From positions 35,674 through 99,673 of the IMG/VR virus record IMGVR_UViG_3300020174_000004: a DNA stretch of 64,000 nucleotides; one strand, given 5' to 3'. The notes beneath the pieces are model-generated. The model did not search any database. It was not told the DNA's origin and was given only the letters and a program-made list of their open reading frames with translations. Below, piece after piece: positions 1-64,000 of this stretch. The position numbers and the translations under genes are program-made. Origin of the DNA: a virus. The number at the start of each line of letters is the position of its first letter. Position 1 is the stretch's first letter.

Positions 1-558
1 AATGAAATAATTGAATTTAATGCTAACACTGATGTCGATAGTACTAATAATTTTATAACAATATCATCAAACCCATTTGTTAATAATGATTTAGTTTTAT
101 ATACTTCAAGAGAATTAGATTATACAAATACATCTCATTATGAAGTAACATTTAATGCTAACTCAGCTATTGATAATGCAAATGATTTTATAACTATATC
201 CTCTAATCAATTGGTAAATAATAATATAGTGTTTTATTCTACAAAATTAGATGGAACTGTGATATCTGGATTATCAAATGCTAATTATTATTATGTTGTT
301 TCGGCTAATTCTACAGGAATAAAACTATCTTCTACATATAATGGAAGTGTTATTAATATAACAAAAGGATTAACCGAAGAGCATATTATTATACAAAAAC
401 ATCCTAGTGCAATAGATAGTTTAACTGATGGCGATGAATATTATGTTGTTTCGGCTAATTCTACAGGAATAAAACTATCTGAAACAAGCAATGGTGATGT
501 AATAGATATAACATCAGGGTTTAACGAGATTCACACTCTTTCAAAGATAACGGTGTAA
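1..558 (+). CDS. Tail/baseplate periphery protein, C-terminal part (cut by window edge)
   Basis: The reading frame is open from base 1, so the start lies outside the window. The visible 185 residues contain imperfect repeats: segments of the type N-D-F-I-T-I-S-S-N-x-x-V-N-N and two copies of YYVVSANSTGIKLS, about 50 residues apart, each followed by an N-G-x-V-I-x-I-T segment. Such beta-rich repeats are common in phage fibre and baseplate proteins. The next gene, a gp8-like wedge protein, begins three bases after the stop. The function is inferred from repeats and neighbours; no enzymatic motif is visible. Confidence 0.7.
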   Translation, partial: NEIIEFNANTDVDSTNNFITISSNPFVNNDLVLYTSRELDYTNTSHYEVTFNANSAIDNANDFITISSNQLVNNNIVFYSTKLDGTVISGLSNANYYYVVSANSTGIKLSSTYNGSVINITKGLTEEHIIIQKHPSAIDSLTDGDEYYVVSANSTGIKLSETSNGDVIDITSGFNEIHTLSKITV

Positions 559-561
559 TAA

Positions 562-3500
562 ATGGCAGTCTTAACTATAAAACATGGTGTAAATCAAGCA
601 CAAGATTTTATTGATCATGTGTCAGCGCCAAATAATGCTCTTTATGTTTTTGTTGGCAAACCAACAGAATGGTCAAATGAACCAACACCTGATGTTGCAA
701 ATAATGATGTAAATCAGTTTGAACAAAAAATTTATCATGATATTGTTTTTGGAAAGAGAATAGAATCTACTGATGCAAAATCAATGATTAGAAGAATTAA
801 CTGGACTTCTAATACTGTTTATGATGAATATAATCATTTGGATGGCGATTTATATACTAAAAACTTTTTTGTCATAACAAATGAAAATCTTGTTTTTAAA
901 TGCATTCATAATAATGAAGATGCTAAATCAACTATAAAACCAAATCTAACAACAACATCAGGAACCTTTAAAACTACTGATGGTTATATTTGGAAATATA
1001 TGTTTACCATTGATAGCGATTCCATGAATAGATTTGCAACAAAGGATTATATTCCTGTTATTGCAAATACAATAGTAGAAGATAATGCAACTCCTGGATC
1101 AATTGATCATATTAATATAGTTAATGGTGGCACTAATTATCAAATATATGAAGTAGGCCAGGTTCAGAGATTAGCAAATAGTCAGGCCATAGTAATTTCT
1201 TCTGATGCTTCTGAAAATGATAACATTTATAATCTATCTTCAATTTACTTGAGTTCCGGTCTTGGTGGTAATCAAATTAGAAAAATTAAATCATATGATG
1301 GTTTGAATAAAATTATTATTCCATATGAAAAATTTGATACCTTTGTTAATATTAAGTTATCTAATATTTCTGATACATCAGAATTTTTGGTTGGTGAAAA
1401 TATTTCTCAAGATATAACAAAGCTTAATTATGTTTATTATACTGGGTATTTTACCGAAGGTGATGAAATTAAGCAAACTGATACTGATGCTCTTGGTTCT
1501 TTAATTATAGCAAACTCAAGCGTGTTTCAACTTTTTAGAAGCGGTGATACAGAATTTAATGCAACAGGTGATTATCCAGTATTTAATACGGCTACATCTG
1601 GACTTGAAACATCCAAAACTGGTACGGCCAGTATAACTGCTGCTTGCACGGTTATAACAGGCGTTGGCACATCTTTTGATACCGAATATGCAAATGACGA
1701 ATTTATTAGAGTTGGGCATGCAAACACAAATGCAAATATTAGAAGAATTAATGAAGTAACAAATTCAACACAAATTATAGTAAGTTTTGCTTTTGCTAAT
1801 ACACTATCTGCAAATGCACATTATAAATTAGCTGATGCTTTTAGCATTGAAAGCAAATCAATTTTAAGTTCAAATGGTGAAATTGTTTATCGCAATCTTG
1901 ATGGTGTCAGATTAACATATAATAATTCTATTACTTCATCTTCTGATTTTGTATTAGGTGAAACTATTGATATGGTTGATTCATCTAATAATAATCAATA
2001 TGCAAATGGTATTATTTCATCAATTGATGCAAATACAATTATTGTTTCTGATGTTAGTGGTGTATTTCAAGCATCAAATAATACAGTAGATTTATATGTA
2101 AAAGGAAAGACATCATTATCTAGAGCTCAAATTGATGATGTTGAAGATTATAAAAATATTACAATTATAGCAGATGATAGAAGTCTTGTTAATGGACAGA
2201 AAATTTTCTCTGATGGCGGCGCAAATGCTGTAGTAGAATCTACATTTTTTATTCCCAATGAGCAAACACAATATATAATCTCACCAACTGTTGCTATTAC
2301 TGGTGATGGTTCAAATGCTCTTGCATATTCAGTTGTTAATACTGGAGCAACATCAACAAATTCTGTTTACCAAATTGTTATGATAGATCCGGGATCTGGA
2401 TATACTAACGCCACTATTACAATAACAAGTAATAGTGAATTTGGAAATGGAGCATCCGCTGAAGCATTTATTAGCCCAATACTTGGCCATGGCGCAAATG
2501 CACAAATTGAACTAGGTGCTGATAGAGTTGGAATTAGTACTAAGATAGGAACATTTTCTGAAGAACAATATAAAATATTACCCTATGGTGATTATAGAAA
2601 AATTGGTATAATTAGAAATCCATTATATTCAACAACAAGTAATCCTACTCTTTGGCTACATTTAACTGATCTTGATAGAGTTAAATTGTTTATTGAAAAT
2701 AGAAGTGATATTTTTACAACTGGTGAAACAGTTTTACAGACATCATCAAATGCTACAGGAACTATTGTTTATAGTAATTCAACATATATGGAACTTAAAA
2801 ACATAGTTGGCTCATTTGATGCTAATACTGCTAATGATGATATAACTGGATTAGCATCCGGTGAAACCGCAAATGTTATTGCTGCTAATTCTTCATTGTT
2901 TACTGCTTCAGCTAATTCTATTTTTTATCAGCAAGTAGTTGATAATAATGGACTCGGTGTCTATGGCGCTAATGGAATAATTACTCAAGTAGTTTCAAAT
3001 ACTTTAATTCGTGTATCAGATGTTGCTGGTAGATTGCAAAGTTCTCAACAAATAATTGAACCTTCAACTAATGCATATGCTACAGTTGAATATATCTATA
3101 CTGCAAATAATTCACAAGATATAACCAATAACTATGGCAAGTGGTTTAATCAAACTTCAAGAATTGGCATAAATAGTCAAACAGGTAATTATATTCTTTT
3201 TGAAAAGGTAATTCAAGAAACATCAAATGCTTCTGGTATTATTATAAATTTGACTAATGAGCTTGATTTTACTCTTTCTTCAAACACTGGTGCTTTTATT
3301 GTAGGAGAAAGAATTGATAATACTACTACAAGTGGAAATGCTGTGATTTTATTTGCCAATTCAACATATATAAAATTATCAGATGTTCAAGGAACATTTG
3401 AAGCCGGCGATGGATTTGATGGTCAAAGTTCTGGTGAGTCTGGTGTTGTGGATGAAGCATTTCCGGTTATTGTTGTTAATGATATTGAAAATAGATTCCA

Positions 3501-3684
3501 GAATGGTGATAACTTAATTATTGGTCAAACATCAAATACACAAGGAACTAGTGCATTAGCAAATACCATTACATATCCAGATCTAGTTAGAGAAAGTGGT
3601 GATGTTATCTATATTGAAAACATAGAACCATTTGAAAAGACAATAAATAGTAGAGAAGACATTCGTCTAATTGTAAAATTTTAA
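562..3684 (+). CDS. gp8: Baseplate wedge protein, gp8-like, much enlarged
   Basis: A 1040-residue structural protein. The N-terminal part resembles T4 gp8: a G-K-P-T-E-W-S segment near residue 33, a charged R-R-I-N-W near residue 77, and the G-Y-I-W-K-Y-M-F motif near residue 147. The last 25 residues, with SGDVIYIEN and then a beta strand ending in I-V-K-F, match the T4 gp8 end (GEMIYMEN ... ILFTF). T4 gp8 has about 334 residues, so some 700 residues of Asn/Ser/Thr-rich repeats appear to be inserted between the conserved ends. It would sit in the baseplate wedge. Homology rests on recalled T4 sequence. Confidence 0.7.
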   Translation: MAVLTIKHGVNQAQDFIDHVSAPNNALYVFVGKPTEWSNEPTPDVANNDVNQFEQKIYHDIVFGKRIESTDAKSMIRRINWTSNTVYDEYNHLDGDLYTKNFFVITNENLVFKCIHNNEDAKSTIKPNLTTTSGTFKTTDGYIWKYMFTIDSDSMNRFATKDYIPVIANTIVEDNATPGSIDHINIVNGGTNYQIYEVGQVQRLANSQAIVISSDASENDNIYNLSSIYLSSGLGGNQIRKIKSYDGLNKIIIPYEKFDTFVNIKLSNISDTSEFLVGENISQDITKLNYVYYTGYFTEGDEIKQTDTDALGSLIIANSSVFQLFRSGDTEFNATGDYPVFNTATSGLETSKTGTASITAACTVITGVGTSFDTEYANDEFIRVGHANTNANIRRINEVTNSTQIIVSFAFANTLSANAHYKLADAFSIESKSILSSNGEIVYRNLDGVRLTYNNSITSSSDFVLGETIDMVDSSNNNQYANGIISSIDANTIIVSDVSGVFQASNNTVDLYVKGKTSLSRAQIDDVEDYKNITIIADDRSLVNGQKIFSDGGANAVVESTFFIPNEQTQYIISPTVAITGDGSNALAYSVVNTGATSTNSVYQIVMIDPGSGYTNATITITSNSEFGNGASAEAFISPILGHGANAQIELGADRVGISTKIGTFSEEQYKILPYGDYRKIGIIRNPLYSTTSNPTLWLHLTDLDRVKLFIENRSDIFTTGETVLQTSSNATGTIVYSNSTYMELKNIVGSFDANTANDDITGLASGETANVIAANSSLFTASANSIFYQQVVDNNGLGVYGANGIITQVVSNTLIRVSDVAGRLQSSQQIIEPSTNAYATVEYIYTANNSQDITNNYGKWFNQTSRIGINSQTGNYILFEKVIQETSNASGIIINLTNELDFTLSSNTGAFIVGERIDNTTTSGNAVILFANSTYIKLSDVQGTFEAGDGFDGQSSGESGVVDEAFPVIVVNDIENRFQNGDNLIIGQTSNTQGTSALANTITYPDLVRESGDVIYIENIEPFEKTINSREDIRLIVKF

Positions 3685-3693
3685 GAGGAAAAG

Positions 3694-6600
3694 ATGGCGA
3701 TCACAACAGATCTTTCACGTAGACCATATTTTGACGAGTTTGATGCTAATGATAACTTTCATAGAGTTTTATTTAGACCATCAACAGCAGTTCAAACACG
3801 TGAACTTAATGAAATGCAATCTATATTGCAGGATCAGGTAGATAAATTTGGTCGTCATATTTTTAAAAATGGGTCTGTTGTTGAAGGGTGCTCATTTACA
3901 TTTGATAGAAAATATAACTTTGTAAAAATCAATGATACATACACAAATAACTTTGCTATCTCAACAACTTCAGACTTTGTTGGAAACTATATTGAAAATG
4001 AAAATGGATTGCAGGCTTTAATTATTAATTCAGCGGATGGTCTAGAATCAGCAGCTCCAGATTTTAATACTTTATATGTTTCTTATTTAAATTCTGCTGC
4101 ATATGCAAATGGTGATCCACAAAAAAGTTTTGATAAAGGTGATGCATTAACATTATATACAACGGCAAATGTTCAAATTGGTAATTCAACTATTGAAGTT
4201 GCAACTCCTGCAAATACTTCAGAAGCTTCTGTTGGTTTTGGTTATGCTTTTACTACAACCGAAGGCGTAATTTTTAAAGATGGATATTTTGTAAGAGTTC
4301 CAACACAAACTATACTTGTCAGTAAGTATGATAATACTCCTAATAATGTTTCTATTGGATTTAAACTTGATGAATCAATCATAACACCAGAAGCAGATAC
4401 CACGCTACTTGATAATGCGGCTGGTTCTCCAAACTTTTCAGCACCTGGCGCGCATAGACTTAAATTAGTACCAACATTAGAAAAAAGAACTACATCAAAT
4501 ATTGATACTAATATATTCTTTTCATTATGTGATTTTAAAAATGGTTATCCAGTCACTATTAAGAATGATGCTCAGTACGCTGCTCTTGGAGCAGAACAAG
4601 CAAGAAGAACATATGAAACAAATGGCGACTTTGTTGTAAAACCATTTCTATTAAATACTGAAACACATGCTTCAAATGCTGAGCTTTTAAATCTTGTTGT
4701 TTCACAAGGTCTTGGATATGCCAAAGGATATAGAGTTGAATATCTTAATAATAATATTTTAGATTTGCGTAAAGGAACAGATTATGCTAATTCTGAAGTA
4801 ACAATTACTTCAAATTATGAAAATTATTTTATTGTTGATGATTATGTTGGCGAATTTGATACAGATCAATTAATTGAAGTTGAATTACATAATGCATTCA
4901 AAAATGCATTAACAGATCGTGGTTTTCTAGGAACTGCAGCTGGATCAACACAAATTGGTACAGCTAAAATTAGAAGTGTACTTCATGAATCCGGAACACC
5001 TGGTACTTCTGATGCGCAATATAAATTATACATATTTGATATTGTAATGAATGCTGGCTATTCAACATCTGATGTTAAATCTGTAATGTATACTTCAGGT
5101 GGTTCAACTGTTGCATGCGCTGATATTGTTCAAATTTATAATGCTTCTCTTGGCGCTAATACAACAAGACTTGAAGGAGATTCTCAAAGAACATTATTAT
5201 TTAGACTTGGTCCAAAGGCTTTAACTACAAATGGATTTGGATCTTCAGCTTCATTTTCATATAGAAATAAAGAGTCCGGCACTATTCTAGCAAATGGTCA
5301 AATAACCATTACTCTTTCTTCTGATACGTTTCCTTATTCTGGAACACTATCAACTTCGCAAAAACAAGAATTTATTCTTATTCCAACAGCCAATCAGGTT
5401 TCTACTAAAACAGGAACCGTAAACACTTATTCAAATTCAACAGTTACGGGTGTTGGAACCAGCTTTACTTCAGAATATAGTGCTGGTGATTATGTAACTA
5501 TTGATGGTTATACTAGAAGAATTACACAAGTATCAAATAATACACATATGAAAATAGATGCAAATGCATCTTATAGCAATACTGGAGCAACACATAAAAA
5601 GATTTTTATCAATGGTGTACCAATTCCATTAGATAGATCTGCAAGAAGTGTTATTGTTAATTCAACTACTGAAACAGAAATTAATCTTAATGAAACTTTT
5701 GATTCTTCTGGTACTCTTGCTGCTGTTGTGTATCATAAAGCAAAAAGATCTTCTGCACAACCAATTCAAAAAGACATTAAGAAAGCTCGTTATGTTAAGA
5801 TAGATTGTTCAAATTCTTCTTATGGAACTTCTGGACCATGGCCTTTTGGTTTCTCTGATGTTCATAAAATTAATGCTGTTTATATTGGCACTGGTGGTGT
5901 ATATTCCAACACTGGAACTGATTATAAAAATTATTTTACTCTTGATAATGGTCAGAAAGATTCATATTATGCAATATCTACTTTAAAAACTAAAACAAAT
6001 TCTTTATTAAGTAATACTTCAACTATTCTTGTTGAATTTGATTATTTTGATCACGATGAATCAGCCGGTAAAGGTTTCTTTACTGCTGCTTCTTATCCTG
6101 TTTATGCCAATGATTATATAGATTCAACACATATCTCCATTAAAGATATTCCACTATATACTTCTTCAAAAGGCCAGGTATATGATTTACGTGATCATGT
6201 AGATTTTAGACCATATGCTGCAAATACAGCAGTTGATACAGGAACAGTTGCAAGCGCAACAGTTAATCCTATAGCAACTATATCATGGGATTTACCAGTT
6301 GAAGGTTCTTATATCCCTGTTCCCGATTCAGAATTTACAACTGATCTGGCATATTATCTACCACGTGTTGATAGAGTTATGATGACTACTGGGGGACAGA
6401 TAAGAATTATTGAAGGTGAATCATCATTAACACCCGTGCCTCCTCTTGCTAAAGAAGATATGATGAATCTTGGAACTGTTAGAGTTACACAATATCCAAC
6501 TTTAACACCATATGAAGCAAAATTAGCCAATCGTTATGATTATTCAGTTACTGTTGATATTAAACAAAACAAAAGATATACAATGAGAGATATTGCCGGT

Positions 6601-7893
6601 ATTGAGTCAAGAATTAATGTTCTTGAATATTATACTGCTTTAAACCTTCTTGAAAAAAATGCTAATGATTTATTAGTAAGAAGTGATTCAACAGGTCTTA
6701 ATAGATTTAAAAATGGATTTATGGTTGATAACTTTGATACATTTGCAGTTACCAATACTTTACATCCAAAGTTTAATATTTCTCTTGATAAAAAGAAATC
6801 AGAATTAAGACCAAAATTTAAAGTTAGAAGATTTACTTTGGATTTTGATTCTTCTAAGAGTTCAAATGTTGTTAAAAAAGGTAAATCAATATTATTAACT
6901 CATACTTCTTCACTTTTAACAAGACAAAATTTTGCTACAAAATATAGAAATTGTATTGAAGGCAATATATATAATCATATTGGAAGAATAGAAATTCCGT
7001 TAGAAGGATCAATTGAACCATGTTATGATACTTTACCGGATGTTGTATCAAACCTTGATTTATCACAGAACTGGATAACTTTAGCAAATGCATGGGAAAC
7101 TGAATGGGGTACATGGGAAACACAAAGCACTAGACAAACTGGCACTTCGAGTTCAAGTACATCATCTACATCATCTGCATGGGATTATTATGGTGGTGAA
7201 ACTGTTACTACTACTACTTATACAACTACAGTTGATACGTTTGCCGAACAACAAAAAAGAATTGGTCAAGATTTAGTTACAACAAATAATAATACTTCTA
7301 TAAATTTAGGTCAATATATACAAAGCATTAATATATTACCATATATTAATGCTCAAACTGTACAATTTTATGCTTATGATTTAAAACCTAATACTAGAGT
7401 ATATCTTTATTTTAATGATATTCTTTTAAGTTATAGTACAAGATTGGATAATAATAGTTATGTTAGAAGATTAGATACTTCAACTAATGCTTCAAATATA
7501 TTTCAAAACTCTGATGAAATAACATATCAATTAAAAGAAGAACTTATTACTGATTCTAAAGGACGTGTATTTGGCGTAATTAATATACCACCAAATACAT
7601 TTAAACAAGAACAATCGTTAATTAAAATTTTAGATATAGATGATTTAACACAAGGTGAAGATGCTATAACTACTTCAGCTATTAAAGAATTTTATGCATC
7701 TAAATTACATGTTAACTATGCAAGTTCTATTTTAAATGTAAAATCGCCATTATTAGAATGGAGTGAAGTAGATGCAAATAGAACTATAACATATACAGAA
7801 ACAGGAACGAATGTTGTAAGAACATCAATATATATAGAGCCACCACCACCGCCAGAAGACGAGTATTACTTTGAATGTGCTTCTTGTCCATAA
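3694..7893 (+). CDS. Large structural protein, DUF4815-type (tail/baseplate)
   Basis: A 1399-residue virion protein. Its N-terminus (SRRPYFDEFD, then F-R-P-S-T-A-V-Q-T-R-E-L-N-E-M-Q) is the signature I associate with DUF4815 proteins of T4-like marine phages, which lie in the tail/baseplate gene block. The middle is beta-rich and repetitive; a Ser/Thr-rich linker lies near residues 1145-1180; the C-terminus has a Pro run and C-A-S-C-P. An AGAGGAAAAG ribosome site precedes the ATG. It lies between the gp8-like gene and another large structural gene, so a role in the outer baseplate or fibre attachment is likely but unproven. Confidence 0.7.
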   Translation: MAITTDLSRRPYFDEFDANDNFHRVLFRPSTAVQTRELNEMQSILQDQVDKFGRHIFKNGSVVEGCSFTFDRKYNFVKINDTYTNNFAISTTSDFVGNYIENENGLQALIINSADGLESAAPDFNTLYVSYLNSAAYANGDPQKSFDKGDALTLYTTANVQIGNSTIEVATPANTSEASVGFGYAFTTTEGVIFKDGYFVRVPTQTILVSKYDNTPNNVSIGFKLDESIITPEADTTLLDNAAGSPNFSAPGAHRLKLVPTLEKRTTSNIDTNIFFSLCDFKNGYPVTIKNDAQYAALGAEQARRTYETNGDFVVKPFLLNTETHASNAELLNLVVSQGLGYAKGYRVEYLNNNILDLRKGTDYANSEVTITSNYENYFIVDDYVGEFDTDQLIEVELHNAFKNALTDRGFLGTAAGSTQIGTAKIRSVLHESGTPGTSDAQYKLYIFDIVMNAGYSTSDVKSVMYTSGGSTVACADIVQIYNASLGANTTRLEGDSQRTLLFRLGPKALTTNGFGSSASFSYRNKESGTILANGQITITLSSDTFPYSGTLSTSQKQEFILIPTANQVSTKTGTVNTYSNSTVTGVGTSFTSEYSAGDYVTIDGYTRRITQVSNNTHMKIDANASYSNTGATHKKIFINGVPIPLDRSARSVIVNSTTETEINLNETFDSSGTLAAVVYHKAKRSSAQPIQKDIKKARYVKIDCSNSSYGTSGPWPFGFSDVHKINAVYIGTGGVYSNTGTDYKNYFTLDNGQKDSYYAISTLKTKTNSLLSNTSTILVEFDYFDHDESAGKGFFTAASYPVYANDYIDSTHISIKDIPLYTSSKGQVYDLRDHVDFRPYAANTAVDTGTVASATVNPIATISWDLPVEGSYIPVPDSEFTTDLAYYLPRVDRVMMTTGGQIRIIEGESSLTPVPPLAKEDMMNLGTVRVTQYPTLTPYEAKLANRYDYSVTVDIKQNKRYTMRDIAGIESRINVLEYYTALNLLEKNANDLLVRSDSTGLNRFKNGFMVDNFDTFAVTNTLHPKFNISLDKKKSELRPKFKVRRFTLDFDSSKSSNVVKKGKSILLTHTSSLLTRQNFATKYRNCIEGNIYNHIGRIEIPLEGSIEPCYDTLPDVVSNLDLSQNWITLANAWETEWGTWETQSTRQTGTSSSSTSSTSSAWDYYGGETVTTTTYTTTVDTFAEQQKRIGQDLVTTNNNTSINLGQYIQSINILPYINAQTVQFYAYDLKPNTRVYLYFNDILLSYSTRLDNNSYVRRLDTSTNASNIFQNSDEITYQLKEELITDSKGRVFGVINIPPNTFKQEQSLIKILDIDDLTQGEDAITTSAIKEFYASKLHVNYASSILNVKSPLLEWSEVDANRTITYTETGTNVVRTSIYIEPPPPPEDEYYFECASCP

Positions 7894-7911
7894 AAATCAA
7901 GGAAATAATAA

Positions 7912-10428
7912 ATGAAACCAATTGGTCAAACGTTTTTTGTATCAAAACCGCAAAATGGAACGGCTGGTATTTATCTATATAAAATAGATGTATATTTTAA
8001 ATCTATTGATCCTGATAAAGGTATAGTTTTACAATTAAGAGAAACTGATAATGGATACCCTACTTCTATAGTTATACCAAATAGTGAATGTTTCGCTTTT
8101 CCTGACGGTGATTATCAAGATGCTATAGCAAATCCAGATGATTATGGTGGGCTTTGGGATGATCAACCCACACATAATATTGCATATGCATCAGATGATG
8201 CTAGTGCTGCTACTAGTTTTACTTTTAAACAACCACCATATTTAGAAGCAAATAAATCATATGCATTTGTTTTAATACCCGGAGGTGGAACCGATAAATA
8301 TGAAGTTTGGACTTCAGAAATTGGACAAACTGATGTATTAACAAATAATTTAGTAAGTAAAAATAATGACACAGGAACTTTGTTTATATCATCAAACGAT
8401 ATTCAATGGACTCCTATACAAACTGAAGATATAAAATTTTCAATACATCAAGCTAGTTTTACTAACACTTCTGGTAGCGCAATATTAAATGTAGCAAATA
8501 CAGATTCTTTTTATATAAAAGATACTGTTGGAACTTTTCGAAAAGGTGAAACTGCATATGTTAGTAATGCAGTGTTTGATATTTCAAGATTAGTTATTGC
8601 TTCCAATTCTGCTGCATTTACAACATCAGAAACAGTTTATCAGAGCAATGGAACAGCAAATATTGCATTTGGTACTTTAACTTTTGCTAATACAACTAAT
8701 CTTGTTGTTGCAAATACCAGAGGTGTATTTGATGCTTCATATGAAGTAAAAGGAATCACTTCAACAGCAAATGCTTCACTTTCTTCAGTTGTAGATGATA
8801 CTACTTTCTCCAGTGGTTCAAATACTATAACAGTGCCATATTCAGGTGTTTTTTCTAATGGTGATTATATTTTTGTAGCTAAAAGTTCTTTAGCCAATGG
8901 GCTTTTTAGAAGAATTACTTCTATAAATTCAAATACGGAGATTCGAGTTAATACTAATATGCCTTATACCGAATCAACTGGCGCATTTATAGCAAGATAT
9001 GATAATATTGGAGGATTGATTAACACACAAGAAATTTATGATCAAAATAAACAATCTATAGTATTAATTTTTCAAAAATCTTTTACTTCTTCAAGAAATC
9101 ATTCTGGATCTAAAATATATAATGAATATGTGTTTGGACTTTCTTCTAAATCAGCAGCAAAAATAGATTCACAAAGTGAAATTCAATATAATTCAATAAC
9201 TCCTTTAATTTTAGAATTTGAACCAAAAGATACGTCATTAACATATTCATTTAAAGGCTTAGATGATGATGGAAATTATACATCTGATGATTCTTCATAT
9301 TTAAATTTAAAAAATAAAATTGCTGCCGAATTATATGATAAACAAAGAATTTTAGCTAATTATAGTAATGAATTGGAAAATAGATCAGGTTCTGCAAATA
9401 CTTCTTTAAGAATTAAAGTAGATTTTGCAACTGGAAATAATGAAATTTCTCCTAATATTGATATGATGTCAAGATACATTACTTTAACAGAAAATATTCT
9501 TGTATCAGATGAAAATTTAACTGGTTATTATTTAACTCTTAATAAAACTCTTGATAACCAATTGGATGTTCCAGCTGTAGGTTCAACTGTTACGCTTGGA
9601 TCTAATACAGCAGAAGTAGCATATGCTAATACTACATTTGTTAGAGTAATTAATAATTCAGGAAAATTTCCATCAAATCCGGGTAATATGACATTTGATA
9701 CATTTACAGCAAATGTTTCAATTGCTGAATACTATTCAGAAAGTTTGGATAATGGATTTGATGATGTGGCAAGATATATTTCTAAAAGCACATCACTCGC
9801 TCCAAATCAAGAAGCCGATGATGCAATAACATATTTAACTGCATATAGACCAGCAAACACCGGCATATATGTTTATATTAAGGCTCTTGGTGTAAATGAT
9901 TCTAGTGATTTTGAAAATAGAGTTTGGTCACAAATGCCAGAAAAAAATTCTATTGGATTATTAAGCAGTAAGGCTAATATTAATGACTATGTTGAATTAG
10001 AATATAATCTTCCAACAAGTAAAGGTCTTTTTGCTGATTCTGGAAGTTGTGGATCTACCTCAGCAAATGTTGGAATGTTTAATACAGAAACTCTTTCTGT
10101 TGGTGATTTTATATATGTTAAGGATAATGCAAACTCAACATTCACTGTAAGAGAAGTTATATCCGTAACAAATTCAAGTTCAGTTGTTGTATCAAGTAAT
10201 GTAGGTTTTACATCTTCAAATGCGGCAATTGGTGTTATACCAGACCTATCACATGAAAATGGCGTATTTAAATATCATGATAATGAATATATTTCTAAAT
10301 ATGTAAATAGTTCTGGTGATGTCCATGATACAATCAAACAATTTGCTATTAAGATAATACTAACCGGTGATAATCATTATATTATTCCACGTGTTGCTGA
10401 TATGAGAACTCTAGCATTACAGAACTAA
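7912..10428 (+). CDS. Large structural protein, tail/baseplate periphery
   Basis: An 838-residue protein with a strong AAGGAAATAATAA leader. The N-terminus (QTFFV, then G-I-Y-L-Y-K-I-D-V-Y-F) reads like a beta-sandwich; the centre has repeats with F-x-x-G-E-T and N-A-x-x-x-V shared in style with the preceding two proteins, and the end (HYIIPRVADMRTLAL) looks like a compact terminal domain. It probably works with the DUF4815-type protein upstream. I do not recognise a named family beyond phage structural protein. Confidence 0.55.
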   Translation: MKPIGQTFFVSKPQNGTAGIYLYKIDVYFKSIDPDKGIVLQLRETDNGYPTSIVIPNSECFAFPDGDYQDAIANPDDYGGLWDDQPTHNIAYASDDASAATSFTFKQPPYLEANKSYAFVLIPGGGTDKYEVWTSEIGQTDVLTNNLVSKNNDTGTLFISSNDIQWTPIQTEDIKFSIHQASFTNTSGSAILNVANTDSFYIKDTVGTFRKGETAYVSNAVFDISRLVIASNSAAFTTSETVYQSNGTANIAFGTLTFANTTNLVVANTRGVFDASYEVKGITSTANASLSSVVDDTTFSSGSNTITVPYSGVFSNGDYIFVAKSSLANGLFRRITSINSNTEIRVNTNMPYTESTGAFIARYDNIGGLINTQEIYDQNKQSIVLIFQKSFTSSRNHSGSKIYNEYVFGLSSKSAAKIDSQSEIQYNSITPLILEFEPKDTSLTYSFKGLDDDGNYTSDDSSYLNLKNKIAAELYDKQRILANYSNELENRSGSANTSLRIKVDFATGNNEISPNIDMMSRYITLTENILVSDENLTGYYLTLNKTLDNQLDVPAVGSTVTLGSNTAEVAYANTTFVRVINNSGKFPSNPGNMTFDTFTANVSIAEYYSESLDNGFDDVARYISKSTSLAPNQEADDAITYLTAYRPANTGIYVYIKALGVNDSSDFENRVWSQMPEKNSIGLLSSKANINDYVELEYNLPTSKGLFADSGSCGSTSANVGMFNTETLSVGDFIYVKDNANSTFTVREVISVTNSSSVVVSSNVGFTSSNAAIGVIPDLSHENGVFKYHDNEYISKYVNSSGDVHDTIKQFAIKIILTGDNHYIIPRVADMRTLALQN

Positions 10429-10429
10429 G

Positions 10430-10654
10430 ATGGCAGAAAATTATTTAAAAGTAATAGATAATAAAAATCTTCTTAGACATGCTAGTTCTCGTGGAATAGT
10501 AAACACAGATGATGATGGACTAAAAAAATATCGTGAAGAACGTGATCGAGCAAAGAAACTAAATAATATTGTAGAAGAACAGGATAAAATTAATCAAGAA
10601 CTTAATGATATTAAGTCTTTGTTATCACAAATTTTAAATAAGATAGAGAAGTAA
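10430..10654 (+). CDS. Small coiled-coil protein
   Basis: A 74-residue, highly charged protein. Residues 30-74 form a predicted coiled coil (heptads with L-N-N-I-V, I-N-Q-E-L, I-K-S-L-L, I-L-N-K-I). It begins one base after the preceding stop and its own stop directly touches the next ATG, so it is co-translated with structural genes. A trimeric connector or chaperone for the neighbouring tail proteins is plausible; the sequence does not decide this. Confidence 0.55.
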   Translation: MAENYLKVIDNKNLLRHASSRGIVNTDDDGLKKYREERDRAKKLNNIVEEQDKINQELNDIKSLLSQILNKIEK

Positions 10655-11620
10655 ATGACAATATCAGTATCACCAGTTACTAATACTCAAACCTTTGGTG
10701 TTTGGTTATCAAGATCAAACCAGGTGTATAAAATCATAAGTAACAATGCAGTGACATGTGATTTAACATCCGACGGTTCTTTAACTACAGGTAATGGTCA
10801 TGTAAATGGTTATTTTTCAGCGGTAGTATTAGCAGCAAATTCTTATATTAGAGGTGGCGATGTTAATACTGTAAACACTTTATATGTTGCTTCAAATACA
10901 ATATTTCAGCCAAATGGTTCTTCGCAACCAAACACTCTTTATATTACTGCTAATTCTACTGTATCGCAGACACAAGTAACGTCTGTAGTAACCAATATTA
11001 CTTCTACAAATACAGCCGTTTCTGGTTCTAGATTAGATGTTAGTTCAACATTAGCAAATGTTACTTCAACTAATTTTAATGTTACATCAATATCAACATT
11101 TAGTGGTAATACAACATTTAAGTATTCAACAACAGATCTTGTTAGTTTAACTGGAAATAGTACAGTTACAGCTCTTGTAGCAAATGTTGCAAATCTTCAT
11201 GTTACAGGAACACAATCAAATCTAAATGCAACATATGTTGGAATTAATTCTCAAAGAACAGTAATAACTGGAAACACTGAAGTTTACGCTCTTAAAGTTG
11301 ATACTATTTCTTATACAGATACAGCAACACATACAACTTCAAGCACAAGTGCAGAAACAGTTGACACATTTGCTTTAGCGACATTTAGATCTGCAGAATA
11401 TACTGTTTCAATTACATCAGGAAGCGATTATCAATCTTCAAAATTATTAGTACTTCATGATGGAACAACTGCTTCTGTTACAGAATTTGGAACTTTAAGA
11501 ACAGGATCAAATCTTGTTACTTTTGAGGCTGATATTTCAGGATCCGATGTTAGACTTAGAGGAACTTCTGCTTCTTCAGGTGCTGTTATAAATATTCATA
11601 GAGTAGCAATGTACGTCTGA
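10655..11620 (+). CDS. Tail fibre-like structural protein
   Basis: A 321-residue Thr/Ser/Asn-rich protein. Repeated strands of the type S-T-x-x-N-V-T-S-T-N suggest a beta-helical or trimeric fibre shaft at residues 90-190, and the C-terminal 90 residues (S-S-K-L-L-V-L-H-D-G-T, then V-R-L-R-G) look like a globular beta domain. The ATG abuts the previous stop codon. Its position among baseplate-periphery genes supports a virion role. No recognised catalytic motif. Confidence 0.55.
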   Translation: MTISVSPVTNTQTFGVWLSRSNQVYKIISNNAVTCDLTSDGSLTTGNGHVNGYFSAVVLAANSYIRGGDVNTVNTLYVASNTIFQPNGSSQPNTLYITANSTVSQTQVTSVVTNITSTNTAVSGSRLDVSSTLANVTSTNFNVTSISTFSGNTTFKYSTTDLVSLTGNSTVTALVANVANLHVTGTQSNLNATYVGINSQRTVITGNTEVYALKVDTISYTDTATHTTSSTSAETVDTFALATFRSAEYTVSITSGSDYQSSKLLVLHDGTTASVTEFGTLRTGSNLVTFEADISGSDVRLRGTSASSGAVINIHRVAMYV

Positions 11621-11628
11621 GGATAAAA

Positions 11629-11952
11629 ATGGCATCAAAAGCAAATTTAATTATAGATCAAGGCTCTACATTCTCAGCAACCATTAATCTAGATGATTCA
11701 AATGGTGATGATTTGGTTGTTACAGGTTACACATCAAGATCTCAGATGCGAAAGCATTATACATCCTCAAATTCAGTTACCATTACTACAGCTCTTGAAG
11801 ACGGTCTTTTAACATTGTCATTAACCGATTCTCAAACTGCTAATATAGTAGCAGGAAGATATGTTTATGATGTAGAATTAATTGATTCTTCCAATAATGT
11901 TACTCGAATTATTGAAGGTATTATAACTGTTACACCAGAGGTAACAAGATAA
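11629..11952 (+). CDS. Small structural protein, Ig-like fold suspected
   Basis: A 107-residue beta-rich protein: I-D-Q-G-S-T-F-S-A-T near residue 9, an S-R-S-Q-M-R-K segment, and a final Y-V-Y-D-V-E-L-I-D followed by I-I-E-G-I-I-T-V. This pattern is frequent in small accessory tail proteins of T4-like phages. A GAGGATAAAA ribosome site precedes the ATG, and the TAA overlaps the next gene's ATG (TAATG). The exact role is unknown. Confidence 0.55.
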   Translation: MASKANLIIDQGSTFSATINLDDSNGDDLVVTGYTSRSQMRKHYTSSNSVTITTALEDGLLTLSLTDSQTANIVAGRYVYDVELIDSSNNVTRIIEGIITVTPEVTR

Positions 11953-12224
11953 TGGCTGTTGTAGCTACATTAACTAGAACAAGACCAACGGTATCTGTTA
12001 AAGTAAATCAAGAAGGTGTAATTCGTTCTAATGCACCAGTTACAATAAAATCATCTATTGAAGCAAGAACTAATAGGCTTGATCTTCTTGAAGATGTAGT
12101 AGAACAAGTCGGTTCTATTTCTAATGGTCATACATTAGTTTATAATTCAGATACAGATAAATATGTAGTAAAAGCTTTAAATCTAGGGGATGTATCAGGC
12201 ACTCTTGACGGCGGTACTTTTTAA
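11952..12224 (+). CDS. Small structural protein ending in L-D-G-G-T-F
   Basis: A 90-residue protein in a TAATG overlap with the preceding gene. The C-terminal half (G-H-T-L-V-Y-N-S-D-T-D-K-Y) reads like a tail-fibre tip motif, and the last six residues L-D-G-G-T-F closely match the C-terminus of the next gene (L-D-G-G-S-F). It probably belongs to the same tail substructure as its neighbours. No function can be assigned from motifs. Confidence 0.5.
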   Translation: MAVVATLTRTRPTVSVKVNQEGVIRSNAPVTIKSSIEARTNRLDLLEDVVEQVGSISNGHTLVYNSDTDKYVVKALNLGDVSGTLDGGTF

Positions 12225-12254
12225 TATGGCCTTAAATAAACAGGATAAAAATAA

Positions 12255-13736
12255 ATGGCCAATTTAATTCAAATTAAACGTTCAATAAATACAGCAACTC
12301 CAGGTTCATTGGCCAATGGTGAATTGGCATATACCGCTAATGGTGATGTTCTTTATATTGGTTCAGCTGGCACTGTAGAACCAATTTCTGGCAAACGATA
12401 TCCTGGTACTCTTACAGCTAACCAGGCTCTAGTTGCTAACTCAACAAGTTATTTAGATGTAATTAAGACAGCAAATCTTTATATTGGTTCAGCATCTGTT
12501 AATCAGATTAATGCAACTGCAAATACAACACATCTTGGTGCAGCGGCTAATAATGAACTTCCTACTACATTTGCTGTTAAGACATATGTAGATTCATCTA
12601 TTGCATATACAGTAACAAATAATAGTTCAAATACTCAGGTTCTATTTAATGATTCTGGTGTTGTTGCTGGTGATGCTGGAATGACATATAATGCAGCATC
12701 TGATACTTTAACTGTTACTAATTTTTCTGGTGATGGTGCTTTAGTTACTAGTGTTGATGCTGCAACTGTAGGTGGTAATACCGCTTCTACTCTCAGAACT
12801 TATTCTGATACAACTGCTGCTACAGCGTATACCAATGCTACTTCTTACACAGACACGTCTTCCAGTACAGCATACTCAAATGCAATGTCAGATACACTTT
12901 CTAGAAGTGGTACATATACTGGTAATAATACTTTTGGTGGTACAGAAACAATTATTAATTCATTATTAACTGTAACTGCTAATGCTGTTATTGGTGATTC
13001 AGTAAATGATAAAATTGAATTCACATCAAGAGTTGGTTCAAATTTAAATCCTTCAGCAAATGTTACTTATAGCTTAGGTACAAATGATCTTCGCTGGAAT
13101 GAGATTCATGCTTCTAATGTTCATTCAGTAACAGGTTATTTTGATGGTGATCTATCAGTAAGCGGTGATCTAACTGTTTCTGGCAATGTTACATATGTAT
13201 CAGCTTCTGAATTGAGCATAGTTGACCCTCTAATTCATTTAGCTGCTAACAATGAAACTTCTGATACTCTCGATATTGGTTTTATAGGTCACTATTCTCC
13301 TGATGGTGGTTCTACAAAAGCTCATACTGGTTTTTATCGTGATGCTGGAGATGATTCATATTATCTATTTACTGGCTCAGAGCAAGCAAATCTTGATTCT
13401 GGCGCAACTACAGTAGATACTGGTGCTACTGGTTATACACAAGCACTACTACATGCTTATATTAATACTGGTGCATTAGTATCAAATTCAACAGTTACTA
13501 ATATTACTGCTAATTCTACAATATCAGTAGGAATTACAGCTAATACATTAGCATTATCAACTGCTCTTGCAGGAACATCTGGTGGTACTGGCCTAGCGTC
13601 ATATACCGCTGAAGATATTCTAGTTGCTAACTCTTCAAATGGATTTAGAAAACTAGGACTTGGTACTTTAGGATATGTTCTACAGTCAAATGGAACTGCT
13701 CTTGTTTATGACTCTCTTGATGGCGGATCATTTTAA
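12255..13736 (+). CDS. Tail fibre protein
   Basis: A 493-residue protein whose N-terminus (IQIKRS, then L-A-N-G-E-L-A-Y-T) is the familiar start of marine phage fibre proteins; the same motif opens the fibre at 15066. The middle has shaft-like Asn/Ser/Thr repeats and A-Y-T-N-A / A-Y-S-N-A coiled segments; residues 330-400 form a globular insert (VDPLIHLAANN, then IGFIGHYSPDGG). It ends L-V-Y-D-S-L-D-G-G-S-F. Likely a trimeric fibre or receptor-binding structure. Confidence 0.7.
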   Translation: MANLIQIKRSINTATPGSLANGELAYTANGDVLYIGSAGTVEPISGKRYPGTLTANQALVANSTSYLDVIKTANLYIGSASVNQINATANTTHLGAAANNELPTTFAVKTYVDSSIAYTVTNNSSNTQVLFNDSGVVAGDAGMTYNAASDTLTVTNFSGDGALVTSVDAATVGGNTASTLRTYSDTTAATAYTNATSYTDTSSSTAYSNAMSDTLSRSGTYTGNNTFGGTETIINSLLTVTANAVIGDSVNDKIEFTSRVGSNLNPSANVTYSLGTNDLRWNEIHASNVHSVTGYFDGDLSVSGDLTVSGNVTYVSASELSIVDPLIHLAANNETSDTLDIGFIGHYSPDGGSTKAHTGFYRDAGDDSYYLFTGSEQANLDSGATTVDTGATGYTQALLHAYINTGALVSNSTVTNITANSTISVGITANTLALSTALAGTSGGTGLASYTAEDILVANSSNGFRKLGLGTLGYVLQSNGTALVYDSLDGGSF

Positions 13737-13751
13737 AAATAAAAAAATACT

Positions 13752-13786
13752 AAATACTCCTAGAGATAACATCAAAGGGAGTATTT
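13752..13786 (+). promoter_or_regulatory. Hairpin over the ribosome site of the homing endonuclease gene (also terminator-like)
   Basis: AAATACTCC at 13752-13760 pairs perfectly with GGAGTATTT at 13778-13786 across a 17-base loop, followed by a short T run. The right arm contains GGGAG, the only ribosome site for the ATG at 13790. The element can therefore end fibre transcripts and also hide the start of the endonuclease message. T4 homing endonuclease genes such as I-TevI are known to have hairpin-sequestered ribosome sites. Confidence 0.65.
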
Positions 13787-13789
13787 TTT

Positions 13790-14512
13790 ATGGAGAAATA
13801 TGGTTTCATTTACATATGGTTTGATCGAAAACACAAGAGATATTATCTAGGTAGACATTGGGGTTATGAGAACGACTGTTATATTTGTTCTTCTACAAAC
13901 ATGAGAAACAATTATAATAACAGACCTTCAGACTTTAAAAGAAGAGTGATTAAAAGAATATACACAAACATGGATGATTTAGTCATTGAAGAACAAAGAT
14001 GGCTTGATATGATTACTCCTGTAGAATGTAATTCGAAATATTATAATAAATCTTTAAGTTCTTCTACGCCTTCTACTAGAGGTTATAAACATTCTACAGA
14101 AACTCGCCAAAAAATTGCAGCTGCCAACAAAGGCAAATTTGTATCCGAAGAAACCAAACAAAAACTTCGCAAGGCTAACAAAAAACAATTTGAAGATCAG
14201 CAGCAAATTAATCTGAGAAAGAAAAAATCTAAGGATTTATGGTCTGATCCTGAATATATTGAAAAACAAAATAAAGCTAGATCAAAGGTAGGATTTTATA
14301 AAGGCAACACCAAACCGCATTCGGAAAAAACTAAACAGCATTTGAGAAATATAAAGTTAGGGGTTCAAGTTCATAATGAAGAATCTAAGAAAAGAATATC
14401 AGAATTTTTTTCAAATCTTATTTGGATTACCAATGGCAAAGACAATAAAAGAATAAATAGATTAGAATCAATACCAGATGGATACCGTCAAGGTAGAACT
14501 CGTAAGACATAA
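13790..14512 (+). CDS. GIY-YIG homing endonuclease (Seg-like)
   Basis: A 240-residue free-standing homing endonuclease candidate. Residues 5-21 carry the family signature (G-F-I-Y-I-W ... Y-Y-L-G-R-H), followed by Y-I-C-S-S, with a conserved Glu near residue 67 (I-E-E-Q-R-W). The middle and C-terminal parts hold NUMOD3-like DNA-contact repeats: K-H-S-T-E-T-R-Q-K-I near 101, S-E-E-T-K-Q-K-L near 119, and H-S-E-K-T-K-Q-H-L near 178. It interrupts a run of tail genes. Expected action: cut a cognate site in related phages to spread itself. Its ribosome site is buried in a hairpin. Confidence 0.85.
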   Translation: MEKYGFIYIWFDRKHKRYYLGRHWGYENDCYICSSTNMRNNYNNRPSDFKRRVIKRIYTNMDDLVIEEQRWLDMITPVECNSKYYNKSLSSSTPSTRGYKHSTETRQKIAAANKGKFVSEETKQKLRKANKKQFEDQQQINLRKKKSKDLWSDPEYIEKQNKARSKVGFYKGNTKPHSEKTKQHLRNIKLGVQVHNEESKKRISEFFSNLIWITNGKDNKRINRLESIPDGYRQGRTRKT

Positions 14513-14526
14513 CTTAGGATTTTATA

Positions 14527-15033
14527 ATGTCTGAAACTGAACAAAATGATTATACTAGGCTTTATGTATTGCGTCAAGAGCAAATATTATTTGATCAAAT
14601 AAGAAAAACCATAGACGCTGAAATTAAAGCGTCTATGGCAATCAAATCCTCCTCAGAAATTCAAGGCAAATATGATGAGTCTCAGAAACAGGTCGAGACT
14701 CAAAATGAAATGATGCAGCAAGCTGCAAATTCTATTGAAGAACTTACTAATAGAAATAAAAAATTAGAACTTGATAAACAGTCTGAGAGAGATAGATTTG
14801 TAGAACTCAATAAAAAATATAATGAGGCAAATGAAGAGAGAAATAATCTTCGTGCCAGAAATACATCATTACAAAAAGAAGTTGAAAGACTTAATGTTGA
14901 AGTGAATGATGTAGCAAAGAATATTACTGAGTTAGAGAAAAATCAAAAACCAAAACAAATAAATAATAAAAAGAAAGAAGAGAAGCCTGTAGATACAGTT
15001 GCTGAACTTCCTGTAGAAGAAAACACATTCTGA
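14527..15033 (+). CDS. Coiled-coil protein, unknown function
   Basis: A 168-residue protein, almost wholly alpha-helical. Residues 45-140 are a long coiled coil rich in E, K, Q and N (for example S-I-E-E-L-T-N-R-N-K-K-L-E-L), followed by a Lys-rich stretch and an acidic tail. It stands between the homing endonuclease and a fibre gene. It could be a fibre assembly factor or a structural rod; nothing in the sequence decides. Confidence 0.5.
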   Translation: MSETEQNDYTRLYVLRQEQILFDQIRKTIDAEIKASMAIKSSSEIQGKYDESQKQVETQNEMMQQAANSIEELTNRNKKLELDKQSERDRFVELNKKYNEANEERNNLRARNTSLQKEVERLNVEVNDVAKNITELEKNQKPKQINNKKKEEKPVDTVAELPVEENTF

Positions 15034-15035
15034 CC

Positions 15036-15049
15036 TCGGTATATACCGA
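15036..15049. repeat. 14-bp perfect palindrome
   Basis: TCGGTATATACCGA lies three bases after the stop of the coiled-coil gene and 17 bases before the next ATG. It could be a binding site for a dimeric protein or a short hairpin; no other copy was noticed. Confidence 0.45.
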
Positions 15050-15065
15050 ATAAGGGGATAGCCAT

Positions 15066-16157
15066 ATGGCAAACACAACGATTCAGCTAAAGCGTTCTTC
15101 AGTTGCAGGTAAGCAGCCGAACACATCAACCATTAGTGTTGGTGAACTTGCTATTAACCTCACGGATAAGAAGTTATATTCTTCTGATGGTTCTAATATT
15201 TTTGAACCAGCTGCTAATGTTACAAATCTTAATGTAACTGCTAATGCTACCATTTCTGCTATTGTTGCTGATGGTTCACTTGGTATTTCTGGACAAGTTT
15301 TAACAACAAATAGTACTGGTATATATTGGGGGTCTACTGTAACATCAGTAGATTCTGGTGATGGTTTGTCAGGAGGGCCAATAACAGATTCAGGTACAAT
15401 TTCGGTATTAGCTAATAATGGTATATCTGCTAATTCAACTGGTGTTTTTGTTGTACAAGGAACAGGTGCAGTTGTAAATGCTACTGGTGTACATGTTAAT
15501 TCAGTTTATATTGGAACCTTAGCAGCTAATTCAGCAACATACTTAGGTGGTAATACTGCATCAGATTTAAGGTCATATTCTGATACAATAGCAGGAACGG
15601 CGTATTCAAATGCTGTATCCTACGCAGCAACAATAGCTGGAACTGCTTATAGTAATGCAATATCTTATGCTGCTTCTAATACATATGTAAATTCTACATT
15701 TGCACCTAAAGCCGATCCAACATTTACTGGTAATGCTACTTTTGATACTTCAACTTTATTTGTTGATGGTACTAATAATAGAGTTGGTATTGGGACGAGT
15801 TCGCCTGCATATACACTTGACGTAAATGGTAATATAAACGCCGACGGTACTGTTTATGCAACACACTTTGATAACGTATCTGACATTTCACTTAAAGAAA
15901 ATATCATAACAATATCTTCACCAAAAGATATAATTGATAATCTAAATCCCGTATCATTCAATTGGAAAGATACTGGTGAAAAGTCGTTTGGATTTATTGC
16001 TCAAGAAGTAGAAAAGATTTTACCTGAGATTGTTCACACAAAAACAGACAATACTAAAACAGTTTCATATATACAATTGATACCTTTTCTGATTCAGATC
16101 ATAAAGGAACAGCAACAACAAATTGATGATATAAATAATAAGTTAAACAATGCCTAG
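15066..16157 (+). CDS. Tail fibre with C-terminal S74 intramolecular chaperone
   Basis: A 363-residue fibre. It begins with I-Q-L-K-R-S and V-G-E-L-A-I-N, the N-terminal attachment motif shared with the fibre at 12255. A shaft region has A-Y-S-N-A repeats, then G-I-G-T-S-S-P near residue 244. From about residue 274 it has the S74 endosialidase-type chaperone: S-D-I-S-L-K-E-N with the catalytic Ser, then G-F-I-A-Q-E-V-E-K-I-L-P-E. By family knowledge this domain drives trimer folding and then cuts itself off. The chaperone half ends in a short Gln-rich coiled coil. Confidence 0.85.
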   Translation: MANTTIQLKRSSVAGKQPNTSTISVGELAINLTDKKLYSSDGSNIFEPAANVTNLNVTANATISAIVADGSLGISGQVLTTNSTGIYWGSTVTSVDSGDGLSGGPITDSGTISVLANNGISANSTGVFVVQGTGAVVNATGVHVNSVYIGTLAANSATYLGGNTASDLRSYSDTIAGTAYSNAVSYAATIAGTAYSNAISYAASNTYVNSTFAPKADPTFTGNATFDTSTLFVDGTNNRVGIGTSSPAYTLDVNGNINADGTVYATHFDNVSDISLKENIITISSPKDIIDNLNPVSFNWKDTGEKSFGFIAQEVEKILPEIVHTKTDNTKTVSYIQLIPFLIQIIKEQQQQIDDINNKLNNA

Positions 16158-16177
16158 TAATCTAAAGGAGGTCGAAG

Positions 16178-16495
16178 ATGGCAAAGTACCCTGCAACTAA
16201 AACACTAAAGAAAGCAACCCCAACTGTAAGAACTGGCGACAATATCGTTAAGTCTTGGGAAATTGAAGTTATCTATACACACACTCGTGATGATGATACG
16301 ACATGGTCTCGTGCATATCCTCATACAGAAGATGTTGAATATCTCAGCAAAGAAACATCTGGTTTCACAAAAGCTGAGTTGATTGGTTTCATGCCTTCAA
16401 ATATGGATGTTATTTTTGATGCTCATTATGAAGCGCATAATACACTACCAACTGAAGAAAAGGTTTCTAACTTCAACTTGAATGACCTCGCTTAA
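16178..16495 (+). CDS. Small conserved protein with strong ribosome site, unknown function
   Basis: A 105-residue protein preceded by AAAGGAGGT, one of the strongest Shine-Dalgarno sites in the window, so it is probably abundant. It has T-G-D-N-I-V-K-S-W-E-I-E-V-I-Y near residue 19 and an acidic C-terminal half, and uses more GC-rich codons than the fibre genes. Lying between a fibre and a glycosyltransferase gene, it may be a virion accessory protein. Family not recognised. Confidence 0.55.
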   Translation: MAKYPATKTLKKATPTVRTGDNIVKSWEIEVIYTHTRDDDTTWSRAYPHTEDVEYLSKETSGFTKAELIGFMPSNMDVIFDAHYEAHNTLPTEEKVSNFNLNDLA

Positions 16496-16516
16496 TTATA
16501 ACAATGGAGTAATATT

Positions 16517-17206
16517 ATGGAAAATGAAGTAGCTGATGAACAGCAGAAAATGAGAACTGTGCTTCTTGGAGCACCTTCACATGATGGTAAGATTTCAGTC
16601 TGGCACGCAGCAGCATTAGCTGAAACGTGTAAGATTGGTCTTGCTAATGGAATCAATGTCCTTCCACTTTATATGTCATTTGATTCTCTAGTACAGAGAG
16701 CAAGAAATGATCTTGTCAAAGCAGCAGTTGATTCTGAAGTTGATGATCTTGTTTTCATCGATTGTGATCAAGACTGGAACCCAGCAGATTTCTTCAAATT
16801 GTTAAGTCATGACGTTGATGTTGTGGCTGCACCAGTTGTAAAGAAGTCTGATTTTGAACAGTACAATGTTAAGTTAACTCGTGAGTTCAAGGTAGAAGAA
16901 AATGGGCTTGTTGAAGTTGATGGTGTTGGAACTGGATTTATGCGTATTCGTAAAGATGCATTGAAGAAGATTTATGATGCATCTGAAGAATATAAAGAAC
17001 CACATAAGCCAGAACCAATTCGAATGGTTTTCAATGTTGAAATTTTAGATGGTGAACTTTGTTCAGAAGATATTGTTTTCTGTCGCAAGTGGACTGAAAT
17101 GGGTGGTAAAGTTTATATCGATCCAATGATTAATTCAGGACATTCTGGTGAAAAGAGATGGGTGGGTAATTTTTATGAATGGATAAAGTTAGTAGCTAAA
17201 AGGTAA
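16517..17206 (+). CDS. GT-A type glycosyltransferase family protein
   Basis: A 229-residue enzyme candidate. It has a nucleotide-sugar-binding DxD-like motif D-C-D-Q-D at residues 82-86 after a hydrophobic strand (D-D-L-V-F-I), G-T-G-F-M-R-I-R near residue 140 and a late acidic S-E-D-I-V-F-C. The same blocks, at the same residue-82 offset, occur in the enzyme at 55801, so the two are paralogues. Lying between fibre genes, it may glycosylate virion proteins; DNA or host glycans are alternatives. Donor and acceptor cannot be read from the sequence. Confidence 0.7.
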   Translation: MENEVADEQQKMRTVLLGAPSHDGKISVWHAAALAETCKIGLANGINVLPLYMSFDSLVQRARNDLVKAAVDSEVDDLVFIDCDQDWNPADFFKLLSHDVDVVAAPVVKKSDFEQYNVKLTREFKVEENGLVEVDGVGTGFMRIRKDALKKIYDASEEYKEPHKPEPIRMVFNVEILDGELCSEDIVFCRKWTEMGGKVYIDPMINSGHSGEKRWVGNFYEWIKLVAKR

Positions 17207-17221
17207 TATTAAGGGGCACCA

Positions 17222-19558
17222 ATGGCAATTAAAATTCAAGGCACAGTAGTATTAGACTATGATGGCGCCAGTTACTCAAGTACAAATATTGCCGTTGGTG
17301 CTGATGCTCTTTCTTCATTAACAACAGGCATTAATAATGTTGGTGTTGGATTTCAGTCATTAGTATCCAACACAACAGGTAATTATAATGTTGGTGTTGG
17401 ATATCAATCATTATATCTCAACACAATAGGTTATAGTAATGTTGGTGTTGGATATGCTGCATTATTTTCCAACACAATAGGTACTAGTAATACTGCTCTT
17501 GGAACTACTGCATTATACTCCAACACAACAGGTACTAATAATGTTGGTGTTGGATATGCTGCATTATTTTCCAACACAATAGGTACTTCCAATACTGGTG
17601 TTGGGATGCAATCATTATACTCCAACACAACAGGTATTAATAATGTTGGTGTTGGAATCTATGCTCTATACAATAACACAACAGGTACTAATAATACTGG
17701 TGTTGGTTATCAAGCATTATACTCCAACACAATAGGTAATTATAATACTGGTCTTGGGCATCAGTCATTATACGCCAACACAACCGGTAATTATAATGTT
17801 GGTCTTGGGCTTCAGTCATTACGAAACAACACAACAGGTTCTAATAATGTTGGTGTTGGTGTGAATGCATTATACAACAACACAACAGGTTATAATAATA
17901 CTGTTGTTGGATATGCTGCATTATACTCCAACACAATAGGTAATAATAATACTGCTCTTGGCCATCGAGCATTATATCTCAACACAACAGGTACTAGTAA
18001 TGTTGGTCTTGGTGTGAATGCATTATACAACAACACAACAGGTTATAATAATACTGTTGTTGGTTATACTGCATTACAAAACAACACAACAGGTATTAAT
18101 AATACTGGTATTGGATATGGATCATTACAAACCAACACAATAGGTAATTATAATGTTGGTCTTGGATATCAATCATTATATTCCAACACAATAGGTACTA
18201 ATAATACTGCTCTCGGTCCATTTTCATTATACAACAACACAACAGGTGTTAATAATACTGCTGTTGGATATATTGCATTACGAAACAACACAACAGGTAC
18301 TAATAATACTGGTGTTGGTATGAATGCATTATACAGCAACACAACAGGTATTTATAATACTGGTGTTGGAACGTTCTCATTATATTTTAACACAATAGGT
18401 ACTAATAATACTGCTCTCGGTCCATTTTCATTATACTCCAACACAACAGGTACTAATAATACTGCCGTTGGATATGCTGCATTATATTACAATACAATAG
18501 GTACTAATAATACTGGTGTTGGTTATCAAGCATTATTATCCAACACAACAGGTACTAGTAATGTTGGTCTTGGGCGTCAGTCATTATACTCCAACACAAC
18601 CGGTGCTAATAATACTGGTATTGGCTATCAAGCATTATATCTCAACACAACAGGTGTTAGTAATGTTGGTGTTGGATATCAATCATTATATGCCAACACA
18701 ATAGGTACTAATAATACTGCTCTTGGCTATCGTGCATTATTTTTCAACACAACAGGCATTGGTAATGTTGGTGTTGGATATCAATCATTATACAACAACA
18801 CAACAGGTACTAATAATGTTGGTGTTGGTTATTTTGCATTATACTCCAACACAACAGGTAACCATAACACAGGTGTTGGTTATCAAGCACTTTATGACCA
18901 AACTACTGGAGTTTATAACACAGCACTTGGCTACAATACTGGTCGTGGGATTACGACTGGTTCTTATAACACGATCATTGGCGCACAAGTAACAGGTTTA
19001 TCCGCTACACTGAACAACACTGTTATCATTGCTGATGGTGCTGGTAATCAAAGAATATATGTTGATAGTAGCGGCAACGTCGGAATTGGGACGGCGGCTC
19101 CTACGGAAAAACTTGATGTTGTTGGTAATGTAACGATCAGCGGATCAATCACCAAAGGCAGCGGATCGTTCAAGATTGACCATCCTCTAAAACCCGACAC
19201 GCACCACCTCGTCCATTCATTTGTCGAGGCTCCAACGGCTGACAACATCTATCGCGGTCGCGTTGATCTGGTTGATGGTGTAGCAACGGTTGACATCGAT
19301 GAGGCTGCACGGCTGTCTGGCGGAACATTTGTCGCGCTCAACACAAACACTGATTGCTGGGTCAACAACAAAACTGGCTGGGCTGCTGTTCGTGCGTCAG
19401 TCAGCGGATCGATATTGAGCATTGAGGCTCAGGACAACTCATGCACTGACACTGTGTCGTGGCTGGTGATTGGCGAGCGTCACGATCAAACAATAATCGA
19501 TGCTACTTGGACAGACGAAGCTGGTCGCGTAATCACTGAACCTCAGAAGGATCATTAA
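17222..19558 (+). CDS. Tandem-repeat tail fibre / adhesin
   Basis: A 778-residue protein. Residues about 30-560 are made of roughly 23 copies of a 23-residue unit, typical form N-T-T-G-x-N-N-x-G-V-G-Y-x-A-L-Y-S, which should fold as a regular trimeric beta structure like YadA heads. A connector (G-I-G-T-A-A-P near residue 622) leads to a 130-residue C-terminal domain starting at K-I-D-H-P and H-H-L-V-H-S-F-V-E. The C-terminal DNA (after about 19060) is clearly more GC-rich than the repeats, suggesting a module swapped in from another phage. Probably involved in host contact. Confidence 0.75.
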   Translation: MAIKIQGTVVLDYDGASYSSTNIAVGADALSSLTTGINNVGVGFQSLVSNTTGNYNVGVGYQSLYLNTIGYSNVGVGYAALFSNTIGTSNTALGTTALYSNTTGTNNVGVGYAALFSNTIGTSNTGVGMQSLYSNTTGINNVGVGIYALYNNTTGTNNTGVGYQALYSNTIGNYNTGLGHQSLYANTTGNYNVGLGLQSLRNNTTGSNNVGVGVNALYNNTTGYNNTVVGYAALYSNTIGNNNTALGHRALYLNTTGTSNVGLGVNALYNNTTGYNNTVVGYTALQNNTTGINNTGIGYGSLQTNTIGNYNVGLGYQSLYSNTIGTNNTALGPFSLYNNTTGVNNTAVGYIALRNNTTGTNNTGVGMNALYSNTTGIYNTGVGTFSLYFNTIGTNNTALGPFSLYSNTTGTNNTAVGYAALYYNTIGTNNTGVGYQALLSNTTGTSNVGLGRQSLYSNTTGANNTGIGYQALYLNTTGVSNVGVGYQSLYANTIGTNNTALGYRALFFNTTGIGNVGVGYQSLYNNTTGTNNVGVGYFALYSNTTGNHNTGVGYQALYDQTTGVYNTALGYNTGRGITTGSYNTIIGAQVTGLSATLNNTVIIADGAGNQRIYVDSSGNVGIGTAAPTEKLDVVGNVTISGSITKGSGSFKIDHPLKPDTHHLVHSFVEAPTADNIYRGRVDLVDGVATVDIDEAARLSGGTFVALNTNTDCWVNNKTGWAAVRASVSGSILSIEAQDNSCTDTVSWLVIGERHDQTIIDATWTDEAGRVITEPQKDH
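17310..18905 (+). repeat. About 23 in-frame 69-bp tandem repeats
   Basis: The unit carries a near-constant core (C-A-A-C-A-C-A-A-(C/T)-A-G-G-T) followed by TAATA(C/A)T and a variable 20-base tip. Some longer stretches recur exactly, such as the unit with CTCTCGGTCCATTTTCATT near 18211 and again near 18415. The unit length is a multiple of three, so copies can be gained or lost without breaking the frame. Confidence 0.85.
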
Positions 19559-19607
19559 AATGATTACAAACATTTGGGTCATCAAGCAGATGGACTGCTA
19601 CCCCATA

Positions 19608-19615
19608 TATAAATA
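19608..19615 (+). promoter_or_regulatory. T4-type late promoter TATAAATA
   Basis: An exact match to the T4 late promoter core read by the gp55-containing polymerase. It lies 32 bases upstream of the ATG at 19647, and gp55 is encoded at 43410. Confidence 0.7.
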
Positions 19616-19646
19616 AACATGTCTACCCTTAACAATGGAGTTTAAA

Positions 19647-19844
19647 ATGGAAAAGATACTAAAGTTTGAGTTTACGGTTGAACAGACAAATATCGTACTA
19701 GCTGCTCTTGGTCGTATGCCATATGAAGCAGTAGCACCAATGATTGATGAAGTTCAGAAGCAGGCACAGGCTCAGGTTGGTAATCAGCCACGTGATATGC
19801 CAGTTCCTCCCTCTGAAGCAGAAAAGGCAGAACTGGTTAATTAA
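19647..19844 (+). CDS. Small conserved phage protein (F-E-F-T-V-E-Q type)
   Basis: A 65-residue protein: a short beta strand, then F-T-V-E-Q-T-N-I-V-L-A-A-L-G-R and a helical, Gln/Ala-rich segment ending in an acidic tail. Similar short proteins occur next to fibre genes in many marine phages. The start at 19647 is chosen because GGAG sits at the right distance; an in-frame ATG at 19635 has no such site. It has its own late promoter, so it is probably a virion component or assembly helper. Confidence 0.55.
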   Translation: MEKILKFEFTVEQTNIVLAALGRMPYEAVAPMIDEVQKQAQAQVGNQPRDMPVPPSEAEKAELVN

Positions 19845-19875
19845 AACCAATTAAACATCAGGGGAAAGGGAACCG

Positions 19876-22800
19876 ATGGCAGATAAAGATTTTGTAGTCA
19901 AAAATGGCCTAGTAGTTAATACCGATTTAATTGTAGCAAATACAGATTCAAATCGTGTTGGTATTAATACCTCTTCCCCTGATTCTACTTTAACGGTTTC
20001 TGGTACAGCAAATGTATCTGGAAATGTTGTATTTAGTGATAAAGTTTCAGTCGGAAATACAATTTCTGTTGGTAGCAATGCAACAATAAGCGGCCATATA
20101 AATGTTGCTTCTACGGCCAATGTTGGCGGTGCTACTACTCTACGTGGATCATTAACAGTTAATGGTGCTACTATTGTAGCTAATACTTTATCTGCTGGTA
20201 ATACTTCTTTAGCCAATACTAATATCACTGGTTATATTAATACTACTTCTACAGCAAATATAGGTGGAGCTACTACTTTACGTGGATCATTAACAGTTAA
20301 TGGTGCTACTATTGTAGCTAATACTATTTCTACAGGCAATAACACAATAACTGGATTTATTAATGTATCTTCTACAGCTAATGTAGGTGGTGCTACTACT
20401 TTAAGAAGTACATTAGATGTAACTGGTGCTACTACTTTAAATAATACTTTATCTGCTGGTAATACTTCTTTAGCTAATACTAATATCACCGGCTATATTA
20501 ATACAACCTCAACTGCCAACGTTGGAGGAGCTACTACTTTAAGAAGTACATTAGATGTAACTGGTGCTACTACTTTAAATAATACTTTATCTGCTGGTAA
20601 TACTTCTTTAGCTAATACTAATATTACAGGATTTATCAATGCATCATCAACTGCCAACATTGGTGGGGCTACTACTTTAAGAAGTACATTAGATGTAACT
20701 GGTGCTACTACTTTAAATAATACACTGGCCGTAGGAAATACTAGTGTAACCGGGTTTATAACAGCAACAACAAATTCTACTTTTTCCGGCGATACAACAA
20801 CAGTAAAAGGAATCAGATTTTCTACTGATTCATCTTATACAGTAGGCAATACATCTCATAGACCATTAAAAATTTGGTCTGATGACATTGAAACTGAAAA
20901 TATAACAATAACAGGATTTATTACAGGAACAATTGCGCCTGCTAGTAGTATTATTCCAACAACAAATTTGTCAGCAGATCTTGGTAGTTCAGAAAAATGG
21001 TTTGATGAATTATTTGTTGGTTCTATCACAACAAACACATTTACTGTTTCTGATGGTGGTGATGGTGTTTCAATAACATCAAACACTCAGTCATTTAAAT
21101 CTAATTCTTCAATTACTGCAATTAGTATTAGAGCAAATACTACCAGTTCAAATACAACTCTTTCCGGTAATTTAGTTACTATTACTTCTAATACAAATGT
21201 TTCTGTTGCTAATCTTACAGTAACAAATGGAACATTTATATCAACAAATGGTTCAGTAACTACTACAGTCAATAATTCTACTATTCAAATCGGTGGTGGT
21301 GCAACTGTAAATTCAACAATTTTTACTGGGGCATCAAATAATTCTACATATCTCAATGGCCAGTTAGCTTCTTATTACACAAATGCAACTAATTTATCTA
21401 CTGGAACTGTTGCATCTGCTAGAATTGCTGGTTCATATACAGGTATAACAGGTGTTGGCACTATATCAACTGGTACTTGGCAAGGAAGCCAAATATCTAC
21501 AACATATACACAAGCTAAAATCACGTCAATATCTGGTGGTAATGGTTTAACAGGAACAGTTACAACATCAGGATCCATTTCTGTATTAGCTAATACTGGT
21601 ATTGTAGCTAATGGCACTGGCACTTATGTAAATACTGCTTATATTGCAACCATAAATGCCAATAATGCAACATATTTTAATGGACAAGCTGCTTCTTATT
21701 ATACAGGATATTCAGATACAAAAGCAGAAGCCGCTTATTCTAATGCTGTATCCTATGCTGGAACAATAGCAGGTACTGCTTATTCTAATGCAATTAGCTA
21801 TGCTGGAACAATAGCAGGTACTGCTTATTCTAATGCTGTATCCTATGCTGGAACAATAGCAGGTACTGCTTATTCTAATGCTACTACATTTTCCGCAAAT
21901 GCATCAAATCTTGGAAATGGTACAGTACCTAGTGGAAGAATCAATGGTTCATACACAGGCATAACTGGTGTTGGTACTATATCAACTGGCACTTGGCAAG
22001 GAAGCCAAATTTCTACAACATATACACAAGCTAAAGTTACATCAGTTTCTGGTGGCAATGGTTTAACAGGAACAGTTACAACATCAGGATCCATTTCTGT
22101 ATTAGCTAATACTGGTATTGTAGCTAATGGCACTGGATTATATGTTAATTCGAGTTATATTGGAACTCTAAGTTCTAACAATGCAACATATTTTAATGGG
22201 CAAGCTGCTTCTTATTATACAGGATATTCAGATACAAAAGCAGCAACAGCTTACTCTAATGCTATTTCTTATGCTACTAATGCAAGCAACATATCTTCGG
22301 GCACTCTAAATGCTGCTAGACTACCGTACACAATCAATCAAAATTTAGGAACATCAAACGCTCCAACATTTGATGGCTTATATTTAACTGGTGGCTTAAG
22401 TTTAACTGGAGATATCACAACTTATCGTTCTGATGCTGTCACAACAGGTGTTATATTTTTAGGAAATTCGGGATCAAACTATCTTTATTATAATGGTTCA
22501 TATTACGACATGCCAGGAGCCGAATTATACGTAAATGGATATCAAGTAGTTAAAAATACAGGAACATGGGGTATTAGTGTCACTGGCAATGCAGCAACAG
22601 CCACTAAATGGGCAACTGCTCGTACACTCAGCCTAACAGGTGCAGTTACAGGTAGCGCAAGTGTTGATGGTTCTGGTAATATATCACTAGCAACAATTGC
22701 AACATCAGATCCGACATTAACATTGTCCGGTGATGCTAGTGGTTCAGCAACATTTACTAACTTAGGTAATGCTACACTATCAGTAACAGTAGCCGATGAT

Positions 22801-23370
22801 AGTCATACTCATGATGGCAGATACTATACTGAAACAGAATCAAATACATTATATATGAAAAGAACGGCTAATGATACTGTTACAGCAAATACACTATGGC
22901 AAGATAGTAAGCAAATTCAATTAGGAACCGGCGGGGATTTAAAAATTTATCATGATGGAACAAATGCCGTTTTAAATAATGATACTGGTAGTTTTTTATT
23001 TTATGAGGTAACAGGCGGAAGTTATATATGGCATGTTGCAGGCGCTAATAAGTTACAACTTGATTCTTCCGGAAATTTAACAGCAGCTGGAAATATAACT
23101 GCTTATTCTGATGTTAGATTAAAGAAAGAAATAAAAACAATTGATAATGCATTAAATAAAGTAACAAGCCTTCGTGGTGTAAACTTTATTAAAGATGAAG
23201 AATATCAAATGGGTGTAATTGCACAAGAAGTTGAAGAAATTATTCCGGAAGTTATATTAACAAATAATGAAGGAATTAAAAGTGTTGCATATGGAAATAT
23301 GGTTGGTCTTTTAATTGAAGCTATTAAAGAATTAAAAATGGAAATAGAAGAATTAAAAGGTAAAAAATAA
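19876..23370 (+). CDS. Long tail fibre with S74 intramolecular chaperone
   Basis: A 1164-residue fibre, second S74-type fibre of the window. The shaft is made of nested repeats: five or six copies with I-N-x-x-S-T-A-N-x-G-G-A-T-T-L-R near residues 75-280 and A-Y-S-N-A / A-G-T-I-A-G-T segments near 620-680. The C-terminal domain starts at S-D-V-R-L-K-K-E-I near residue 1080, with G-V-I-A-Q-E-V-E-E-I-I-P-E. The Ser/Lys pattern matches the self-cleaving trimer chaperone. It ends in a Glu/Lys coiled coil and overlaps the next gene (TAATG). Confidence 0.85.
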   Translation: MADKDFVVKNGLVVNTDLIVANTDSNRVGINTSSPDSTLTVSGTANVSGNVVFSDKVSVGNTISVGSNATISGHINVASTANVGGATTLRGSLTVNGATIVANTLSAGNTSLANTNITGYINTTSTANIGGATTLRGSLTVNGATIVANTISTGNNTITGFINVSSTANVGGATTLRSTLDVTGATTLNNTLSAGNTSLANTNITGYINTTSTANVGGATTLRSTLDVTGATTLNNTLSAGNTSLANTNITGFINASSTANIGGATTLRSTLDVTGATTLNNTLAVGNTSVTGFITATTNSTFSGDTTTVKGIRFSTDSSYTVGNTSHRPLKIWSDDIETENITITGFITGTIAPASSIIPTTNLSADLGSSEKWFDELFVGSITTNTFTVSDGGDGVSITSNTQSFKSNSSITAISIRANTTSSNTTLSGNLVTITSNTNVSVANLTVTNGTFISTNGSVTTTVNNSTIQIGGGATVNSTIFTGASNNSTYLNGQLASYYTNATNLSTGTVASARIAGSYTGITGVGTISTGTWQGSQISTTYTQAKITSISGGNGLTGTVTTSGSISVLANTGIVANGTGTYVNTAYIATINANNATYFNGQAASYYTGYSDTKAEAAYSNAVSYAGTIAGTAYSNAISYAGTIAGTAYSNAVSYAGTIAGTAYSNATTFSANASNLGNGTVPSGRINGSYTGITGVGTISTGTWQGSQISTTYTQAKVTSVSGGNGLTGTVTTSGSISVLANTGIVANGTGLYVNSSYIGTLSSNNATYFNGQAASYYTGYSDTKAATAYSNAISYATNASNISSGTLNAARLPYTINQNLGTSNAPTFDGLYLTGGLSLTGDITTYRSDAVTTGVIFLGNSGSNYLYYNGSYYDMPGAELYVNGYQVVKNTGTWGISVTGNAATATKWATARTLSLTGAVTGSASVDGSGNISLATIATSDPTLTLSGDASGSATFTNLGNATLSVTVADDSHTHDGRYYTETESNTLYMKRTANDTVTANTLWQDSKQIQLGTGGDLKIYHDGTNAVLNNDTGSFLFYEVTGGSYIWHVAGANKLQLDSSGNLTAAGNITAYSDVRLKKEIKTIDNALNKVTSLRGVNFIKDEEYQMGVIAQEVEEIIPEVILTNNEGIKSVAYGNMVGLLIEAIKELKMEIEELKGKK

Positions 23371-24161
23371 TGGCAAATGAAGACGTAAATTCATCTGTTA
23401 ATTATTGGAATGCAAATTATTCTGGTTATGGCACTATGAGCAAGAATTTTTTGTCTATGCGTACAATTCTTAATAATAACTCTGCTTATTCTGCTTATGA
23501 TCTACAAGGAATGTATAATGCAATATATGCCTTTACACCACCAGTTGTTAAATGTTTTTCAAGAACATCAGCAGTTCTCATGTCTGATCTTTCATGGAAA
23601 TGGATACACGAATTAGAAACTGGCGATATGATTTTTACATCAGATGGTCCTTCTGCTTTATCTCACTTACATATAACTAAACTTGGATTTAGAAGAATGT
23701 ATGAGATGTATGATGGAAGTCTTTCATTTTCTTCTGATCATTGCTTATGGGTTAGAAGAAATGAAGGTGATTATTTTTGGGTGATGGATAAAAATGATTT
23801 ACAAACTTCTTGCTCCATTGCCAATAGTCCAGTTATTAACAATATTGATAATGCCTTTATTGGTTCTGTTGATAGAGAAGAACAATTTGCACATGTAACT
23901 GGATGGAAAACTAATAAACCGGTTCTTACTGGAATAACTGCTCCCGATTATACTTTATACTCACCTGTTGTAGAAAATAAAGGTTTAATAGTTGTGAATG
24001 GTTATCTTGTAGATTCCGATTCAAACGAATCAACTAATAATTATAATTTTAATTGGGATGATATTATAAACAATGATATATCCAATTCAATGGATAGTTT
24101 ACCAGAATTATTATCACAATATATCAAATATAGGACAGAAAATCCAAACGAAATTCCATGA
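23370..24161 (+). CDS. Hint (hedgehog/intein-like) domain protein
   Basis: A 263-residue protein. Residues 1-60 are a Tyr/Asn-rich N-terminal segment. Cys62 starts an intein block A-like strand (C-F-S-R-T-S-A-V-L), with E-L-E-T-G-D-M-I at 81-88 like the block following it. F-S-S-D-H124 resembles block B (T-x-x-H). Residues 195-216 (T-L-Y-S-P-V-V ... V-V-N-G-Y-L-V-D-S) match the final strands of Hint domains. The His-Asn pair and the following nucleophile needed for full splicing are absent, so N-terminal cleavage or transfer is more likely than splicing. The ATG overlaps the stop of the S74 fibre gene, suggesting a partnership with the tail. The process and target are inferred. Confidence 0.65.
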   Translation: MANEDVNSSVNYWNANYSGYGTMSKNFLSMRTILNNNSAYSAYDLQGMYNAIYAFTPPVVKCFSRTSAVLMSDLSWKWIHELETGDMIFTSDGPSALSHLHITKLGFRRMYEMYDGSLSFSSDHCLWVRRNEGDYFWVMDKNDLQTSCSIANSPVINNIDNAFIGSVDREEQFAHVTGWKTNKPVLTGITAPDYTLYSPVVENKGLIVVNGYLVDSDSNESTNNYNFNWDDIINNDISNSMDSLPELLSQYIKYRTENPNEIP

Positions 24162-24169
24162 GGTGTTTT

Positions 24170-25003
24170 ATGATTAAATTTATTATGATTTTTACTATGT
24201 TATTTTCATCTATTGCAATTGCAAGTGATAAAGAAAAAGTGAATGTTTATAACAAGTATAGAATGGGTGGACCTCCTGGTGTTACTCTAAAAATTCTATT
24301 AGATACTATGAATCATTATGATAGTAAACATACTTATGTTTATTCTCAGATTACTGGTGCTAAAGGTGAAGCAGCAATTTCTAGAGGATTTATTGCAAAA
24401 GAAAAATCTCTAATATATGGTGCAAGTTCAGATTTTACATTTAATAGAATTACAAAAACAAAAACAAAGTATGACAAAAGTAAAGATTTTACTATAATAT
24501 ATGGTACTTCTGGTGTATATTGGAGTTTAATGATTGATAAGAAATCAAATATTAAAACAGTAAAAGATTTAATTAATAATATTAAAACTGGTGATAGTAA
24601 ATTTTATGCAGATTATACAAGTAGTGCTGCAAGTAAATTTTTAACTGAAAGATTTTTAAAAAATAATAATATTTTTGGTTTAATGAAACCTGTTTTATAC
24701 ACTAAAATGTCTGATATTAATAGATCGATTGCAAGTGGAGAAACTAATTTTATTTTTCTGCCAGCAGCATCAGTCAAAGTTGGAAAATCTTTATTAAAAA
24801 CTGATATGATGAGTATATCAATATTTTTTAGTAGTAAAAGACATGAAAAATTTGCTATGTCTATTATTCCTATTTTAGAAAAAGTATGTAGTGATTCGAT
24901 ATATAAAGCAGTATTAAAAAGATTTGGTCGTGAAGATAGATGTTATGACACAAAATATGTGAATGAGTATATTAATAATGAATGGAAATCTATACAACCC
25001 TAA
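24170..25003 (+). CDS. Secreted TctC/Bug-like solute-binding protein
   Basis: A 277-residue protein with a clear Sec signal: Lys at position 3, hydrophobic core I-M-I-F-T-M-L-F-S-S and a cleavage region A-I-A-S near residue 20. The mature part follows the tripartite tricarboxylate transporter receptor pattern: T-G-A-K-G-E-A-A-I near 63-71, K-D-F-T-I-I-Y-G, L-M-I-D-K-K-S then V-K-D-L-I, and F-Y-A-D-Y-T-S-S-A-A-S near 150. These receptors bind carboxylates in the periplasm. The start at 24170 is preferred because GAGGTG precedes it. No transporter membrane genes are present, so it would have to use host TctA/TctB or serve another purpose. Confidence 0.65.
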   Translation: MIKFIMIFTMLFSSIAIASDKEKVNVYNKYRMGGPPGVTLKILLDTMNHYDSKHTYVYSQITGAKGEAAISRGFIAKEKSLIYGASSDFTFNRITKTKTKYDKSKDFTIIYGTSGVYWSLMIDKKSNIKTVKDLINNIKTGDSKFYADYTSSAASKFLTERFLKNNNIFGLMKPVLYTKMSDINRSIASGETNFIFLPAASVKVGKSLLKTDMMSISIFFSSKRHEKFAMSIIPILEKVCSDSIYKAVLKRFGREDRCYDTKYVNEYINNEWKSIQP

Positions 25004-26192
25004 GTTTGGTTATTATCAGTATAATAATCAAATATTTTCTACTAAAGAAGATATGTTTGATTATATTTTAGAAAACTGTAATGATGAACAAATAAAAAAT
25101 ATTCCAAATACATTATATAATTTTCATAATGAAGTCTTTCAATCTATAGATTGGAGGATAAATCCTACATTTTCAATAAACGAATTATATAAGATAAGAG
25201 CGCAACAATTAAGAGATGAATATGATTATCTCATATTACTTTTTTCTGGCGGTGCTGATTCCACTCAAGTTTTAAATACATTTCTAGAAAATGATATATT
25301 CATTGATGAGATACAAAATTATAATTATGATAAGGCACTAAAGAGTGTTGATAGAGATATTTTTAATAAATTTCCAAGTATTAAGATATTATTAGAATAT
25401 GAATATGCTGCTAAACCAATTTTAAAAAAAGTTAAGCAAAAAAGTCCTAATACAAAAATAACATTTGTAGATACATCAGATTATGCGTATGATCAAATTG
25501 TTAATAAGAAATTTGATTTTCTTGGAAACAAATATCATAATAGCCATACATTGCTATCAAAAGCATATAGATCATTTACACCTTATACTGCAATATACAA
25601 TCAACAGAATAATAATAAAAATAAAGTTGCTTTAATAAGAGGAAATGAAAAACCAAATCTAAGAATGGACAGAGAATGGAATCTTTATTTTACATTTCAA
25701 GATTTTTTATATCCAAATGTAAAATTATCAAGAATGGGGTACACTGATCCAAATATAGAAATTGAAGATTTTTATTGGTCTAAAGATATGCCTCTAATAC
25801 CAGTAAAACAGTCTCATTTAATATTAGATAAGATGAAAAATGATAATGAATATTTGAAAACTGTATTATCTTTTTTTGTTGGTGGGAAGAGTCCAATTCA
25901 ACAAAATTTTGATATGCATAATAAAACTGTATTTTTTAAAAGAAATTATATTGATCCTGTAATATATCCAAATTGGCAAAAGACATTTTCCGCAGAAAAA
26001 ATTGGCAATGTAAATCCAGAATTTGAAATTTTTAAAAATTTAAATTATATAGTGTATGGATATGATCAAATGAAATCTCACGGAGAATATATTCGTGAAA
26101 AATATAAAAGATTACCAATTAAATTTATTGGCGGTTTGTTAGAGACACAGAACTATCTAATAGGTAATTTAAAAAGTCTTATCTTCAAGTAG
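24963..26192 (+). CDS. PP-loop ATPase superfamily protein
   Basis: A 409-residue protein (405 if the ATG at 24978 is used; neither start has a strong ribosome site). It carries the ATP-pyrophosphatase P-loop S-G-G-A-D-S-T at residues 95-101 after a hydrophobic strand (Y-L-I-L-L-F), as in asparagine synthetase, QueC and TilS-type enzymes, which adenylate their substrates. The remainder is Tyr/Asn/Lys-rich with no recognised second domain. It overlaps the end of the TctC-like gene by 41 bases. Possible roles: RNA or DNA base modification or ligation chemistry; the substrate is unknown. Confidence 0.65.
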   Translation: MSILIMNGNLYNPKFGYYQYNNQIFSTKEDMFDYILENCNDEQIKNIPNTLYNFHNEVFQSIDWRINPTFSINELYKIRAQQLRDEYDYLILLFSGGADSTQVLNTFLENDIFIDEIQNYNYDKALKSVDRDIFNKFPSIKILLEYEYAAKPILKKVKQKSPNTKITFVDTSDYAYDQIVNKKFDFLGNKYHNSHTLLSKAYRSFTPYTAIYNQQNNNKNKVALIRGNEKPNLRMDREWNLYFTFQDFLYPNVKLSRMGYTDPNIEIEDFYWSKDMPLIPVKQSHLILDKMKNDNEYLKTVLSFFVGGKSPIQQNFDMHNKTVFFKRNYIDPVIYPNWQKTFSAEKIGNVNPEFEIFKNLNYIVYGYDQMKSHGEYIREKYKRLPIKFIGGLLETQNYLIGNLKSLIFK

Positions 26193-26543
26193 TTCTATCA
26201 TATTTCTATTTTGAAATATTTCTTTCGTTACTCTATTATAATTTGATGTGTTTTTTGATCTTAAAAGATTATAATATGGTGTTTTCACATTAGTTTGATT
26301 TGTATTTGGGTCTCTGAAGTTATTCAAACTTTTAGCATCATCGATTGTTTCTATATTTGAATATGTTAATACGGTAATAGAATCGTTTGATGTGTATGAA
26401 GTTGTATAGTTTTTTATAGAAAGGTAATAGTTTAGTTGCCCATTAAAAGATTTTGATACCTCTTTTTCAGATTCGGACCATTCAGATAATGGCACTATTG
26501 AAGAATTTGAGTTTAAGTATCTGGTAATAACTAAATCGTACAT
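26169..26543 (-). CDS. Reverse-strand protein, possibly virion-related
   Basis: A 124-residue protein, the only reverse-strand gene seen within the structural block. It is Ser/Asn/Tyr-rich with beta-like strands (Y-D-L-V-I-T-R-Y-L-N at the start) and no known motif. Its reality is supported by an intact frame and by two late promoter motifs reading into it from 26615 and 26588. Its 3' end overlaps the PP-loop gene by 24 bases. Confidence 0.55.
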   Translation of the reverse strand: MYDLVITRYLNSNSSIVPLSEWSESEKEVSKSFNGQLNYYLSIKNYTTSYTSNDSITVLTYSNIETIDDAKSLNNFRDPNTNQTNVKTPYYNLLRSKNTSNYNRVTKEIFQNRNMIELLEDKTF

Positions 26544-26548
26544 TTAGA

Positions 26549-26620
26549 CCCCTATAAATATCTTACAATATCAATTTTTATATTTATAAATAGATAAAAC
26601 ACATAACTATTTATAGGGGT
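26549..26620. promoter_or_regulatory. Face-to-face T4-type late promoter cluster
   Basis: Four exact TATAAATA cores lie between the reverse gene and gp13: forward at 26553-26560 and 26585-26592, reverse at 26581-26588 and 26608-26615. The outer pair sits in a perfect 13-base inverted repeat, ACCCCTATAAATA at 26548-26560 and its complement at 26608-26620; the inner pair shares the palindrome TATTTATAAATA. Each outer promoter reads through the other before reaching its own gene. Confidence 0.75.
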
Positions 26621-26625
26621 TTCTA

Positions 26626-27366
26626 ATGGCCGTACCTACATCCAGAGCAGAATTTAAGGAATATTGCCTTAGAAATCTAGGCAAGCCTGTTATAGAAATC
26701 AATGTTGATGATGATCAAGTAGATGATCGCATTGATGAGGCTTTAAAATACTACTGGGACTATCATTTTGATGGTTCAGAAAAAACATATTATAAGCATG
26801 TTATAACGGCTGATGATAAAACCAACAAATATATAACTATGCCAGAAAATATAATTGGTGTAGTAAATTTATTTGATATTGGAAATAATGTTGGAACAAA
26901 TAATCTTTTTAATATTCGTTATCAAATTGCTTTAAATGATTTATATACACTCACTTCTGTATCTATGATTCCTTATTTTATGGCAATGCAGCATATTCAA
27001 TTTTTAGAATATATGCTAGTTGGAAAACAGCCATTAAGATATAATAGACATAGAGACATTCTTCATATTGATATGGATTGGGATAAGGTAGATGTTGGTC
27101 AATATTTAATAGTTGAAGCATATCAAGTAGTAGATCCTGATATCTATACCGATGCATGGGGTGATAGATGGCTAGCCAGATATTGTACTGCTCTTGTAAA
27201 AAGACAATGGGGTAATAATTTAAAGAAATATAATGGAATGCAACTTCCTGGTGGTCTAACTTTTAATGGTCAACAGATCTATAACGAATCAATTGATGAA
27301 ATCAATGAATTAGAAAAAGAAATGATTTCATCATTTAGCTTACCGGTTACGGATATGATAGGATAA
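26626..27366 (+). CDS. gp13: Neck protein gp13
   Basis: A 246-residue neck protein (T4 gp13 has 309). The opening (SRAEFKEYCLRNLG, then I-E-I-N-V-D-D-D-Q-V-D-D-R-I-D-E-A-L) is the hallmark of this family, as is Y-W-D-Y-H-F-D-G. It starts the unbroken T4-order run 13-14-15-16-17-18-19-20. With gp14 it closes the filled head and forms the tail-binding collar. Two late promoters lie in the 75 bases upstream. Confidence 0.9.
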   Translation: MAVPTSRAEFKEYCLRNLGKPVIEINVDDDQVDDRIDEALKYYWDYHFDGSEKTYYKHVITADDKTNKYITMPENIIGVVNLFDIGNNVGTNNLFNIRYQIALNDLYTLTSVSMIPYFMAMQHIQFLEYMLVGKQPLRYNRHRDILHIDMDWDKVDVGQYLIVEAYQVVDPDIYTDAWGDRWLARYCTALVKRQWGNNLKKYNGMQLPGGLTFNGQQIYNESIDEINELEKEMISSFSLPVTDMIG

Positions 27367-27377
27367 AATGTATACAT

Positions 27378-28103
27378 ATGGCTACAAATTTTTTCTTTAA
27401 TAATTTTAAAAATAGTCAAGAGCAATTACTTCTCGAAAATTTGGTTATCGAGTCAATAAAAATTTATGGTGAAGATATGTATTATCTTCCTAGAACACTT
27501 GTAGATCAAGATCCAATTTATCAATCAGATTCTATTTCACAATATAATTCTGCTTATATGATTGAAATGTATATTAAGAGTGTAAATGGATTTTCTGGAG
27601 ATGGTGTTTTCATGTCTAAGTTTGGTCTTGAAATTAGAGATCAAGTAACATTCTCTGTAGCTCAGAGAGTATTTAATGATGAAGTACAAACATTTACTAA
27701 TATATTAAGACCAAATGAAGGTGATTTAATATATTTTCCACTTAATAAAAAAGCATTTGAAATTAAATATGTTGAAAATAAAGAATTCTTTTATCAGCTT
27801 GGAGCTCTTCAAACATATGAATTAACATGTGAACTATTTGAATATTCATCAGAAGTATTTAATACTGGAATAGAAGAAATTGATCAAATCCAAACCAAGT
27901 TTAGTCTTAACATATTTGATTGGGCTATACTTGATGAAAATGGTGATAGATTGCTCGATGAAAATGCTGACTATATAGTAGTAGAAGGTTATTCAGCAGG
28001 CCAAATTGATGCTTTAGCTGATAATGAAGATATTCAAACCGAGTCTGATAATTTCTTAGACTTTACAGAAAGAGATCCATTCTCAGAGGGTGGTACATAT
28101 TAA
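27378..28103 (+). CDS. gp14: Neck protein gp14
   Basis: A 241-residue homologue of T4 gp14 (256 residues). Typical features are E-D-M-Y-Y-L-P-R-T near residue 33 and the V-D-Q-D-P-I-Y segment. It completes the connector with gp13 and lies between gp13 and gp15 exactly as in T4. The stop overlaps the gp15 ATG. Confidence 0.88.
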   Translation: MATNFFFNNFKNSQEQLLLENLVIESIKIYGEDMYYLPRTLVDQDPIYQSDSISQYNSAYMIEMYIKSVNGFSGDGVFMSKFGLEIRDQVTFSVAQRVFNDEVQTFTNILRPNEGDLIYFPLNKKAFEIKYVENKEFFYQLGALQTYELTCELFEYSSEVFNTGIEEIDQIQTKFSLNIFDWAILDENGDRLLDENADYIVVEGYSAGQIDALADNEDIQTESDNFLDFTERDPFSEGGTY

Positions 28104-28945
28104 TGTTCGGTAACACATTTTATTTCAGCACAATTAGAAAATATGTAATATTATTTGGAACTTTATTTAATGATATTCATATTACCAGAACTAACGCTGC
28201 TGGTACAACAGTTCAATTATTAAAAGTTCCATTATCATATGCACCAAAGGAAAAAGTTCTTACCAGAATAGCTGCTGATCCAGAAATTGATAGACAAGCC
28301 GCCATTTTACTTCCAAGAATGTCATTTGAAATGGTTAAAATGGAATATGATGGTACCAGAAAATTGCCTACTATTAATAGAGTAGCTAGAAAAGATGCTG
28401 ATGATGCTGATAAATTAAAATATCAATATAATCCAGTTCCATATAATTTACAATTTAAACTTTTTATCTATGTTAAAAATGCAGAAGATGGAACAAAAAT
28501 AGTAGAACAAATACTTCCATTTTTTACTCCGGAATGGACTACTACGGTAAATCTTATTCCTGAAATGAATATAAAAATGGATATACCTGTTATTATGAAT
28601 AATATTGATATTCAAGATATATATGAAGATGATTATAAGAAAAGAGATTCTTTAATATGGACAATGGATTTTACTATGAAAGGTTATATCTATGGTCCAG
28701 TTAAGAAAACCGGTATTATTAAATTTGCTAATACTACTTTTTATATTCCAAATGTTGCTGATGGTCAACTAAGAACTGCTGTTGGAAACACAGATCCAAT
28801 TGATAGAGTTACCGTTCAACCTGGATTAACAGCAAATGGAACACCAACATCAAATGTTTCTATAACAATTCCTTATGCAGACATTGAAGTAGATGATGAT
28901 TTTGGATACATAACACAAATTGAATTTTTAGGACCTACTGAATAA
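28103..28945 (+). CDS. gp15: Tail completion / sheath stabiliser gp15
   Basis: A 280-residue protein close in length to T4 gp15 (272). The N-terminus (I-R-K-Y-V-I-L-F-G-T-L-F-N-D-I) and the L-L-P-R-M-S-F-E-M segment near residue 70 fit the family. gp15 forms a hexamer at the head-proximal end of the tail, holding the sheath and binding the neck. TAATG overlaps link it to both neighbours. Confidence 0.88.
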   Translation: MFGNTFYFSTIRKYVILFGTLFNDIHITRTNAAGTTVQLLKVPLSYAPKEKVLTRIAADPEIDRQAAILLPRMSFEMVKMEYDGTRKLPTINRVARKDADDADKLKYQYNPVPYNLQFKLFIYVKNAEDGTKIVEQILPFFTPEWTTTVNLIPEMNIKMDIPVIMNNIDIQDIYEDDYKKRDSLIWTMDFTMKGYIYGPVKKTGIIKFANTTFYIPNVADGQLRTAVGNTDPIDRVTVQPGLTANGTPTSNVSITIPYADIEVDDDFGYITQIEFLGPTE

Positions 28946-29361
28946 TGAGTGAAGAAAAAAAGAATGATTCAATTGGAGATGCTTTAAATATGCGTCAAAT
29001 GGAAGTATATGATCCAGTTAAATCCATGATAAATGCAGCTCATGATGATTCAGCGACTGAAGATTTTACATATGCTAGAGCAAATATTAGAGATATAATT
29101 GATACAGGCACTGATTCACTTCAAAAATTAGCAGAAATAGCTGATCAGTCTCAGCATCCTAGAGCATTTGAGGTTATGAGTACTCTTATGAAGACAATAG
29201 TTGATGCAAATAAAGATTTAATGGATTTACAAAAAAAGATAAGAGATATTGATACTCCAGGTAAACAAAATGATACTAAAAATATAACAACCAATAATCT
29301 TTTTGTTGGTTCTACTGCAGAACTACAAAAGATGATACAGGACATGAAAAAAGATGTCTGA
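28945..29361 (+). CDS. gp16: Small terminase subunit gp16
   Basis: A 138-residue, mainly helical protein. The central part (D-Y/F-x-Y-A-R-x-N-I, then S-Q-H-P-R-A-F-E-V-M near residue 70 and the D-L-M-D-L-Q-K-K-I-R-D-I helix) matches T4 gp16, whose subunits form rings that regulate DNA packaging. It sits directly upstream of gp17 and overlaps it by 8 bases, the usual order. Confidence 0.85.
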   Translation: MSEEKKNDSIGDALNMRQMEVYDPVKSMINAAHDDSATEDFTYARANIRDIIDTGTDSLQKLAEIADQSQHPRAFEVMSTLMKTIVDANKDLMDLQKKIRDIDTPGKQNDTKNITTNNLFVGSTAELQKMIQDMKKDV

Positions 29362-30970
29362 AGGTTATAATGGTAATATTAATCTAAAAAGAATTAATGT
29401 TGGTATTGAATGGACACCTGATCTTGTTCAGGAATATTTAAAGTGTTCTCAGGATCCCATATATTTTGTTGAAAAATATATGAAGATTGTAAATGTTGAT
29501 AAAGGTCTTATGACAATAGATCTTTATCCATATCAACATCAAATTTTAAATGTCGTAAAAGATAATAGATATACTATTGTTGCTACAGCAAGACAGGCTG
29601 GTAAAACTACATCAATTGTTGGTGTTATCTTGCATTATATTATATTCAATCCTGAAAAAACTGTTGCATTATTGGCAAACAAAGGCGATACAGCAAGAGA
29701 AATTTTAAGTAGAATTCAATTAGCATATCAGCATTTGCCAAAATGGTTACAGCAAGGTATTATTGAGTGGAATAAAGGTTCATTTGTTCTTGAAAATAAT
29801 TCAAGAGTTATTGCATCTTCTACATCATCTGATGCTATTCGTGGCTTTTCTATTAACCTACTATTCATTGATGAAGCTGCATTTATTGAAAATTGGGATG
29901 ATTTCTTTACTTCAGTTTTTCCAACCATTTCATCAGGTCAATCAACCAAAATTATTCTTGTTTCAACTCCAAATGGTCTGAATCATTTCCATAAAATATG
30001 GGTTGATGCTGAAGAAGGCAGAAATAATTATATTCCAATTCGTGTTACTTGGGAAGATGTTCCTGGTCGTGATGAAAAATGGAAAGAAGAAACCATTGCT
30101 GCAATGGGTGGCGATGTTGAAAAATTCAACCAAGAACATAATGTTGAATTTTTAGGATCTTCCGGTACACTTATTGCAGGCTGGAAATTAAAAGAGTTAG
30201 TTCATAAACATCCAGAAGTTTCAAACTTTGGACTCGATAGATATGAATCGCCTAAAAAAGATAGAATTTATGTAACTGTGGCAGATGTTGCTAGAGGTAA
30301 AGGACTCGATTATTCGGCATTTCAAATAATTGATGTTACTGAAATGCCTTATAAACAAGTATGTGTTTACAGAAATAATATAATTAATCCTGTTGATTAT
30401 GCTGAATTATTATATAAAACAGTTATGGCATATAATAATTCATTCTTATTAGTTGAATCTAATGATATTGGTGGACAAATATCAGATATACTTCATTATG
30501 ATTTTGAATATGATAATATGCTTTATACAGAAGCCATGGGTAGAAATGGTAAAAGAATTTCTTCCGGGTTTGGTGGAAAAAATGTTGATAAGGGAATTAG
30601 AACATCTAAAGCTGTAAAATCAATTGGATGTTCGGTTATGAAAATGTTAATAGAACAAAATCAACTTATAATTCAAGATTATGAAACTATTCATGAGTTA
30701 TCAACATTTTCTAAAAAATATAATTCATATGAGGCTGAATCAGGCAAACATGATGATTTAGTTATGTGTCTAGTTTTATTTGCTTGGTTAACCAATCAGA
30801 ATTATTTCAAAGACGTGACTGACATAAATACTTTATTAAAATTAAAAGAGAAAACTGAAGAAGATATGATGGAAGATCTGCTCCCATTTGGATTTTTAGC
30901 TGGTAGTGAAGATGAAACTTTTATTGAAGAAACTGATTCAGGGCAGAAAATATTGTGGAATTATAGCTAA
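29354..30970 (+). CDS. gp17: Large terminase subunit gp17 (packaging ATPase-nuclease)
   Basis: A 538-residue motor protein. Walker A (A-T-A-R-Q-A-G-K-T-T) at residues 77-86 and Walker B (L-L-F-I-D-E-A) near 170-176 form the ATPase; V-A-D-V-A-R-G-K-G near residue 310 starts the RNase H-like nuclease, with a later acidic cluster (H-D-D-L-V) near 467. It pumps and cuts concatemeric DNA with gp16 at the portal. No intron or intein interrupts it. Confidence 0.95.
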   Translation: MSEGYNGNINLKRINVGIEWTPDLVQEYLKCSQDPIYFVEKYMKIVNVDKGLMTIDLYPYQHQILNVVKDNRYTIVATARQAGKTTSIVGVILHYIIFNPEKTVALLANKGDTAREILSRIQLAYQHLPKWLQQGIIEWNKGSFVLENNSRVIASSTSSDAIRGFSINLLFIDEAAFIENWDDFFTSVFPTISSGQSTKIILVSTPNGLNHFHKIWVDAEEGRNNYIPIRVTWEDVPGRDEKWKEETIAAMGGDVEKFNQEHNVEFLGSSGTLIAGWKLKELVHKHPEVSNFGLDRYESPKKDRIYVTVADVARGKGLDYSAFQIIDVTEMPYKQVCVYRNNIINPVDYAELLYKTVMAYNNSFLLVESNDIGGQISDILHYDFEYDNMLYTEAMGRNGKRISSGFGGKNVDKGIRTSKAVKSIGCSVMKMLIEQNQLIIQDYETIHELSTFSKKYNSYEAESGKHDDLVMCLVLFAWLTNQNYFKDVTDINTLLKLKEKTEEDMMEDLLPFGFLAGSEDETFIEETDSGQKILWNYS

Positions 30971-30982
30971 AAAAGGATTATT

Positions 30983-30990
30983 TATAAATA
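30983..30990 (+). promoter_or_regulatory. T4-type late promoter TATAAATA before gp18
   Basis: An exact late core 45 bases upstream of the gp18 ATG, immediately after gp17 ends. It would give sheath transcripts in addition to read-through from the gp13 promoters. Confidence 0.75.
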
Positions 30991-31035
30991 CTAATAAAGA
31001 AATAATGTATTTCTTTCCATGAAAGGAGAAAAAAT

Positions 31036-33537
31036 ATGCCATTCCAAGTCAGCCCTGGCGTAAATGTATCAGAGATTGATCTAACTACAATAGTTCCTGC
31101 CGTTTCTACCTCAATTGGCGCCTTTGCTGGCGTTTTTCGTTGGGGTCCAATTGGCCAGAGAATTCTAGTAGATAGCGAAACAGCTCTTGTAACACGTTTT
31201 GGTAAGCCAACCAATCTAAATGCTGAAAGTTTCTTTACTGCAGCAAACTTTCTAGGGTATTCAAATGCTCTTTATGTATCAAGAGCAGCAAACACAACTG
31301 GTTCTTCACCAACAATTTCAGGTGCAGTTGAAGTAAATTCAGTAACAATTAGAACATCAAATACTTCTGATTTAAGTACAGATCTATATGTATTAACTTC
31401 TACATCAAATAATGCAACAGTTGCTGGCGCTGCCAAGATTGCTTCAATTGTAAATTCAACAGCATTTACAATAACTCAATCTTCAGATGTTACACCAGTA
31501 TCCGGTGCTAATACTTATGATACTGCAATTACTATTAATACTGACGTGGATTCAGCAAATCTAGTAACACTTTCTTCTGGTAATACAGATGATCTTGCTG
31601 TTGGTTTTGTTTTAACAGCTTCATCAAATACCGAAGTTGTTTCAAATGCATATGCAACAATTACATCAATTACCAACTCAACATGTGTTCAGGTTTCTGA
31701 TGATGTAATTGTAGCTAATGGTTCATCTACTGTTACATTTACACAAGGTGGTACTGTAAGTCTGCAGTTTATTTCAAATACCGCTTTTAATGCTTTAGCA
31801 AATACTGGCGTTGTTGCTGGTATTGCTTCTCAGATTGTTAAGAATGAAACAGATTTTACAACAAAGGACGGTACTTTTGATACAGATGTTGCTTTTGTTG
31901 CAAAGTATCCAGGTGATGCTGGTAACTCACTAAGAGTTTCAGTATGCGGTAATTCTTCTGGTTATAGCTCATCAATTAATCTTGATAGCTATGGCACCAC
32001 AACTTCACTAGTAACAACACTTAATAGTAACACAGCTACTATTACAATTACAATTAGTGATGATGAATCTGCAGCAACTGCAAACGCTAATGCTTTATCA
32101 GCACTTCTTAACACTACTGATAGATTACAGGTTGGTAACACAACAATTGGTTATCAATATTTAAAGATTACCGGTATTTCATCAGCAGTAACAAGTAATT
32201 CAGCAGTAATTACATTGAATTTTGAAGATCCTCTAAAGCTTTCTTCTTCATTTACTTACACTGACACATCAATTACTCGTTATTGGGAATTCTTTAATCT
32301 AATTGATGCTGCTCCTGGCCAATCTACTTATCAGCGAGAGTTTGGTAACACATCAGTTAATTCAGATGAACTTCACATTGTAGTAGTTGATGAAAATGGC
32401 AAGTTCTCTGGAGTTCCAGGAACAATTATTGAAACATATAAGGGTCTATCAAGAGCAACAGATGCAAAGACAATTGATGGTGCTGCAAATTATTATCGCA
32501 CAGTAATTAATGACTCTTCTGCTTATATCTGGGCCGTTAATGATTTATCCGGTGCTGCTTCAGCTACTGCTGAAAATCTAACAAGTTCAACACTAGATGT
32601 TCAATCAATGGCATTTAGCATGGGTCGTGATGGTGCTAATGAAGAAAATATCCCATTATCAGTTCTTGCTGCTGGTTATGATTATTTTGCATCAGCCGAA
32701 GATGTTGATATTTCATTGGTACTAACCGGCAAGTCAAATGGTTTCTATCTAGCAAATTATCTTATTGATAATATTGCTGAAGTCAGAAAAGATTGTGTTG
32801 TATTCTGTTCACCAGAAAAATCAGATGTTGTTGGATCCGGATTTGGAACTGAAGCTGATAATATCGTTGCTTTCAGAAATAATCTTAGATCAACATCATA
32901 TGGTGTATTAGATTCTGGTTATAAGTATCAGTATGATCGGTACAATGACATTTATCGTTGGATTCCAATGAATGGTGACGTTGCTGGTCTTTGCGCTAGA
33001 ACAGATAATACAAATGATCCATGGTGGTCACCAGCCGGCTTCAATCGTGGACAGATTAAAAATGTTATCAAACTAGCTTTCAATCCACGTAAAACTGAGC
33101 GTGATACATTATATAAGAGTGGTATTAATCCAGTAGTAACTTTCCCAGGTCAAGGCACAATCCTATTTGGTGATAAGACTCTACTATCTAAGCCATCAGC
33201 ATTTGATAGAATTAATGTTAGACGTCTATTCATTGTTCTTGAAAAAGCAATTTCAACCGCATCCAAATTTACTCTATTCGAATTTAATGATGAGTTTACA
33301 CGGTCTCAGTTTAAGAACCTTGTAATTCCTTATTTAAGAGATGTTCAGGGTAGACGTGGTGTAACTGACTTCTTGGTTGTCTGTGATGATAGTAACAATA
33401 CAGCTGAAGTAATTGATCGTAACGAGTTTATTGGTGATATCTATATTAAACCTGCTCGCTCTATCAACTTCATCCAGCTTAATTTCGTTGCTGTTAGAAC
33501 TGGCGTTCAGTTCTCAGAAATTGTTGGCCAGTTTTAA
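31036..33537 (+). CDS. gp18: Contractile tail sheath protein gp18
   Basis: An 833-residue sheath subunit (T4 gp18 has 659). The start (Q-V-S-P-G-V-N-V-S-E-I-D) and P-I-G-Q-R-I-L-V-D-S are typical; the C-terminal domain with I-N-V-R-R-L-F-I-V-L-E-K near 720 and the final F-V-A-V-R-T-G-V-Q-F-S-E-I form the conserved core that contracts. Extra length lies in Ser/Thr/Asn-rich surface domains at about residues 90-430. A strong GAAAGGAG ribosome site precedes the ATG. Confidence 0.93.
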   Translation: MPFQVSPGVNVSEIDLTTIVPAVSTSIGAFAGVFRWGPIGQRILVDSETALVTRFGKPTNLNAESFFTAANFLGYSNALYVSRAANTTGSSPTISGAVEVNSVTIRTSNTSDLSTDLYVLTSTSNNATVAGAAKIASIVNSTAFTITQSSDVTPVSGANTYDTAITINTDVDSANLVTLSSGNTDDLAVGFVLTASSNTEVVSNAYATITSITNSTCVQVSDDVIVANGSSTVTFTQGGTVSLQFISNTAFNALANTGVVAGIASQIVKNETDFTTKDGTFDTDVAFVAKYPGDAGNSLRVSVCGNSSGYSSSINLDSYGTTTSLVTTLNSNTATITITISDDESAATANANALSALLNTTDRLQVGNTTIGYQYLKITGISSAVTSNSAVITLNFEDPLKLSSSFTYTDTSITRYWEFFNLIDAAPGQSTYQREFGNTSVNSDELHIVVVDENGKFSGVPGTIIETYKGLSRATDAKTIDGAANYYRTVINDSSAYIWAVNDLSGAASATAENLTSSTLDVQSMAFSMGRDGANEENIPLSVLAAGYDYFASAEDVDISLVLTGKSNGFYLANYLIDNIAEVRKDCVVFCSPEKSDVVGSGFGTEADNIVAFRNNLRSTSYGVLDSGYKYQYDRYNDIYRWIPMNGDVAGLCARTDNTNDPWWSPAGFNRGQIKNVIKLAFNPRKTERDTLYKSGINPVVTFPGQGTILFGDKTLLSKPSAFDRINVRRLFIVLEKAISTASKFTLFEFNDEFTRSQFKNLVIPYLRDVQGRRGVTDFLVVCDDSNNTAEVIDRNEFIGDIYIKPARSINFIQLNFVAVRTGVQFSEIVGQF

Positions 33538-33567
33538 TAAATAGAAATAAAAAAGGAGTTTTTAGAA

Positions 33568-34176
33568 ATGGCATCAGGTTTTAATATCAACACATTCAAG
33601 AGCAAGGGCCTCATCTTCGGTGGGGCCCGGCCATCGCTCTTTGAAGTGTTCATGACCGTACCAGATTCAGTCGGCATTACACCAGGATCCGAAGATCGTC
33701 TTCGGTTCCTTTGCCGGGCTGCTCAGCTTCCAGCTGCAACAATCGATTCTATCAACGTTCCATACTTTGGTAGAAATATTAAGATTGCCGGTGACCGTTC
33801 TTTTGGTGATTGGACAATCCAGGTAATGAACGATGAAGACTTTAAGGTAAGAGCAATGTTTGAAAAATGGTCAAATGCTCTAAATCGCTTTGAGTCAAAC
33901 GTTCGCCAGGCAAACCTAGTTGAAGAGAATACTCTAGCCGGTTATAAGTGCAATATTGATGTTGTACAATATGGCAAGGGTGGTGAGGTAATTCGTACCT
34001 GCGAAATCGTTGGTGGTTTTCCAACTTCAGTTGATGCAATTGGTCTTAATTGGTCAGATGCAAATGCAATTGAAGAATTCTCAGTAACATTTGCCTATGA
34101 TTACTGGCTTCCAAAGGAAGGCACTGAGCAAAATAATGAATTTGCTCGCCTTGCTAGAGATCCAGTATCAATTTAA
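33568..34176 (+). CDS. gp19: Tail tube protein gp19
   Basis: A 202-residue tube subunit (T4 gp19 has 163). Key blocks: R-P-S-L-F-E-V, L-P-A-A-T-I near 50, the A-G-D-R-S-F-G-D-W-T segment near 74-83 and the V-M-N-D-E-D motif, all matching T4. It stacks as hexamers inside the sheath. The codons are markedly richer in G and C than in flanking genes, as expected for a very highly expressed product. AAAAGGAG precedes the ATG and a terminator follows. Confidence 0.93.
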   Translation: MASGFNINTFKSKGLIFGGARPSLFEVFMTVPDSVGITPGSEDRLRFLCRAAQLPAATIDSINVPYFGRNIKIAGDRSFGDWTIQVMNDEDFKVRAMFEKWSNALNRFESNVRQANLVEENTLAGYKCNIDVVQYGKGGEVIRTCEIVGGFPTSVDAIGLNWSDANAIEEFSVTFAYDYWLPKEGTEQNNEFARLARDPVSI

Positions 34177-34186
34177 TTGATATAAA

Positions 34187-34219
34187 AAAGGGGTAGTACC
34201 TCTACCCCTTTATTTTCTT
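34187..34219 (+). terminator. Rho-independent terminator after gp19
   Basis: AAAGGGGTAG at 34187-34196 and its exact complement at 34202-34211 form a 10-bp stem with a 5-base loop, followed by TATTTTCTTT. It separates the sheath/tube genes from the portal gene. Confidence 0.85.
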
Positions 34220-34242
34220 TGTTATGTCATAAAGGAATTTAA

Positions 34243-35997
34243 ATGGTACAAATTTTTGGTTGGGAATTTAAAAGAAAAGAATCAGAAGATCAATTTGATT
34301 CTTTTGTCCCAAAAACGGAATCAAATGAAGACGGCGCAATGGTTATTGCAGCCGGTGGTGCTTATGGAACATATGTAGATCTCGATGGTACCATTAGATC
34401 AGAAGCAGAATTAATTGCAAAATACAGAGAAATGGCCCTTAATCCAGAAGTAGATGCCGCTGTAGAAGAAATTACAAATGATGCTATTAATATGGAAGAT
34501 CATCAAGTTGTAAAGATTATTCTTGATGATCTAGAATTTGGTGATAAAGTAAAGAAAAATATTTCTGATTGTTTTGAAAAAACCATTGATCTTTTAGAGT
34601 TTAATAATAGAGCACATGATATATTTCGTAAATGGTATATTGATGGAAGAACATATTATCATGTAGTTATTGATGAAAAAAAGACAATAGATGGTATTAA
34701 AGAATTAAGATATATTGATCCTAGAAAATTACGTAAAGTAAAAGAACAAGCCCGTAAAAGAGTAAAAGAATCAGAATATTCTGTTCTAAAAACATCAGCA
34801 GAATATTATATCTATAATGAAAAAGGTTTTAATTATGGAAATAAAGGAGCTCCTGCAGCCAGTGCAACTGCAGCTGCTTCCGGTTTAAAAATTGCTAAAG
34901 ACGCAATAGTGCAATGTACTTCAGGATTAACTGATGGTGCTGGAACTTCAGTTTTATCATTTTTGCATAAGGCAATTAAACCACTAAATCAATTAAGAAC
35001 TCTTGAAGATGCTACTGTAATTTATCGTATTTCAAGAGCACCAGAAAGAAGAATTTGGTATATTGATGTTGGTAATCTACCAAAGATGAAAGCTGAACAA
35101 TATGTTCGTGAAATTATGACCAAGCATAAGAATCGTCTTGTATATGATGCTAATACTGGTGATATTAAAGATGATCGTAAATTTATGACAATGCTTGAAG
35201 ATTATTGGGTACCAAGAAGAGAAGGTGGTCGTGGAACTCAAGTTGATACACTTCCAGCTGGGCAGAATCTTGGTGAAATGGCGGACGTAGAATTTTTTCA
35301 AAAGAAGCTTTATCGTTCTCTTAATGTTCCAACTGATAGATTAGATGCTCAATCCGGATTTAATCTTGGTAGATCATCAGAAATTTCTAGAGAAGAATTA
35401 AAATTTGGTAAGTTTATAGATAGACTTCGCGGTAGATTCTCATTATTATTCCTATCAATTCTTGAAAAAGAAATTGTTCTTCGTAAAATTATGACAATCG
35501 AAGAATGGAATCAAATTAAAAATAAAATTAAATTTGATTTTGTTAGAGATAGTTATTTTACTGAACTTAAAAATGCTGAAATTCTTCAGGGTAGAATGCA
35601 AACTTTAGCTTCTATGGAAAATTATATTGGAAAATATTATTCTAATGATTGGGTTAGAAAAAATATTCTTAAACAAGATGATGATATGATTGAAGAATTA
35701 GATAAACAAATTATTGAAGAACAAAGTAATGAAATATATAATCCTCCTATGGAACAACCAATGGATGGACAGGAACAAGGTGATGCAGATCAAGCCGCAA
35801 TGCAACAAGATCAGCCACAAGATGATGATGATGAAAGAAAAAAATTATTAAATGCAAAAAATACTTATTTGAAATTAATTGATAAACAAAATAAGTCAAT
35901 GCAGGATATTTCACAATTACAATCAGCTGCAGTAACAATTGCAAAAGGGCCGGATGAAGATTTAAAAACAATGTTACAGGTTAGACAACAAAAGTGA
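34243..35997 (+). CDS. gp20: Portal vertex protein gp20
   Basis: A 584-residue portal (T4 gp20 has 524). Recognised by the N-terminal G-W-E-F-K-R-K, the P-E-V-D-A-A-V-E-E-I-T-N-D motif near residue 68, the I-D-P-R-K-L-R-K-V segment, and the stem/crown part with P-T-D-R-L-D-A-Q-S-G-F-N. It is the dodecameric DNA gate on which prohead assembly starts. The C-terminal 80 residues are a Gln/Asp-rich tail plus a helix. Confidence 0.93.
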   Translation: MVQIFGWEFKRKESEDQFDSFVPKTESNEDGAMVIAAGGAYGTYVDLDGTIRSEAELIAKYREMALNPEVDAAVEEITNDAINMEDHQVVKIILDDLEFGDKVKKNISDCFEKTIDLLEFNNRAHDIFRKWYIDGRTYYHVVIDEKKTIDGIKELRYIDPRKLRKVKEQARKRVKESEYSVLKTSAEYYIYNEKGFNYGNKGAPAASATAAASGLKIAKDAIVQCTSGLTDGAGTSVLSFLHKAIKPLNQLRTLEDATVIYRISRAPERRIWYIDVGNLPKMKAEQYVREIMTKHKNRLVYDANTGDIKDDRKFMTMLEDYWVPRREGGRGTQVDTLPAGQNLGEMADVEFFQKKLYRSLNVPTDRLDAQSGFNLGRSSEISREELKFGKFIDRLRGRFSLLFLSILEKEIVLRKIMTIEEWNQIKNKIKFDFVRDSYFTELKNAEILQGRMQTLASMENYIGKYYSNDWVRKNILKQDDDMIEELDKQIIEEQSNEIYNPPMEQPMDGQEQGDADQAAMQQDQPQDDDDERKKLLNAKNTYLKLIDKQNKSMQDISQLQSAAVTIAKGPDEDLKTMLQVRQQK

Positions 35998-36004
35998 GGT
36001 TACT

Positions 36005-36199
36005 ATGAGTGAAAATAAATATACATTAGATGACTTGGTTGATAACACTTTCGAGTCAAAGCCTTTAGATTTTGAAATAGCATTTGATGATATTATAAAA
36101 GATAGAATTTCAGATGCTATTGAATTAAGAAAACAAGAAATAGCAAAGAACATATTCAATAAACAAGAAGAAGGGACTGATGATGGCGAAGAAAGTTAA
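36005..36199 (+). CDS. Prohead core protein, gp67-like
   Basis: A 64-residue acidic, helical protein just after the portal gene, where T4 has gene 67 (80 residues). It has F-E-I-A-F-D-D-I-I-K and an acidic C-terminus. Sequence identity alone is too short to prove homology; position, size and charge support an internal scaffold peptide. It overlaps the next gene by 20 bases. Confidence 0.55.
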   Translation: MSENKYTLDDLVDNTFESKPLDFEIAFDDIIKDRISDAIELRKQEIAKNIFNKQEEGTDDGEES

Positions 36200-36968
36200 G
36201 TCACTCAGAGACATTATCGCAAAAGATGAAAAGAGCGCCGGGAGAAATATCCCAAAAGGCGAAGCTGATTTTCTTGCCAAGCACGAAGTTGAAAAGACTG
36301 AAGATGCCAATGGTAATGGTGATGATGTCTTTAATGCCAAAAAGGTAGAACCAGAAGAAAAATCTCAGATTGATGCTGGTAAACGTCATGGTTATCGTGG
36401 TGATGAAGATGTTGCAGCTTATGAGGAAACCATTCATGAAAAAGGAATGGAATGCAATAAATCATCTGCAAAGATATATTGCCCTGTTCATGGAAAAGAA
36501 GAATGTTCTGGTGATGTTGAAGAAGAATTAACACCAAAACAAAAAATGCTTGATAAGAATAAAAATGGCAAATTGGATGCTGATGATTTTAAAAAGCTTC
36601 GTAAAGAAAGCAAAGATGAAAGAGAGTATGACTATGAAGGAGATATGGCTATCTCACAGATTAAGTCAATTATGAATCATTCAAAACAGCTCATGGATAT
36701 GTTAAAGCCTGATACAAATTTACCAGAGTGGGTTCAGTCTAAAATTACTCTTTCAAAAGATTATATTCAAACTGCAGCTGATTATATGTCAACAGAAATG
36801 AAAGAAGAAGTTGAACAGGTTGATGAAGTTTTAAAGGCATCTGATCCAGCTGGAAAATGGATTAGTGATTTTGTTCATTCAGATAATCCAAAATTTGCTG
36901 GTAAGTCAAAGAAAGAAAGAACAAAACAAGCCCTTGCCGCTTATTATGCTAAGAAAAGAGGTAAGTAA
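36180..36968 (+). CDS. Prohead core / internal head protein with EF-hand-like loop
   Basis: A 262-residue, very charged protein located where T4 has gene 68. Residues about 123-134 carry an EF-hand-type calcium loop (D-K-N-K-N-G-K-L-D-A-D-D). Near residue 90 are spaced Cys and His residues (M-E-C, Y-C-P-V-H-G-K-E-E-C) that could bind metal. The C-terminus (K-S-K-K-E-R-T-K-Q-A-L-A-A-Y-Y-A) is basic. A scaffold or packaged head protein is the likeliest role; no closer assignment is possible. Confidence 0.5.
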   Translation: MMAKKVKSLRDIIAKDEKSAGRNIPKGEADFLAKHEVEKTEDANGNGDDVFNAKKVEPEEKSQIDAGKRHGYRGDEDVAAYEETIHEKGMECNKSSAKIYCPVHGKEECSGDVEEELTPKQKMLDKNKNGKLDADDFKKLRKESKDEREYDYEGDMAISQIKSIMNHSKQLMDMLKPDTNLPEWVQSKITLSKDYIQTAADYMSTEMKEEVEQVDEVLKASDPAGKWISDFVHSDNPKFAGKSKKERTKQALAAYYAKKRGK

Positions 36969-37207
36969 TGATTATCAGCGTTAAAGGTTCTGCAATTTCT
37001 ATAACCGCAGCAAATACAGTATCAGATGCTACTTTAGTAAGAATTCATGCAACTAATGCAGCAGCAATTACAGTTGCTAATACTAGCGGAACTATTGGAA
37101 CATTTAATATGTCTCAAGGCCAAGTTGAAAATTTAGAAAAAGCAAGTTCTGATACTATTGCAGCAAACGCCGCCGTTTCATGCACGCCAGTAGCTTATAA
37201 AGGATAG
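36968..37207 (+). CDS. Small beta-rich protein, unknown function
   Basis: A 79-residue Ala/Thr/Val-rich protein between the prohead core gene and the gp21 protease, starting inside the preceding stop (TAATG). Alternating hydrophobic residues suggest a small beta sandwich. It may be a head decoration or structural protein; the sequence gives no motif. Confidence 0.5.
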   Translation: MIISVKGSAISITAANTVSDATLVRIHATNAAAITVANTSGTIGTFNMSQGQVENLEKASSDTIAANAAVSCTPVAYKG

Positions 37208-37211
37208 CAAT

Positions 37212-37886
37212 ATGAAACTAATTACTGAACAGAATGAAGATATTCATTATATTACCGAGACTCTAGAGTCCGGTAAAAAGAATCACTATATTGAAGGCAT
37301 CTTTATTCAAACAGAACAACAGAATAGAAATGGTCGTCTTTATGAAAAAAAGATGATGGAACCTGTTGTTGAAAAATATCTATCAGAAACAGTAAAAAAC
37401 AATAGAGCTTTCGGTGAGCTAAATCATCCATCAGGACCATCTATTAATTTAGATAGGGTTTGTATTCTTATTAAAGAATTAAAGTGGAATGAAAATGATG
37501 TGCATGGTAAAGCACTCATTACCGATACACCTATGGGAAATATTGTTAAAGGTTTATTAGAATCAGGTGCTCAACTTGGTGTTTCAACAAGAGGTATGGG
37601 TGAATTAGAAAAAACTTCAGAAGGTATTATGAAGGTTAAACCTGGTTACCATTTAGCAACAGCAGCAGATGTTGTAGCTGATCCTTCAGCCCCAAATGCA
37701 TTTGTTCATGGTATCATGGAAGGTGTTGAATGGGTTTATGATGCTTCTAGAGAAGCATGGTATGAAGAAAAACTTCATGAAACTAAAAAGAAATTAAATA
37801 AAATGACTATTGAACAAATTGAAGAAAAGAAGCTTCTTATGTTCGAAAACTTCATTAATTCTTTAACATCTAAAACTTATAAATAA
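37212..37886 (+). CDS. gp21: Prohead protease gp21
   Basis: A 224-residue serine protease of the herpesvirus/T4 prohead protease family. His72 in G-E-L-N-H-P and Ser125 in L-G-V-S-T-R-G are the expected catalytic pair. It cleaves scaffold and capsid proteins during head maturation. It lies just before its main substrate, the gp22-like scaffold. The ATG is three bases after the previous stop, with AAAGGA upstream. Confidence 0.9.
   Translation: MKLITEQNEDIHYITETLESGKKNHYIEGIFIQTEQQNRNGRLYEKKMMEPVVEKYLSETVKNNRAFGELNHPSGPSINLDRVCILIKELKWNENDVHGKALITDTPMGNIVKGLLESGAQLGVSTRGMGELEKTSEGIMKVKPGYHLATAADVVADPSAPNAFVHGIMEGVEWVYDASREAWYEEKLHETKKKLNKMTIEQIEEKKLLMFENFINSLTSKTYK
37878..37885 (+). promoter_or_regulatory. 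T4-type late promoter TATAAATA before gp22
   Basis: An exact core lying at the very end of gp21, with transcription expected to start near 37892, about 24 bases before the gp22 ATG. Confidence 0.7.
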
Positions 37887-37915
37887 TAATAAATTTTTTA
37901 ATAGGGGTATTAAAA

Positions 37916-38986
37916 ATGGCAAGAAAATCAACAAAATCATTGGTAGAAGAAAACGAAGTTCTTGAGTCTCAAGAAGTAAAAGCTTCTATCGAAAAAACAG
38001 TAGAAGAAGTAGTTGAAGAAGATCAGGTTGAAGAATCTGTTGCTTCTGAAACTCTTAAGGCTAATTCAAAGCCAGCAGTTGACTCAATGTCAAAAGTTGA
38101 AATGATGAAGTCAGTTATTGGTGCAATGGGCGCTATGGAAACTAGCGACCTTGTAAATTTCTTTAATCAGGTTCAGTCACAATATGGCAAGGGCAAGGAT
38201 TGGGGTGTTGGTGACAACTCTGCAAAGAATGCTGCTTCTGTTGCCACCAAGGGTGCTATGAAGGAAGATATGGATGTTATCTTTGCCGGTGAAGATCTAT
38301 CAGAAGACTTCAAGGAAAAGGCAACAACATTATTTGAAGCTGCCGTATCTGCAGTAGCAATCACAGAAACAGCTCGTATTGAAGAAGAATTTGAAACAAA
38401 GCTTGTAGAAGAAGTTGAAACAATTAGAACAGAACTTATTGAAAACGTTGATAAGTATCTTGATCATGTTGTTGAGAAGTGGATGGAAGATAATGCAGTT
38501 GCAGTTGAATCCGCTTTAAGAAATGAAATCATGGAAGAATTTATTGATGGTCTAAAAGGTCTATTCTCACAACATTATGTCGATATTCCAAATGAGAAGC
38601 TCGACGTTCTAGAATCTCTAACCGATAAGGTAGAGGAACTTGAGAATGCTCTAAATGAAGCAATTGCTGAAAAGAGCGAACTCAAAAAGTCCGTAGTTGA
38701 AAATGAAAGAAAAGATATCTTTATTAACGTTTCAGAAGGTCTAACAATGACTGATGCTGAAAAGTTTGCTGCACTAGCTGAAGGTATTGAATTCGATGGT
38801 GATTTAACAAAATATGAAAAGAAGCTAACTCTCGTAAAAGAGAATTATTTCTCAAAGAAAGTTGTTTCTTCTTCAATAACTGAAGAAATTGCAGTTGATG
38901 ACGTAGATCAGAAAGAAGAAGTTTCTTATTCAGATCCTTCCATGAAGAGATACGCTGAAGTAATTTCAAGAAATGTAAAAAGATAA
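37916..38986 (+). CDS. gp22: Scaffold protein gp22
   Basis: A 356-residue acidic scaffold protein between gp21 and gp23, as in T4 (gp22, 269 residues). It is almost entirely helical: a V-E-E-V-V-E-E acidic start, a long coiled region near residues 130-290 (E-E-E-F-E-T-K-L-V-E-E-V), and a basic tip ending S-R-N-V-K-R. It fills the prohead core and is degraded by gp21. Confidence 0.85.
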   Translation: MARKSTKSLVEENEVLESQEVKASIEKTVEEVVEEDQVEESVASETLKANSKPAVDSMSKVEMMKSVIGAMGAMETSDLVNFFNQVQSQYGKGKDWGVGDNSAKNAASVATKGAMKEDMDVIFAGEDLSEDFKEKATTLFEAAVSAVAITETARIEEEFETKLVEEVETIRTELIENVDKYLDHVVEKWMEDNAVAVESALRNEIMEEFIDGLKGLFSQHYVDIPNEKLDVLESLTDKVEELENALNEAIAEKSELKKSVVENERKDIFINVSEGLTMTDAEKFAALAEGIEFDGDLTKYEKKLTLVKENYFSKKVVSSSITEEIAVDDVDQKEEVSYSDPSMKRYAEVISRNVKR

Positions 38987-39032
38987 ATAAATTTATTGTA
39001 AATGTAAACTTTCCAAAAGGAGAAAAAAACAT

Positions 39033-40391
39033 ATGGCATATCTAGCTGAGGAACTACAAAACAAGTGGAAGCTAGTGCTCGAGCACCCAGATCTTCCCGC
39101 TATTTCCGATGTTCATAAGCGTCGTGAAGTTGCTACAATGCTTGAGAATACAGAGCGTGAGCTCCGTGTCTCTGCAAATCACAACCAGTTTATGCTTTCA
39201 GAAGCATCCCCAATCAATGCAATGGGTGCTTCTTCTTCAACAGCATCAGATGGTACAGTCGACATTTTCGATCCAGTACTAATTTCTCTAGTACGTCGTG
39301 CAATGCCAAACCTAATTGCTTATGATATTGCTGGTGTTCAGTCAATGACTGGCCCAACCGGCCTTATCTTCGCAATGCGTGCTCAGTACGCCAACTCAAC
39401 TGCTAAGAACGGCGAAACTTTCTACAATGAAGTTAATACTGCCTTCTCAACAGTTGTTGCTGGTAACACAACATTCGGTCAGGATCATACAGCCGGCGCT
39501 GGCATTCCTGGTCAGTCAAATACAACAGCTATGGCAAATACTGGTTACTACAACACTGGTACCGGTATGTCAACAGCTACTGCTGAAGCTCTTGGCTCAT
39601 CAGATACTTTCCCAGAAATGGCTTTCTCAATCGAGAAGGTTACAGTAACTGCTAAGACACGTGCTCTAAAGGCAGAGTACTCCATGGAACTAGCTCAGGA
39701 TCTTAAGGCTGTTCACGGTCTAGATGCTGAAACAGAGCTTTCCAACATTCTTTCAGCTGAAATCATGGCTGAAATTAACCGTGAAGTTGTTCGTACAGTT
39801 AACATCACCGCTAAGGTTGGTGCTACTTCCGGTACAACTGCAACTGGTATCTTCGATCTTGACACCGACTCAAACGGTCGTTGGTCAGTTGAAAAGTTCA
39901 AGGGCCTAATGTTCCAGGTCGAGCGTGAAGCTAACGTAATCGCCAAAGAGACCCGGCGTGGTAAGGGTAACATCATCATCTGTTCAGCTGACGTAGCTTC
40001 AGCCCTTCAGATGGCTGGTGTTCTCGACTATGCTCCTGCTCTCAATAGCAACAACCTCCAGGTTGATGATACAGGCAATACATTTGCTGGCGTTCTAAAT
40101 GGTCGCTTCCGCGTCTATATCGATCCATATGCAACTGGCGGTAACTACATGACAATAGGTTATAAGGGTTCTTCAGCATTTGATGCTGGTCTCTTCTACT
40201 GCCCATATGTTCCACTCCAGATGGTCCGTGCAGTTGATCCTGCAACCTTCCAGCCAAAGATTGGTTTCAAGACTCGTTATGGCATGGTTGCAAACCCATT
40301 CAATGATGGAATTACAGCTGCTGGTACTGGCGCAATTGCAGTCAATACCAATGTTTACTATCGTAAGGTTATCATCAACAACCTTATGTAA
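39033..40391 (+). CDS. gp23: Major capsid protein gp23
   Basis: A 452-residue capsid subunit of the T4/HK97 fold (T4 gp23 has 521). Typical stretches: L-V-R-R-A-M-P-N-L-I-A-Y-D-I near residue 90, G-P-T-G-L-I-F-A-M-R-A, and E-M-A-F-S-I-E-K near residue 195. The N-terminus (L-A-E-E-L-Q-N-K-W) is the region cut by gp21. GC-rich codons and AAAAGGAG before the ATG fit very high expression. A strong terminator follows. Confidence 0.95.
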   Translation: MAYLAEELQNKWKLVLEHPDLPAISDVHKRREVATMLENTERELRVSANHNQFMLSEASPINAMGASSSTASDGTVDIFDPVLISLVRRAMPNLIAYDIAGVQSMTGPTGLIFAMRAQYANSTAKNGETFYNEVNTAFSTVVAGNTTFGQDHTAGAGIPGQSNTTAMANTGYYNTGTGMSTATAEALGSSDTFPEMAFSIEKVTVTAKTRALKAEYSMELAQDLKAVHGLDAETELSNILSAEIMAEINREVVRTVNITAKVGATSGTTATGIFDLDTDSNGRWSVEKFKGLMFQVEREANVIAKETRRGKGNIIICSADVASALQMAGVLDYAPALNSNNLQVDDTGNTFAGVLNGRFRVYIDPYATGGNYMTIGYKGSSAFDAGLFYCPYVPLQMVRAVDPATFQPKIGFKTRYGMVANPFNDGITAAGTGAIAVNTNVYYRKVIINNLM

Positions 40392-40422
40392 TAATAGTAA
40401 GACCGAGTTAATCGGCTTAATT

Positions 40423-40449
40423 GGAGGGGCTTCGGTCCCTCCTTTTTTT
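40423..40449 (+). terminator. Strong Rho-independent terminator after gp23
   Basis: GGAGGGGC and GTCCCTCC (40423-40430, 40435-40442; one G-U pair) enclose a TTCG tetraloop closed by C-G, followed by seven T. A smaller hairpin, CCGA/TCGG, lies just upstream at 40403-40415. Confidence 0.93.
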
Positions 40450-40497
40450 ATTTGTTGTCCTTAGATATCATTATAACAACAAGAGAAAAAATGTCAA

Positions 40498-40505
40498 TAT
40501 AAATA
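40498..40505 (+). promoter_or_regulatory. T4-type late promoter TATAAATA
   Basis: An exact core 22 bases before the ATG at 40527. It restarts late transcription right after the capsid terminator. Confidence 0.7.
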
Positions 40506-40526
40506 GTAAGGTAATGGAGACAAATA

Positions 40527-41048
40527 ATGAGTGCAGTAACCAACACACCTGAAAATAAGAATTTTCTTTCACCAATTAATTTTAGGTTTCAAATAAAAAG
40601 ATCACCTCATCTGAATTTCTTTATTCAGAGAGTAAATCTTCCTGCAATTCGTTTACCTGATGTTACATATCCAAATCCAGTACAAAATATTCCATACTTT
40701 GGTGAACACATGGAATATGCTGACTTAGTTATAGAATTCAAAGTAGATGAAGATCTACAAAATTATTTAGAACTACATAACTGGCTTATTCAACTTGGAA
40801 CACCTGAAAGATTAGATCAATATAGAGAAATTTCACAAAAAGAAACATATACAGGTGAAGGTATTTTTTCAGATATAACTCTTATTGTATTATCAAGTGC
40901 AATGAATGCTAATTATGAAATTGTGTTTAGAGATTGTTATCCAATGGCATTATCAGAACTTGAATTTGATACTTCATCAGAAGATGTAAATTATCTAACA
41001 TGTATGGCTACATTTAAATACACTTTATACAATATAAATCAACTTTAA
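40527..41048 (+). CDS. Tail tube-fold protein (gp19/gp54-like)
   Basis: A 173-residue protein. Its plan follows tail tube proteins: F-R-F-Q-I-K-R near residue 16, V-N-L-P-A-I-R-L, a P-Y-F-G-E-H-M-E-Y-A-D-L segment corresponding to the V-P-Y-F-G-R and D-W-T region of gp19, and a final beta strand A-T-F-K-Y-T-L-Y. It could be a baseplate tube initiator (T4 gp48/gp54 group) or a tail terminator. Its own late promoter supports a virion role. Confidence 0.6.
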   Translation: MSAVTNTPENKNFLSPINFRFQIKRSPHLNFFIQRVNLPAIRLPDVTYPNPVQNIPYFGEHMEYADLVIEFKVDEDLQNYLELHNWLIQLGTPERLDQYREISQKETYTGEGIFSDITLIVLSSAMNANYEIVFRDCYPMALSELEFDTSSEDVNYLTCMATFKYTLYNINQL

Positions 41049-41051
41049 TCG

Positions 41052-41080
41052 TTTACAAATTCAATAAATTATGGTATTAT
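41052..41080 (+). promoter_or_regulatory. Sigma70-like promoter before uvsY
   Basis: TTTACA (41052-41057), a 17-base spacer and TATTAT (41075-41080). The same layout occurs at 63919. It opens the recombination/transcription operon. Confidence 0.6.
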
Positions 41081-41105
41081 ATAACTTTGATGTAAGGAAT
41101 TTGTA

Positions 41106-41543
41106 ATGACTCTTGAAGAAATATTAGAATCTTGGGAACAAGATTGTATAGTTGATAAAACTGAACTAGCTGAAGAAGCTTTAAAAATTCCAAATTTACA
41201 TAGTAAATATCTTAGAATTTTAAGCACTGAAAAGCTTAAGTTAAAGAAACTCGAATCTGAATATAAAATTCTTAAACTTGAAAAATATGAATTTTATACT
41301 CAAGGACACACTGAAGATACAATGAAAAAAGGCTGGCAACTCCCAGCAAAAGGAATGATTCTTAAAGCAGATATTCCAATGTATATGGAAGCTGATGAAG
41401 ATATAATTAATTCAACTCTTAAAATTTCATATCAAAACGAAAAAATAGAAGCATTAGATACTATAATTAGATCAGTAATGAATCGTGGTTATCATATTAA
41501 ATCTGCAATAGATTGGAATAAATTTATTATGGGAGCAAACTAA
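41106..41543 (+). CDS. uvsY: Recombination mediator UvsY
   Basis: A 145-residue protein of UvsY size (T4: 137). Shared layout: an N-terminal L-E-E-I-L-E-S-W-E-Q-D, the helix K-L-K-K-L-E-S-E-Y-K, a Y-T-Q-G segment where T4 has Y-S/Y-G-R-G, and R-G-Y-H-I-K-S-A-I near the end matching R-G-F-A-I-K. It loads the recombinase UvsX on gp32-coated DNA. Its neighbour UvsW supports the call. The stop abuts the next TTG start. Confidence 0.85.
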   Translation: MTLEEILESWEQDCIVDKTELAEEALKIPNLHSKYLRILSTEKLKLKKLESEYKILKLEKYEFYTQGHTEDTMKKGWQLPAKGMILKADIPMYMEADEDIINSTLKISYQNEKIEALDTIIRSVMNRGYHIKSAIDWNKFIMGAN

Positions 41544-42986
41544 TTGGAAACAGTTTACGTCTCAAAATTTGATGAAACTTATAATAAAATATCTTGTGAG
41601 GTTAGTACTGCCCATGAGTTATCCGAGTACTTTACTTTTTTTGTACCTGGATATAAGTTTATGCCAGCATATAGAAACAAATTTTGGGATGGTAAAATAC
41701 GTTTATTTAATAAAATGAATGGATTATTATATGCTGGTTTAAATGAATATGTTGAAAAATTTTGTAAAGAAAGAGGATATCTATTAGATTATTCTGATGA
41801 ATTTACAGCAATAGAATTTTCTTTAAAAGAAGCAAAAGAATTTTTAGATAAATTAAACCTTAAGATATATCCAAGAGATTATCAAATTGAAGCATTTACT
41901 CATGCTGTTAGAAATAGAAGAGCTCTTTTATTATCACCAACAGCTTCTGGTAAATCATTAATTATTTACATATTAAATCGTTTATATAATGCTAAAACAT
42001 TAATAGTAGTTCCAGTAACATCTCTTGTACATCAGTTATCTTCTGACTTTGAAGATTATGGATATGATTCTAAAAGACATGTACATAAAATATTTTCTGG
42101 GCAAGAAAAAAATACAGATAAACTAGTAACAATATCTACATGGCAAAGTATATATAAAATGCCAAAAGATTGGTTTTCTCAATTTGATGTAGTTATTGGT
42201 GATGAAGCTCATTTATTTAAAGCCAAATCACTTACATCAATTCTTGAAAAAATGAATCAATGCAAATATAGATTTGGGTTTACAGGAACATTGGATGGAA
42301 CTAACACTCATAAATTAGTACTAGAAGGATTATTTGGACCTATTAAAAAGGTTATAACTACAGCTGAATTAATTGAACAAAAACATTTATCAGATTTTAA
42401 AATTAAAGCGCTAATTTTATCATATCCTGATGAAATTAAACAAATGATGAAAAACTATTCATATCAGGATGAAATTGATTATATAGTATCTTGTTCCAAT
42501 AGGAATAATTTTATTAAAAATTTAGTTTTATCACTTGAAGGTAATTCTCTTTTACTATTTCAATTTGTTGAAAAACATGGTAGAATTCTAAATGATCTTT
42601 TAAAGAATAATGGTAAAGAAACATATTTTGTACATGGAGGCGTTGATGCAGAAGAAAGAGAAAATATTAGAAAGCTTGTTGAGCAAAATTCAAATACAAT
42701 TATCATCGCTTCATATGGAACTTTTAGTACAGGTATTAATATCAGGAATTTGCATAATGTTATATTTGCATCGCCTAGCAAATCAAGGATAAGAAACTTA
42801 CAATCAATTGGTAGAGGACTTAGAAGATCCGAAACAAAAACTGAAAGTACATTATATGATATAGCAGATGATATATCATGGAAATCTAGAAAAAATCATA
42901 CGCTTCTTCATTTTATTGAAAGAATGAAAATATACAATGAAGAAAAGTTTGATTATAAAATTTATAAGATTGGATTAAATATATGA
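41544..42986 (+). CDS. uvsW: DNA helicase UvsW
   Basis: A 480-residue superfamily 2 helicase (T4 UvsW has 502). Walker A S-P-T-A-S-G-K-S at residues 131-138, a DEAH box near 220, motif III F-T-G-T-L near 249, and motif VI Q-S-I-G-R-G-L-R-R near 420. The first 100 residues form the small DNA-binding domain of UvsW. It unwinds branched DNA and R-loops, shifting replication to the recombination mode. It uses a TTG start immediately after uvsY. Confidence 0.93.
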   Translation: METVYVSKFDETYNKISCEVSTAHELSEYFTFFVPGYKFMPAYRNKFWDGKIRLFNKMNGLLYAGLNEYVEKFCKERGYLLDYSDEFTAIEFSLKEAKEFLDKLNLKIYPRDYQIEAFTHAVRNRRALLLSPTASGKSLIIYILNRLYNAKTLIVVPVTSLVHQLSSDFEDYGYDSKRHVHKIFSGQEKNTDKLVTISTWQSIYKMPKDWFSQFDVVIGDEAHLFKAKSLTSILEKMNQCKYRFGFTGTLDGTNTHKLVLEGLFGPIKKVITTAELIEQKHLSDFKIKALILSYPDEIKQMMKNYSYQDEIDYIVSCSNRNNFIKNLVLSLEGNSLLLFQFVEKHGRILNDLLKNNGKETYFVHGGVDAEERENIRKLVEQNSNTIIIASYGTFSTGINIRNLHNVIFASPSKSRIRNLQSIGRGLRRSETKTESTLYDIADDISWKSRKNHTLLHFIERMKIYNEEKFDYKIYKIGLNI

Positions 42987-43408
42987 GTGATCTACATGAA
43001 ATCAATGAGTTTGTACAAATAAAACTTTCTAATAATGAAGATATAATTACATATATGCTATTTGAAAATGAATTTTTCTTATGTGTTAGTGATCCTCTTC
43101 TAGTAGAAGAACATTATATGAATGGTGCAATTTCTTTAAATTTTTCAAGATATGATGTATATTCTTTAAGTCATGAGAACATTTATATTGACAAAAGACA
43201 AGTTGTGTTTTATAATTATGCATCAATGAATATTGTAAATTATTATTTAAAATTTAAAGAATACCTTGAAAAAATAGGTGATATTAAATTTAATCTATCA
43301 TTGGATAATTCAACTGAATCTTTAGACTCTTATATAAATCAACAATTTGATAAAAGTAAAAAGAAAAAAGTTAATATTTTAACACCAGTTAGTAACACGG
43401 CACATTAA
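42983..43408 (+). CDS. Conserved hypothetical protein between uvsW and gp55
   Basis: A 141-residue protein whose ATG overlaps the uvsW stop (ATGA). The first 45 residues (V-Q-I-K-L-S-N-N-E-D-I-I-T-Y) vaguely resemble an Sm-like beta barrel; the tail is Lys-rich and disordered. Linkage to the late sigma factor gene suggests a role in late transcription or its coupling, but no such evidence is in the sequence. Confidence 0.55.
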   Translation: MSDLHEINEFVQIKLSNNEDIITYMLFENEFFLCVSDPLLVEEHYMNGAISLNFSRYDVYSLSHENIYIDKRQVVFYNYASMNIVNYYLKFKEYLEKIGDIKFNLSLDNSTESLDSYINQQFDKSKKKKVNILTPVSNTAH

Positions 43409-43409
43409 A

Positions 43410-43928
43410 ATGAGAAAAACAACACATTATGTAAATAACAAAACTTTATTTGAAACAATGAAAACATATAAAGAAAGTTATGATAAATCCAAAGAAAATA
43501 ATGAAGAACTCCCACGTATTCCGGAATATGTTGGTGAAAGCATTATGCTTATATGCAATAGATTGTCATATAAGCATAATTTTATTAATTACACATATAA
43601 AGAAGAAATGATATGTGATGGTATAGAAAATTGTTTGGCAGCAGTTAATAACTTTAAACCAGATAGATCTAATAATCCATTTGCATATTTTACACAAATT
43701 GCTTTTAATGCCTTTATTAGAAGAATTTCGAAAGAAAAAAAACAAACATATATAAAGCATAAAAATATGGAAAACATGTTTGTATTTGATGATTTATTAC
43801 ATGAATTTGGGCATGATGAAAATAACAATCTTTATGTTAGTAATAATAAGAATAATCATGTTGTTGAAGATTTTGAAAAAAAGTTGACAAAATCAAAGAA
43901 AAAGAATACTATTATTAGTGAGGCATAA
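43410..43928 (+). CDS. gp55: Late-gene RNA polymerase sigma factor gp55
   Basis: A 172-residue sigma-family protein (T4 gp55 has 185). The region-2-like part (C-D-G-I-E-N-C-L, then N-N-P-F-A-Y-F-T-Q-I-A-F-N-A-F-I-R-R) at about residues 70-110 is typical and recognises the TATAAATA late promoters seen in this window. T4 gp55 ends in a clamp-binding tail; here the end (N-T-I-I-S-E-A) is hydrophobic-acidic but lacks a clear motif. Confidence 0.9.
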   Translation: MRKTTHYVNNKTLFETMKTYKESYDKSKENNEELPRIPEYVGESIMLICNRLSYKHNFINYTYKEEMICDGIENCLAAVNNFKPDRSNNPFAYFTQIAFNAFIRRISKEKKQTYIKHKNMENMFVFDDLLHEFGHDENNNLYVSNNKNNHVVEDFEKKLTKSKKKNTIISEA

Positions 43929-43929
43929 A

Positions 43930-44130
43930 ATGAATTCTAATAGATTGCATTTAATACCAATCAATGTAGTTGATTTGGTAACAAAACTTACCGATTTAAA
44001 TATTGGCGAAAATGAAAAATTTAACTATATTATGAGGATTGAAGCTATTAAAGAATATTGTGATTATGCACTTAATAATCACAATACAGTCAAGAATCTC
44101 AATCTTAAAAAGAAAAAGATTATTAGATGA
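43930..44130 (+). CDS. Small hypothetical protein between gp55 and gp47
   Basis: A 66-residue, basic protein. I prefer the ATG at 43930, one base after the gp55 stop; an in-frame GTG at 43918 is also possible. It has L-I-P-I-N-V-V-D-L-V-T-K-L near the start and ends in K-K-K-K-I-I-R. The stop overlaps the gp47 ATG (ATGA). Function unknown. Confidence 0.5.
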   Translation: MNSNRLHLIPINVVDLVTKLTDLNIGENEKFNYIMRIEAIKEYCDYALNNHNTVKNLNLKKKKIIR

Positions 44131-45197
44131 AAATTGCTCTGATAACAGATACCCATTGGGGTGTTCGCAATGACAATGCTGCATTTCTTAATAATTCTAA
44201 GATTTTTCTTGATGATATATTTTTTCCTTATCTTGATAAAAACGGAATTGATACTGTCATACATCTTGGTGATATTGTTGATCGTCGTAAATACATTAAT
44301 ATAAACACAGCAAAAAGATTAAGAGAAGATTTTCTATTACCTTTAGTTAATAGAAATATTAAAGTTTATATTATTGCTGGTAATCATGATACTTACTATA
44401 AAAATACAAATGAAGTCAATGCTTTAAAAGAGTTAATTGATGATAATTATGCTGGTTTCACGATATATGAAACTGGTCCTAAAGAAGTATTTTTTGATGG
44501 ACTTCCAATACTTTTAATTCCATGGATATGCGATCAGAATAGAAAAGAAACATTAGAGATTATTAATGAAACAAAATGTCAGATTGCAATGGGACATCTC
44601 GAAATTCAAGGGTTTGAGATGTATCGAGGGTCTCCTGTTTCACATGGTGATGATTCCAGTTTATTTGATCGTTTTGATATGGTTATGTCTGGTCATTTTC
44701 ATCACCGTTCCAGTAATGGCCATATCTTTTATCTGGGTTCTCATGCTGAATTTACTTGGTCTGATTACGATGACCCGAGAGGATTCCACATCTTTGATAC
44801 AGAAACAAGAGAATTAACCTTTATACAAAATCCATATAAAATGTTTAAAAAGATTTGGTATGATGATTCATCTAAAAATTTAAATGAAATATTAGAAAAA
44901 GTTACGGATAATCTTAATAATTCAATAATAAAAATTATTGTAAAAACAAAAAACAATCCATACTGGTTTGATTTATTTGTTGATCGTATTGAAAAATTAA
45001 ATCCAATTGATTTACAAGTTGTAGAAGATCATTTAAATTTGAATTTAGAAGAAGATACAGATATCATTAATGAAGCAGAAGATACAATAACCATTTTTAG
45101 AAATTATATAGATCAACTAAATTCTGAATCTTTTAATAAAAAGAGATTACAAAACACAATGTTAAATTTATATAATGAAGCAATGAGTCTAGGATGA
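44127..45197 (+). CDS. gp47: Recombination endonuclease subunit gp47 (Mre11/SbcD-like)
   Basis: A 356-residue metallophosphoesterase. All phosphodiesterase motifs are seen: T-D-T-H-W-G at the N-terminus, L-G-D-I-V-D-R near residue 50, A-G-N-H-D near 90, and G-H-F-H-H near 190. It forms the nuclease half of the gp46/47 complex that resects ends for recombination-dependent replication. The stop overlaps the gp46 start (ATGA). Confidence 0.95.
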   Translation: MKIALITDTHWGVRNDNAAFLNNSKIFLDDIFFPYLDKNGIDTVIHLGDIVDRRKYININTAKRLREDFLLPLVNRNIKVYIIAGNHDTYYKNTNEVNALKELIDDNYAGFTIYETGPKEVFFDGLPILLIPWICDQNRKETLEIINETKCQIAMGHLEIQGFEMYRGSPVSHGDDSSLFDRFDMVMSGHFHHRSSNGHIFYLGSHAEFTWSDYDDPRGFHIFDTETRELTFIQNPYKMFKKIWYDDSSKNLNEILEKVTDNLNNSIIKIIVKTKNNPYWFDLFVDRIEKLNPIDLQVVEDHLNLNLEEDTDIINEAEDTITIFRNYIDQLNSESFNKKRLQNTMLNLYNEAMSLG

Positions 45198-46903
45198 TAT
45201 TATTTAAAAAATTGAGATGGAAAAACTTTTTATCAACTGGTAATGTTTTTACTGAAATTGATCTTAATAAAAGCAACGCAACCTTAATTGTTGGCGAAAA
45301 TGGTGCTGGAAAATCTACTATACTAGATGCTTTAACTTTTGCGCTTTTTAATAAACCATTTAGAAAAATTAATAAACCACAACTTATGAATTCTATAACA
45401 GAAAAAAATCTTGTTGTAGAAATTGAATTTTCTATTTCTAATAATGAATATAAAATTATTAGAGGAATTAAGCCTGGTATTTTTGAAGTCCATAAAAATG
45501 GATCTTTGTTAAATCAAAGTGCTGATAGTAAAGATTATCAAGAAATTTTAGAAAAGCAAATTCTAAAGATTAATTATAAATCATTTTGTCAAGTTGTTGT
45601 TCTTGGATCAGCATCATTTGTTCCATTTATGCAACTTCCTACTGGACAAAGAAGAGAAATAATCGAAGATTTATTAGATCTTCAAATTTTTACTACAATG
45701 AATTCTCTTTTAAAAGAAAAAGTTTCTACAAATAATAAATCTTTGCTTGTATGTGAAAATGATATAGAACTAATCAAAGAAAAAATTAATCTAGTTAAAG
45801 AACATATAATTGAGAAAAAACAAAATAACGAAAAGATTATTGATGAGAAAAAAAGTATACTTTTAGATACTTTAAAACAAACAGAAGATTATATGAATAA
45901 GATTTATGATATAAAGAAAAATATAGAATCTTTAAAAGAAAAGACAACTGATCTAGATAATTTTAATAAGAAGTTAAAAAAATTAACTTCTCTAAAACAT
46001 CAAATTGAAGCAAAACTTGATATACTTAATGGTGAAATTAAATTTTTTAATGAGCATGATAATTGTCCAACTTGTAAACAAGAAATTGATAACATATTTA
46101 AATGTGAAACTGTAGAAAATAAAAATATTGAGGTTAATGAAGTTGAATCTGGTTTAAGTCTTCTTATTGAACAATATAATGAAATTGAATCTAAAGTAAA
46201 AGAAATAATGAAATTAAATGAACAATTGAGTGAGTTGAATATGCAATCGCATATTTTAAATACAAAGATTGATTCATTAAATTCTTATCGTGAGCAATTA
46301 GAAAAAGAAATAAAGAATATTAAAAATACAAATAAAGAAGATGAAACTGATAAACTCAAACAACTCAATTCTAATCTTGAAGACTTTTCTTTACTTTTTA
46401 ATGAATTGCAAGAAGAAAGAAAGACATATGGATATGCATCAGCAATTTTAAAAGATGGCGGTATTAAATCTAAAATAGTAAAACAATATATTCCAGTAAT
46501 TAATAAACTTATTAATAAGTATCTTTCTTCAATGGAATTTATGTGTCATTTTGAATTAAATGAACAATTTGAAGAAACTATTAAGTCTAGATTTAGAGAT
46601 AAATTTAGTTACTCATCTTTTTCTGAAGGCGAAAAGATGAGAATTAATCTTGCAATTCTTTTTACTTGGAGAGCAGTATCAAAGCTAAGAAATTCAATTA
46701 ATACAAATCTTTTAATAATGGATGAGGTATTTGATTCTTCATTAGATTCAAATGGTACAGAAGAATTTATGAAAATACTAAATCAATTGACAAAGGATAC
46801 AAATACATTTATTATTAGTCATAAGACTGATCAACTATTTGAAAAATTTGAAAGTGTTTTAAAATTTGAAAAGATAAAAAACTTTAGTAGAATTGCAGCT
46901 TGA
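45194..46903 (+). CDS. gp46: Recombination endonuclease subunit gp46 (Rad50/SbcC-like)
   Basis: A 569-residue ABC-type ATPase. Walker A (V-G-E-N-G-A-G-K-S-T) near residue 33, two long coiled coils around a zinc hook C-P-T-C near 291, the ABC signature (F-S-E-G-E-K-M-R) near 474, and Walker B (L-L-I-M-D-E-V-F-D) near 509. It partners with gp47. Complete and uninterrupted. Confidence 0.95.
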   Translation: MILFKKLRWKNFLSTGNVFTEIDLNKSNATLIVGENGAGKSTILDALTFALFNKPFRKINKPQLMNSITEKNLVVEIEFSISNNEYKIIRGIKPGIFEVHKNGSLLNQSADSKDYQEILEKQILKINYKSFCQVVVLGSASFVPFMQLPTGQRREIIEDLLDLQIFTTMNSLLKEKVSTNNKSLLVCENDIELIKEKINLVKEHIIEKKQNNEKIIDEKKSILLDTLKQTEDYMNKIYDIKKNIESLKEKTTDLDNFNKKLKKLTSLKHQIEAKLDILNGEIKFFNEHDNCPTCKQEIDNIFKCETVENKNIEVNEVESGLSLLIEQYNEIESKVKEIMKLNEQLSELNMQSHILNTKIDSLNSYREQLEKEIKNIKNTNKEDETDKLKQLNSNLEDFSLLFNELQEERKTYGYASAILKDGGIKSKIVKQYIPVINKLINKYLSSMEFMCHFELNEQFEETIKSRFRDKFSYSSFSEGEKMRINLAILFTWRAVSKLRNSINTNLLIMDEVFDSSLDSNGTEEFMKILNQLTKDTNTFIISHKTDQLFEKFESVLKFEKIKNFSRIAA

Positions 46904-46910
46904 GGTAAAG

Positions 46911-47387
46911 ATGTTTAATTTGATTGATAAGAATAGCCCTACATTAAGACAAAAGGCTGAGCAATTTGATTTTAATGATCCACCATTTGATCCAATTGAA
47001 TTTGCTCATAATATTGTAAAGTTTATGTATGATAATAATGCATTAGGAATTGCTGGTCCTCAAATAGGATTGTCTCAAAGAGTATTTGCTATGAGAGGAC
47101 ATCCTGAAAATTTTGTTTGCTTTAATCCAAGAATAATAGATTATGGAGAAAAACAAATATATCTAGAAGAAGGATGTTTAACTTTTCCAAATTTAGTTCT
47201 AAAAGTAAAAAGACCACAGAATATAAAAGTTAGATTTCAAATGCCAAATAGTGAAGTTGTAACTCATAAATTTTCTGGAATTACTGCTAGAATATTTCAG
47301 CATGAGTATGATCATCTTGAAGGAATTCTATTCACTTCGAGAGCAAATAGATACCATTTGGAAAAAGGCTTAAAGAAAGCCAGTTGA
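46911..47387 (+). CDS. def: Peptide deformylase
   Basis: A 158-residue Fe(II)-type deformylase that removes formyl groups from nascent proteins. Motif 1 G46-I-A-G-P-Q51, motif 2 E-G-C-L-T-F-P (87-93, Cys89 metal ligand), motif 3 Q-H-E-Y-D-H (130-135) are all intact. The ATG at 46911 has GAGGTAAAG upstream. Marine T4-like phages often carry this enzyme, which in cyanophages is thought to favour turnover of host proteins. Confidence 0.93.
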   Translation: MFNLIDKNSPTLRQKAEQFDFNDPPFDPIEFAHNIVKFMYDNNALGIAGPQIGLSQRVFAMRGHPENFVCFNPRIIDYGEKQIYLEEGCLTFPNLVLKVKRPQNIKVRFQMPNSEVVTHKFSGITARIFQHEYDHLEGILFTSRANRYHLEKGLKKAS

Positions 47388-47388
47388 C

Positions 47389-47565
47389 ATGTTTGATTAT
47401 TTGAGATATAGTAATATTCAAATAGCGTTGAATCTAAATCCGTTTCAATGGGGATTTATGATTGATTATAATGGACCTACACAAATGGATCCTGGTATGT
47501 ACTTTTTACATATAAAATGTATAATGGTACGTATATCTTTTATCATTGATAATGGAAGTTGGTAA
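47389..47565 (+). CDS. Small conserved protein, 58 residues
   Basis: A 58-residue frame that exactly fills the gap between the deformylase stop and the next gene, with a TAATG overlap at its end. It contains L-R-Y-S-N-I-Q-I-A-L-N-L-N-P-F-Q-W and ends F-I-I-D-N-G-S-W, resembling short proteins I recall from T4-like marine phages. Role unknown. It is easily missed because of its size. Confidence 0.6.
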   Translation: MFDYLRYSNIQIALNLNPFQWGFMIDYNGPTQMDPGMYFLHIKCIMVRISFIIDNGSW

Positions 47566-48098
47566 TGAATATATTCTACATTGATGAAGATCCAATCCAA
47601 GCAGCGCAATGGATGGTTGACAAACATGTTGTGAAAATGATTCTAGAATCAGCACAACTATTATCAACTGCACATAGAATTTTAGATGGCCGAGAAGTTG
47701 AAGGTAAATCAAAGACTGGGCGTAAAGTTCGGCGATGGATTCTTGATGATTCTAGAGATGAAGTTATATATACAGCAACTCATATAAATCATCCATCGGC
47801 TGTTTGGTGTAGAGAATCAGTTGAAAACTATAACTGGCTTGTTGATCATTTCTTTGCTCTTATGCAAGAATATACACATAGGTATGAAAAAACTCATAAG
47901 TGTTTTGGCGATCTTAGTTATATGCTTCAATCACCACCAAATAATTTAAAAGAATGGGACTGGACTCCTATGCCATCAGCTATGGCAGATGAATACAAAA
48001 TATCAGATGATCCATTGACAAATTATAGAAACTATTATAAGATAGGTAAATCTAATATGCATAAGTGGACTAATCGAGAAAAACCGGAGTGGATATAA
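47565..48098 (+). CDS. Conserved phage protein (D-K-H-V-V-K-M type)
   Basis: A 177-residue protein found in many large phages: N-I-F-Y-I-D-E-D-P near the start, D-K-H-V-V-K-M-I-L-E-S-A-Q-L-L, N-H-P-S-A-V-W, and near the end Y-R-N-Y-Y with W-T-N-R-E-K-P-E-W. Conserved D, K, H and E residues suggest an enzyme; distant likeness to the pyrimidine dimer glycosylase-type Pyr_excise family is possible. The start is the ATG overlapping the previous stop; TTG 47559 is in frame but less likely. Confidence 0.65.
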   Translation: MNIFYIDEDPIQAAQWMVDKHVVKMILESAQLLSTAHRILDGREVEGKSKTGRKVRRWILDDSRDEVIYTATHINHPSAVWCRESVENYNWLVDHFFALMQEYTHRYEKTHKCFGDLSYMLQSPPNNLKEWDWTPMPSAMADEYKISDDPLTNYRNYYKIGKSNMHKWTNREKPEWI

Positions 48099-48099
48099 A

Positions 48100-48498
48100 A
48101 TGGGATATAATTGGGTAAATGATATTGCAATAATGCATGAACATTATAATGTTCATCCTGTTATGGAAAAAATGGATAAAGAAAAGCTTAAAACTTTTCT
48201 TCAATTTAGGATTAATTTTCTCCAAGAAGAACTTGATGAGATGAAAACAGCAAAATCTGCTGAAGATGTTGTAGATGCTCTTATTGATTTATGTGTTGTA
48301 GCAATTGGAACACTTGATTGTTTTAAAGTAGATTCATATAAAGCATGGGATGAAGTTCTTAAGGCAAATATGAATAAAGAAGTTGGTGTTAAGCCAGAAC
48401 GTCCTAATCCTCTTGGTTTACCTGATCTTATTAAGCCACTGGGATGGGTAGCGCCTTCACATGAAAATAATCATGGAATTTTGACTAAGGTATTTTAA
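48100..48498 (+). CDS. MazG-like NTP pyrophosphohydrolase
   Basis: A 132-residue all-alpha pyrophosphohydrolase. Metal-binding motifs E-E-L-D-E (near residue 45) and D-V-V-D-A-L-I-D (near 58) are present. The superfamily includes MazG and dimeric dUTPases, which hydrolyse nucleoside triphosphates to monophosphates. Beside a TS-fold enzyme and a dCMP deaminase it could trim canonical pyrimidine dNTPs. That use is inferred. Confidence 0.75.
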   Translation: MGYNWVNDIAIMHEHYNVHPVMEKMDKEKLKTFLQFRINFLQEELDEMKTAKSAEDVVDALIDLCVVAIGTLDCFKVDSYKAWDEVLKANMNKEVGVKPERPNPLGLPDLIKPLGWVAPSHENNHGILTKVF

Positions 48499-48500
48499 TA

Positions 48501-48950
48501 ATGTTTGATACAAGATTCAATATTGGCAATATTGGTGAAGAAGTAGTTAATAACTTTTTTATTAATGCTATTAGATCAAAAGATTGGTATGATTCTAAAA
48601 AAGATGGTTGTATTGGTGATATGACTTATGAAGTGAAAACTTTTCGTCTTAATAATAAAACAAAAAGTTTTTGGGTTGGACAGAATAAAACACAAACCAT
48701 GTGGAACAAATTGGATAATGTAGATTTACTATTTTTTATAAAAATTCCAGAATCTAAAAATGAAAAATCTATATTATATTTAAGTACAGATCATAAAAAC
48801 TCTTGGAAAATGTTTTATAAAAATGATGGAACACCATGCAGAGGATATATGCTAAATAAGTGTTTACCTTTAACTGAAATTAGTATAGAATTATCTAATA
48901 TTCTGCTAGAAAACTCAAAAAGTATATCTAATCATAGGAGATTCTCATAA
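48501..48950 (+). CDS. Possible PD-(D/E)XK-type nuclease
   Basis: A 149-residue protein with G-N-I-G-E-E at 9-14, then G-C-I-G-D40-M-T-Y-E44-V-K46. A Glu after a helix, an Asp on a strand and E-x-K two turns later is the pattern of small PD-(D/E)XK nucleases. The spacing between D40 and E44 is short, so the call is tentative. It lies within the nucleotide metabolism block and could process host or competitor DNA. Confidence 0.4.
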   Translation: MFDTRFNIGNIGEEVVNNFFINAIRSKDWYDSKKDGCIGDMTYEVKTFRLNNKTKSFWVGQNKTQTMWNKLDNVDLLFFIKIPESKNEKSILYLSTDHKNSWKMFYKNDGTPCRGYMLNKCLPLTEISIELSNILLENSKSISNHRRFS

Positions 48951-49294
48951 TGAGTGAAAAAGAATCAGTAAAAGTTCTTCAAGAGTGTATTGATTTACAG
49001 CTTAAGAAATCAAATGATTATCAGAATCCTAATTCTGTTATTAGACAGGCTGATTATTACCCAAATGGTTGCTTGACAATTCTTGATACCATGCATGGCA
49101 AAATTCTTAGAATGCGATCGGTAATGGACGCAATGGTTAATGATCCAGATTATAAGCCAAACTTTGAATCACTAGAAGATTCTGCAAAAGATCTTGTAAA
49201 CTATGCTTCATTCTTTGTTTCTTACTCTCGTGGTAAGATTGATGGCCAAAATACAGATCGTGATTTCTTGAATAGAAAGATAAAGAATGTTTAA
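48950..49294 (+). CDS. Nmad1/DUF1599-like nucleotide-modification-associated protein
   Basis: A 114-residue helical protein. The order C-I-D-L-Q-L-K-K-S-N-D-Y-Q-N near residue 12, I-L-R-M-R-S near 50, and F-E-S-L-E-D-S-A-K-D-L-V-N-Y-A near 75 fits the DUF1599/Nmad1 family as I recall it, a family linked by gene context to phage DNA base modification. It overlaps the TS-fold gene by 8 bases, consistent with a joint pathway. Exact activity unknown. Confidence 0.6.
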   Translation: MSEKESVKVLQECIDLQLKKSNDYQNPNSVIRQADYYPNGCLTILDTMHGKILRMRSVMDAMVNDPDYKPNFESLEDSAKDLVNYASFFVSYSRGKIDGQNTDRDFLNRKIKNV

Positions 49295-49943
49295 TAGAAA
49301 TACAGTTGCTGATATTCGAGAAGAATTCAAAAGACTTCTTGATGAGAAGCAGTTTGTTACAGATAAAAGTGGTGTTAAGATAGTTGAAATACCTAATGCT
49401 TCTTTTATTGCTAATGAATCATGTATTTTTGGTACAGTTAATTATGATTATGTTTTACGTGAATTAAGTTGGTATTATTCAGAATCATTGAATGTAAATG
49501 ATATTCCAGGCGGTCCTCCAGCAGTTTGGAAACTAGTTGCTGATAAAGATGGATATATTAATTCCAATTATGGTTGGTGTATTTTTTCTCCAGAAAATTT
49601 TAGTCAGTATGATAAAGTTTTAAATGAACTTAAAACTTCACCAGAATCTCGCCGAGCAATTATGATTTATACTCGTCCAACTATGTGGTATGATTATAAT
49701 GATAATGGTCGTTCAGATTTTATGTGTACAAATGCTGTTCAGTATATGATTAGAAATAATAAACTTCAAACAATTGTTCAAATGAGATCCAATGATGTTA
49801 TCTTTGGATATAAAAATGATTTTGCCTGGCAAAATCAAATACATGAAAAACTTGCAGACGATCTTAATATTGAATATGGCGATATTCATTGGAATGTTGG
49901 TTCTTTACATGTTTATGAAAAACACTTTCATTTGGTAAAATAA
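49287..49943 (+). CDS. Thymidylate-synthase-fold enzyme, dCMP hydroxymethylase-like
   Basis: A 218-residue enzyme. The catalytic Cys147 (F-M-C-T-N), Arg167 (Q-M-R-S-N-D) and the H-V-Y pair near residue 208 align without gaps to E. coli ThyA Cys146, Arg166 and His207-x-Tyr209. At +31 from the Cys, where thymidylate synthases have Asn177 for uracil, this protein has Asp178. In T4 dCMP hydroxymethylase the corresponding residue is Asp (179) and sets cytosine specificity. I therefore prefer a dCMP-hydroxymethylating (or methylating) enzyme using methylene-tetrahydrofolate. It is shorter than ThyA (264) and T4 gp42 (246). dUMP as substrate is not excluded. Confidence 0.7.
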   Translation: MFNRNTVADIREEFKRLLDEKQFVTDKSGVKIVEIPNASFIANESCIFGTVNYDYVLRELSWYYSESLNVNDIPGGPPAVWKLVADKDGYINSNYGWCIFSPENFSQYDKVLNELKTSPESRRAIMIYTRPTMWYDYNDNGRSDFMCTNAVQYMIRNNKLQTIVQMRSNDVIFGYKNDFAWQNQIHEKLADDLNIEYGDIHWNVGSLHVYEKHFHLVK

Positions 49944-50407
49944 TGCGAATAGGTTCAAGACCCATACATAAATGGGATTATCGATATTTGGAAATGGCTC
50001 AATTGATTTCTACATGGTCAAAAGATCCAAGTACAAAAGTGGGTTCTATAGTTGTTGGATCAAAAGGTCAAATATTAACCCAAGGATATAATGGGTTACC
50101 AAGAGGAATTCAAGATTCAAATGAAAGATTAAATGATAGACCAACAAAACTAAAATATGTAGTTCATTCAGAAATGAATTGCATATACAATGCCAGCTAT
50201 AATGGAGTTTCATTGGAAAATTCTACTTTATATGTTTATGGTCTTCCTGTATGTTCCGAATGTGCTAAAGGCGTTATTCAAGTAGGAATAAAAAGAGTAA
50301 TTATGTGTTATCCATCTAGTATTGATGATAGATGGAGAAATTCTTTTGAAGATACGGCTAATATGTTTGATGAAGCTGGAGTGAAATTTAATAATTATGA
50401 AAAGTAA
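49943..50407 (+). CDS. cd: dCMP deaminase
   Basis: A 154-residue zinc deaminase. His75-x-Glu77 (H-S-E-M-N) and Cys104-S-E-Cys107 are the zinc and catalytic residues; N-G-L-P-R-G near residue 50 is typical for deoxycytidylate deaminases. It converts dCMP to dUMP. The start overlaps the preceding stop (TAATG). Together with the TS-fold neighbour it controls the dCMP/dUMP balance. Confidence 0.9.
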   Translation: MRIGSRPIHKWDYRYLEMAQLISTWSKDPSTKVGSIVVGSKGQILTQGYNGLPRGIQDSNERLNDRPTKLKYVVHSEMNCIYNASYNGVSLENSTLYVYGLPVCSECAKGVIQVGIKRVIMCYPSSIDDRWRNSFEDTANMFDEAGVKFNNYEK

Positions 50408-50421
50408 ATCACTAAATACAC

Positions 50422-50458
50422 TGAGAGCTACTCTGGGCCCCCAGTCAAATTTCTCTCA
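50422..50458 (+). terminator. Hairpin between dCMP deaminase and inositol-phosphate synthase genes
   Basis: CTGGG and CCCAG (50433-50437, 50440-50444) form an inner stem inside an outer TGAGAG/CTCTCA pair (50422-50427, 50453-50458). There is no long T run, so it may be an attenuator or RNA-stabilising element rather than a full terminator. Confidence 0.5.
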
Positions 50459-50490
50459 TTAAAAAACTGATATAAAAGAAAGGGTAAAAA

Positions 50491-51639
50491 ATGAATAATA
50501 TTCGTGTAGCCATTGTTGGCGTTGGTAACTGTGCAAAATCTCTAGTTGAAGGTGTTGCACTATATAGTGCAACTTCACGTGTTGATGGGCTTGCATTTGA
50601 AAATATTGGAGGCTATAAGGCTGAAAATATTGAATTTGTTTTGGCATATGACATTGATACTCGCAAAGTTGGTAGAAAGCTTGCTGATGCTATTTTTGCA
50701 AAGCCAAATTGCGCAATGGATTTTGAAGTATCACGTCAAAATATTGAAAAAGTTTGTTCAAATACCATAGTGAAGCGTGGTGCTTTGTATGATGGTGTTG
50801 CACCACACATGCTTAATATGCCAGAAGATGAATCTTTTAGAGTAACAAAAGATCCTGAACCATCCAAGGAAGAAATTATTAAAAATCTTCGTGATAATAA
50901 GGTTGATGTTCTTCTTAATTACTTACCAGTTGGATCAGAAACTGCTACTCGTTTTTACATTGAAGCATGCATTGAAGCAAAGGTTCCTTTTGTCAATTGT
51001 ATTCCAGTATTCATTGTTTCAGACCCATATTGGGAAAAAAGACTAATTGAAGCAGGAATTCCTGCAATTGGCGATGATATGAGAAGCCAGCTTGGTGCTA
51101 GTGTTATGTCACAGGCATTGCAGGAACTATTCTTTAATCGTGGTATGAAAGTAAAGTTCCATGAACAAACAAATCATGGTGGTAATACTGATTTTCTTAA
51201 TATGATGGATCAGAGTCGACTTGCTAGCAAAAAGATTTCTAAGGAAAATGTAATTAGATCACAAAATGATATTCGTGGAATCCCGGTTCCAAAGAATGGC
51301 ATTTATGCTGGACCATCAAGCTATATTCCTTATCATCAGGATAATAAGATTGCACATTTTAGAATTGAAGCTGAAGGATTTGGTGGCGCGCCAGTAATTT
51401 TTGATGCCCGTTTATCAGTACAAGATTCACCCAATTCTGCTGGTGTTGTTATTGATGCTATTAGATATCTTCAGGTTGCTAAAGAACTAGGACTTGTTGG
51501 TTCTCTACGTGGACCTTCAGCAGCTACACAAAAGACTCCACCAACACAGATGATGATTCAAGATGCATATGAAGAATGCAAGGCTTTAGCAGAAAGGCGG
51601 ATTACCGAAACTGTAAGGAATCATAATATCCATGATTAA
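50491..51639 (+). CDS. ino1: myo-Inositol-1(3)-phosphate synthase
   Basis: A 382-residue enzyme of the short, actinobacterial-type INO1 group. The NAD-binding start (V-A-I-V-G-V-G-N-C-A), N-C-I-P-V-F, G-D-D-M-R-S-Q-L-G-A near residue 204, the G-G-N-T-D-F-L-N-M motif near 232 and S-K-K-I-S-K match the family closely. It converts glucose 6-phosphate to inositol phosphate. GC content and ribosome site (AAAGGG) are ordinary for this phage, so the gene is well settled. It sits between the nucleotide genes and the DNA-modifying-looking genes, overlapping the HAD gene by 8 bases. Confidence 0.9.
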   Translation: MNNIRVAIVGVGNCAKSLVEGVALYSATSRVDGLAFENIGGYKAENIEFVLAYDIDTRKVGRKLADAIFAKPNCAMDFEVSRQNIEKVCSNTIVKRGALYDGVAPHMLNMPEDESFRVTKDPEPSKEEIIKNLRDNKVDVLLNYLPVGSETATRFYIEACIEAKVPFVNCIPVFIVSDPYWEKRLIEAGIPAIGDDMRSQLGASVMSQALQELFFNRGMKVKFHEQTNHGGNTDFLNMMDQSRLASKKISKENVIRSQNDIRGIPVPKNGIYAGPSSYIPYHQDNKIAHFRIEAEGFGGAPVIFDARLSVQDSPNSAGVVIDAIRYLQVAKELGLVGSLRGPSAATQKTPPTQMMIQDAYEECKALAERRITETVRNHNIHD

Positions 51640-52012
51640 TACCTTTGATATAGATGGTGTAATCTATATGGGTGATAAATACACTGGGGTCTTTCCTGGC
51701 CCCAGTGATATAATCATTACCGGTCGTTCTTTTGAAGAAAGACACTACACCGAAAAAATGCTTATGGCTAGAAATATTTCAAACCATGTGTATTATAATA
51801 ATAAAAGATTTGAAGATAAAACTAGAGAAAGTTCGGGTTTACATAAAGCTAATACTATTAGGAGTCTTTTAAATAGTGGATATGAAATTGGTATTCACTT
51901 TGAAGATGATGAAATTCAAGCACAGGTTATTAGTAATTTAATACCAGAAATTAATGTAGTTATATTAAAGCACAATCTTGTTGATAAAGAGAATGTTTGG
52001 CATGGAAAATAA
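51632..52012 (+). CDS. HAD-superfamily phosphatase-like protein
   Basis: A 126-residue minimal HAD protein: motif I F-D-I-D-G-V at residues 5-10, motif II I-I-T-G-R near 29, and motif IV F-E-D-D-E near 89. There is no clear cap domain. The start overlaps the INO1 stop, so it could remove phosphate from the inositol phosphate made next door; a nucleotide or 3'-phosphate substrate is the alternative. It overlaps the next gene by 11 bases. Confidence 0.7.
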   Translation: MINTFDIDGVIYMGDKYTGVFPGPSDIIITGRSFEERHYTEKMLMARNISNHVYYNNKRFEDKTRESSGLHKANTIRSLLNSGYEIGIHFEDDEIQAQVISNLIPEINVVILKHNLVDKENVWHGK

Positions 52013-53069
52013 TTATAATTATAATTGGTATAATTTTGATAAAGAATTAATGAAAGACTTTAATTGGTTTTTACACAAAATTAATAAAAGAGCTTGTATT
52101 AATTATGGATTTATTAAAGAAAAATATGAAGCGGTAAATCGCTTTGGACAAGAAGATTGGGGATTAGGCGAGGATGTAGAATATTTCCATCCAACTATTA
52201 CTCTTGATGATCGAATGCGTTATATTTGTCAAGTTATAGTAAAACATCCTATGAGTGAATTTAATGTTCTTGGTAATACCATTATTTCACATTTTTATGG
52301 TGCTCGTGGTGTACATCAAACTATAACAGGATCTTTAGATCCAAATAATTGTTTTGTTGATTTTGATGAAGTGGCAAATGACAATCAAGATTATATTAAA
52401 TGGTTACGAAGCACTGTAGAAAAAGAAACAAAAATTAATAAAAAGCCAGTATGGGGAACTACTGAATTGCATACGCCAATTCAGGCTGCTGCTAGAAATT
52501 ATTGTAGAGAAAAATATGATAATAAAGATAGACCATTTCATACAATTGATGTTATTGAATGGGTTGCATCGTTCAAAGATAATGGAATAGCAAAAGCATT
52601 ACTACATGAAGTTGATCATCTTAAAGATGCATTTAAAGCCTTAACAAAACACAAAGGTATTGGCGAATATTATGGATTTCATTGTTCAACATCAACTAGT
52701 GTTATTCCACAAGCTAAATATCATCATGACCAAAGATTTGTAGCACCAGGACCAGGAGCCAGATATACAATTAATAAAATATGGCCAGAAGCACCAAAAT
52801 CTTTATATGCTGAAGCAGTTTATTTTTTACGTGAAAATGCTGATGAAATTGGATTAACTGAAAATGTTGAATTTCATCCAGATGCATGGAATATTGATAA
52901 TACCTTTACATTTCCACAAGATAGTTTAAAATATTATGGTACAGAAGTTCTTTCATGCCAGTTTGGTATATATCTACAAATACGTAATAATAAAAATGCG
53001 TGTAATAAAAGAAAAGTTTCTAGAATAGATTCTGATACAAATAATACACTTGAAGGATTTTTATCATGA
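52002..53069 (+). CDS. Putative DNA base-hypermodification protein with clamp-binding tail
   Basis: A 355-residue protein. The stretch G-I-G-E-Y-Y-G-F-H near residue 220, H-H-D-Q-R-F-V, and A-P-G-P-G-A-R at 248-254 resembles the helical catalytic domain of aGPT-Pplase/5-hmdU-kinase-type hypermodification proteins, which share an F-V-x-P-G-P-G-A pattern; this is from memory and needs profile comparison. The last residues, N-T-L-E-G-F-L-S, form a PIP-box-like tail also present in the next two proteins. The start ATG 52002 lies inside the HAD gene end; ATGs at 51993 and a TTG at 51978 are alternatives. If the family call is wrong it remains a conserved unknown. Confidence 0.45.
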   Translation: MENNYNYNWYNFDKELMKDFNWFLHKINKRACINYGFIKEKYEAVNRFGQEDWGLGEDVEYFHPTITLDDRMRYICQVIVKHPMSEFNVLGNTIISHFYGARGVHQTITGSLDPNNCFVDFDEVANDNQDYIKWLRSTVEKETKINKKPVWGTTELHTPIQAAARNYCREKYDNKDRPFHTIDVIEWVASFKDNGIAKALLHEVDHLKDAFKALTKHKGIGEYYGFHCSTSTSVIPQAKYHHDQRFVAPGPGARYTINKIWPEAPKSLYAEAVYFLRENADEIGLTENVEFHPDAWNIDNTFTFPQDSLKYYGTEVLSCQFGIYLQIRNNKNACNKRKVSRIDSDTNNTLEGFLS

Positions 53070-54166
53070 AATGTGTAATTGCAGCTCCATTTATTCCTAT
53101 ATCGTCCCAATTGGCAAGTCATAGAGCCGCGCAAGGAATAATTTATGCTGATATTCTAAAACAATATCATTGTGATAATATACATGTTTCTCTTTCAAGG
53201 CCTTCAATACAGGGTGATTCAGCTAAAGAAGAAAATAAAAAAGAGGATTTTAATAAGTATGATAGACTTTACATATATCATGGAAATGATAGAAAAGCGG
53301 ATTGTACTGATTTAAATTTTTTTGGTGGAACAAAAAACTTTCCTCACGCTTATAATATAAGAAATATATCTAAATTTAAAGGTGAAGTTTATTCTCTTCA
53401 TTATGATATGCCTGATTATGCTCAAATGTTAAAAAATAAACTTGATGGTCATCTTCTTCGTGAAGGAAATTTAGATAGTGTTGTAAAAGAATTTCTTGAA
53501 GTTGATATTGAAAATCTTAAAAAGATGCAAGAACGAGCAATTACATTAGAACCAATTGGTCCATGGGATAAACTTGTAATGGGTGATAGTCATGCAATAT
53601 GCATGTATCGTCCAGGATGGAATGTTAACTCCGTACCATTTAAAACTTTACATGGTGCCTTAAAACAAGGACTAAATTCATTTATAAACATGTCAAATGT
53701 AAAGCATGTTGAATATTATTTTGGTAATATTGATATTAGACATCATATATGTAGATTTGAAGATATTAAGTCTACAATTAATATTCTTGTAGAAAAATAT
53801 ATTAATCAGGTTAATGAACTTAATATGGAAACTAAAGCCATTTATGAACTTCTTCCAATAGAAAATGAAAGTAGAAGTATTCCTAAAAGTGGATGGTATG
53901 AAAAAACTCCATTCTATGGCTCTTGGTCACAAAGAAATGATGCAAGATTATATTTTAAAGAAAAACTTATAAATATGTCCCAAGGAACTGGTATAACTAT
54001 AAAAGAATGGATAACTCCAGAATTTTATAATTCAATTGGTGAAATGGATTTTAAAGTGATGGAAAAACCCAAGTCTGTTCATCTTTCTAGGGAATATTAC
54101 CCTTATTGGCAAGGTCTTGAATATAATAAAATTGAAAAAATAAGTTTGGAAAGCTTTTTCTCATGA
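53066..54166 (+). CDS. Two-domain protein with SGNH-hydrolase-like C-terminal part and clamp-binding tail
   Basis: A 366-residue protein starting in an ATGA overlap. Residues 1-125 form an alpha/beta domain (C-V-I-A-A-P-F-I-P then L-Y-I-Y-H-G-N-D). Residues about 168-345 have SGNH hallmarks: G-D-S-H at 173-176 (block I), Y-F-G-N-I-D-I-R-H-H at 218-227 (block III) and K-S-V-H-L-S-R near the end (block V). SGNH enzymes are esterases or acyltransferases. The final K-I-S-L-E-S-F-F-S repeats the tail of its neighbours. In context it could add or remove acyl groups on modified bases or sugars; this is a hypothesis. Confidence 0.55.
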   Translation: MKCVIAAPFIPISSQLASHRAAQGIIYADILKQYHCDNIHVSLSRPSIQGDSAKEENKKEDFNKYDRLYIYHGNDRKADCTDLNFFGGTKNFPHAYNIRNISKFKGEVYSLHYDMPDYAQMLKNKLDGHLLREGNLDSVVKEFLEVDIENLKKMQERAITLEPIGPWDKLVMGDSHAICMYRPGWNVNSVPFKTLHGALKQGLNSFINMSNVKHVEYYFGNIDIRHHICRFEDIKSTINILVEKYINQVNELNMETKAIYELLPIENESRSIPKSGWYEKTPFYGSWSQRNDARLYFKEKLINMSQGTGITIKEWITPEFYNSIGEMDFKVMEKPKSVHLSREYYPYWQGLEYNKIEKISLESFFS

Positions 54167-55380
54167 AACATTCTACTATTATACCACTTATTGGCGGTGA
54201 AATTATTGCATCAAGCGATGTTTTTGGTGACAAGCCAGAATATATTTTATCATATGATGTTTTTAAACATAATGAATCACATCTTTTAAATTATTGGAAT
54301 AATGAAATTCCATATTATGTATTAGATAAAGGTGATTCTGCGCCAAAAACAAAAATAGATGTGGTTTCAAGTGTTTGCCCTTGTGCAGGACTTAGTCAAT
54401 ATCATCATAAACCAGGTGAAGATAATCAAAATAATCAATGGATGGAAAAAACCGCAAATTATATTCTTGGTGAGGTTAAACCTAAGGTATTTTGGGGTGA
54501 AAATGCGCCAGCACTGGTTGGTAAGATTGGCGAATTCATGCTTAAAAAGCTTAGAAATATTGGTCTTCAAAATGGCTATAGTATGAGTGTATATCTTACT
54601 AAAAACATTAATCATGGTGTTCCACAATTTCGTAAAAGAACATTTTATTTTTTCTGGGATAAAAAGGAATTTGGTGAACGTTGCCCTCTTATCAATTATT
54701 TTGCCAGACCACATAAAAAAATTGAAAATGTAATAATTGATAATGAAAGCAATTTTCAAATGGAGCCAATTAATAATAAAATTCCGTCAAAAGATGATCC
54801 ATATTATCGTTATCTACTTGAAGAAGTTCATGGTGGTGTTACTCATCGTGAATTTTTTGATATATTAGAAACAAAAAATGTTAGAGGAAATGATGTAGAA
54901 TCATTAATTGAAATTGCTGGCCATGATTATAATATGGTTGGAAACTGGATGGAAAAAAATAATTATACTAGAGAAATTGAAAAGTGTAAAAGAAAATTTA
55001 TAAAATTAAAAAATAATGGTAATATAATGAGAAGAGGAACAATTGTTCCTAAAGATTATATTGGCGCCTTTGTTGGCCATTATCCAACTGTTTTAACTCA
55101 TCCATATGAAGATAGATATGTAACATATCGTGAAGCGATGAATATTATGGGGCTTCCACGTGATTTTGAACTTTTAAATCCACAAAAATCAATAAATCAT
55201 ATTTGTCAAAATGTACATTATGATACATCAAAAGATATGGCAATGGAAATAAAATCAGTTTTTGCTGGTGATCGTAAATTTGTTGAAACTGACTTTATGT
55301 TCCAATCCAATTTAAATAAGACTCATGAAGATTGGTCCAATCATGGTAAGGATACAACATTAGAATCATTTTTTGCATAG
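54163..55380 (+). CDS. Cytosine-C5 DNA methyltransferase homologue with clamp-binding tail
   Basis: A 405-residue protein with all C5-methyltransferase blocks: motif I I-P-L-I-G-G-E (6-12), motif IV C-P-C74-A-G-L-S with the catalytic Pro-Cys, motif VI G-E113-N114-A, motif VIII G-V-P-Q-F-R-K-R (152-159), motif IX Y-R-E-A-M-N-I-M-G-L-P near 320 and a motif X-like Q-N-V. The usual P-P-C-Q is C-P-C-A, so it is divergent but retains catalytic residues. It may methylate, or transfer another group to, cytosine. A short target-recognition region suggests modest specificity. It ends T-T-L-E-S-F-F-A. The ATG overlaps the previous stop. Confidence 0.75.
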   Translation: MKHSTIIPLIGGEIIASSDVFGDKPEYILSYDVFKHNESHLLNYWNNEIPYYVLDKGDSAPKTKIDVVSSVCPCAGLSQYHHKPGEDNQNNQWMEKTANYILGEVKPKVFWGENAPALVGKIGEFMLKKLRNIGLQNGYSMSVYLTKNINHGVPQFRKRTFYFFWDKKEFGERCPLINYFARPHKKIENVIIDNESNFQMEPINNKIPSKDDPYYRYLLEEVHGGVTHREFFDILETKNVRGNDVESLIEIAGHDYNMVGNWMEKNNYTREIEKCKRKFIKLKNNGNIMRRGTIVPKDYIGAFVGHYPTVLTHPYEDRYVTYREAMNIMGLPRDFELLNPQKSINHICQNVHYDTSKDMAMEIKSVFAGDRKFVETDFMFQSNLNKTHEDWSNHGKDTTLESFFA

Positions 55381-55392
55381 TGAAAAAATATT

Positions 55393-55421
55393 TTTACAAT
55401 GGTAATAAAATATGATATAAT
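55393..55421 (+). promoter_or_regulatory. Sigma70-like promoter before the DUF3310-like gene
   Basis: TTTACA (55393-55398), a 17-base spacer and TATAAT (55416-55421), 40 bases before the ATG. It starts the clamp/clamp-loader operon. Confidence 0.7.
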
Positions 55422-55460
55422 AAAGATATATAATATAGGAAACTTTGTTATGAGGAAAAT

Positions 55461-55817
55461 ATGAGTGAAGATATTAAAGTAAATGCACACTATTCTGATG
55501 TGCAATGGAACTATGGAAAAAATGATGTTCCATACAAATACTGCGAAGATAATATAATTTCCGATTTTAAGAATTATATTGATTCAACTTATTCAGAACA
55601 CTACAAGACAGAACAAGAAAGTATTGAATGCTTTGATGCATGGATTGCTCTTGGTGATTCTACTCCTACCTTTAGAAATACAGCTTTAAAATATCTTTGG
55701 CGATATGGCAAAAAGAATGGCTCAAATAAAGCCGATTTAATGAAAGCTCTTCATTACGTAATGATGTGCTTATATGTTGATCACTATAAGGAAAAAAATA
55801 ATGGAACTGACATTTAA
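55461..55817 (+). CDS. DUF3310-type protein
   Basis: A 118-residue protein. The pattern E-S-I-E-C-F-D-A, then R-N-T-A-L-K-Y-L-W-R-Y-G-K-K and D-L-M-K-A-L-H-Y-V is the DUF3310 signature, found in many phages and sometimes labelled nucleotide-kinase-like without proof. It may act on nucleotides or as a small regulatory protein. Strong ribosome site (GAGGAAA). Confidence 0.65.
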   Translation: MSEDIKVNAHYSDVQWNYGKNDVPYKYCEDNIISDFKNYIDSTYSEHYKTEQESIECFDAWIALGDSTPTFRNTALKYLWRYGKKNGSNKADLMKALHYVMMCLYVDHYKEKNNGTDI

Positions 55818-56646
55818 TCTAAATGAATTAAGAAAGAATAAACTTTTTATTGCTACACCAATGTATGGTGGTCAATGTGCTGGTATGTTTGCTAGATCTA
55901 TTGCTGATTTATCTGCTCTATGTGCAAGCAATGGAATTCAAATTCAATTTTATTTTCTATTCAATGAGTCTCTAATTACTCGGGCAAGAAATTATTGTTG
56001 TGATGAATTTATGCGTTCTGATGCAACACATATGATGTTTATTGATTCTGACATTGGTTTTAATCCCAGAGATGTTATTGCACTTATGGGCCTTCAAACA
56101 GAAGATAGTGAATATGATGTTATTGGTGGTCCATATCCAAAGAAATGCATTTCATGGGAAAAGATTAAGCAGGCTGTTGATAAAGGTATTGCTGATGAAA
56201 ATCCTCAACTTCTTGAAAAGTATGTTGGCGATTATGTCTTTAATCCAAAGAATAATCAAGGTCAGATCCCACTAGGTGAACCAGTTGAAGTTCTTGAAAT
56301 TGGTACTGGTTTTATGATGATTAGGAAGAAGACTCTTCAAAAGTTTATTGAAGCATATCCTCAGTATTCATATAAGCCTGATCATGTAAGGACAGAAGCT
56401 TTTGATGGTTCTAGAGAAATCATGATGTATTTCCAGGCCGAAACAGATCCTAAGTCTAAGAGATATTTATCAGAAGATTATTGGTTCTGTCAAAAGATCC
56501 AAGAAATTGGAATGAAAACTTGGTTCTGTCCATGGATGTCAATGCAACATGTTGGTACATATATCTTTGGTGGTTCTTTGGCTGATCTTGCACAAATCGG
56601 TGCAGCAGCAACCGCTGATGTTGGTAAGTTAAATAAAAAGAAGTGA
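55801..56646 (+). CDS. GT-A type glycosyltransferase family protein
   Basis: A 281-residue paralogue of the enzyme at 16517. A-T-P-M-Y-G-G opens the nucleotide-binding fold; D-S-D-I-G at residues 82-86 is the DxD metal site; G-T-G-F-M-M-I-R-K near 170 and S-E-D-Y-W-F-C near 225 complete it. AAGGAAA precedes the ATG at 55801. Between the DNA-modification-like genes and the clamp it is a candidate to glycosylate modified bases; virion or host glycans are alternatives. Confidence 0.7.
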   Translation: MELTFNLNELRKNKLFIATPMYGGQCAGMFARSIADLSALCASNGIQIQFYFLFNESLITRARNYCCDEFMRSDATHMMFIDSDIGFNPRDVIALMGLQTEDSEYDVIGGPYPKKCISWEKIKQAVDKGIADENPQLLEKYVGDYVFNPKNNQGQIPLGEPVEVLEIGTGFMMIRKKTLQKFIEAYPQYSYKPDHVRTEAFDGSREIMMYFQAETDPKSKRYLSEDYWFCQKIQEIGMKTWFCPWMSMQHVGTYIFGGSLADLAQIGAAATADVGKLNKKK

Positions 56647-56660
56647 AAGGAAACTATATA

Positions 56661-57326
56661 ATGCAAAAGTTGAAGCTATCTACACGTACAATTCAGATCT
56701 TAAAGAATTTTTCATCAATTAATCCTTCAGTTTATTTTAAACAAGGAAATAAGATTACTACTATTTCGCCTTCAAAGACTATTTTGGCCAAGGCTGAAGT
56801 AGTTGAAAATTTTGAAAGTGATTTTGCAATCTATAATCTATCAAGGTTTCTTGGTGTATTAACTCTTTTTAATGATCCAGAACTTGAAATTAATGAAAAG
56901 TATGTTACCATTATGGATAATAAGAAGAAGCTAAACTATATGTTTGCTGATCCTTCTAATATTATTACACCTCCTGAAAAAGAAATTGAGATGCCAAACC
57001 CAGAAATCTCTGTTTCATTGCCAAATGATGATCTTCAGACTATTATGAAGGCATTGTCAGTGCTTCAGTTGCCTGAAATTGCATTTGTAGGCCAGGAAGG
57101 TAAAACAACTATTCAGGCTGTTGACTCCAAAGGTTTGGTTGGTGATAATTGTTCAGTTGAACTTGGAAATTCTGAAATTGATTTCAAGATGATCTTTAAG
57201 GCTGAAAATATTAAGATTATTCCTGATGATTATGAAGTTCAGATTTCATCAAAGAAAATTTCAAAGTTTACTGGTTCTGATATAAATTACTACATTGCTG
57301 TAGAATCTAACTCCTCTATGAATTGA
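56661..57326 (+). CDS. gp45: Sliding clamp gp45
   Basis: A 221-residue clamp (T4 gp45 has 228). Start K-L-S-T-R-T-I-Q-I-L-K-N-F-S-S-I-N matches the family start; internal I-L-A-K-A-E and D-F-A-I-Y-N-L-S-R are conserved. It is a trimer holding the polymerase and late transcription complex on DNA. The ATG 56661 is preferred; AAAGGA lies upstream and the in-frame GTG at 56643 has no such site. It directly follows genes whose products seem to carry clamp-binding tails. Confidence 0.92.
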   Translation: MQKLKLSTRTIQILKNFSSINPSVYFKQGNKITTISPSKTILAKAEVVENFESDFAIYNLSRFLGVLTLFNDPELEINEKYVTIMDNKKKLNYMFADPSNIITPPEKEIEMPNPEISVSLPNDDLQTIMKALSVLQLPEIAFVGQEGKTTIQAVDSKGLVGDNCSVELGNSEIDFKMIFKAENIKIIPDDYEVQISSKKISKFTGSDINYYIAVESNSSMN

Positions 57327-57340
57327 TTGGAAAATATAGT

Positions 57341-58279
57341 ATGAATGAAGAATTTTTGTGGGTTGAAAAATATCGACCAAAAACAGTATGTGAAACAATT
57401 CTTCCAAGTGATTTAAAAGAAACATTTAAAAAATTTGTAGAACAAAAAAATATTCCCAATCTTCTTCTTTCAGGCACTGCTGGTGTGGGCAAAACAACAA
57501 TTGCCCGCGCCATGCTTGAAGAATTGGATTGCGATTATGTTATCATCAATGGTTCATTGCATGGTAATATTGATACACTTAGGAATGATATTCATAACTT
57601 TGCATCCGCCGTTTCATTTAAAGGTGGAAGAAAGTATGTTATCCTAGATGAAGCAGATCATTTAAATGCAAATTCAACTCAACCAGCCTTAAGAAACTTT
57701 ATGGAAGAGTTTTCAAATAATTGCGGGTTTATACTAACATGTAATTATAAGAATAAGATCATTGCACCTCTTCATTCAAGGTGTTCTGTTATTGATTTTA
57801 GAATTCAAAAATCTGATATGCCTAAAATGGCTGCTCAATTTATGAAAAGAGTCAATACAATACTGGATGATGAAAAAGTTGAATATGATCCAAAGGCTAT
57901 TGCTGAAGTTATAACCAAGTATTTTCCTGATTGGAGAAGAGTGTTAAATGAACTTCAACGCTATTCAGCCACTGGAAAGATTGATACTGGAATATTAACT
58001 AATCTCCAAGATATATCTATCAAGGAATTGGTTCAATATATGAAAAACAAGAATTTTACAAATGTAAGAAAATGGGTTGCTGAAAATTCAACTGTGGATC
58101 AAACTTCTATTTTTAGAAACTTTTATGATTCTGCATCAGAAATGTTTGTACCAGGATCTATTCCGGATCTTGTAGTTACTCTTGGTAGATATCAGTATCA
58201 AGCAGCTTTTGTTGCTGATCATGAAATTAATCTATCAGCTTGCATGGCTGAAATCATGAGAGACTGTGAATTTCAATGA
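57341..58279 (+). CDS. gp44: Clamp loader large subunit gp44
   Basis: A 312-residue AAA+ ATPase (T4 gp44 has 319). V-E-K-Y-R-P at the start, Walker A G-T-A-G-V-G-K-T-T at 45-53, Walker B D-E-A-D at 103-106, and a sensor region T-C-N-Y-K. It opens and loads gp45 with gp62. An in-frame TTG at 57323 is possible but the ATG at 57341 fits the family start. The stop overlaps gp62. Confidence 0.95.
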   Translation: MNEEFLWVEKYRPKTVCETILPSDLKETFKKFVEQKNIPNLLLSGTAGVGKTTIARAMLEELDCDYVIINGSLHGNIDTLRNDIHNFASAVSFKGGRKYVILDEADHLNANSTQPALRNFMEEFSNNCGFILTCNYKNKIIAPLHSRCSVIDFRIQKSDMPKMAAQFMKRVNTILDDEKVEYDPKAIAEVITKYFPDWRRVLNELQRYSATGKIDTGILTNLQDISIKELVQYMKNKNFTNVRKWVAENSTVDQTSIFRNFYDSASEMFVPGSIPDLVVTLGRYQYQAAFVADHEINLSACMAEIMRDCEFQ

Positions 58280-58656
58280 CATATAAACCATTTGATTATG
58301 TAAATTCTATTAATAACACCAAGAAAAATTTAATAGAAGATGAAACAAGCGAGAAGGGGTATAACCCCTTCTTGACTAATCGTGCTTTGTCATATCATGT
58401 TGATTCATTGCTATATGCAAATGATATGAATATGTTATCAATTCTTGATAATAAGTTGCAATATGACTATTATCTTCATGGGTTAAAAAAGAGTAAGAGA
58501 TATTCCAAGTGGCATAAATTTGAACCATCTGAGAAATATGAAATTATTAAAGAATATTATAAATATAATGATAAGAAAACAAAAGAAGTAATGAATCTTC
58601 TTAATGATTCACAAATAATGATTCTTAAGAATAAAATGTTTAAAGGTGACCAATGA
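58276..58656 (+). CDS. gp62: Clamp loader small subunit gp62
   Basis: A 126-residue protein (T4 gp62 has 187, so this is short). P-F-D-Y-V-N-S-I, then Y-N-P-F-L-T-N-R-A-L-S-Y near residue 30 and A-N-D-M-N-M-L are family hallmarks. ATGA overlaps on both sides couple it to gp44 and the oxygenase gene. Confidence 0.88.
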   Translation: MTYKPFDYVNSINNTKKNLIEDETSEKGYNPFLTNRALSYHVDSLLYANDMNMLSILDNKLQYDYYLHGLKKSKRYSKWHKFEPSEKYEIIKEYYKYNDKKTKEVMNLLNDSQIMILKNKMFKGDQ

Positions 58657-59822
58657 TTGAACTCCATAAAGATTCCATAGAAGTTATAGATAATCTTTTA
58701 CCAGACGATCTTCACGAAGAGATAATGGATGACGTGAGATCATTTAGGTTTACTTATGGTTGGCTTCAAAGTAGTGCTGATTATCATGGTCATTTTAATG
58801 TAGAATTAATCCATGCAGCGCCATCAAATGTTGCTGATGTTGAAGATGAATTAAAAAAGACGGAATTAAATTATACCTCTCTTTATAAGATGTGGAAGTA
58901 TATACAATCAGAATATGTTGGTCTAGATAAAAAACTTATTAGATGTTATTTTAATGGTCATGTTTTTGGCATAGATGGATATAGTCATAGAGATTCACCT
59001 CGTGATGATGAATGGTCTATGGTTATCTATACTAATTTTGAAGATGAATGGAATCCAGATTGGGGTGGTGAAACTTCTGTATTTGAAGATGGTGAAATTA
59101 TTAAATCAGTTTTACCGAAGAAAAATAGAGCAATTATATTTGCTGGTAATAAACTTCACGCGCCAAGACCGCTTGGTAGATTTTACACAGGCATGCGTCA
59201 GATTATTGTCTTTAAGTTTAGGTCACCAAGAACAGAAAGTTTTGAAAAAGTATCAACTCTAGTAAAGGAACTTGGCGGAATGCGAGTTCCTTCCAGATCA
59301 TTTGGTAATATGCATGATCATATGTTATCATGTTATACTGAATTGAGTAAAAGAGTTGTTGATGAAGAGGTATGTGAAGCGGCTGGTCTTCATGCTCTTT
59401 ATGGATCTAGAACTGCAAAAACCGCATTTTTAGATCCAAAGAAAAATTCCGACGTTATTAAATCATTATTTTCTAATAGAGTTGAAGAGCTTGTATATCT
59501 ATGTTCAATTATTGCTAGACCAGAAGGATTAATGGATCCCGTTGATATATCTGATGAGGGTGTAACTGTTAAACTTTTTAATGGTGATGATATTAGAATA
59601 CCAAGACAGCATTATGATGATTTAATGCTTATAGAAGCGGCCAATCAAGCATCACTTTCTATAGTTTTAGATAGAGATAAATATGATAAGTTCTCTTCAA
59701 TTTATCCAGTATTAGAGGATGAGAGTAAAAAGTTAAGTGATACCCTTTCTCATAGGGAGCATTTTAAGAATCATAATAAGTACAGGGAATATAATATAAG
59801 AAAGAAGAAAAAGAATGAGTAG
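58653..59822 (+). CDS. 2OG-Fe(II) oxygenase fused to a DUF6817-like helical domain
   Basis: A 389-residue fusion. Residues 1-200 form a prolyl-hydroxylase-type oxygenase: iron ligands His112-x-Asp114 and His169, with Arg182 for 2-oxoglutarate. Residues about 225-340 (V-C-E-A-A-G-L-H-A-L-Y-G, then R-V-E-E-L-V-Y-L-C) resemble DUF6817, an HD-like helical domain. Inserting it between gp62 and regA is a feature shared with marine T4-like phages as I recall. Target protein, nucleotide or base unknown; the modification cluster upstream makes DNA a possibility. Confidence 0.8.
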   Translation: MIELHKDSIEVIDNLLPDDLHEEIMDDVRSFRFTYGWLQSSADYHGHFNVELIHAAPSNVADVEDELKKTELNYTSLYKMWKYIQSEYVGLDKKLIRCYFNGHVFGIDGYSHRDSPRDDEWSMVIYTNFEDEWNPDWGGETSVFEDGEIIKSVLPKKNRAIIFAGNKLHAPRPLGRFYTGMRQIIVFKFRSPRTESFEKVSTLVKELGGMRVPSRSFGNMHDHMLSCYTELSKRVVDEEVCEAAGLHALYGSRTAKTAFLDPKKNSDVIKSLFSNRVEELVYLCSIIARPEGLMDPVDISDEGVTVKLFNGDDIRIPRQHYDDLMLIEAANQASLSIVLDRDKYDKFSSIYPVLEDESKKLSDTLSHREHFKNHNKYREYNIRKKKKNE

Positions 59823-60219
59823 TTTATTAGATTCACTAGTCGAGGTGAGGATAGGTGAAGAGGGTGATTTTCTTAAGATTAAGGAAACCCTTACCCGTAT
59901 CGGTATTGCTTCAAGGAAAGAGAGAAAACTTTTTCAATCATGTCATATCCTTCATAAGCAGGGTAGGTATTATATAGTTCACTTTAAAGAACTTTTTGCT
60001 TTGGATGGGAAGTCTTCTAATTTGTCTAATGAGGATGTATCAAGGAGAAATACGATTGCAAATCTTCTTCAGGACTGGGGTTTACTTAAGGTAGTAGATC
60101 CTGCTTCAAAAGATTCTCTCGCTCCATTGTCGGGCATCAAGATTTTATCTCATAAAGAGAAGAATGAGTGGGAACTTGTGGCCAAATATAATATTGGAAA
60201 GAAGAAGAAAGATCCTTAG
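59815..60219 (+). CDS. regA: Translational repressor RegA
   Basis: A 134-residue RNA-binding protein (T4 RegA has 122). V-E-V-R-I near the start, D-F-L-K-I-K-E-T-L-T-R-I-G-I and the Y-Y-I-V-H-F-K-E-L strand are typical. It binds start regions of early messages, including its own and those of the clamp genes in T4, to shut them down. It overlaps the oxygenase gene by 8 bases and is in the T4 position after gp62. Confidence 0.9.
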   Translation: MSSLLDSLVEVRIGEEGDFLKIKETLTRIGIASRKERKLFQSCHILHKQGRYYIVHFKELFALDGKSSNLSNEDVSRRNTIANLLQDWGLLKVVDPASKDSLAPLSGIKILSHKEKNEWELVAKYNIGKKKKDP

Positions 60220-60426
60220 GTGGAAACTAAAGAAGAACTTCTAGACGAATTTGTGTCGTCCTTATCTAAAATCATTGAGATTAAGGATGATATTCAGCAT
60301 GAACTGAGATATCACAATTCTAATACAGCGTCATCCATTAGAGAAAATCGGTACATTCCTGAGATAGAAAAACTTAAAGGTGCTCTGAGAAGAATTCTAT
60401 CTCTATCCACTACAAACAACGAATAA
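60220..60426 (+). CDS. Small helical protein after regA
   Basis: A 68-residue, charged, helical protein starting with GTG directly at the RegA stop. It has two amphipathic helices (L-L-D-E-F-V-S-S-L-S-K-I-I and I-E-K-L-K-G-A-L-R-R-I-L). Its end overlaps the converging deaminase-like gene by 17 bases. Function unknown. Confidence 0.5.
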   Translation: METKEELLDEFVSSLSKIIEIKDDIQHELRYHNSNTASSIRENRYIPEIEKLKGALRRILSLSTTNNE

Positions 60427-60823
60427 TATCTCTTTCTCCAGTAGTATAGAATGCTTTCCTGATATTAAAGGTAGCAATAGCACGTGTACATCCTTCACAT
60501 GGCTTCGCCAATCCGAATGAACCATCTTGCTTTACTCTACATACAAACAGTGTACATTTCGATAACTGATCTGTATTCAATACTCTCAAAGCATTCTTAA
60601 TAGCATCAGTCTCTGCATGGAGATATATTGCCTCTTCATTCTTAGAATACTTTGCCTGAAAAGGGTGTGACTTAAACTTATTAGTACCAATAGATACAAA
60701 TTCATTCTTATACAACAAACAAGCGGCCAATCTTGCATTAGCCACTCTCTCAACATCATATGCTATATTAGAAAGTACATTAAGTACTCTCTGTATCTTC
60801 TTTGTACTATACGACGAATTCAT
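60410..60823 (-). CDS. Cytidine/deoxycytidylate deaminase-like protein
   Basis: A 137-residue zinc deaminase. H69-A-E71 and P108-C109-x-x-C112 are the catalytic/zinc residues. It differs from the dCMP deaminase at 49943 by a Lys/Tyr-rich insert and the lack of N-G-L-P-R-G, so a nucleic-acid or nucleoside substrate is possible. The ATG at 60823 fits the family start; the ribosome site is weak. It converges with the regA operon. Confidence 0.7.
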   Translation of the reverse strand: MNSSYSTKKIQRVLNVLSNIAYDVERVANARLAACLLYKNEFVSIGTNKFKSHPFQAKYSKNEEAIYLHAETDAIKNALRVLNTDQLSKCTLFVCRVKQDGSFGLAKPCEGCTRAIATFNIRKAFYTTGERDIIRCL

Positions 60824-60985
60824 TACATTCACGGGTATCGAGGTGAATTTTCCGGAAAAAAAAATTTGAAGCCCTCGGTTCAGAAAAAACACTCAGTCTC
60901 TATTAATAACAGGGTAATCAGAGCTGCGCGATTGAATTATACAGAAGCAATTATAGGGTGGGGGCTGAGTATGGATGGGAACCCA

Positions 60986-61065
60986 TTCGGCACTTCACCA
61001 GCTTCTCTATTACGAAGGGTGAAGGGTAGGATCACTCGCAACTTGCGTTGACGATAATCCTACCC
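60986..61065 (-). ncRNA. Structured region downstream of the winged-helix gene
   Basis: Two strong stems lie in an otherwise gene-free stretch (60824-61075). GGGTAGGAT (61024-61032) pairs with ATCCTACCC (61057-61065), with CGCA/TGCG inside its loop. CTTCACC (60993-60999) pairs with GGTGAAG (61018-61024), extended by CTTC/GAAG. The arms share one base, so they probably alternate or abut. On the reverse strand they follow the gene stopping at 61076. A terminator pair or a small RNA; it does not fit tRNA. Confidence 0.45.
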
Positions 61066-61075
61066 TGTGATAAGA

Positions 61076-61330
61076 TTAGACCATCTTCGAAGCAACAGCA
61101 CCAAGTGCAGCATAACCAGCAGCAACTACAGCCTTGCTTGGCTTACCGAGACGATAGAAGCTCTTCCGAGTCTTCCGCTCGTTGTGATAGATGGCATTGC
61201 CCTTCGAACGTAGGTTGGTAATAGCAGCAGTCGGGTTCTTGATGCCGAATCGAGCAGCGATCTGTGCTCGTGTTAGCTTCTCACCAGACTCAAGCGCTGC
61301 GAGTAGACGTGCTTCCTTAGTAGTATTCAT
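61076..61330 (-). CDS. Small winged-helix DNA-binding protein
   Basis: An 84-residue protein: helix-turn-helix with L-T-R-A-Q-I-A-A-R-F-G-I and P-T-A-A-I-T-N-L-R-S-K-G, then a wing (I-Y-H-N-E). GGAG precedes the ATG. Codons are GC-rich. A transcription factor acting on host or early phage genes is likely. The Ala/Gly-rich tail (A-V-V-A-A-G-Y-A-A-L-G-A) may mediate self-association. Confidence 0.7.
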   Translation of the reverse strand: MNTTKEARLLAALESGEKLTRAQIAARFGIKNPTAAITNLRSKGNAIYHNERKTRKSFYRLGKPSKAVVAAGYAALGAVASKMV

Positions 61331-61363
61331 TCAAATATCTCCATTGTTAAGGTTGGCCAAAGG

Positions 61364-61528
61364 TTACAGCATATCGATGAGTCGGCCATTCTCATCTACT
61401 GTTCGTACCCTATGAGAAGGATAGGATGCTTGTGCATTCCGCATCTCATTAAGGTAAAACTGAGGGTCGTTGACGATGTACGAAAACGTTTGCCATACAC
61501 CGTTGACTTGAACTTGGATCTCAACCAT
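61364..61528 (-). CDS. Small early protein, unknown function
   Basis: A 54-residue protein with beta strands (V-E-I-Q-V-Q-V-N-G-V-W) and a helical end. Its ATG lies inside the end of the gene upstream (GATGGTTGA) and has GGAGAG before it, indicating coupling. It resembles small host-interaction proteins in size only. Confidence 0.55.
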   Translation of the reverse strand: MVEIQVQVNGVWQTFSYIVNDPQFYLNEMRNAQASYPSHRVRTVDENGRLIDML

Positions 61529-61721
61529 CGATGCTCTCCATGAGAAATCCATAAGTCCGTTTGCAGTAGTCCATGGCCAGGTTGATGGCTCCTGGAAGGT
61601 TGACCTGCTCCATTGTAGAGAAGTAGTCTACTTCTTGATCTCCATGCCAGACCTGGAAGGCCGTGTCCTGGTTCCACTTGACTCGAAAGCCCAAGTCGTC
61701 GTCTTCGTATACGGTAATCAT
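61521..61721 (-). CDS. Small early protein, unknown function
   Basis: A 66-residue protein starting M-I-T-V-Y-E-D-D-D, with a single GGAG site and a consensus-like promoter at 61741-61769. Acidic and Trp-containing. No recognised family; the codons are GC-rich as in neighbours. Confidence 0.6.
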   Translation of the reverse strand: MITVYEDDDLGFRVKWNQDTAFQVWHGDQEVDYFSTMEQVNLPGAINLAMDYCKRTYGFLMESIDG

Positions 61722-61740
61722 ATCAATACTCCATATATAG

Positions 61741-61769
61741 ATCTTATACCGATTCCGAATTAATGTCAA
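61741..61769 (-). promoter_or_regulatory. Sigma70-type early promoter P1
   Basis: On the reverse strand TTGACA (61769-61764), a 17-base spacer beginning TTAATT, and TAAGAT (61746-61741). Start expected near 61734, giving a very short leader to the ATG at 61721. One of a family of near-identical promoters in this region. Confidence 0.8.
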
Positions 61770-61776
61770 CCGGTCC

Positions 61777-61818
61777 GGGGGTCAGAAAATGCACTTTTGC
61801 AACTTTTTTCTGACCCCC
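61777..61818. terminator. 13-bp perfect inverted repeat between early units
   Basis: GGGGGTCAGAAAA at 61777-61789 is matched by its complement at 61806-61818; TGCA/TGCA pairs inside the loop extend the hairpin. It sits between the end of the gene at 61854 and promoter P1, so it probably ends transcripts from upstream; a protein site is also possible as there is no T run on the reverse strand. Confidence 0.6.
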
Positions 61819-61853
61819 TCCCCTTTGGCCAGGGGATTACGAGGAGAGAGAGA

Positions 61854-62108
61854 TCACCCCGAGGCCAATTTGTGTAGACTCTGCCATTTCGAACCAATAG
61901 TACCCAAGCCTGAACCAGACAGCATAGACTGCCACATGATCCGCTGAACCTCGACTGCAGTCGGAGCATTGGATATATCGCGAAGCAAGTTCTGCTTCTT
62001 AGTGGCTTTAGTATTAGACTCGTGGATAAGTCGTGTTGCCCGATCCTTGGCTACTTCGAGATCCATTCCCTCAAAGTGCAGATCTTCCGGTTTGAACAGC
62101 TCAGCCAT
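61854..62108 (-). CDS. Small helical early protein
   Basis: An 84-residue protein beginning M-A-E-L-F-K-P-E-D-L, with I-S-N-A-P-T-A-V-E-V near residue 52. The ATG (with GGAG upstream) lies within the last codons of a 35-residue membrane protein frame, so translation is coupled. Function unknown. Confidence 0.6.
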   Translation of the reverse strand: MAELFKPEDLHFEGMDLEVAKDRATRLIHESNTKATKKQNLLRDISNAPTAVEVQRIMWQSMLSGSGLGTIGSKWQSLHKLASG

Positions 62109-62208
62109 TACGATTCTCCATATAGTGGTGGACGCCAAAGCACACGGCCATAAACATAACGAACACAAGAACCGGCCCAAACAGGACCATACAGTCGAAA
62201 GTTGACAT
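62101..62208 (-). CDS. 35-residue membrane protein
   Basis: A very short frame with GGAGATGAG eight bases upstream of the ATG at 62208. Residues 7-26 (M-V-L-F-G-P-V-L-V-F-V-M-F-M-A-V) form one transmembrane segment, followed by H-H-Y-M-E-N-R-N-G. The TGA overlaps the next ATG. Promoter P2 is directly upstream. A small membrane-acting early protein is plausible. Confidence 0.55.
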   Translation of the reverse strand: MSTFDCMVLFGPVLVFVMFMAVCFGVHHYMENRNG

Positions 62209-62233
62209 TAACTCATCTCCAATTTATAGTACT

Positions 62234-62262
62234 ATTCTATCATCGATTCTAATTAATGTCAA
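62234..62262 (-). promoter_or_regulatory. Sigma70-type early promoter P2
   Basis: Reverse strand TTGACA (62262-62257), a 17-base spacer starting TTAATT, TAGAAT (62239-62234). It lies just past the stop of the gene at 62271. Confidence 0.8.
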
Positions 62263-62270
62263 CCTCCTTT

Positions 62271-62933
62271 TTAGTACTGGAGGAACTTTGGCACAACCCT
62301 GATCAGGCCCTGATTGTTCAGGATGGCAGCAACCTCAGCCTTTGCCTCTTCGGCATTGAAATCTTCAACACCAGTGTGGCCTGCAGCTTCCTCATCGGCA
62401 ACTTGGCCTTTCATATACTCTTTCTTAAGCTTCTTATGCCGAGCTGTAATCTCCTGCATCTTAGCCAGATTAGCTGCCCGGATGCGCTCGATCTCTTCCG
62501 GAGACTTGGTTACCTTAACCTCAGGCACCTTGATGGCACCGGACTTGATGGCCTTGGCAATAAGCTTGTTGGACTCGGCGTGGATGTTCTTAGCTTTAGG
62601 TGTCTTGGCTGCACCTTTGACAGATTCGATGGCCTCATCCACTTGCATAGCCAGACCAATAATATCGTCAAGGCACGTAAACTTAAGATTAGCATACCCA
62701 GAGGCTTCCTTGACTACGCTGAAGCCATTGGCCTTGACCAGATCCATTGCAGTAGGGAATGCAACCTTGGGCATACCGTATCCAATAACAAATACTCCAG
62801 ACGAAGTCTTGACTTCTATCTTAGCATTATGCTTGGTCCGGATCAGGAAGTTGGTATTGCCCTGCTTGACTGGCTCGAAGCCATTTGCTTTTGCGAACTC
62901 AGAGAATACTTCGAAAGTGATAGCGGTAGTCAT
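62271..62933 (-). CDS. Early protein of 220 residues, unknown function
   Basis: A protein with an N-terminal alpha/beta part (residues 1-90: F-S-E-F-A-K-A-N-G-F, later M-D-L-V-K-A-N-G-F, two similar helices) and a long charged helix (R-I-R-A-A-N-L-A-K-M-Q-E-I). GAGGAGAG precedes the ATG. It is the largest gene of the GC-rich cassette. Possibly a DNA-binding or host-takeover factor; no known family recognised. Confidence 0.65.
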   Translation of the reverse strand: MTTAITFEVFSEFAKANGFEPVKQGNTNFLIRTKHNAKIEVKTSSGVFVIGYGMPKVAFPTAMDLVKANGFSVVKEASGYANLKFTCLDDIIGLAMQVDEAIESVKGAAKTPKAKNIHAESNKLIAKAIKSGAIKVPEVKVTKSPEEIERIRAANLAKMQEITARHKKLKKEYMKGQVADEEAAGHTGVEDFNAEEAKAEVAAILNNQGLIRVVPKFLQY

Positions 62934-62960
62934 TTGTCTCTCCTCATTGACCATATATAG

Positions 62961-62989
62961 ATCTTATAATAAGATCTAATTAATGTCAA
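62961..62989 (-). promoter_or_regulatory. Sigma70-type early promoter P3
   Basis: Reverse strand TTGACA (62989-62984), 17-base spacer starting TTAATT, TAAGAT (62966-62961). The TGA stop of the upstream gene (ends 62986) lies inside the -35 hexamer, showing extreme compaction. Confidence 0.85.
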
Positions 62990-63357
62990 TCCCTGTTCGA
63001 AACTTTTTTGTACAAAGTTCGGTCCCCTACGTATACGTCGAATCGAGTGCCATGCTCAGGCTTAATATCGAGCACGCTTGACCGATAGTGTACACCGCCA
63101 CGACGATACAGCTTAGCATTAGGGTTATTCTTGCCAAGCCGAGGACGAATTCTCATGAACACCCGCTTCCGCCGAGTCTCAGCATAACCATTATGATACA
63201 CTATGGTCTTAGGTGGATTGTCCACTTCATTGAGCCTGCGAACCAAATTCTCCTTCTTCATCCATGTCTTCCACTCCTGGATGAGTGGATCATTCAGATC
63301 CGTGACTGTAAACTTATAATCAGACCCACCTTTATACCCAAGACGTACATAAGCCAT
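62986..63357 (-). CDS. Early protein of 123 residues, unknown function
   Basis: A basic, beta-rich protein: M-A-Y-V-R-L-G-Y-K-G-G-S at the start, R-K-R-V-F-M-R-I-R-P-R near 70 and G-T-R-F-D-V-Y-V-G-D near the end. High Arg/Lys content suggests nucleic-acid contact. GAGGAG leader identical to its neighbours. The stop is within P3. Confidence 0.6.
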   Translation of the reverse strand: MAYVRLGYKGGSDYKFTVTDLNDPLIQEWKTWMKKENLVRRLNEVDNPPKTIVYHNGYAETRRKRVFMRIRPRLGKNNPNAKLYRRGGVHYRSSVLDIKPEHGTRFDVYVGDRTLYKKVSNRD

Positions 63358-63385
63358 ATTGTCTCTCCTCATTGACTATAGTTAG

Positions 63386-63414
63386 ATCTTATCATGGATA
63401 TGAATTAATGTCAA
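63386..63414 (-). promoter_or_regulatory. Sigma70-type early promoter P4
   Basis: Reverse strand TTGACA (63414-63409), 17-base spacer starting TTAATT, TAAGAT (63391-63386). The following leader contains the block G-A-G-G-A-G-A-G-A-C-A-A-T-A-T-G shared with the next copy at 63641-63656. Confidence 0.85.
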
Positions 63415-63419
63415 CCCCC

Positions 63420-63641
63420 TCACGCGTATCTTTTCACCCAATGAACAATACGTTCTTCAGCTTCACCATTACGGTAACCTTTATCATAGCACCAATCACC
63501 AAGCACGTCTGTAAGATCATTGATCATATCAGCTCGAGTGAAATTTTCGCCATAAACTCTACCCGCTTCAACATCTTCATAAACCTCTTCAATGCGATGA
63601 CAAATAATTAGGTCGAGTTCACGGGTTTCTTCTTTAGTCAT
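63420..63641 (-). CDS. Small acidic early protein
   Basis: A 73-residue acidic protein (T-K-E-E-T-R-E-L-D-L-I-I) with W-C-Y-D-K-G-Y-R near residue 50. It is the first gene transcribed leftward from the right-end promoter region. Function unknown; a DNA-mimic or inhibitor is possible given charge, without proof. Confidence 0.6.
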   Translation of the reverse strand: MTKEETRELDLIICHRIEEVYEDVEAGRVYGENFTRADMINDLTDVLGDWCYDKGYRNGEAEERIVHWVKRYA

Positions 63642-63669
63642 ATTGTCTCTCCTCATTGACTATAGTTAG

Positions 63670-63698
63670 ATTCTATCATCAAATCGAATAATTGTAAA
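63670..63698 (-). promoter_or_regulatory. Sigma70-type early promoter P5
   Basis: Reverse strand TTTACA (63698-63693), 17-base spacer, TAGAAT (63675-63670). The downstream leader repeats that of P4 almost base for base. Confidence 0.8.
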
Positions 63699-63743
63699 CT
63701 AAAAAAGTGAACTTGAGCACAAAATTTTTTTCACTCAAGTCTG

Positions 63744-63776
63744 TTGACATTTATTCAGTTCTTGATAGAATATAAT
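63744..63776 (+). promoter_or_regulatory. Rightward sigma70-type promoter P6
   Basis: TTGACA (63744-63749), 16-base spacer, TAGAAT (63766-63771), with TATAAT overlapping at 63771-63776. It is divergent from P5 and reads into a hairpin-rich segment with no gene. Confidence 0.65.
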
Positions 63777-63790
63777 TGAGGTCCGGGAAT

Positions 63791-63880
63791 AGCGGGGAGC
63801 CGGGAGTGTTGGTGAATTCTGTTTCGAATACAGTTAAGCTCACTACACTGAAGCCAACACTCAAGATTCTCACACTCGCT
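63791..63880 (+). ncRNA. Candidate small structured RNA at the right end
   Basis: GAGTGTTGG (63804-63812) pairs perfectly with CCAACACTC (63854-63862). Inside, CTGT-TTCGAAT-ACAG (63820-63834) forms a small stem-loop with a T-loop-like sequence. AGCG/CGCT at 63791 and 63877 may add an outer stem. It lies right after promoter P6, contains no open frame of note, and is followed by T-rich DNA. The whole 63642-64000 stretch holds no supported gene. A tRNA acceptor stem is absent. Confidence 0.5.
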
Positions 63881-63918
63881 GCCTATATCATATCATTTAT
63901 TTCATTTTTGTCAATCCG

Positions 63919-63947
63919 TTTACAAAAATCATTTTATGGTGTATTAT
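63919..63947 (+). promoter_or_regulatory. Rightward sigma70-like promoter P7
   Basis: TTTACA (63919-63924), 17-base spacer ending TATGGTG, TATTAT (63942-63947), closely like the promoter before uvsY. GAGGAG follows at about 63961, so a gene may begin beyond the window. Confidence 0.65.
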
Positions 63948-64000
63948 AATAATATGAAGTGAGGAGAACTTAAGTGTAGAGCGAATTTGATACTCGAGTG

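Follow-up and report, generated by a model that had tools for sequence, protein, structure and literature searches.

The receptor gene and its surroundings

The window analysed here, a stretch of 64,000 nucleotides, belongs to a virus record of 99,673 bases, in which genes that we assign to the T4-type neck, tail, terminase and portal succeed one another in order. The phage terminase shares 50-58% identity with the terminases of Sinorhizobium, cyanobacterial and Methylophilales phages, and this T4-type terminase and other structural genes share the contig with a gene for a putative periplasmic solute receptor, which is overlapped by the gene of a PP-loop protein (Table 1). The product of the gene upstream could be a self-processing fibre part, and the gene downstream of the pair is presumably gp13, judged by gene order. 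By inspection, a GIY-YIG homing-endonuclease-like gene lies amid the fibre genes (13790-14512) and an inositol-3-phosphate-synthase-like phage gene is found at 50491-51639, while a fibre-like protein encoded at 17222-19558 has many imperfect NTTGxNNxGxGxxALYSNT repeats.

Table 1. Features of the receptor locus in the window
Feature	Position	Strand	Basis
Tail-fibre-region protein, stop overlaps ATG 24158	23370..24161	+	Weak Hint match, Pfam Hom_end_hint E=0.015, below cut-off
Shine-Dalgarno-like GAGGT, 5 bases 5' of ATG 24170	24160..24164	+	Read from sequence
Predicted Sec signal peptide, residues 1-18, cleavage between AIA and SD	24170..24223	+	N-terminal hydrophobicity, AxA motif by eye
TctC/Bug-family periplasmic solute-binding protein, 277 aa	24170..25003	+	Bacteria-only TctC HMM, AF2 model, Foldseek and VIA top matches
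Cys240, invariant in closest phage clade	24887..24889	+	Alignment
Cys258, invariant in closest phage clade	24941..24943	+	Alignment
PP-loop (N-type ATP-pyrophosphatase-like) protein, 409 aa, 41-base overlap with receptor gene	24963..26192	+	SGGADS motif, viral relatives
PP-loop motif SGGADS, residues 95-100	25245..25262	+	Sequence
T4 gp13-type neck protein (presumed)	26626..27366	+	tblastn, many viral relatives

A preceding sequence-only reading had proposed the receptor open reading frame, a Sec signal on its product and a position among tail genes, and all three were borne out in silico. The frame keeps its coordinates and has a strong Shine-Dalgarno sequence; the mechanical ORF begins earlier, at the in-frame ATG 24158. 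By chance, 277 stop-free codons would occur with a probability of ~2e-13 at this base composition of 25% GC. The predicted signal is of the canonical Sec type: the N-terminus MIKFIMIFTMLFSSIAIA, followed by SD, is the most hydrophobic among the 56 plus-strand genes of the window, its AxA site finishes at residue 18 and a lipobox Cys is absent. A hydrophobic N-terminus is kept in most phage TctC relatives (65/80 by one rule, 93/98 by another), in contrast to the PP-loop proteins, of which 2/126 have one. The gene itself is located between tail-fibre-type genes and T4-type neck, terminase and sheath genes.

This position bears on the idea that the receptor is a virion part, displayed on the tail and aiding the binding to host envelope receptors. 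Besides the window, the receptor and PP-loop genes adjoin a gp13 homologue in the T4-like relatives L181, L183, L186 and L189, and L191 has the PP-loop gene only (tblastn). A Sec signal would, however, take the receptor out of the cytoplasm, where tails are assembled, and the gene has other locations in other phages, for instance between ParB-like and PAPS-reductase-like genes, which makes a role in the virion highly improbable.

The receptor gave no tblastn match in isolate phages and plasmids, even at E=10, and tblastn with the partner enzyme and other phage receptors yielded no annotated isolate phage and one unannotated faecal record (MT836965). When single proteins were scanned against collections of viruses and of genomes, nothing but the same phage, or no match, was returned. 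In 48 related T4-like records and 80 loci found through gp13, no TctC was detected at a useful E-value except the window's own.

Family and fold of the receptor

On its own, the receptor matches TctC as the sole Pfam family (E=0.028, 14.4 bits, below the cut-off of 27) and AdpC (5oei) among the PDB sequences (E=0.26), neither of which counts as proof. Searches with relatives are far clearer. The receptor was searched against bacterial genomes taken without preselection (385 of one proteobacterial class and 274 of another), which resulted in 11 matches; ten of these are uninterrupted ORFs, and sequence and alignment inspection identified all ten as TctC/Bug. An HMM of TctC built from 74 bacterial sequences and zero phage sequences recognizes the receptor with 52.6 bits (E=5.3e-15). 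Within the receptor's clade, 11 of the 12 members match Pfam TctC (best E 3.3e-16); the close relative L181 scores 44.4 bits, above the 27-bit cut-off. A profile of the receptor and its closest phage relatives retrieves 11 TctC/Bug sequences from the PDB (E 6e-14 to 1e-5) and, beyond those, one weak unrelated match (E 0.0085).

The AF2 model, with 50 aligned TctC relatives as input, reached a pLDDT of 92.5 and a pTM of 0.85; the fold rests on homology and not on the lone sequence, as the model from the single sequence, made without an alignment, failed (pLDDT 35). Compared with the PDB, its best 11 entries are all TctC/Bug receptors (5oei, 8hka, 8hkb, 6hke, 2qpq, 7nds, 2dvz, 8hk9, 2f5x, 7ndr and 4x9t; Z 22.8-25.9), and the next class, other binding proteins, follows from Z 16.9 down. 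The ligands named among these structures are oxoadipate (5oei), terephthalate (8hka) and malate (6hke), and Bug27 and BugD are also represented. The viral models that match best are those of Bug-type proteins from uncultured Caudovirales. Profile searches and structure comparison with the predicted model thus confirm the receptor as a member of the TctC/Bug family (PF03401) with a two-lobed Venus-flytrap fold. The receptor-like blocks from which a TctC-like identity had been suspected are real, and the clear match to TctC/Bug receptors agrees in silico with the fold that such an identity entails. Two other labels, a VopS-like one (NCBIfam, 14.2 bits against a cut-off of 364) and a laccase one, were dismissed as chance, and a defence-system reading was dropped, PADLOC having given no convincing match.

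The window receptor also shows peculiarities. Aligned with its closest relatives (about 300-310 aa), it is without ~30 residues in the second half, and in the GGxxD motif the GG is retained while the Asp is replaced by Gly37. It may therefore bind another solute, or bind poorly. The two clade-invariant cysteines, Cys240 and Cys258, may form a disulfide. That the window copy is a relic, which after the loss of these ~30 residues and key motif residues binds nothing any more, would account for the deletion and the lost GGxxD motif. We regard this as improbable: the frame is open, start and signal are intact, the predicted model is confident and compact, and the partner's PP-loop motif is preserved. 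Near-identical copies moreover exist in three assemblies, the two other viral contigs being 99.99% identical over 20.5 kb and, for the one of 7.1 kb, 99.94%.

Pairing of the receptor with a PP-loop protein

The overlapping gene for a PP-loop protein had been missed in the sequence-only reading. Its family is widespread, with at least 215 relatives in uncultured-virus contigs according to a family scan, and the SGGxDS motif is intact in 123 of 126 members. In bacteria, a profile search for the family was negative in all 754 sampled genomes of two proteobacterial classes; the same profile found the family in 5/5 phage records.

A TctC-like gene is present in 57 of 82 PP-loop loci, usually abutting and often in multiple copies, against 0/80 loci found through gp13, a comparison that is an unmatched control. 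For 58 of 125 PP-loop genes, a TctC-like gene abuts on the same strand; 24 of these pairs overlap by 3-4 bases, 18 have another overlap and 14 lie within 20 bases. As the PP-loop baits came from TctC-holding loci, this pairing rate is biased upward for close relatives, and the fairer figures are the counts of PP-loop clusters that show an abutting pair, namely 17/29 at 50% identity and 7/18 at 40%. The distance matrices of receptors and enzymes are strongly correlated (Mantel r=0.83 for 51 unique pairs; 0/2000 permutations as high), for which shared descent of the pair is enough as an explanation. Several loci and genomes have two or three receptors, up to four PP-loop genes occur per genome, and the carriers range from T4-like to jumbo phages.

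The pairing extends beyond a single PP-loop family. In L151, L160 and L163, to which a search for further phage TctC genes had led, a PP-loop gene adjoins the receptor, though the PP-loop families differ, and in L164, from the same search, a PP-loop-like gene whose motif is degenerate is separated from the receptor by 1.6 kb and two genes. Four loci (L160:7394-10026, L169:5325-7966, L171:5301-7969 and L172:5352-8015) have the receptor between ParB-like and PAPS-reductase-like (SGGKDST) genes; such loci are a second, independent PP-loop pairing. A terminase-like gene is located near this set in L171. A distinct second PP-loop family (SGGADSDYVF) was seen in the cassette region of T4-like phages, at L190:3333-4154 and in 11 other T4-like loci.

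Copy number and position can also be read in terms of an envelope decoy or superinfection block, an exported protein that occupies an envelope component used by competing phages. The export signal, the vicinity of tail-fibre genes and the multi-copy, fast-diverging receptors of some phages suit this idea. It has no place, however, for the pairing with a cytoplasmic ATP enzyme and TctA, the two-lobed ligand-binding fold is retained even in a very divergent member, and the PADLOC result was equally unconvincing here. A decoy is therefore very unlikely.

Transport genes in relatives and the proposed role

In 28 genomes of cassette phages, TctA was found above cut-off in four and a porin in six. 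Three loci, L256, L258 and L259, encode a Gram-negative porin, TctA, a TctC-like receptor and a PP-loop protein in that order, in operons at L256:6434-11141, L259:3709-8393 and, on the minus strand, L258:3624-9178. Judged by their gene content, these operons would give the phage a route of its own across both membranes. Pfam searches covered the members from L256 and L257 as well as the L258 receptor; all genes of L259 and the remaining ones of L258 were named by their likeness to those, together with genome-wide TctA and porin matches. For the operon receptors of L256 (no Pfam match) and L258 (weak TctC match, E=0.021), the assignment relies on position, signal and resemblance, given the absent or weak Pfam result. 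A 344 kb jumbo record with the porin-TctA operon has a T4-type terminase (32% identity). The other three TctA-bearing records gave no terminase match in the sequence examined, so their phage nature rests on IMG/VR and their neighbours. High-GC viral contigs with TctC (e.g. L148-L150) were left out of the phage evidence because of possible host contamination. In the 158 kb virus record L257, TctB is adjacent to TctA (7148-9063) and a tryptophan halogenase is encoded at 5100-6677.

Further genes recur near the cassette. TRAP DctP-type proteins were detected in 37 loci (for example L173:4882-5910, with 44 more copies in 36 other loci), and none of the 45 copies has a signal peptide. They would hence remain cytoplasmic, so that a role in transport does not extend to all receptor-like genes of these clusters. 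By inspection, recurring neighbours are 2OG-Fe(II)-oxygenase-like, methyltransferase-like, radical-SAM-like and nucleotidyltransferase-like; they could form a cluster for biosynthesis that draws on the imported solute, or mark a hot spot where cargo genes gather.

We propose that receptor and PP-loop protein form an auxiliary cassette for the uptake and activation of a small solute, probably a carboxylated one, a reading to which we assign a probability of about 60%; export, transport, ligand class, enzyme substrate and benefit to the phage are what we infer in it. The receptor would be exported through Sec to the periplasm of the infected cell, capture a small solute, probably a carboxylate, and pass it to the membrane unit of a tripartite tricarboxylate transporter. 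This unit would be the host's own for the window phage, as far as the partial record goes, and a phage-borne TctA would serve in some relatives. In the cytoplasm, the solute or a product of it would be adenylated, or activated in another way, by the PP-loop protein at the expense of ATP. Phages would inherit the two genes as a pair, and would have acquired, duplicated and swapped them as a cassette.

The gene context speaks in part against an uptake role. The cassette lies among late structural genes, a less expected location for uptake genes, and TctA and porin are absent from the 99.7 kb record of the window phage, which is incomplete. The window phage shows receptor and enzyme only, and we do not class it as carrying a complete tripartite tricarboxylate transporter. 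In Bordetella and Rhodoplanes, several orphan receptors have been proposed to share one membrane unit (PMC5994714), and by analogy the window phage would rely on such an arrangement.

The missing TctA is also consistent with sensing instead of transport, in which ligand binding in the periplasm would signal to a sensor kinase or chemoreceptor of the host and the phage would alter host expression; such a mode of action was proposed for orphan Bugs and shown for Bordetella BctDECBA. In expanded TctC families of bacteria, the majority of genes are orphans that lack TctAB, and sensory functions have been documented in some cases (PMC5994714). We still consider sensing unlikely: relatives that carry TctA, TctB and porin favour transport, three of them having such genes in one operon with the receptor, and sensing would leave the constant PP-loop partner unexplained.

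Among the three roles put forward in the sequence-only reading, feeding of the infected cell has the best support, since receptors of this type occur in related phages alongside TctA, TctB or a porin of the outer membrane; decoy and tail partner find support in genome position only. The 'tricarboxylate' in its term 'tricarboxylate-type' names the family only, and the GGxxD of the usual carboxylate loop is altered. Ligands of the TctC family include malate, oxoadipate, terephthalate, aspartate, glutamate and quinolinate (PDB titles; PMC11452294), as well as citrate (PMC5994714). A carboxylate is hence the best guess for the receptor, a guess that the altered GGxxD weakens.

On a broader scale, uncultured phages from T4-like to jumbo would carry a mobile cassette that combines a periplasmic receptor with its matched PP-loop enzyme, frequently as multiple divergent copies and in some phages with TctA and porin, so that the virus would own the whole route from the outside to an activated intermediate. 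We advance this tentatively, at somewhat less than an even chance. If such a widespread combination of solute capture and ATP enzyme is true, these viruses would alter what an infected cell can take up. The cassette would offer a first handle on a PP-loop family of no known function and, since the phage tends to pair receptor with enzyme, on orphan TctC proteins generally.

Earlier records of tripartite tricarboxylate transporter genes in viruses are single mentions that do not describe the receptor-PP-loop cassette: a SUP05 virus contig with a tctA domain match (PMC4164917) and a marine myovirus contig where 'tricarboxylate transport' genes lie next to norB/nirK (PMC8115048), both left unexplained. 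Beyond these two papers and UniProt labels, our search found no further mention of such viral genes, nor did it find a description of the cassette in full-text literature, a scope that leaves out most subscription papers. The best viral structure matches, phage-borne and Bug-type like the window receptor, are known as database labels ('Bordetella uptake protein' or 'PBP2_Bug_TTT domain' proteins of uncultured Caudovirales phages; A0A6J5M1T7, A0A6J5LDG7, A0A6J5T9X7, A0A6J5L7K0 and A0A6J5T247), and the literature search found no paper treating them. The PAPS-reductase-like proteins of phrog_2302 and phrog_424 are also phage PP-loop proteins and are weakly matched by members of the partner family. 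That family itself lacks a convincing PHROG match, and a profile search gave no solved relative for it.

Phage nutrient receptors are known mainly for phosphate. The cyanophage PstS is a phage-borne periplasmic receptor, as the window receptor is predicted to be, and is thought to feed a host transporter (PMC6359870). It belongs to another receptor family and transporter class, whereas phage TctA, TctB and porin occur in relatives of the window receptor. We know of no pairing of PstS with a PP-loop enzyme. With the TctC/Bug receptors AdpC (Rpa4515, 5oei), MatC (6hke), TphC (7nds), TBP (8hka), Bug27 (2qpq) and BugD (2f5x), the window receptor shares its predicted fold (250-258 residues at 2.5-4.3 A), the family profile, the predicted Sec signal and the frequent orphan state without an own TctAB. 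It differs from them as a phage-encoded protein of 277 aa with a ~30-residue deletion, an altered GGxxD, two clade-specific cysteines and a PP-loop gene as its partner.

Follow-up and report, generated by a model that had tools for sequence, protein, structure and literature searches.

C-terminal peptides of three adjacent phage DNA-modification proteins as probable sliding-clamp-binding motifs

Three consecutive genes of a T4-like virus that infects bacteria encode putative DNA modifiers, and the peptide in which each protein ends is very probably a sliding-clamp-binding motif (SCBM or CIP, the phage version of the PIP box), predicted to dock these enzymes on the gp45-type clamp behind the replication fork. 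We put the probability of this reading at roughly 0.87. The window, as the whole stretch of 64,000 nucleotides analysed is called here, holds the module, the proposed receptor, and several related genes:

43410–43928, plus strand: gp55-like late sigma factor, identical to the L117 gp55 homologue, which matches T4 gp55 at E=9e-23
49287–49943, plus strand: dCMP hydroxymethylase, gp42-like (56% identity to T4 gp42; D at the dCMP-selecting site)
50491–51639, plus strand: myo-inositol-1-phosphate synthase homologue, adjoining the module (PF01658, E=2.7e-25)
51978–53069, plus strand: first enzyme, HMUDK_hel-domain protein (Pfam PF18723, E=6.7e-11; AF2 helical fold, pLDDT 76); probable start near the Met at 51999
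53043–53066, plus strand: box NTLEGFLS, C-terminus of the first enzyme (sequence; homologue conservation; AF2)
53066–54166, plus strand: second enzyme, two domains, the N-half weakly T4 beta-glucosyltransferase-like and the C-half with an SGNH/GDSL-hydrolase fold (PF09198; Foldseek)
54140–54163, plus strand: box ISLESFFS, C-terminus of the second enzyme (sequence; homologue conservation; AF2)
54163–55380, plus strand: third enzyme, C5-cytosine DNA methyltransferase homologue (PF00145, E=3.3e-18; HaeIII/HhaI profile matches; alignment)
55354–55377, plus strand: box TTLESFFA, C-terminus of the third enzyme (sequence; homologue conservation)
56661–57326, plus strand: gp45-type sliding clamp, proposed receptor (PF09116, E=6.3e-17; phrog_223, E=1e-73; RB69/T4 gp45 structures, E~2e-26); the ORF as listed begins at GTG 56643
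57323–58279, plus strand: putative gp44-like large subunit of the clamp loader (assigned from its AAA+ Walker motif GTAGVGKTT and its place immediately 3' of the clamp)

The original prediction had the proteins ending at 53069, 54166 and 55380 finish NTLEGFLS, ISLESFFS and TTLESFFA, spelled in different codons (CTT GAA GGA, TTG GAA AGC and TTA GAA TCA), with the clamp about 1.3 kb downstream. ORFs, tails and codons are exactly so, and the clamp ORF begins about 1.26 kb past the third gene. Each tail shows what defines an SCBM/CIP, namely a hydrophobic-acidic box of the form L/I-x-x-aromatic-(aromatic/L) at or near the C-terminus, preceded by a variable and flexible linker. In the AF2 model of the first enzyme, the linker (residues 341–356) has pLDDT <50 and includes a short helix at 351–355; in the second enzyme, residues 353–366 are likewise at pLDDT <50, with a helix at 361–365.

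Is this peptide maintained by the relatives of the three enzymes? The alignment of homologue C-termini called for in the original prediction covered ~220 distinct C-termini, and the tail is kept: by a loose pattern, the box occurs in 45/46 distinct C-termini for the first enzyme, 73/75 for the second, and 95/99 for the third. As a control, the same loose pattern was found in 5/78 clamp C-termini, and a strict box is present in 0.4% (8/1974) of the proteins from other families at the same loci. When the alignment is anchored on the box, its L and first F carry 3.2–4.1 bits against ~0.5–1 bit for the linker, which is barely alignable among homologues. Clear losses are confined to remote homologues (24–32% identity) in four lineages. 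A T4-type clamp is undetected in three of these, S-TIM5, phage G and PTm1, whose homologues have no box; it is present in the fourth, XG4, where the polymerase is boxed (ASLDDLFM) and the distant methyltransferase and glycosyltransferase are not. The unboxed XG4 enzymes, in the presence of a clamp, speak against the clamp reading.

A different source of shared letters is the arrangement of the genes themselves, in which the final codons would double as translation start signals (Shine-Dalgarno site and start codon) for the gene that follows. The sequences GAAGGA in tail 1 and GGAAAG in tail 2 lie 8–9 nt ahead of the next ATG, so that the GAA(GGA) codons of these tails may double as the next gene's ribosome-binding site, and their terminal S is dictated by the TCATGA stop/start overlap. 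Tail 3, however, is separated by 80 nt from the next gene and is free of both constraints, methyltransferase homologues are boxed at gaps ranging from -9 to >100 nt, and the Shine-Dalgarno bases do not reach the L and F-F codons. As the main cause, the overlap is refuted and its probability is close to negligible; at most it helps to fix the E that tails 1 and 2 have at the third box position.

The decisive evidence, which goes beyond the original prediction, lies in the polymerases of relatives that carry the module. These end in STLEDFFS, ATLDEFFG, STLDEFFA, ISTLEDWFA, NTLEDFFNG, NTIEDFFS or NTLESFFA, a peptide equivalent to SLDFLFG of T4 gp43 (SLDFLYE in T4 gp55), and in relatives having both genes the enzyme box is identical with that of the same phage's polymerase. 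The phage's own polymerase gene was not found on its 99.7-kb contig, and its tail is represented here by those of relatives 72–76% identical in the three enzymes. When a PSSM built from polymerase tails only was applied to the 113 ORFs of this contig, the three C-termini ranked 1st, 3rd and 4th, with single-site empirical p values, against internal peptides from all loci, of 3e-6, 1.7e-4 and 5.8e-4.

Rank 2 went to a baseplate-hub protein ending LNDFFMLR, a similar tail being kept in a second phage, so the box motif alone is not fully specific; this, too, counts against the clamp reading. It also lends something to the view that the box binds nothing on its own account and is just the helix with which each fold ordinarily ends, or a product of chance. 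Such an explanation is very improbable, since the box comes after a linker that is little conserved and modelled with low confidence, sits on unrelated folds, and is variably present within one alpha-glucosyltransferase family. Chance origin in particular is ruled out by homologue conservation together with the polymerase-only PSSM.

The resemblance to the clamp motifs of T4 and RB69 (gp43, gp55, gp33 and DNA ligase) is close: a short hydrophobic-acidic box, C-terminal in gp43, gp55 and gp33, stands after a divergent linker, with L-x-x-(F/L)-(F/Y) spacing and, here, a predicted short helix. The difference is that the present boxes are on DNA-modification enzymes. In T4, the CIP (892-SLDFLF-897) forms a one-turn helix in the clamp pocket (PMC12746103), and gp43, gp55 and gp33 have C-terminal boxes that can replace one another (PMC2988020). 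The pocket of RB69 gp45 is lined by R32, Y39, I107, F109, W199, K204 and V217 (PMC3012046); this phage's clamp is hydrophobic at 39, 107, 109 and 217, the last being aromatic, whereas the basic R32 and K204, and W199, are lost; this mixed pattern weighs somewhat against the clamp reading.

How would the tails work? At the end of a flexible linker of ~10–15 residues, the short box, (T/S)-L-(E/D)-x-F-(F/L), would insert into the hydrophobic pocket between the domains of the gp45-type clamp, the same site as the polymerase tail. Each subunit of this three-fold ring has one such pocket, so the clamp could carry the HMUDK_hel, BGT/SGNH-like and C5-methyltransferase proteins, and these would decorate the new DNA emerging behind the fork. 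That DNA probably contains hydroxymethylcytosine, the gp42-like dCMP hydroxymethylase being, as judged from its sequence, the source. Homologue conservation and the polymerase tails thus support the earlier proposal that three modifiers are tethered to the clamp. Or is the common partner another protein? The tails might bind each other, gp32, the clamp loader or the gp46/47 complex, and a tag common to three adjacent genes also fits a modification complex on some other scaffold. This is quite improbable, because the tag, which in T4 binds gp45, is also found on the polymerases of these phages, and genomes without detectable gp45 have unboxed homologues.

If the tails bind the clamp, a related question is which process they follow. 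The original prediction left open replication or transcription coupling, and the two halves fared differently. In late transcription, the enzymes would ride the RNA polymerase-clamp complex, a variant compatible with clamp binding, and the T4 clamp is indeed joined to the late RNA polymerase via the gp55 and gp33 boxes (PMC2988020). However, the phage's own gp55 homologue (43410–43928) ends KKKNTIISEA and has no recognisable box, whereas relatives' polymerases bear a near-identical one. Transcription coupling is therefore weakened and rather unlikely, and replication coupling appears the likelier of the two.

The recurrence of the box on unrelated enzymes extends the picture. In other phages, the slot before the methyltransferase is occupied by unrelated glycosyltransferases, and four families are boxed in some or all members: GT4-like enzymes (5/5), the L277 and the L081/L082 glycosyltransferases, and alpha-glucosyltransferases (3/16), the box being present in some members of this one family and absent in others. 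Sugar-nucleotide enzymes in the same slot have no box (0/17 in an epimerase-like family). Homologue retention, identity with polymerase tails and this recurrence show the peptide to be conserved, not a chance match. We lean, by a modest degree, towards an exchangeable T4-like modification cassette in which DNA-acting enzymes of at least six unrelated families (HMUDK_hel, BGT/SGNH-like, C5-methyltransferase, GT4-like, other glycosyltransferases and AGT) each acquired the polymerase's clamp tail, so that a swapped-in enzyme would work on the fork. Hypermodification would then be replisome-bound, the three clamp pockets being shared between the polymerase and as many as three modifiers.

There is already a precedent for recruiting a single modifying enzyme to the clamp: T4 alpha-glucosyltransferase reportedly co-purifies with the phage clamp gp45 (work ascribed to Sommer, 2004), a likeness to the enzymes described here. 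The contact, invoked in the original prediction, is also reported from pull-down binding (PMC13216743). The T4 enzyme was searched for the same C-terminal tail, which is absent (it ends KEQFDIITK), whereas here up to three cassette enzymes, plus some marine AGT homologues, are boxed; because it binds gp45 without such a tail, it is a functional precedent of different anatomy. A further parallel is DNMT1, a eukaryotic C5-cytosine methyltransferase recruited to PCNA by a short motif (PMC9690074); in the phage, the clamp is T4-type, the box C-terminal, and the binding predicted. In the literature on clamp motifs in phage modification enzymes, only the T4 AGT work was found, and no account of a DNA-modification cassette whose enzymes share a conserved clamp box at their C-termini.

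Replication coupling of phage hypermodification has rested largely on T4 alpha-glucosyltransferase, and the weight of its clamp contact was recently questioned, the balance of alpha-GT to beta-GT being set mostly by expression and not by clamp binding (PMC13216743). The present tails suggest a link between DNA decoration and the replication machinery as it moves, and ~200 putative clamp-tagged modifying enzymes of unrelated families, for which untagged relatives can serve as controls, make this coupling directly testable. The box can also serve as a search handle, since clamp tags near gp45 could flag DNA-modifying enzymes not yet recognised, and exchanging tails among enzymes could steer them to nascent DNA.

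As for the enzymes themselves, the first has the HMUDK helical domain of 5-hmdU DNA kinase, but no P-loop kinase domain was found with Pfam and the AF2 model is helical, so the name kinase is unsuitable; comparison with PDB structures gave no significant match to its fold. In the family of the second enzyme, PF09198 is matched in 10/26 members (best E=6e-5). The window protein scores 14.6 bits, below the curated cut-off of 27, and its SGNH-like C-half matches PAF-acetylhydrolase 1bwq in Foldseek (E=2.4e-4). The three proteins had been described as otherwise unrelated, which does not wholly hold for the first two: in Aeromonas phage 44RR their homologues are fused in one 795-aa protein (ORF233c, phrog_17781) with a single terminal box, CSLDGLFAI. 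In this Aeromonas lineage, the polymerase ends NNLFDMFDI and the BGT/SGNH protein NKTLELFDI; a methyltransferase homologue was not found in Aeromonas phages. The adjoining myo-inositol-1-phosphate synthase homologue, possibly a precursor enzyme, has no box (its C-terminus is RNHNIHD). The third enzyme retains the PC, ENA and QxRxR motifs of C5-cytosine methyltransferases, all intact in the alignment, and its profile matches the HaeIII and HhaI structures.

The three genes of the modification module encode proteins that finish in like C-terminal peptides, as the original prediction had described, and both the tails and the different codons that specify them were confirmed in the nucleotide sequence:

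51978-53069, first enzyme, with an HMUDK helical domain (PF18723); C-terminus NTLEGFLS
53066-54166, second enzyme, BGT/SGNH-like; C-terminus ISLESFFS
54163-55380, third enzyme, a C5-cytosine methyltransferase homologue with its motifs intact; C-terminus TTLESFFA

The element that they share is a short box, (T/S)-L-(E/D)-x-F-(F/L), proposed to be a sliding-clamp-binding motif. Do the relatives of these enzymes keep it? Viral contig scans gave 33, 41, and 13 close loci for the first, second, and third families, and later scans gave 80 loci each for the second and third. The box is present in 45/46, 73/75, and 95/99 distinct C-termini of the three families, respectively, and several of the exceptions listed are themselves box variants (NLEEIFG, KTLELFDI, NLEHVFA, and DISQWVM). 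When the sequences are aligned from their right ends, the L and the first F of the box carry 3.2-4.1 bits, and the linker upstream carries ∼0.5-1 bit. Of the 1974 proteins of other families encoded at the same loci, 8 match the strict form of the box. A divergent HMUDK_hel protein (25% identity) occupying the same slot in another contig, L076:5815-6894, has two box-like stretches in tandem, PLTFDSFFD and STLDSFFV.

The tail peptide of the three enzymes is also found at the end of the DNA polymerases of module-bearing contigs, whose tails read ATLDEFFG, ISTLEDWFA, STLEDFFS, NTLEDFFNG, and STLDEFFA, and further NTIEDFFT, NTIEDFFS, NTLESFFA, NTLEDFFA, and ATLDDWF. In T4, gp43 ends in SLDFLFG and gp55 in SLDFLYEAND; the polymerase peptide 892-SLDFLF-897 forms a single-turn helix in the clamp pocket (PMC12746103), and the boxes of gp43, gp55, and gp33 are interchangeable (PMC2988020). 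A scoring matrix built solely from the polymerase tails of the relatives was applied to the 113 non-overlapping ORFs of the contig (99,673 bases, of which the window covers bases 35674-99673), and the three module tails ranked 1, 3, and 4. The sole other ORF among the top four encodes a baseplate-hub protein. This homologue (phrog_150; L086:4886-5611, minus strand; window-relative -12787 to -12062) ends in RTLNDFFMLR, and its tail is kept in contig L123 as STLNDFFTFR; it is clamp-box-like, yet it belongs to a structural protein.

The proposed receptor of the tails, a gp45-type clamp, is encoded near the module and is followed by a clamp-loader-like ORF. AlphaFold2 models predict a low-confidence linker and then a short helix on the box. 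The enzymes would bind the clamp in the pocket used by the polymerase. The hydrophobic positions of the RB69 pocket are kept in this clamp lineage, whereas its basic residues and W199 are replaced; therefore, the preference of the pocket may be shifted relative to RB69. Just downstream of the clamp-loader genes is a fusion of a 2OG-Fe(II) oxygenase with a DUF6817 domain (window 58653-59822).

The box is also portable. The slot directly upstream of the methyltransferase holds different genes in different phages, and the box is found on a GT4-like family (5/5), on a GT10-like protein (L277), on another glycosyltransferase (L081/L082), and on 3 of 16 AGT-family proteins. It is absent from the UDP-galactopyranose mutases in the slot, with 1 of 11 members of their wider family fitting the strict pattern, and from all 17 epimerase-like proteins. 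The box thus tracks enzymes whose substrate is plausibly DNA, as opposed to nucleotide sugars. The T4 AGT family itself is split: L264:2579-3988, L281:2760-4004, and L293:1-366 have the C-terminal box, whereas L254:2766-4001 and T4 agt (L087:16625-17827) do not. At the ends of the box-less members are stretches like VFEDLMNKIK, which might conceal a clamp site.

How does the box relate to the presence of a clamp? Homologues in S-TIM5, Bacillus phage G, and Tenacibaculum PTm1 have no box, and the phrog_223 clamp model found no match in these three genomes; the same model does detect the clamp in XG4 and in Aeromonas phages. XG4 is, however, a counter-example: the clamp and a polymerase box (ASLDDLFM) are present, but its distant methyltransferase and glycosyltransferase are box-less.

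Clamp recruitment of a DNA modifier is already known, as gp45 binding was reported earlier for the T4 alpha-glucosyltransferase and a 2026 pull-down confirms it for the alpha-, not the beta-enzyme; according to the same study, the alpha/beta balance in T4 is mostly set by expression and not by clamp binding (PMC13216743). The C-terminus of the T4 enzyme has no box, whereas each of the three enzymes in the window has one. For the C5-methyltransferase, DNMT1-PCNA offers a cellular analogue (PMC9690074). A search of open-access literature turned up no earlier description of C-terminal clamp boxes being conserved throughout a phage modification cassette.

As for the mechanism, the original prediction had the enzymes tethered to the moving clamp, coupled to either replication or transcription. 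Most likely, they would be tethered to gp45 behind the replication fork, and they might occupy the clamp jointly. A link to late transcription is less probable, since the phage's own gp55 homologue (43410-43928) has no recognisable box. The C-termini of gp55 vary widely, including LELFMV, GLEEFYVEVPEDLENDD, and KKKNTIISEA (window 43410-43928; L101:11682-12257, L104:3762-4346, L112:4866-5450, and L129:4476-5036), and the late-sigma contact with the clamp may have been lost or altered in some of these phages.

A domain search found no kinase domain in the first enzyme, and in Aeromonas phage 44RR the first and second form a single protein. The family of the second gives a weak T4 beta-glucosyltransferase signal, and its C-terminal half is predicted to adopt an SGNH/GDSL-hydrolase-like fold; GDSH and GNIDIRHH motifs are conserved in this half, which is unexpected for a DNA glycosyltransferase. 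A dCMP hydroxymethylase with 56% identity to T4 gp42 is encoded near the module, and the DNA of this T4-like phage probably contains hydroxymethylcytosine and receives additional decoration. A myo-inositol-1-phosphate synthase homologue (window 50491-51639) adjoins the DNA-modification genes and might conceivably point to a DNA modification, or a precursor, that derives from inositol.
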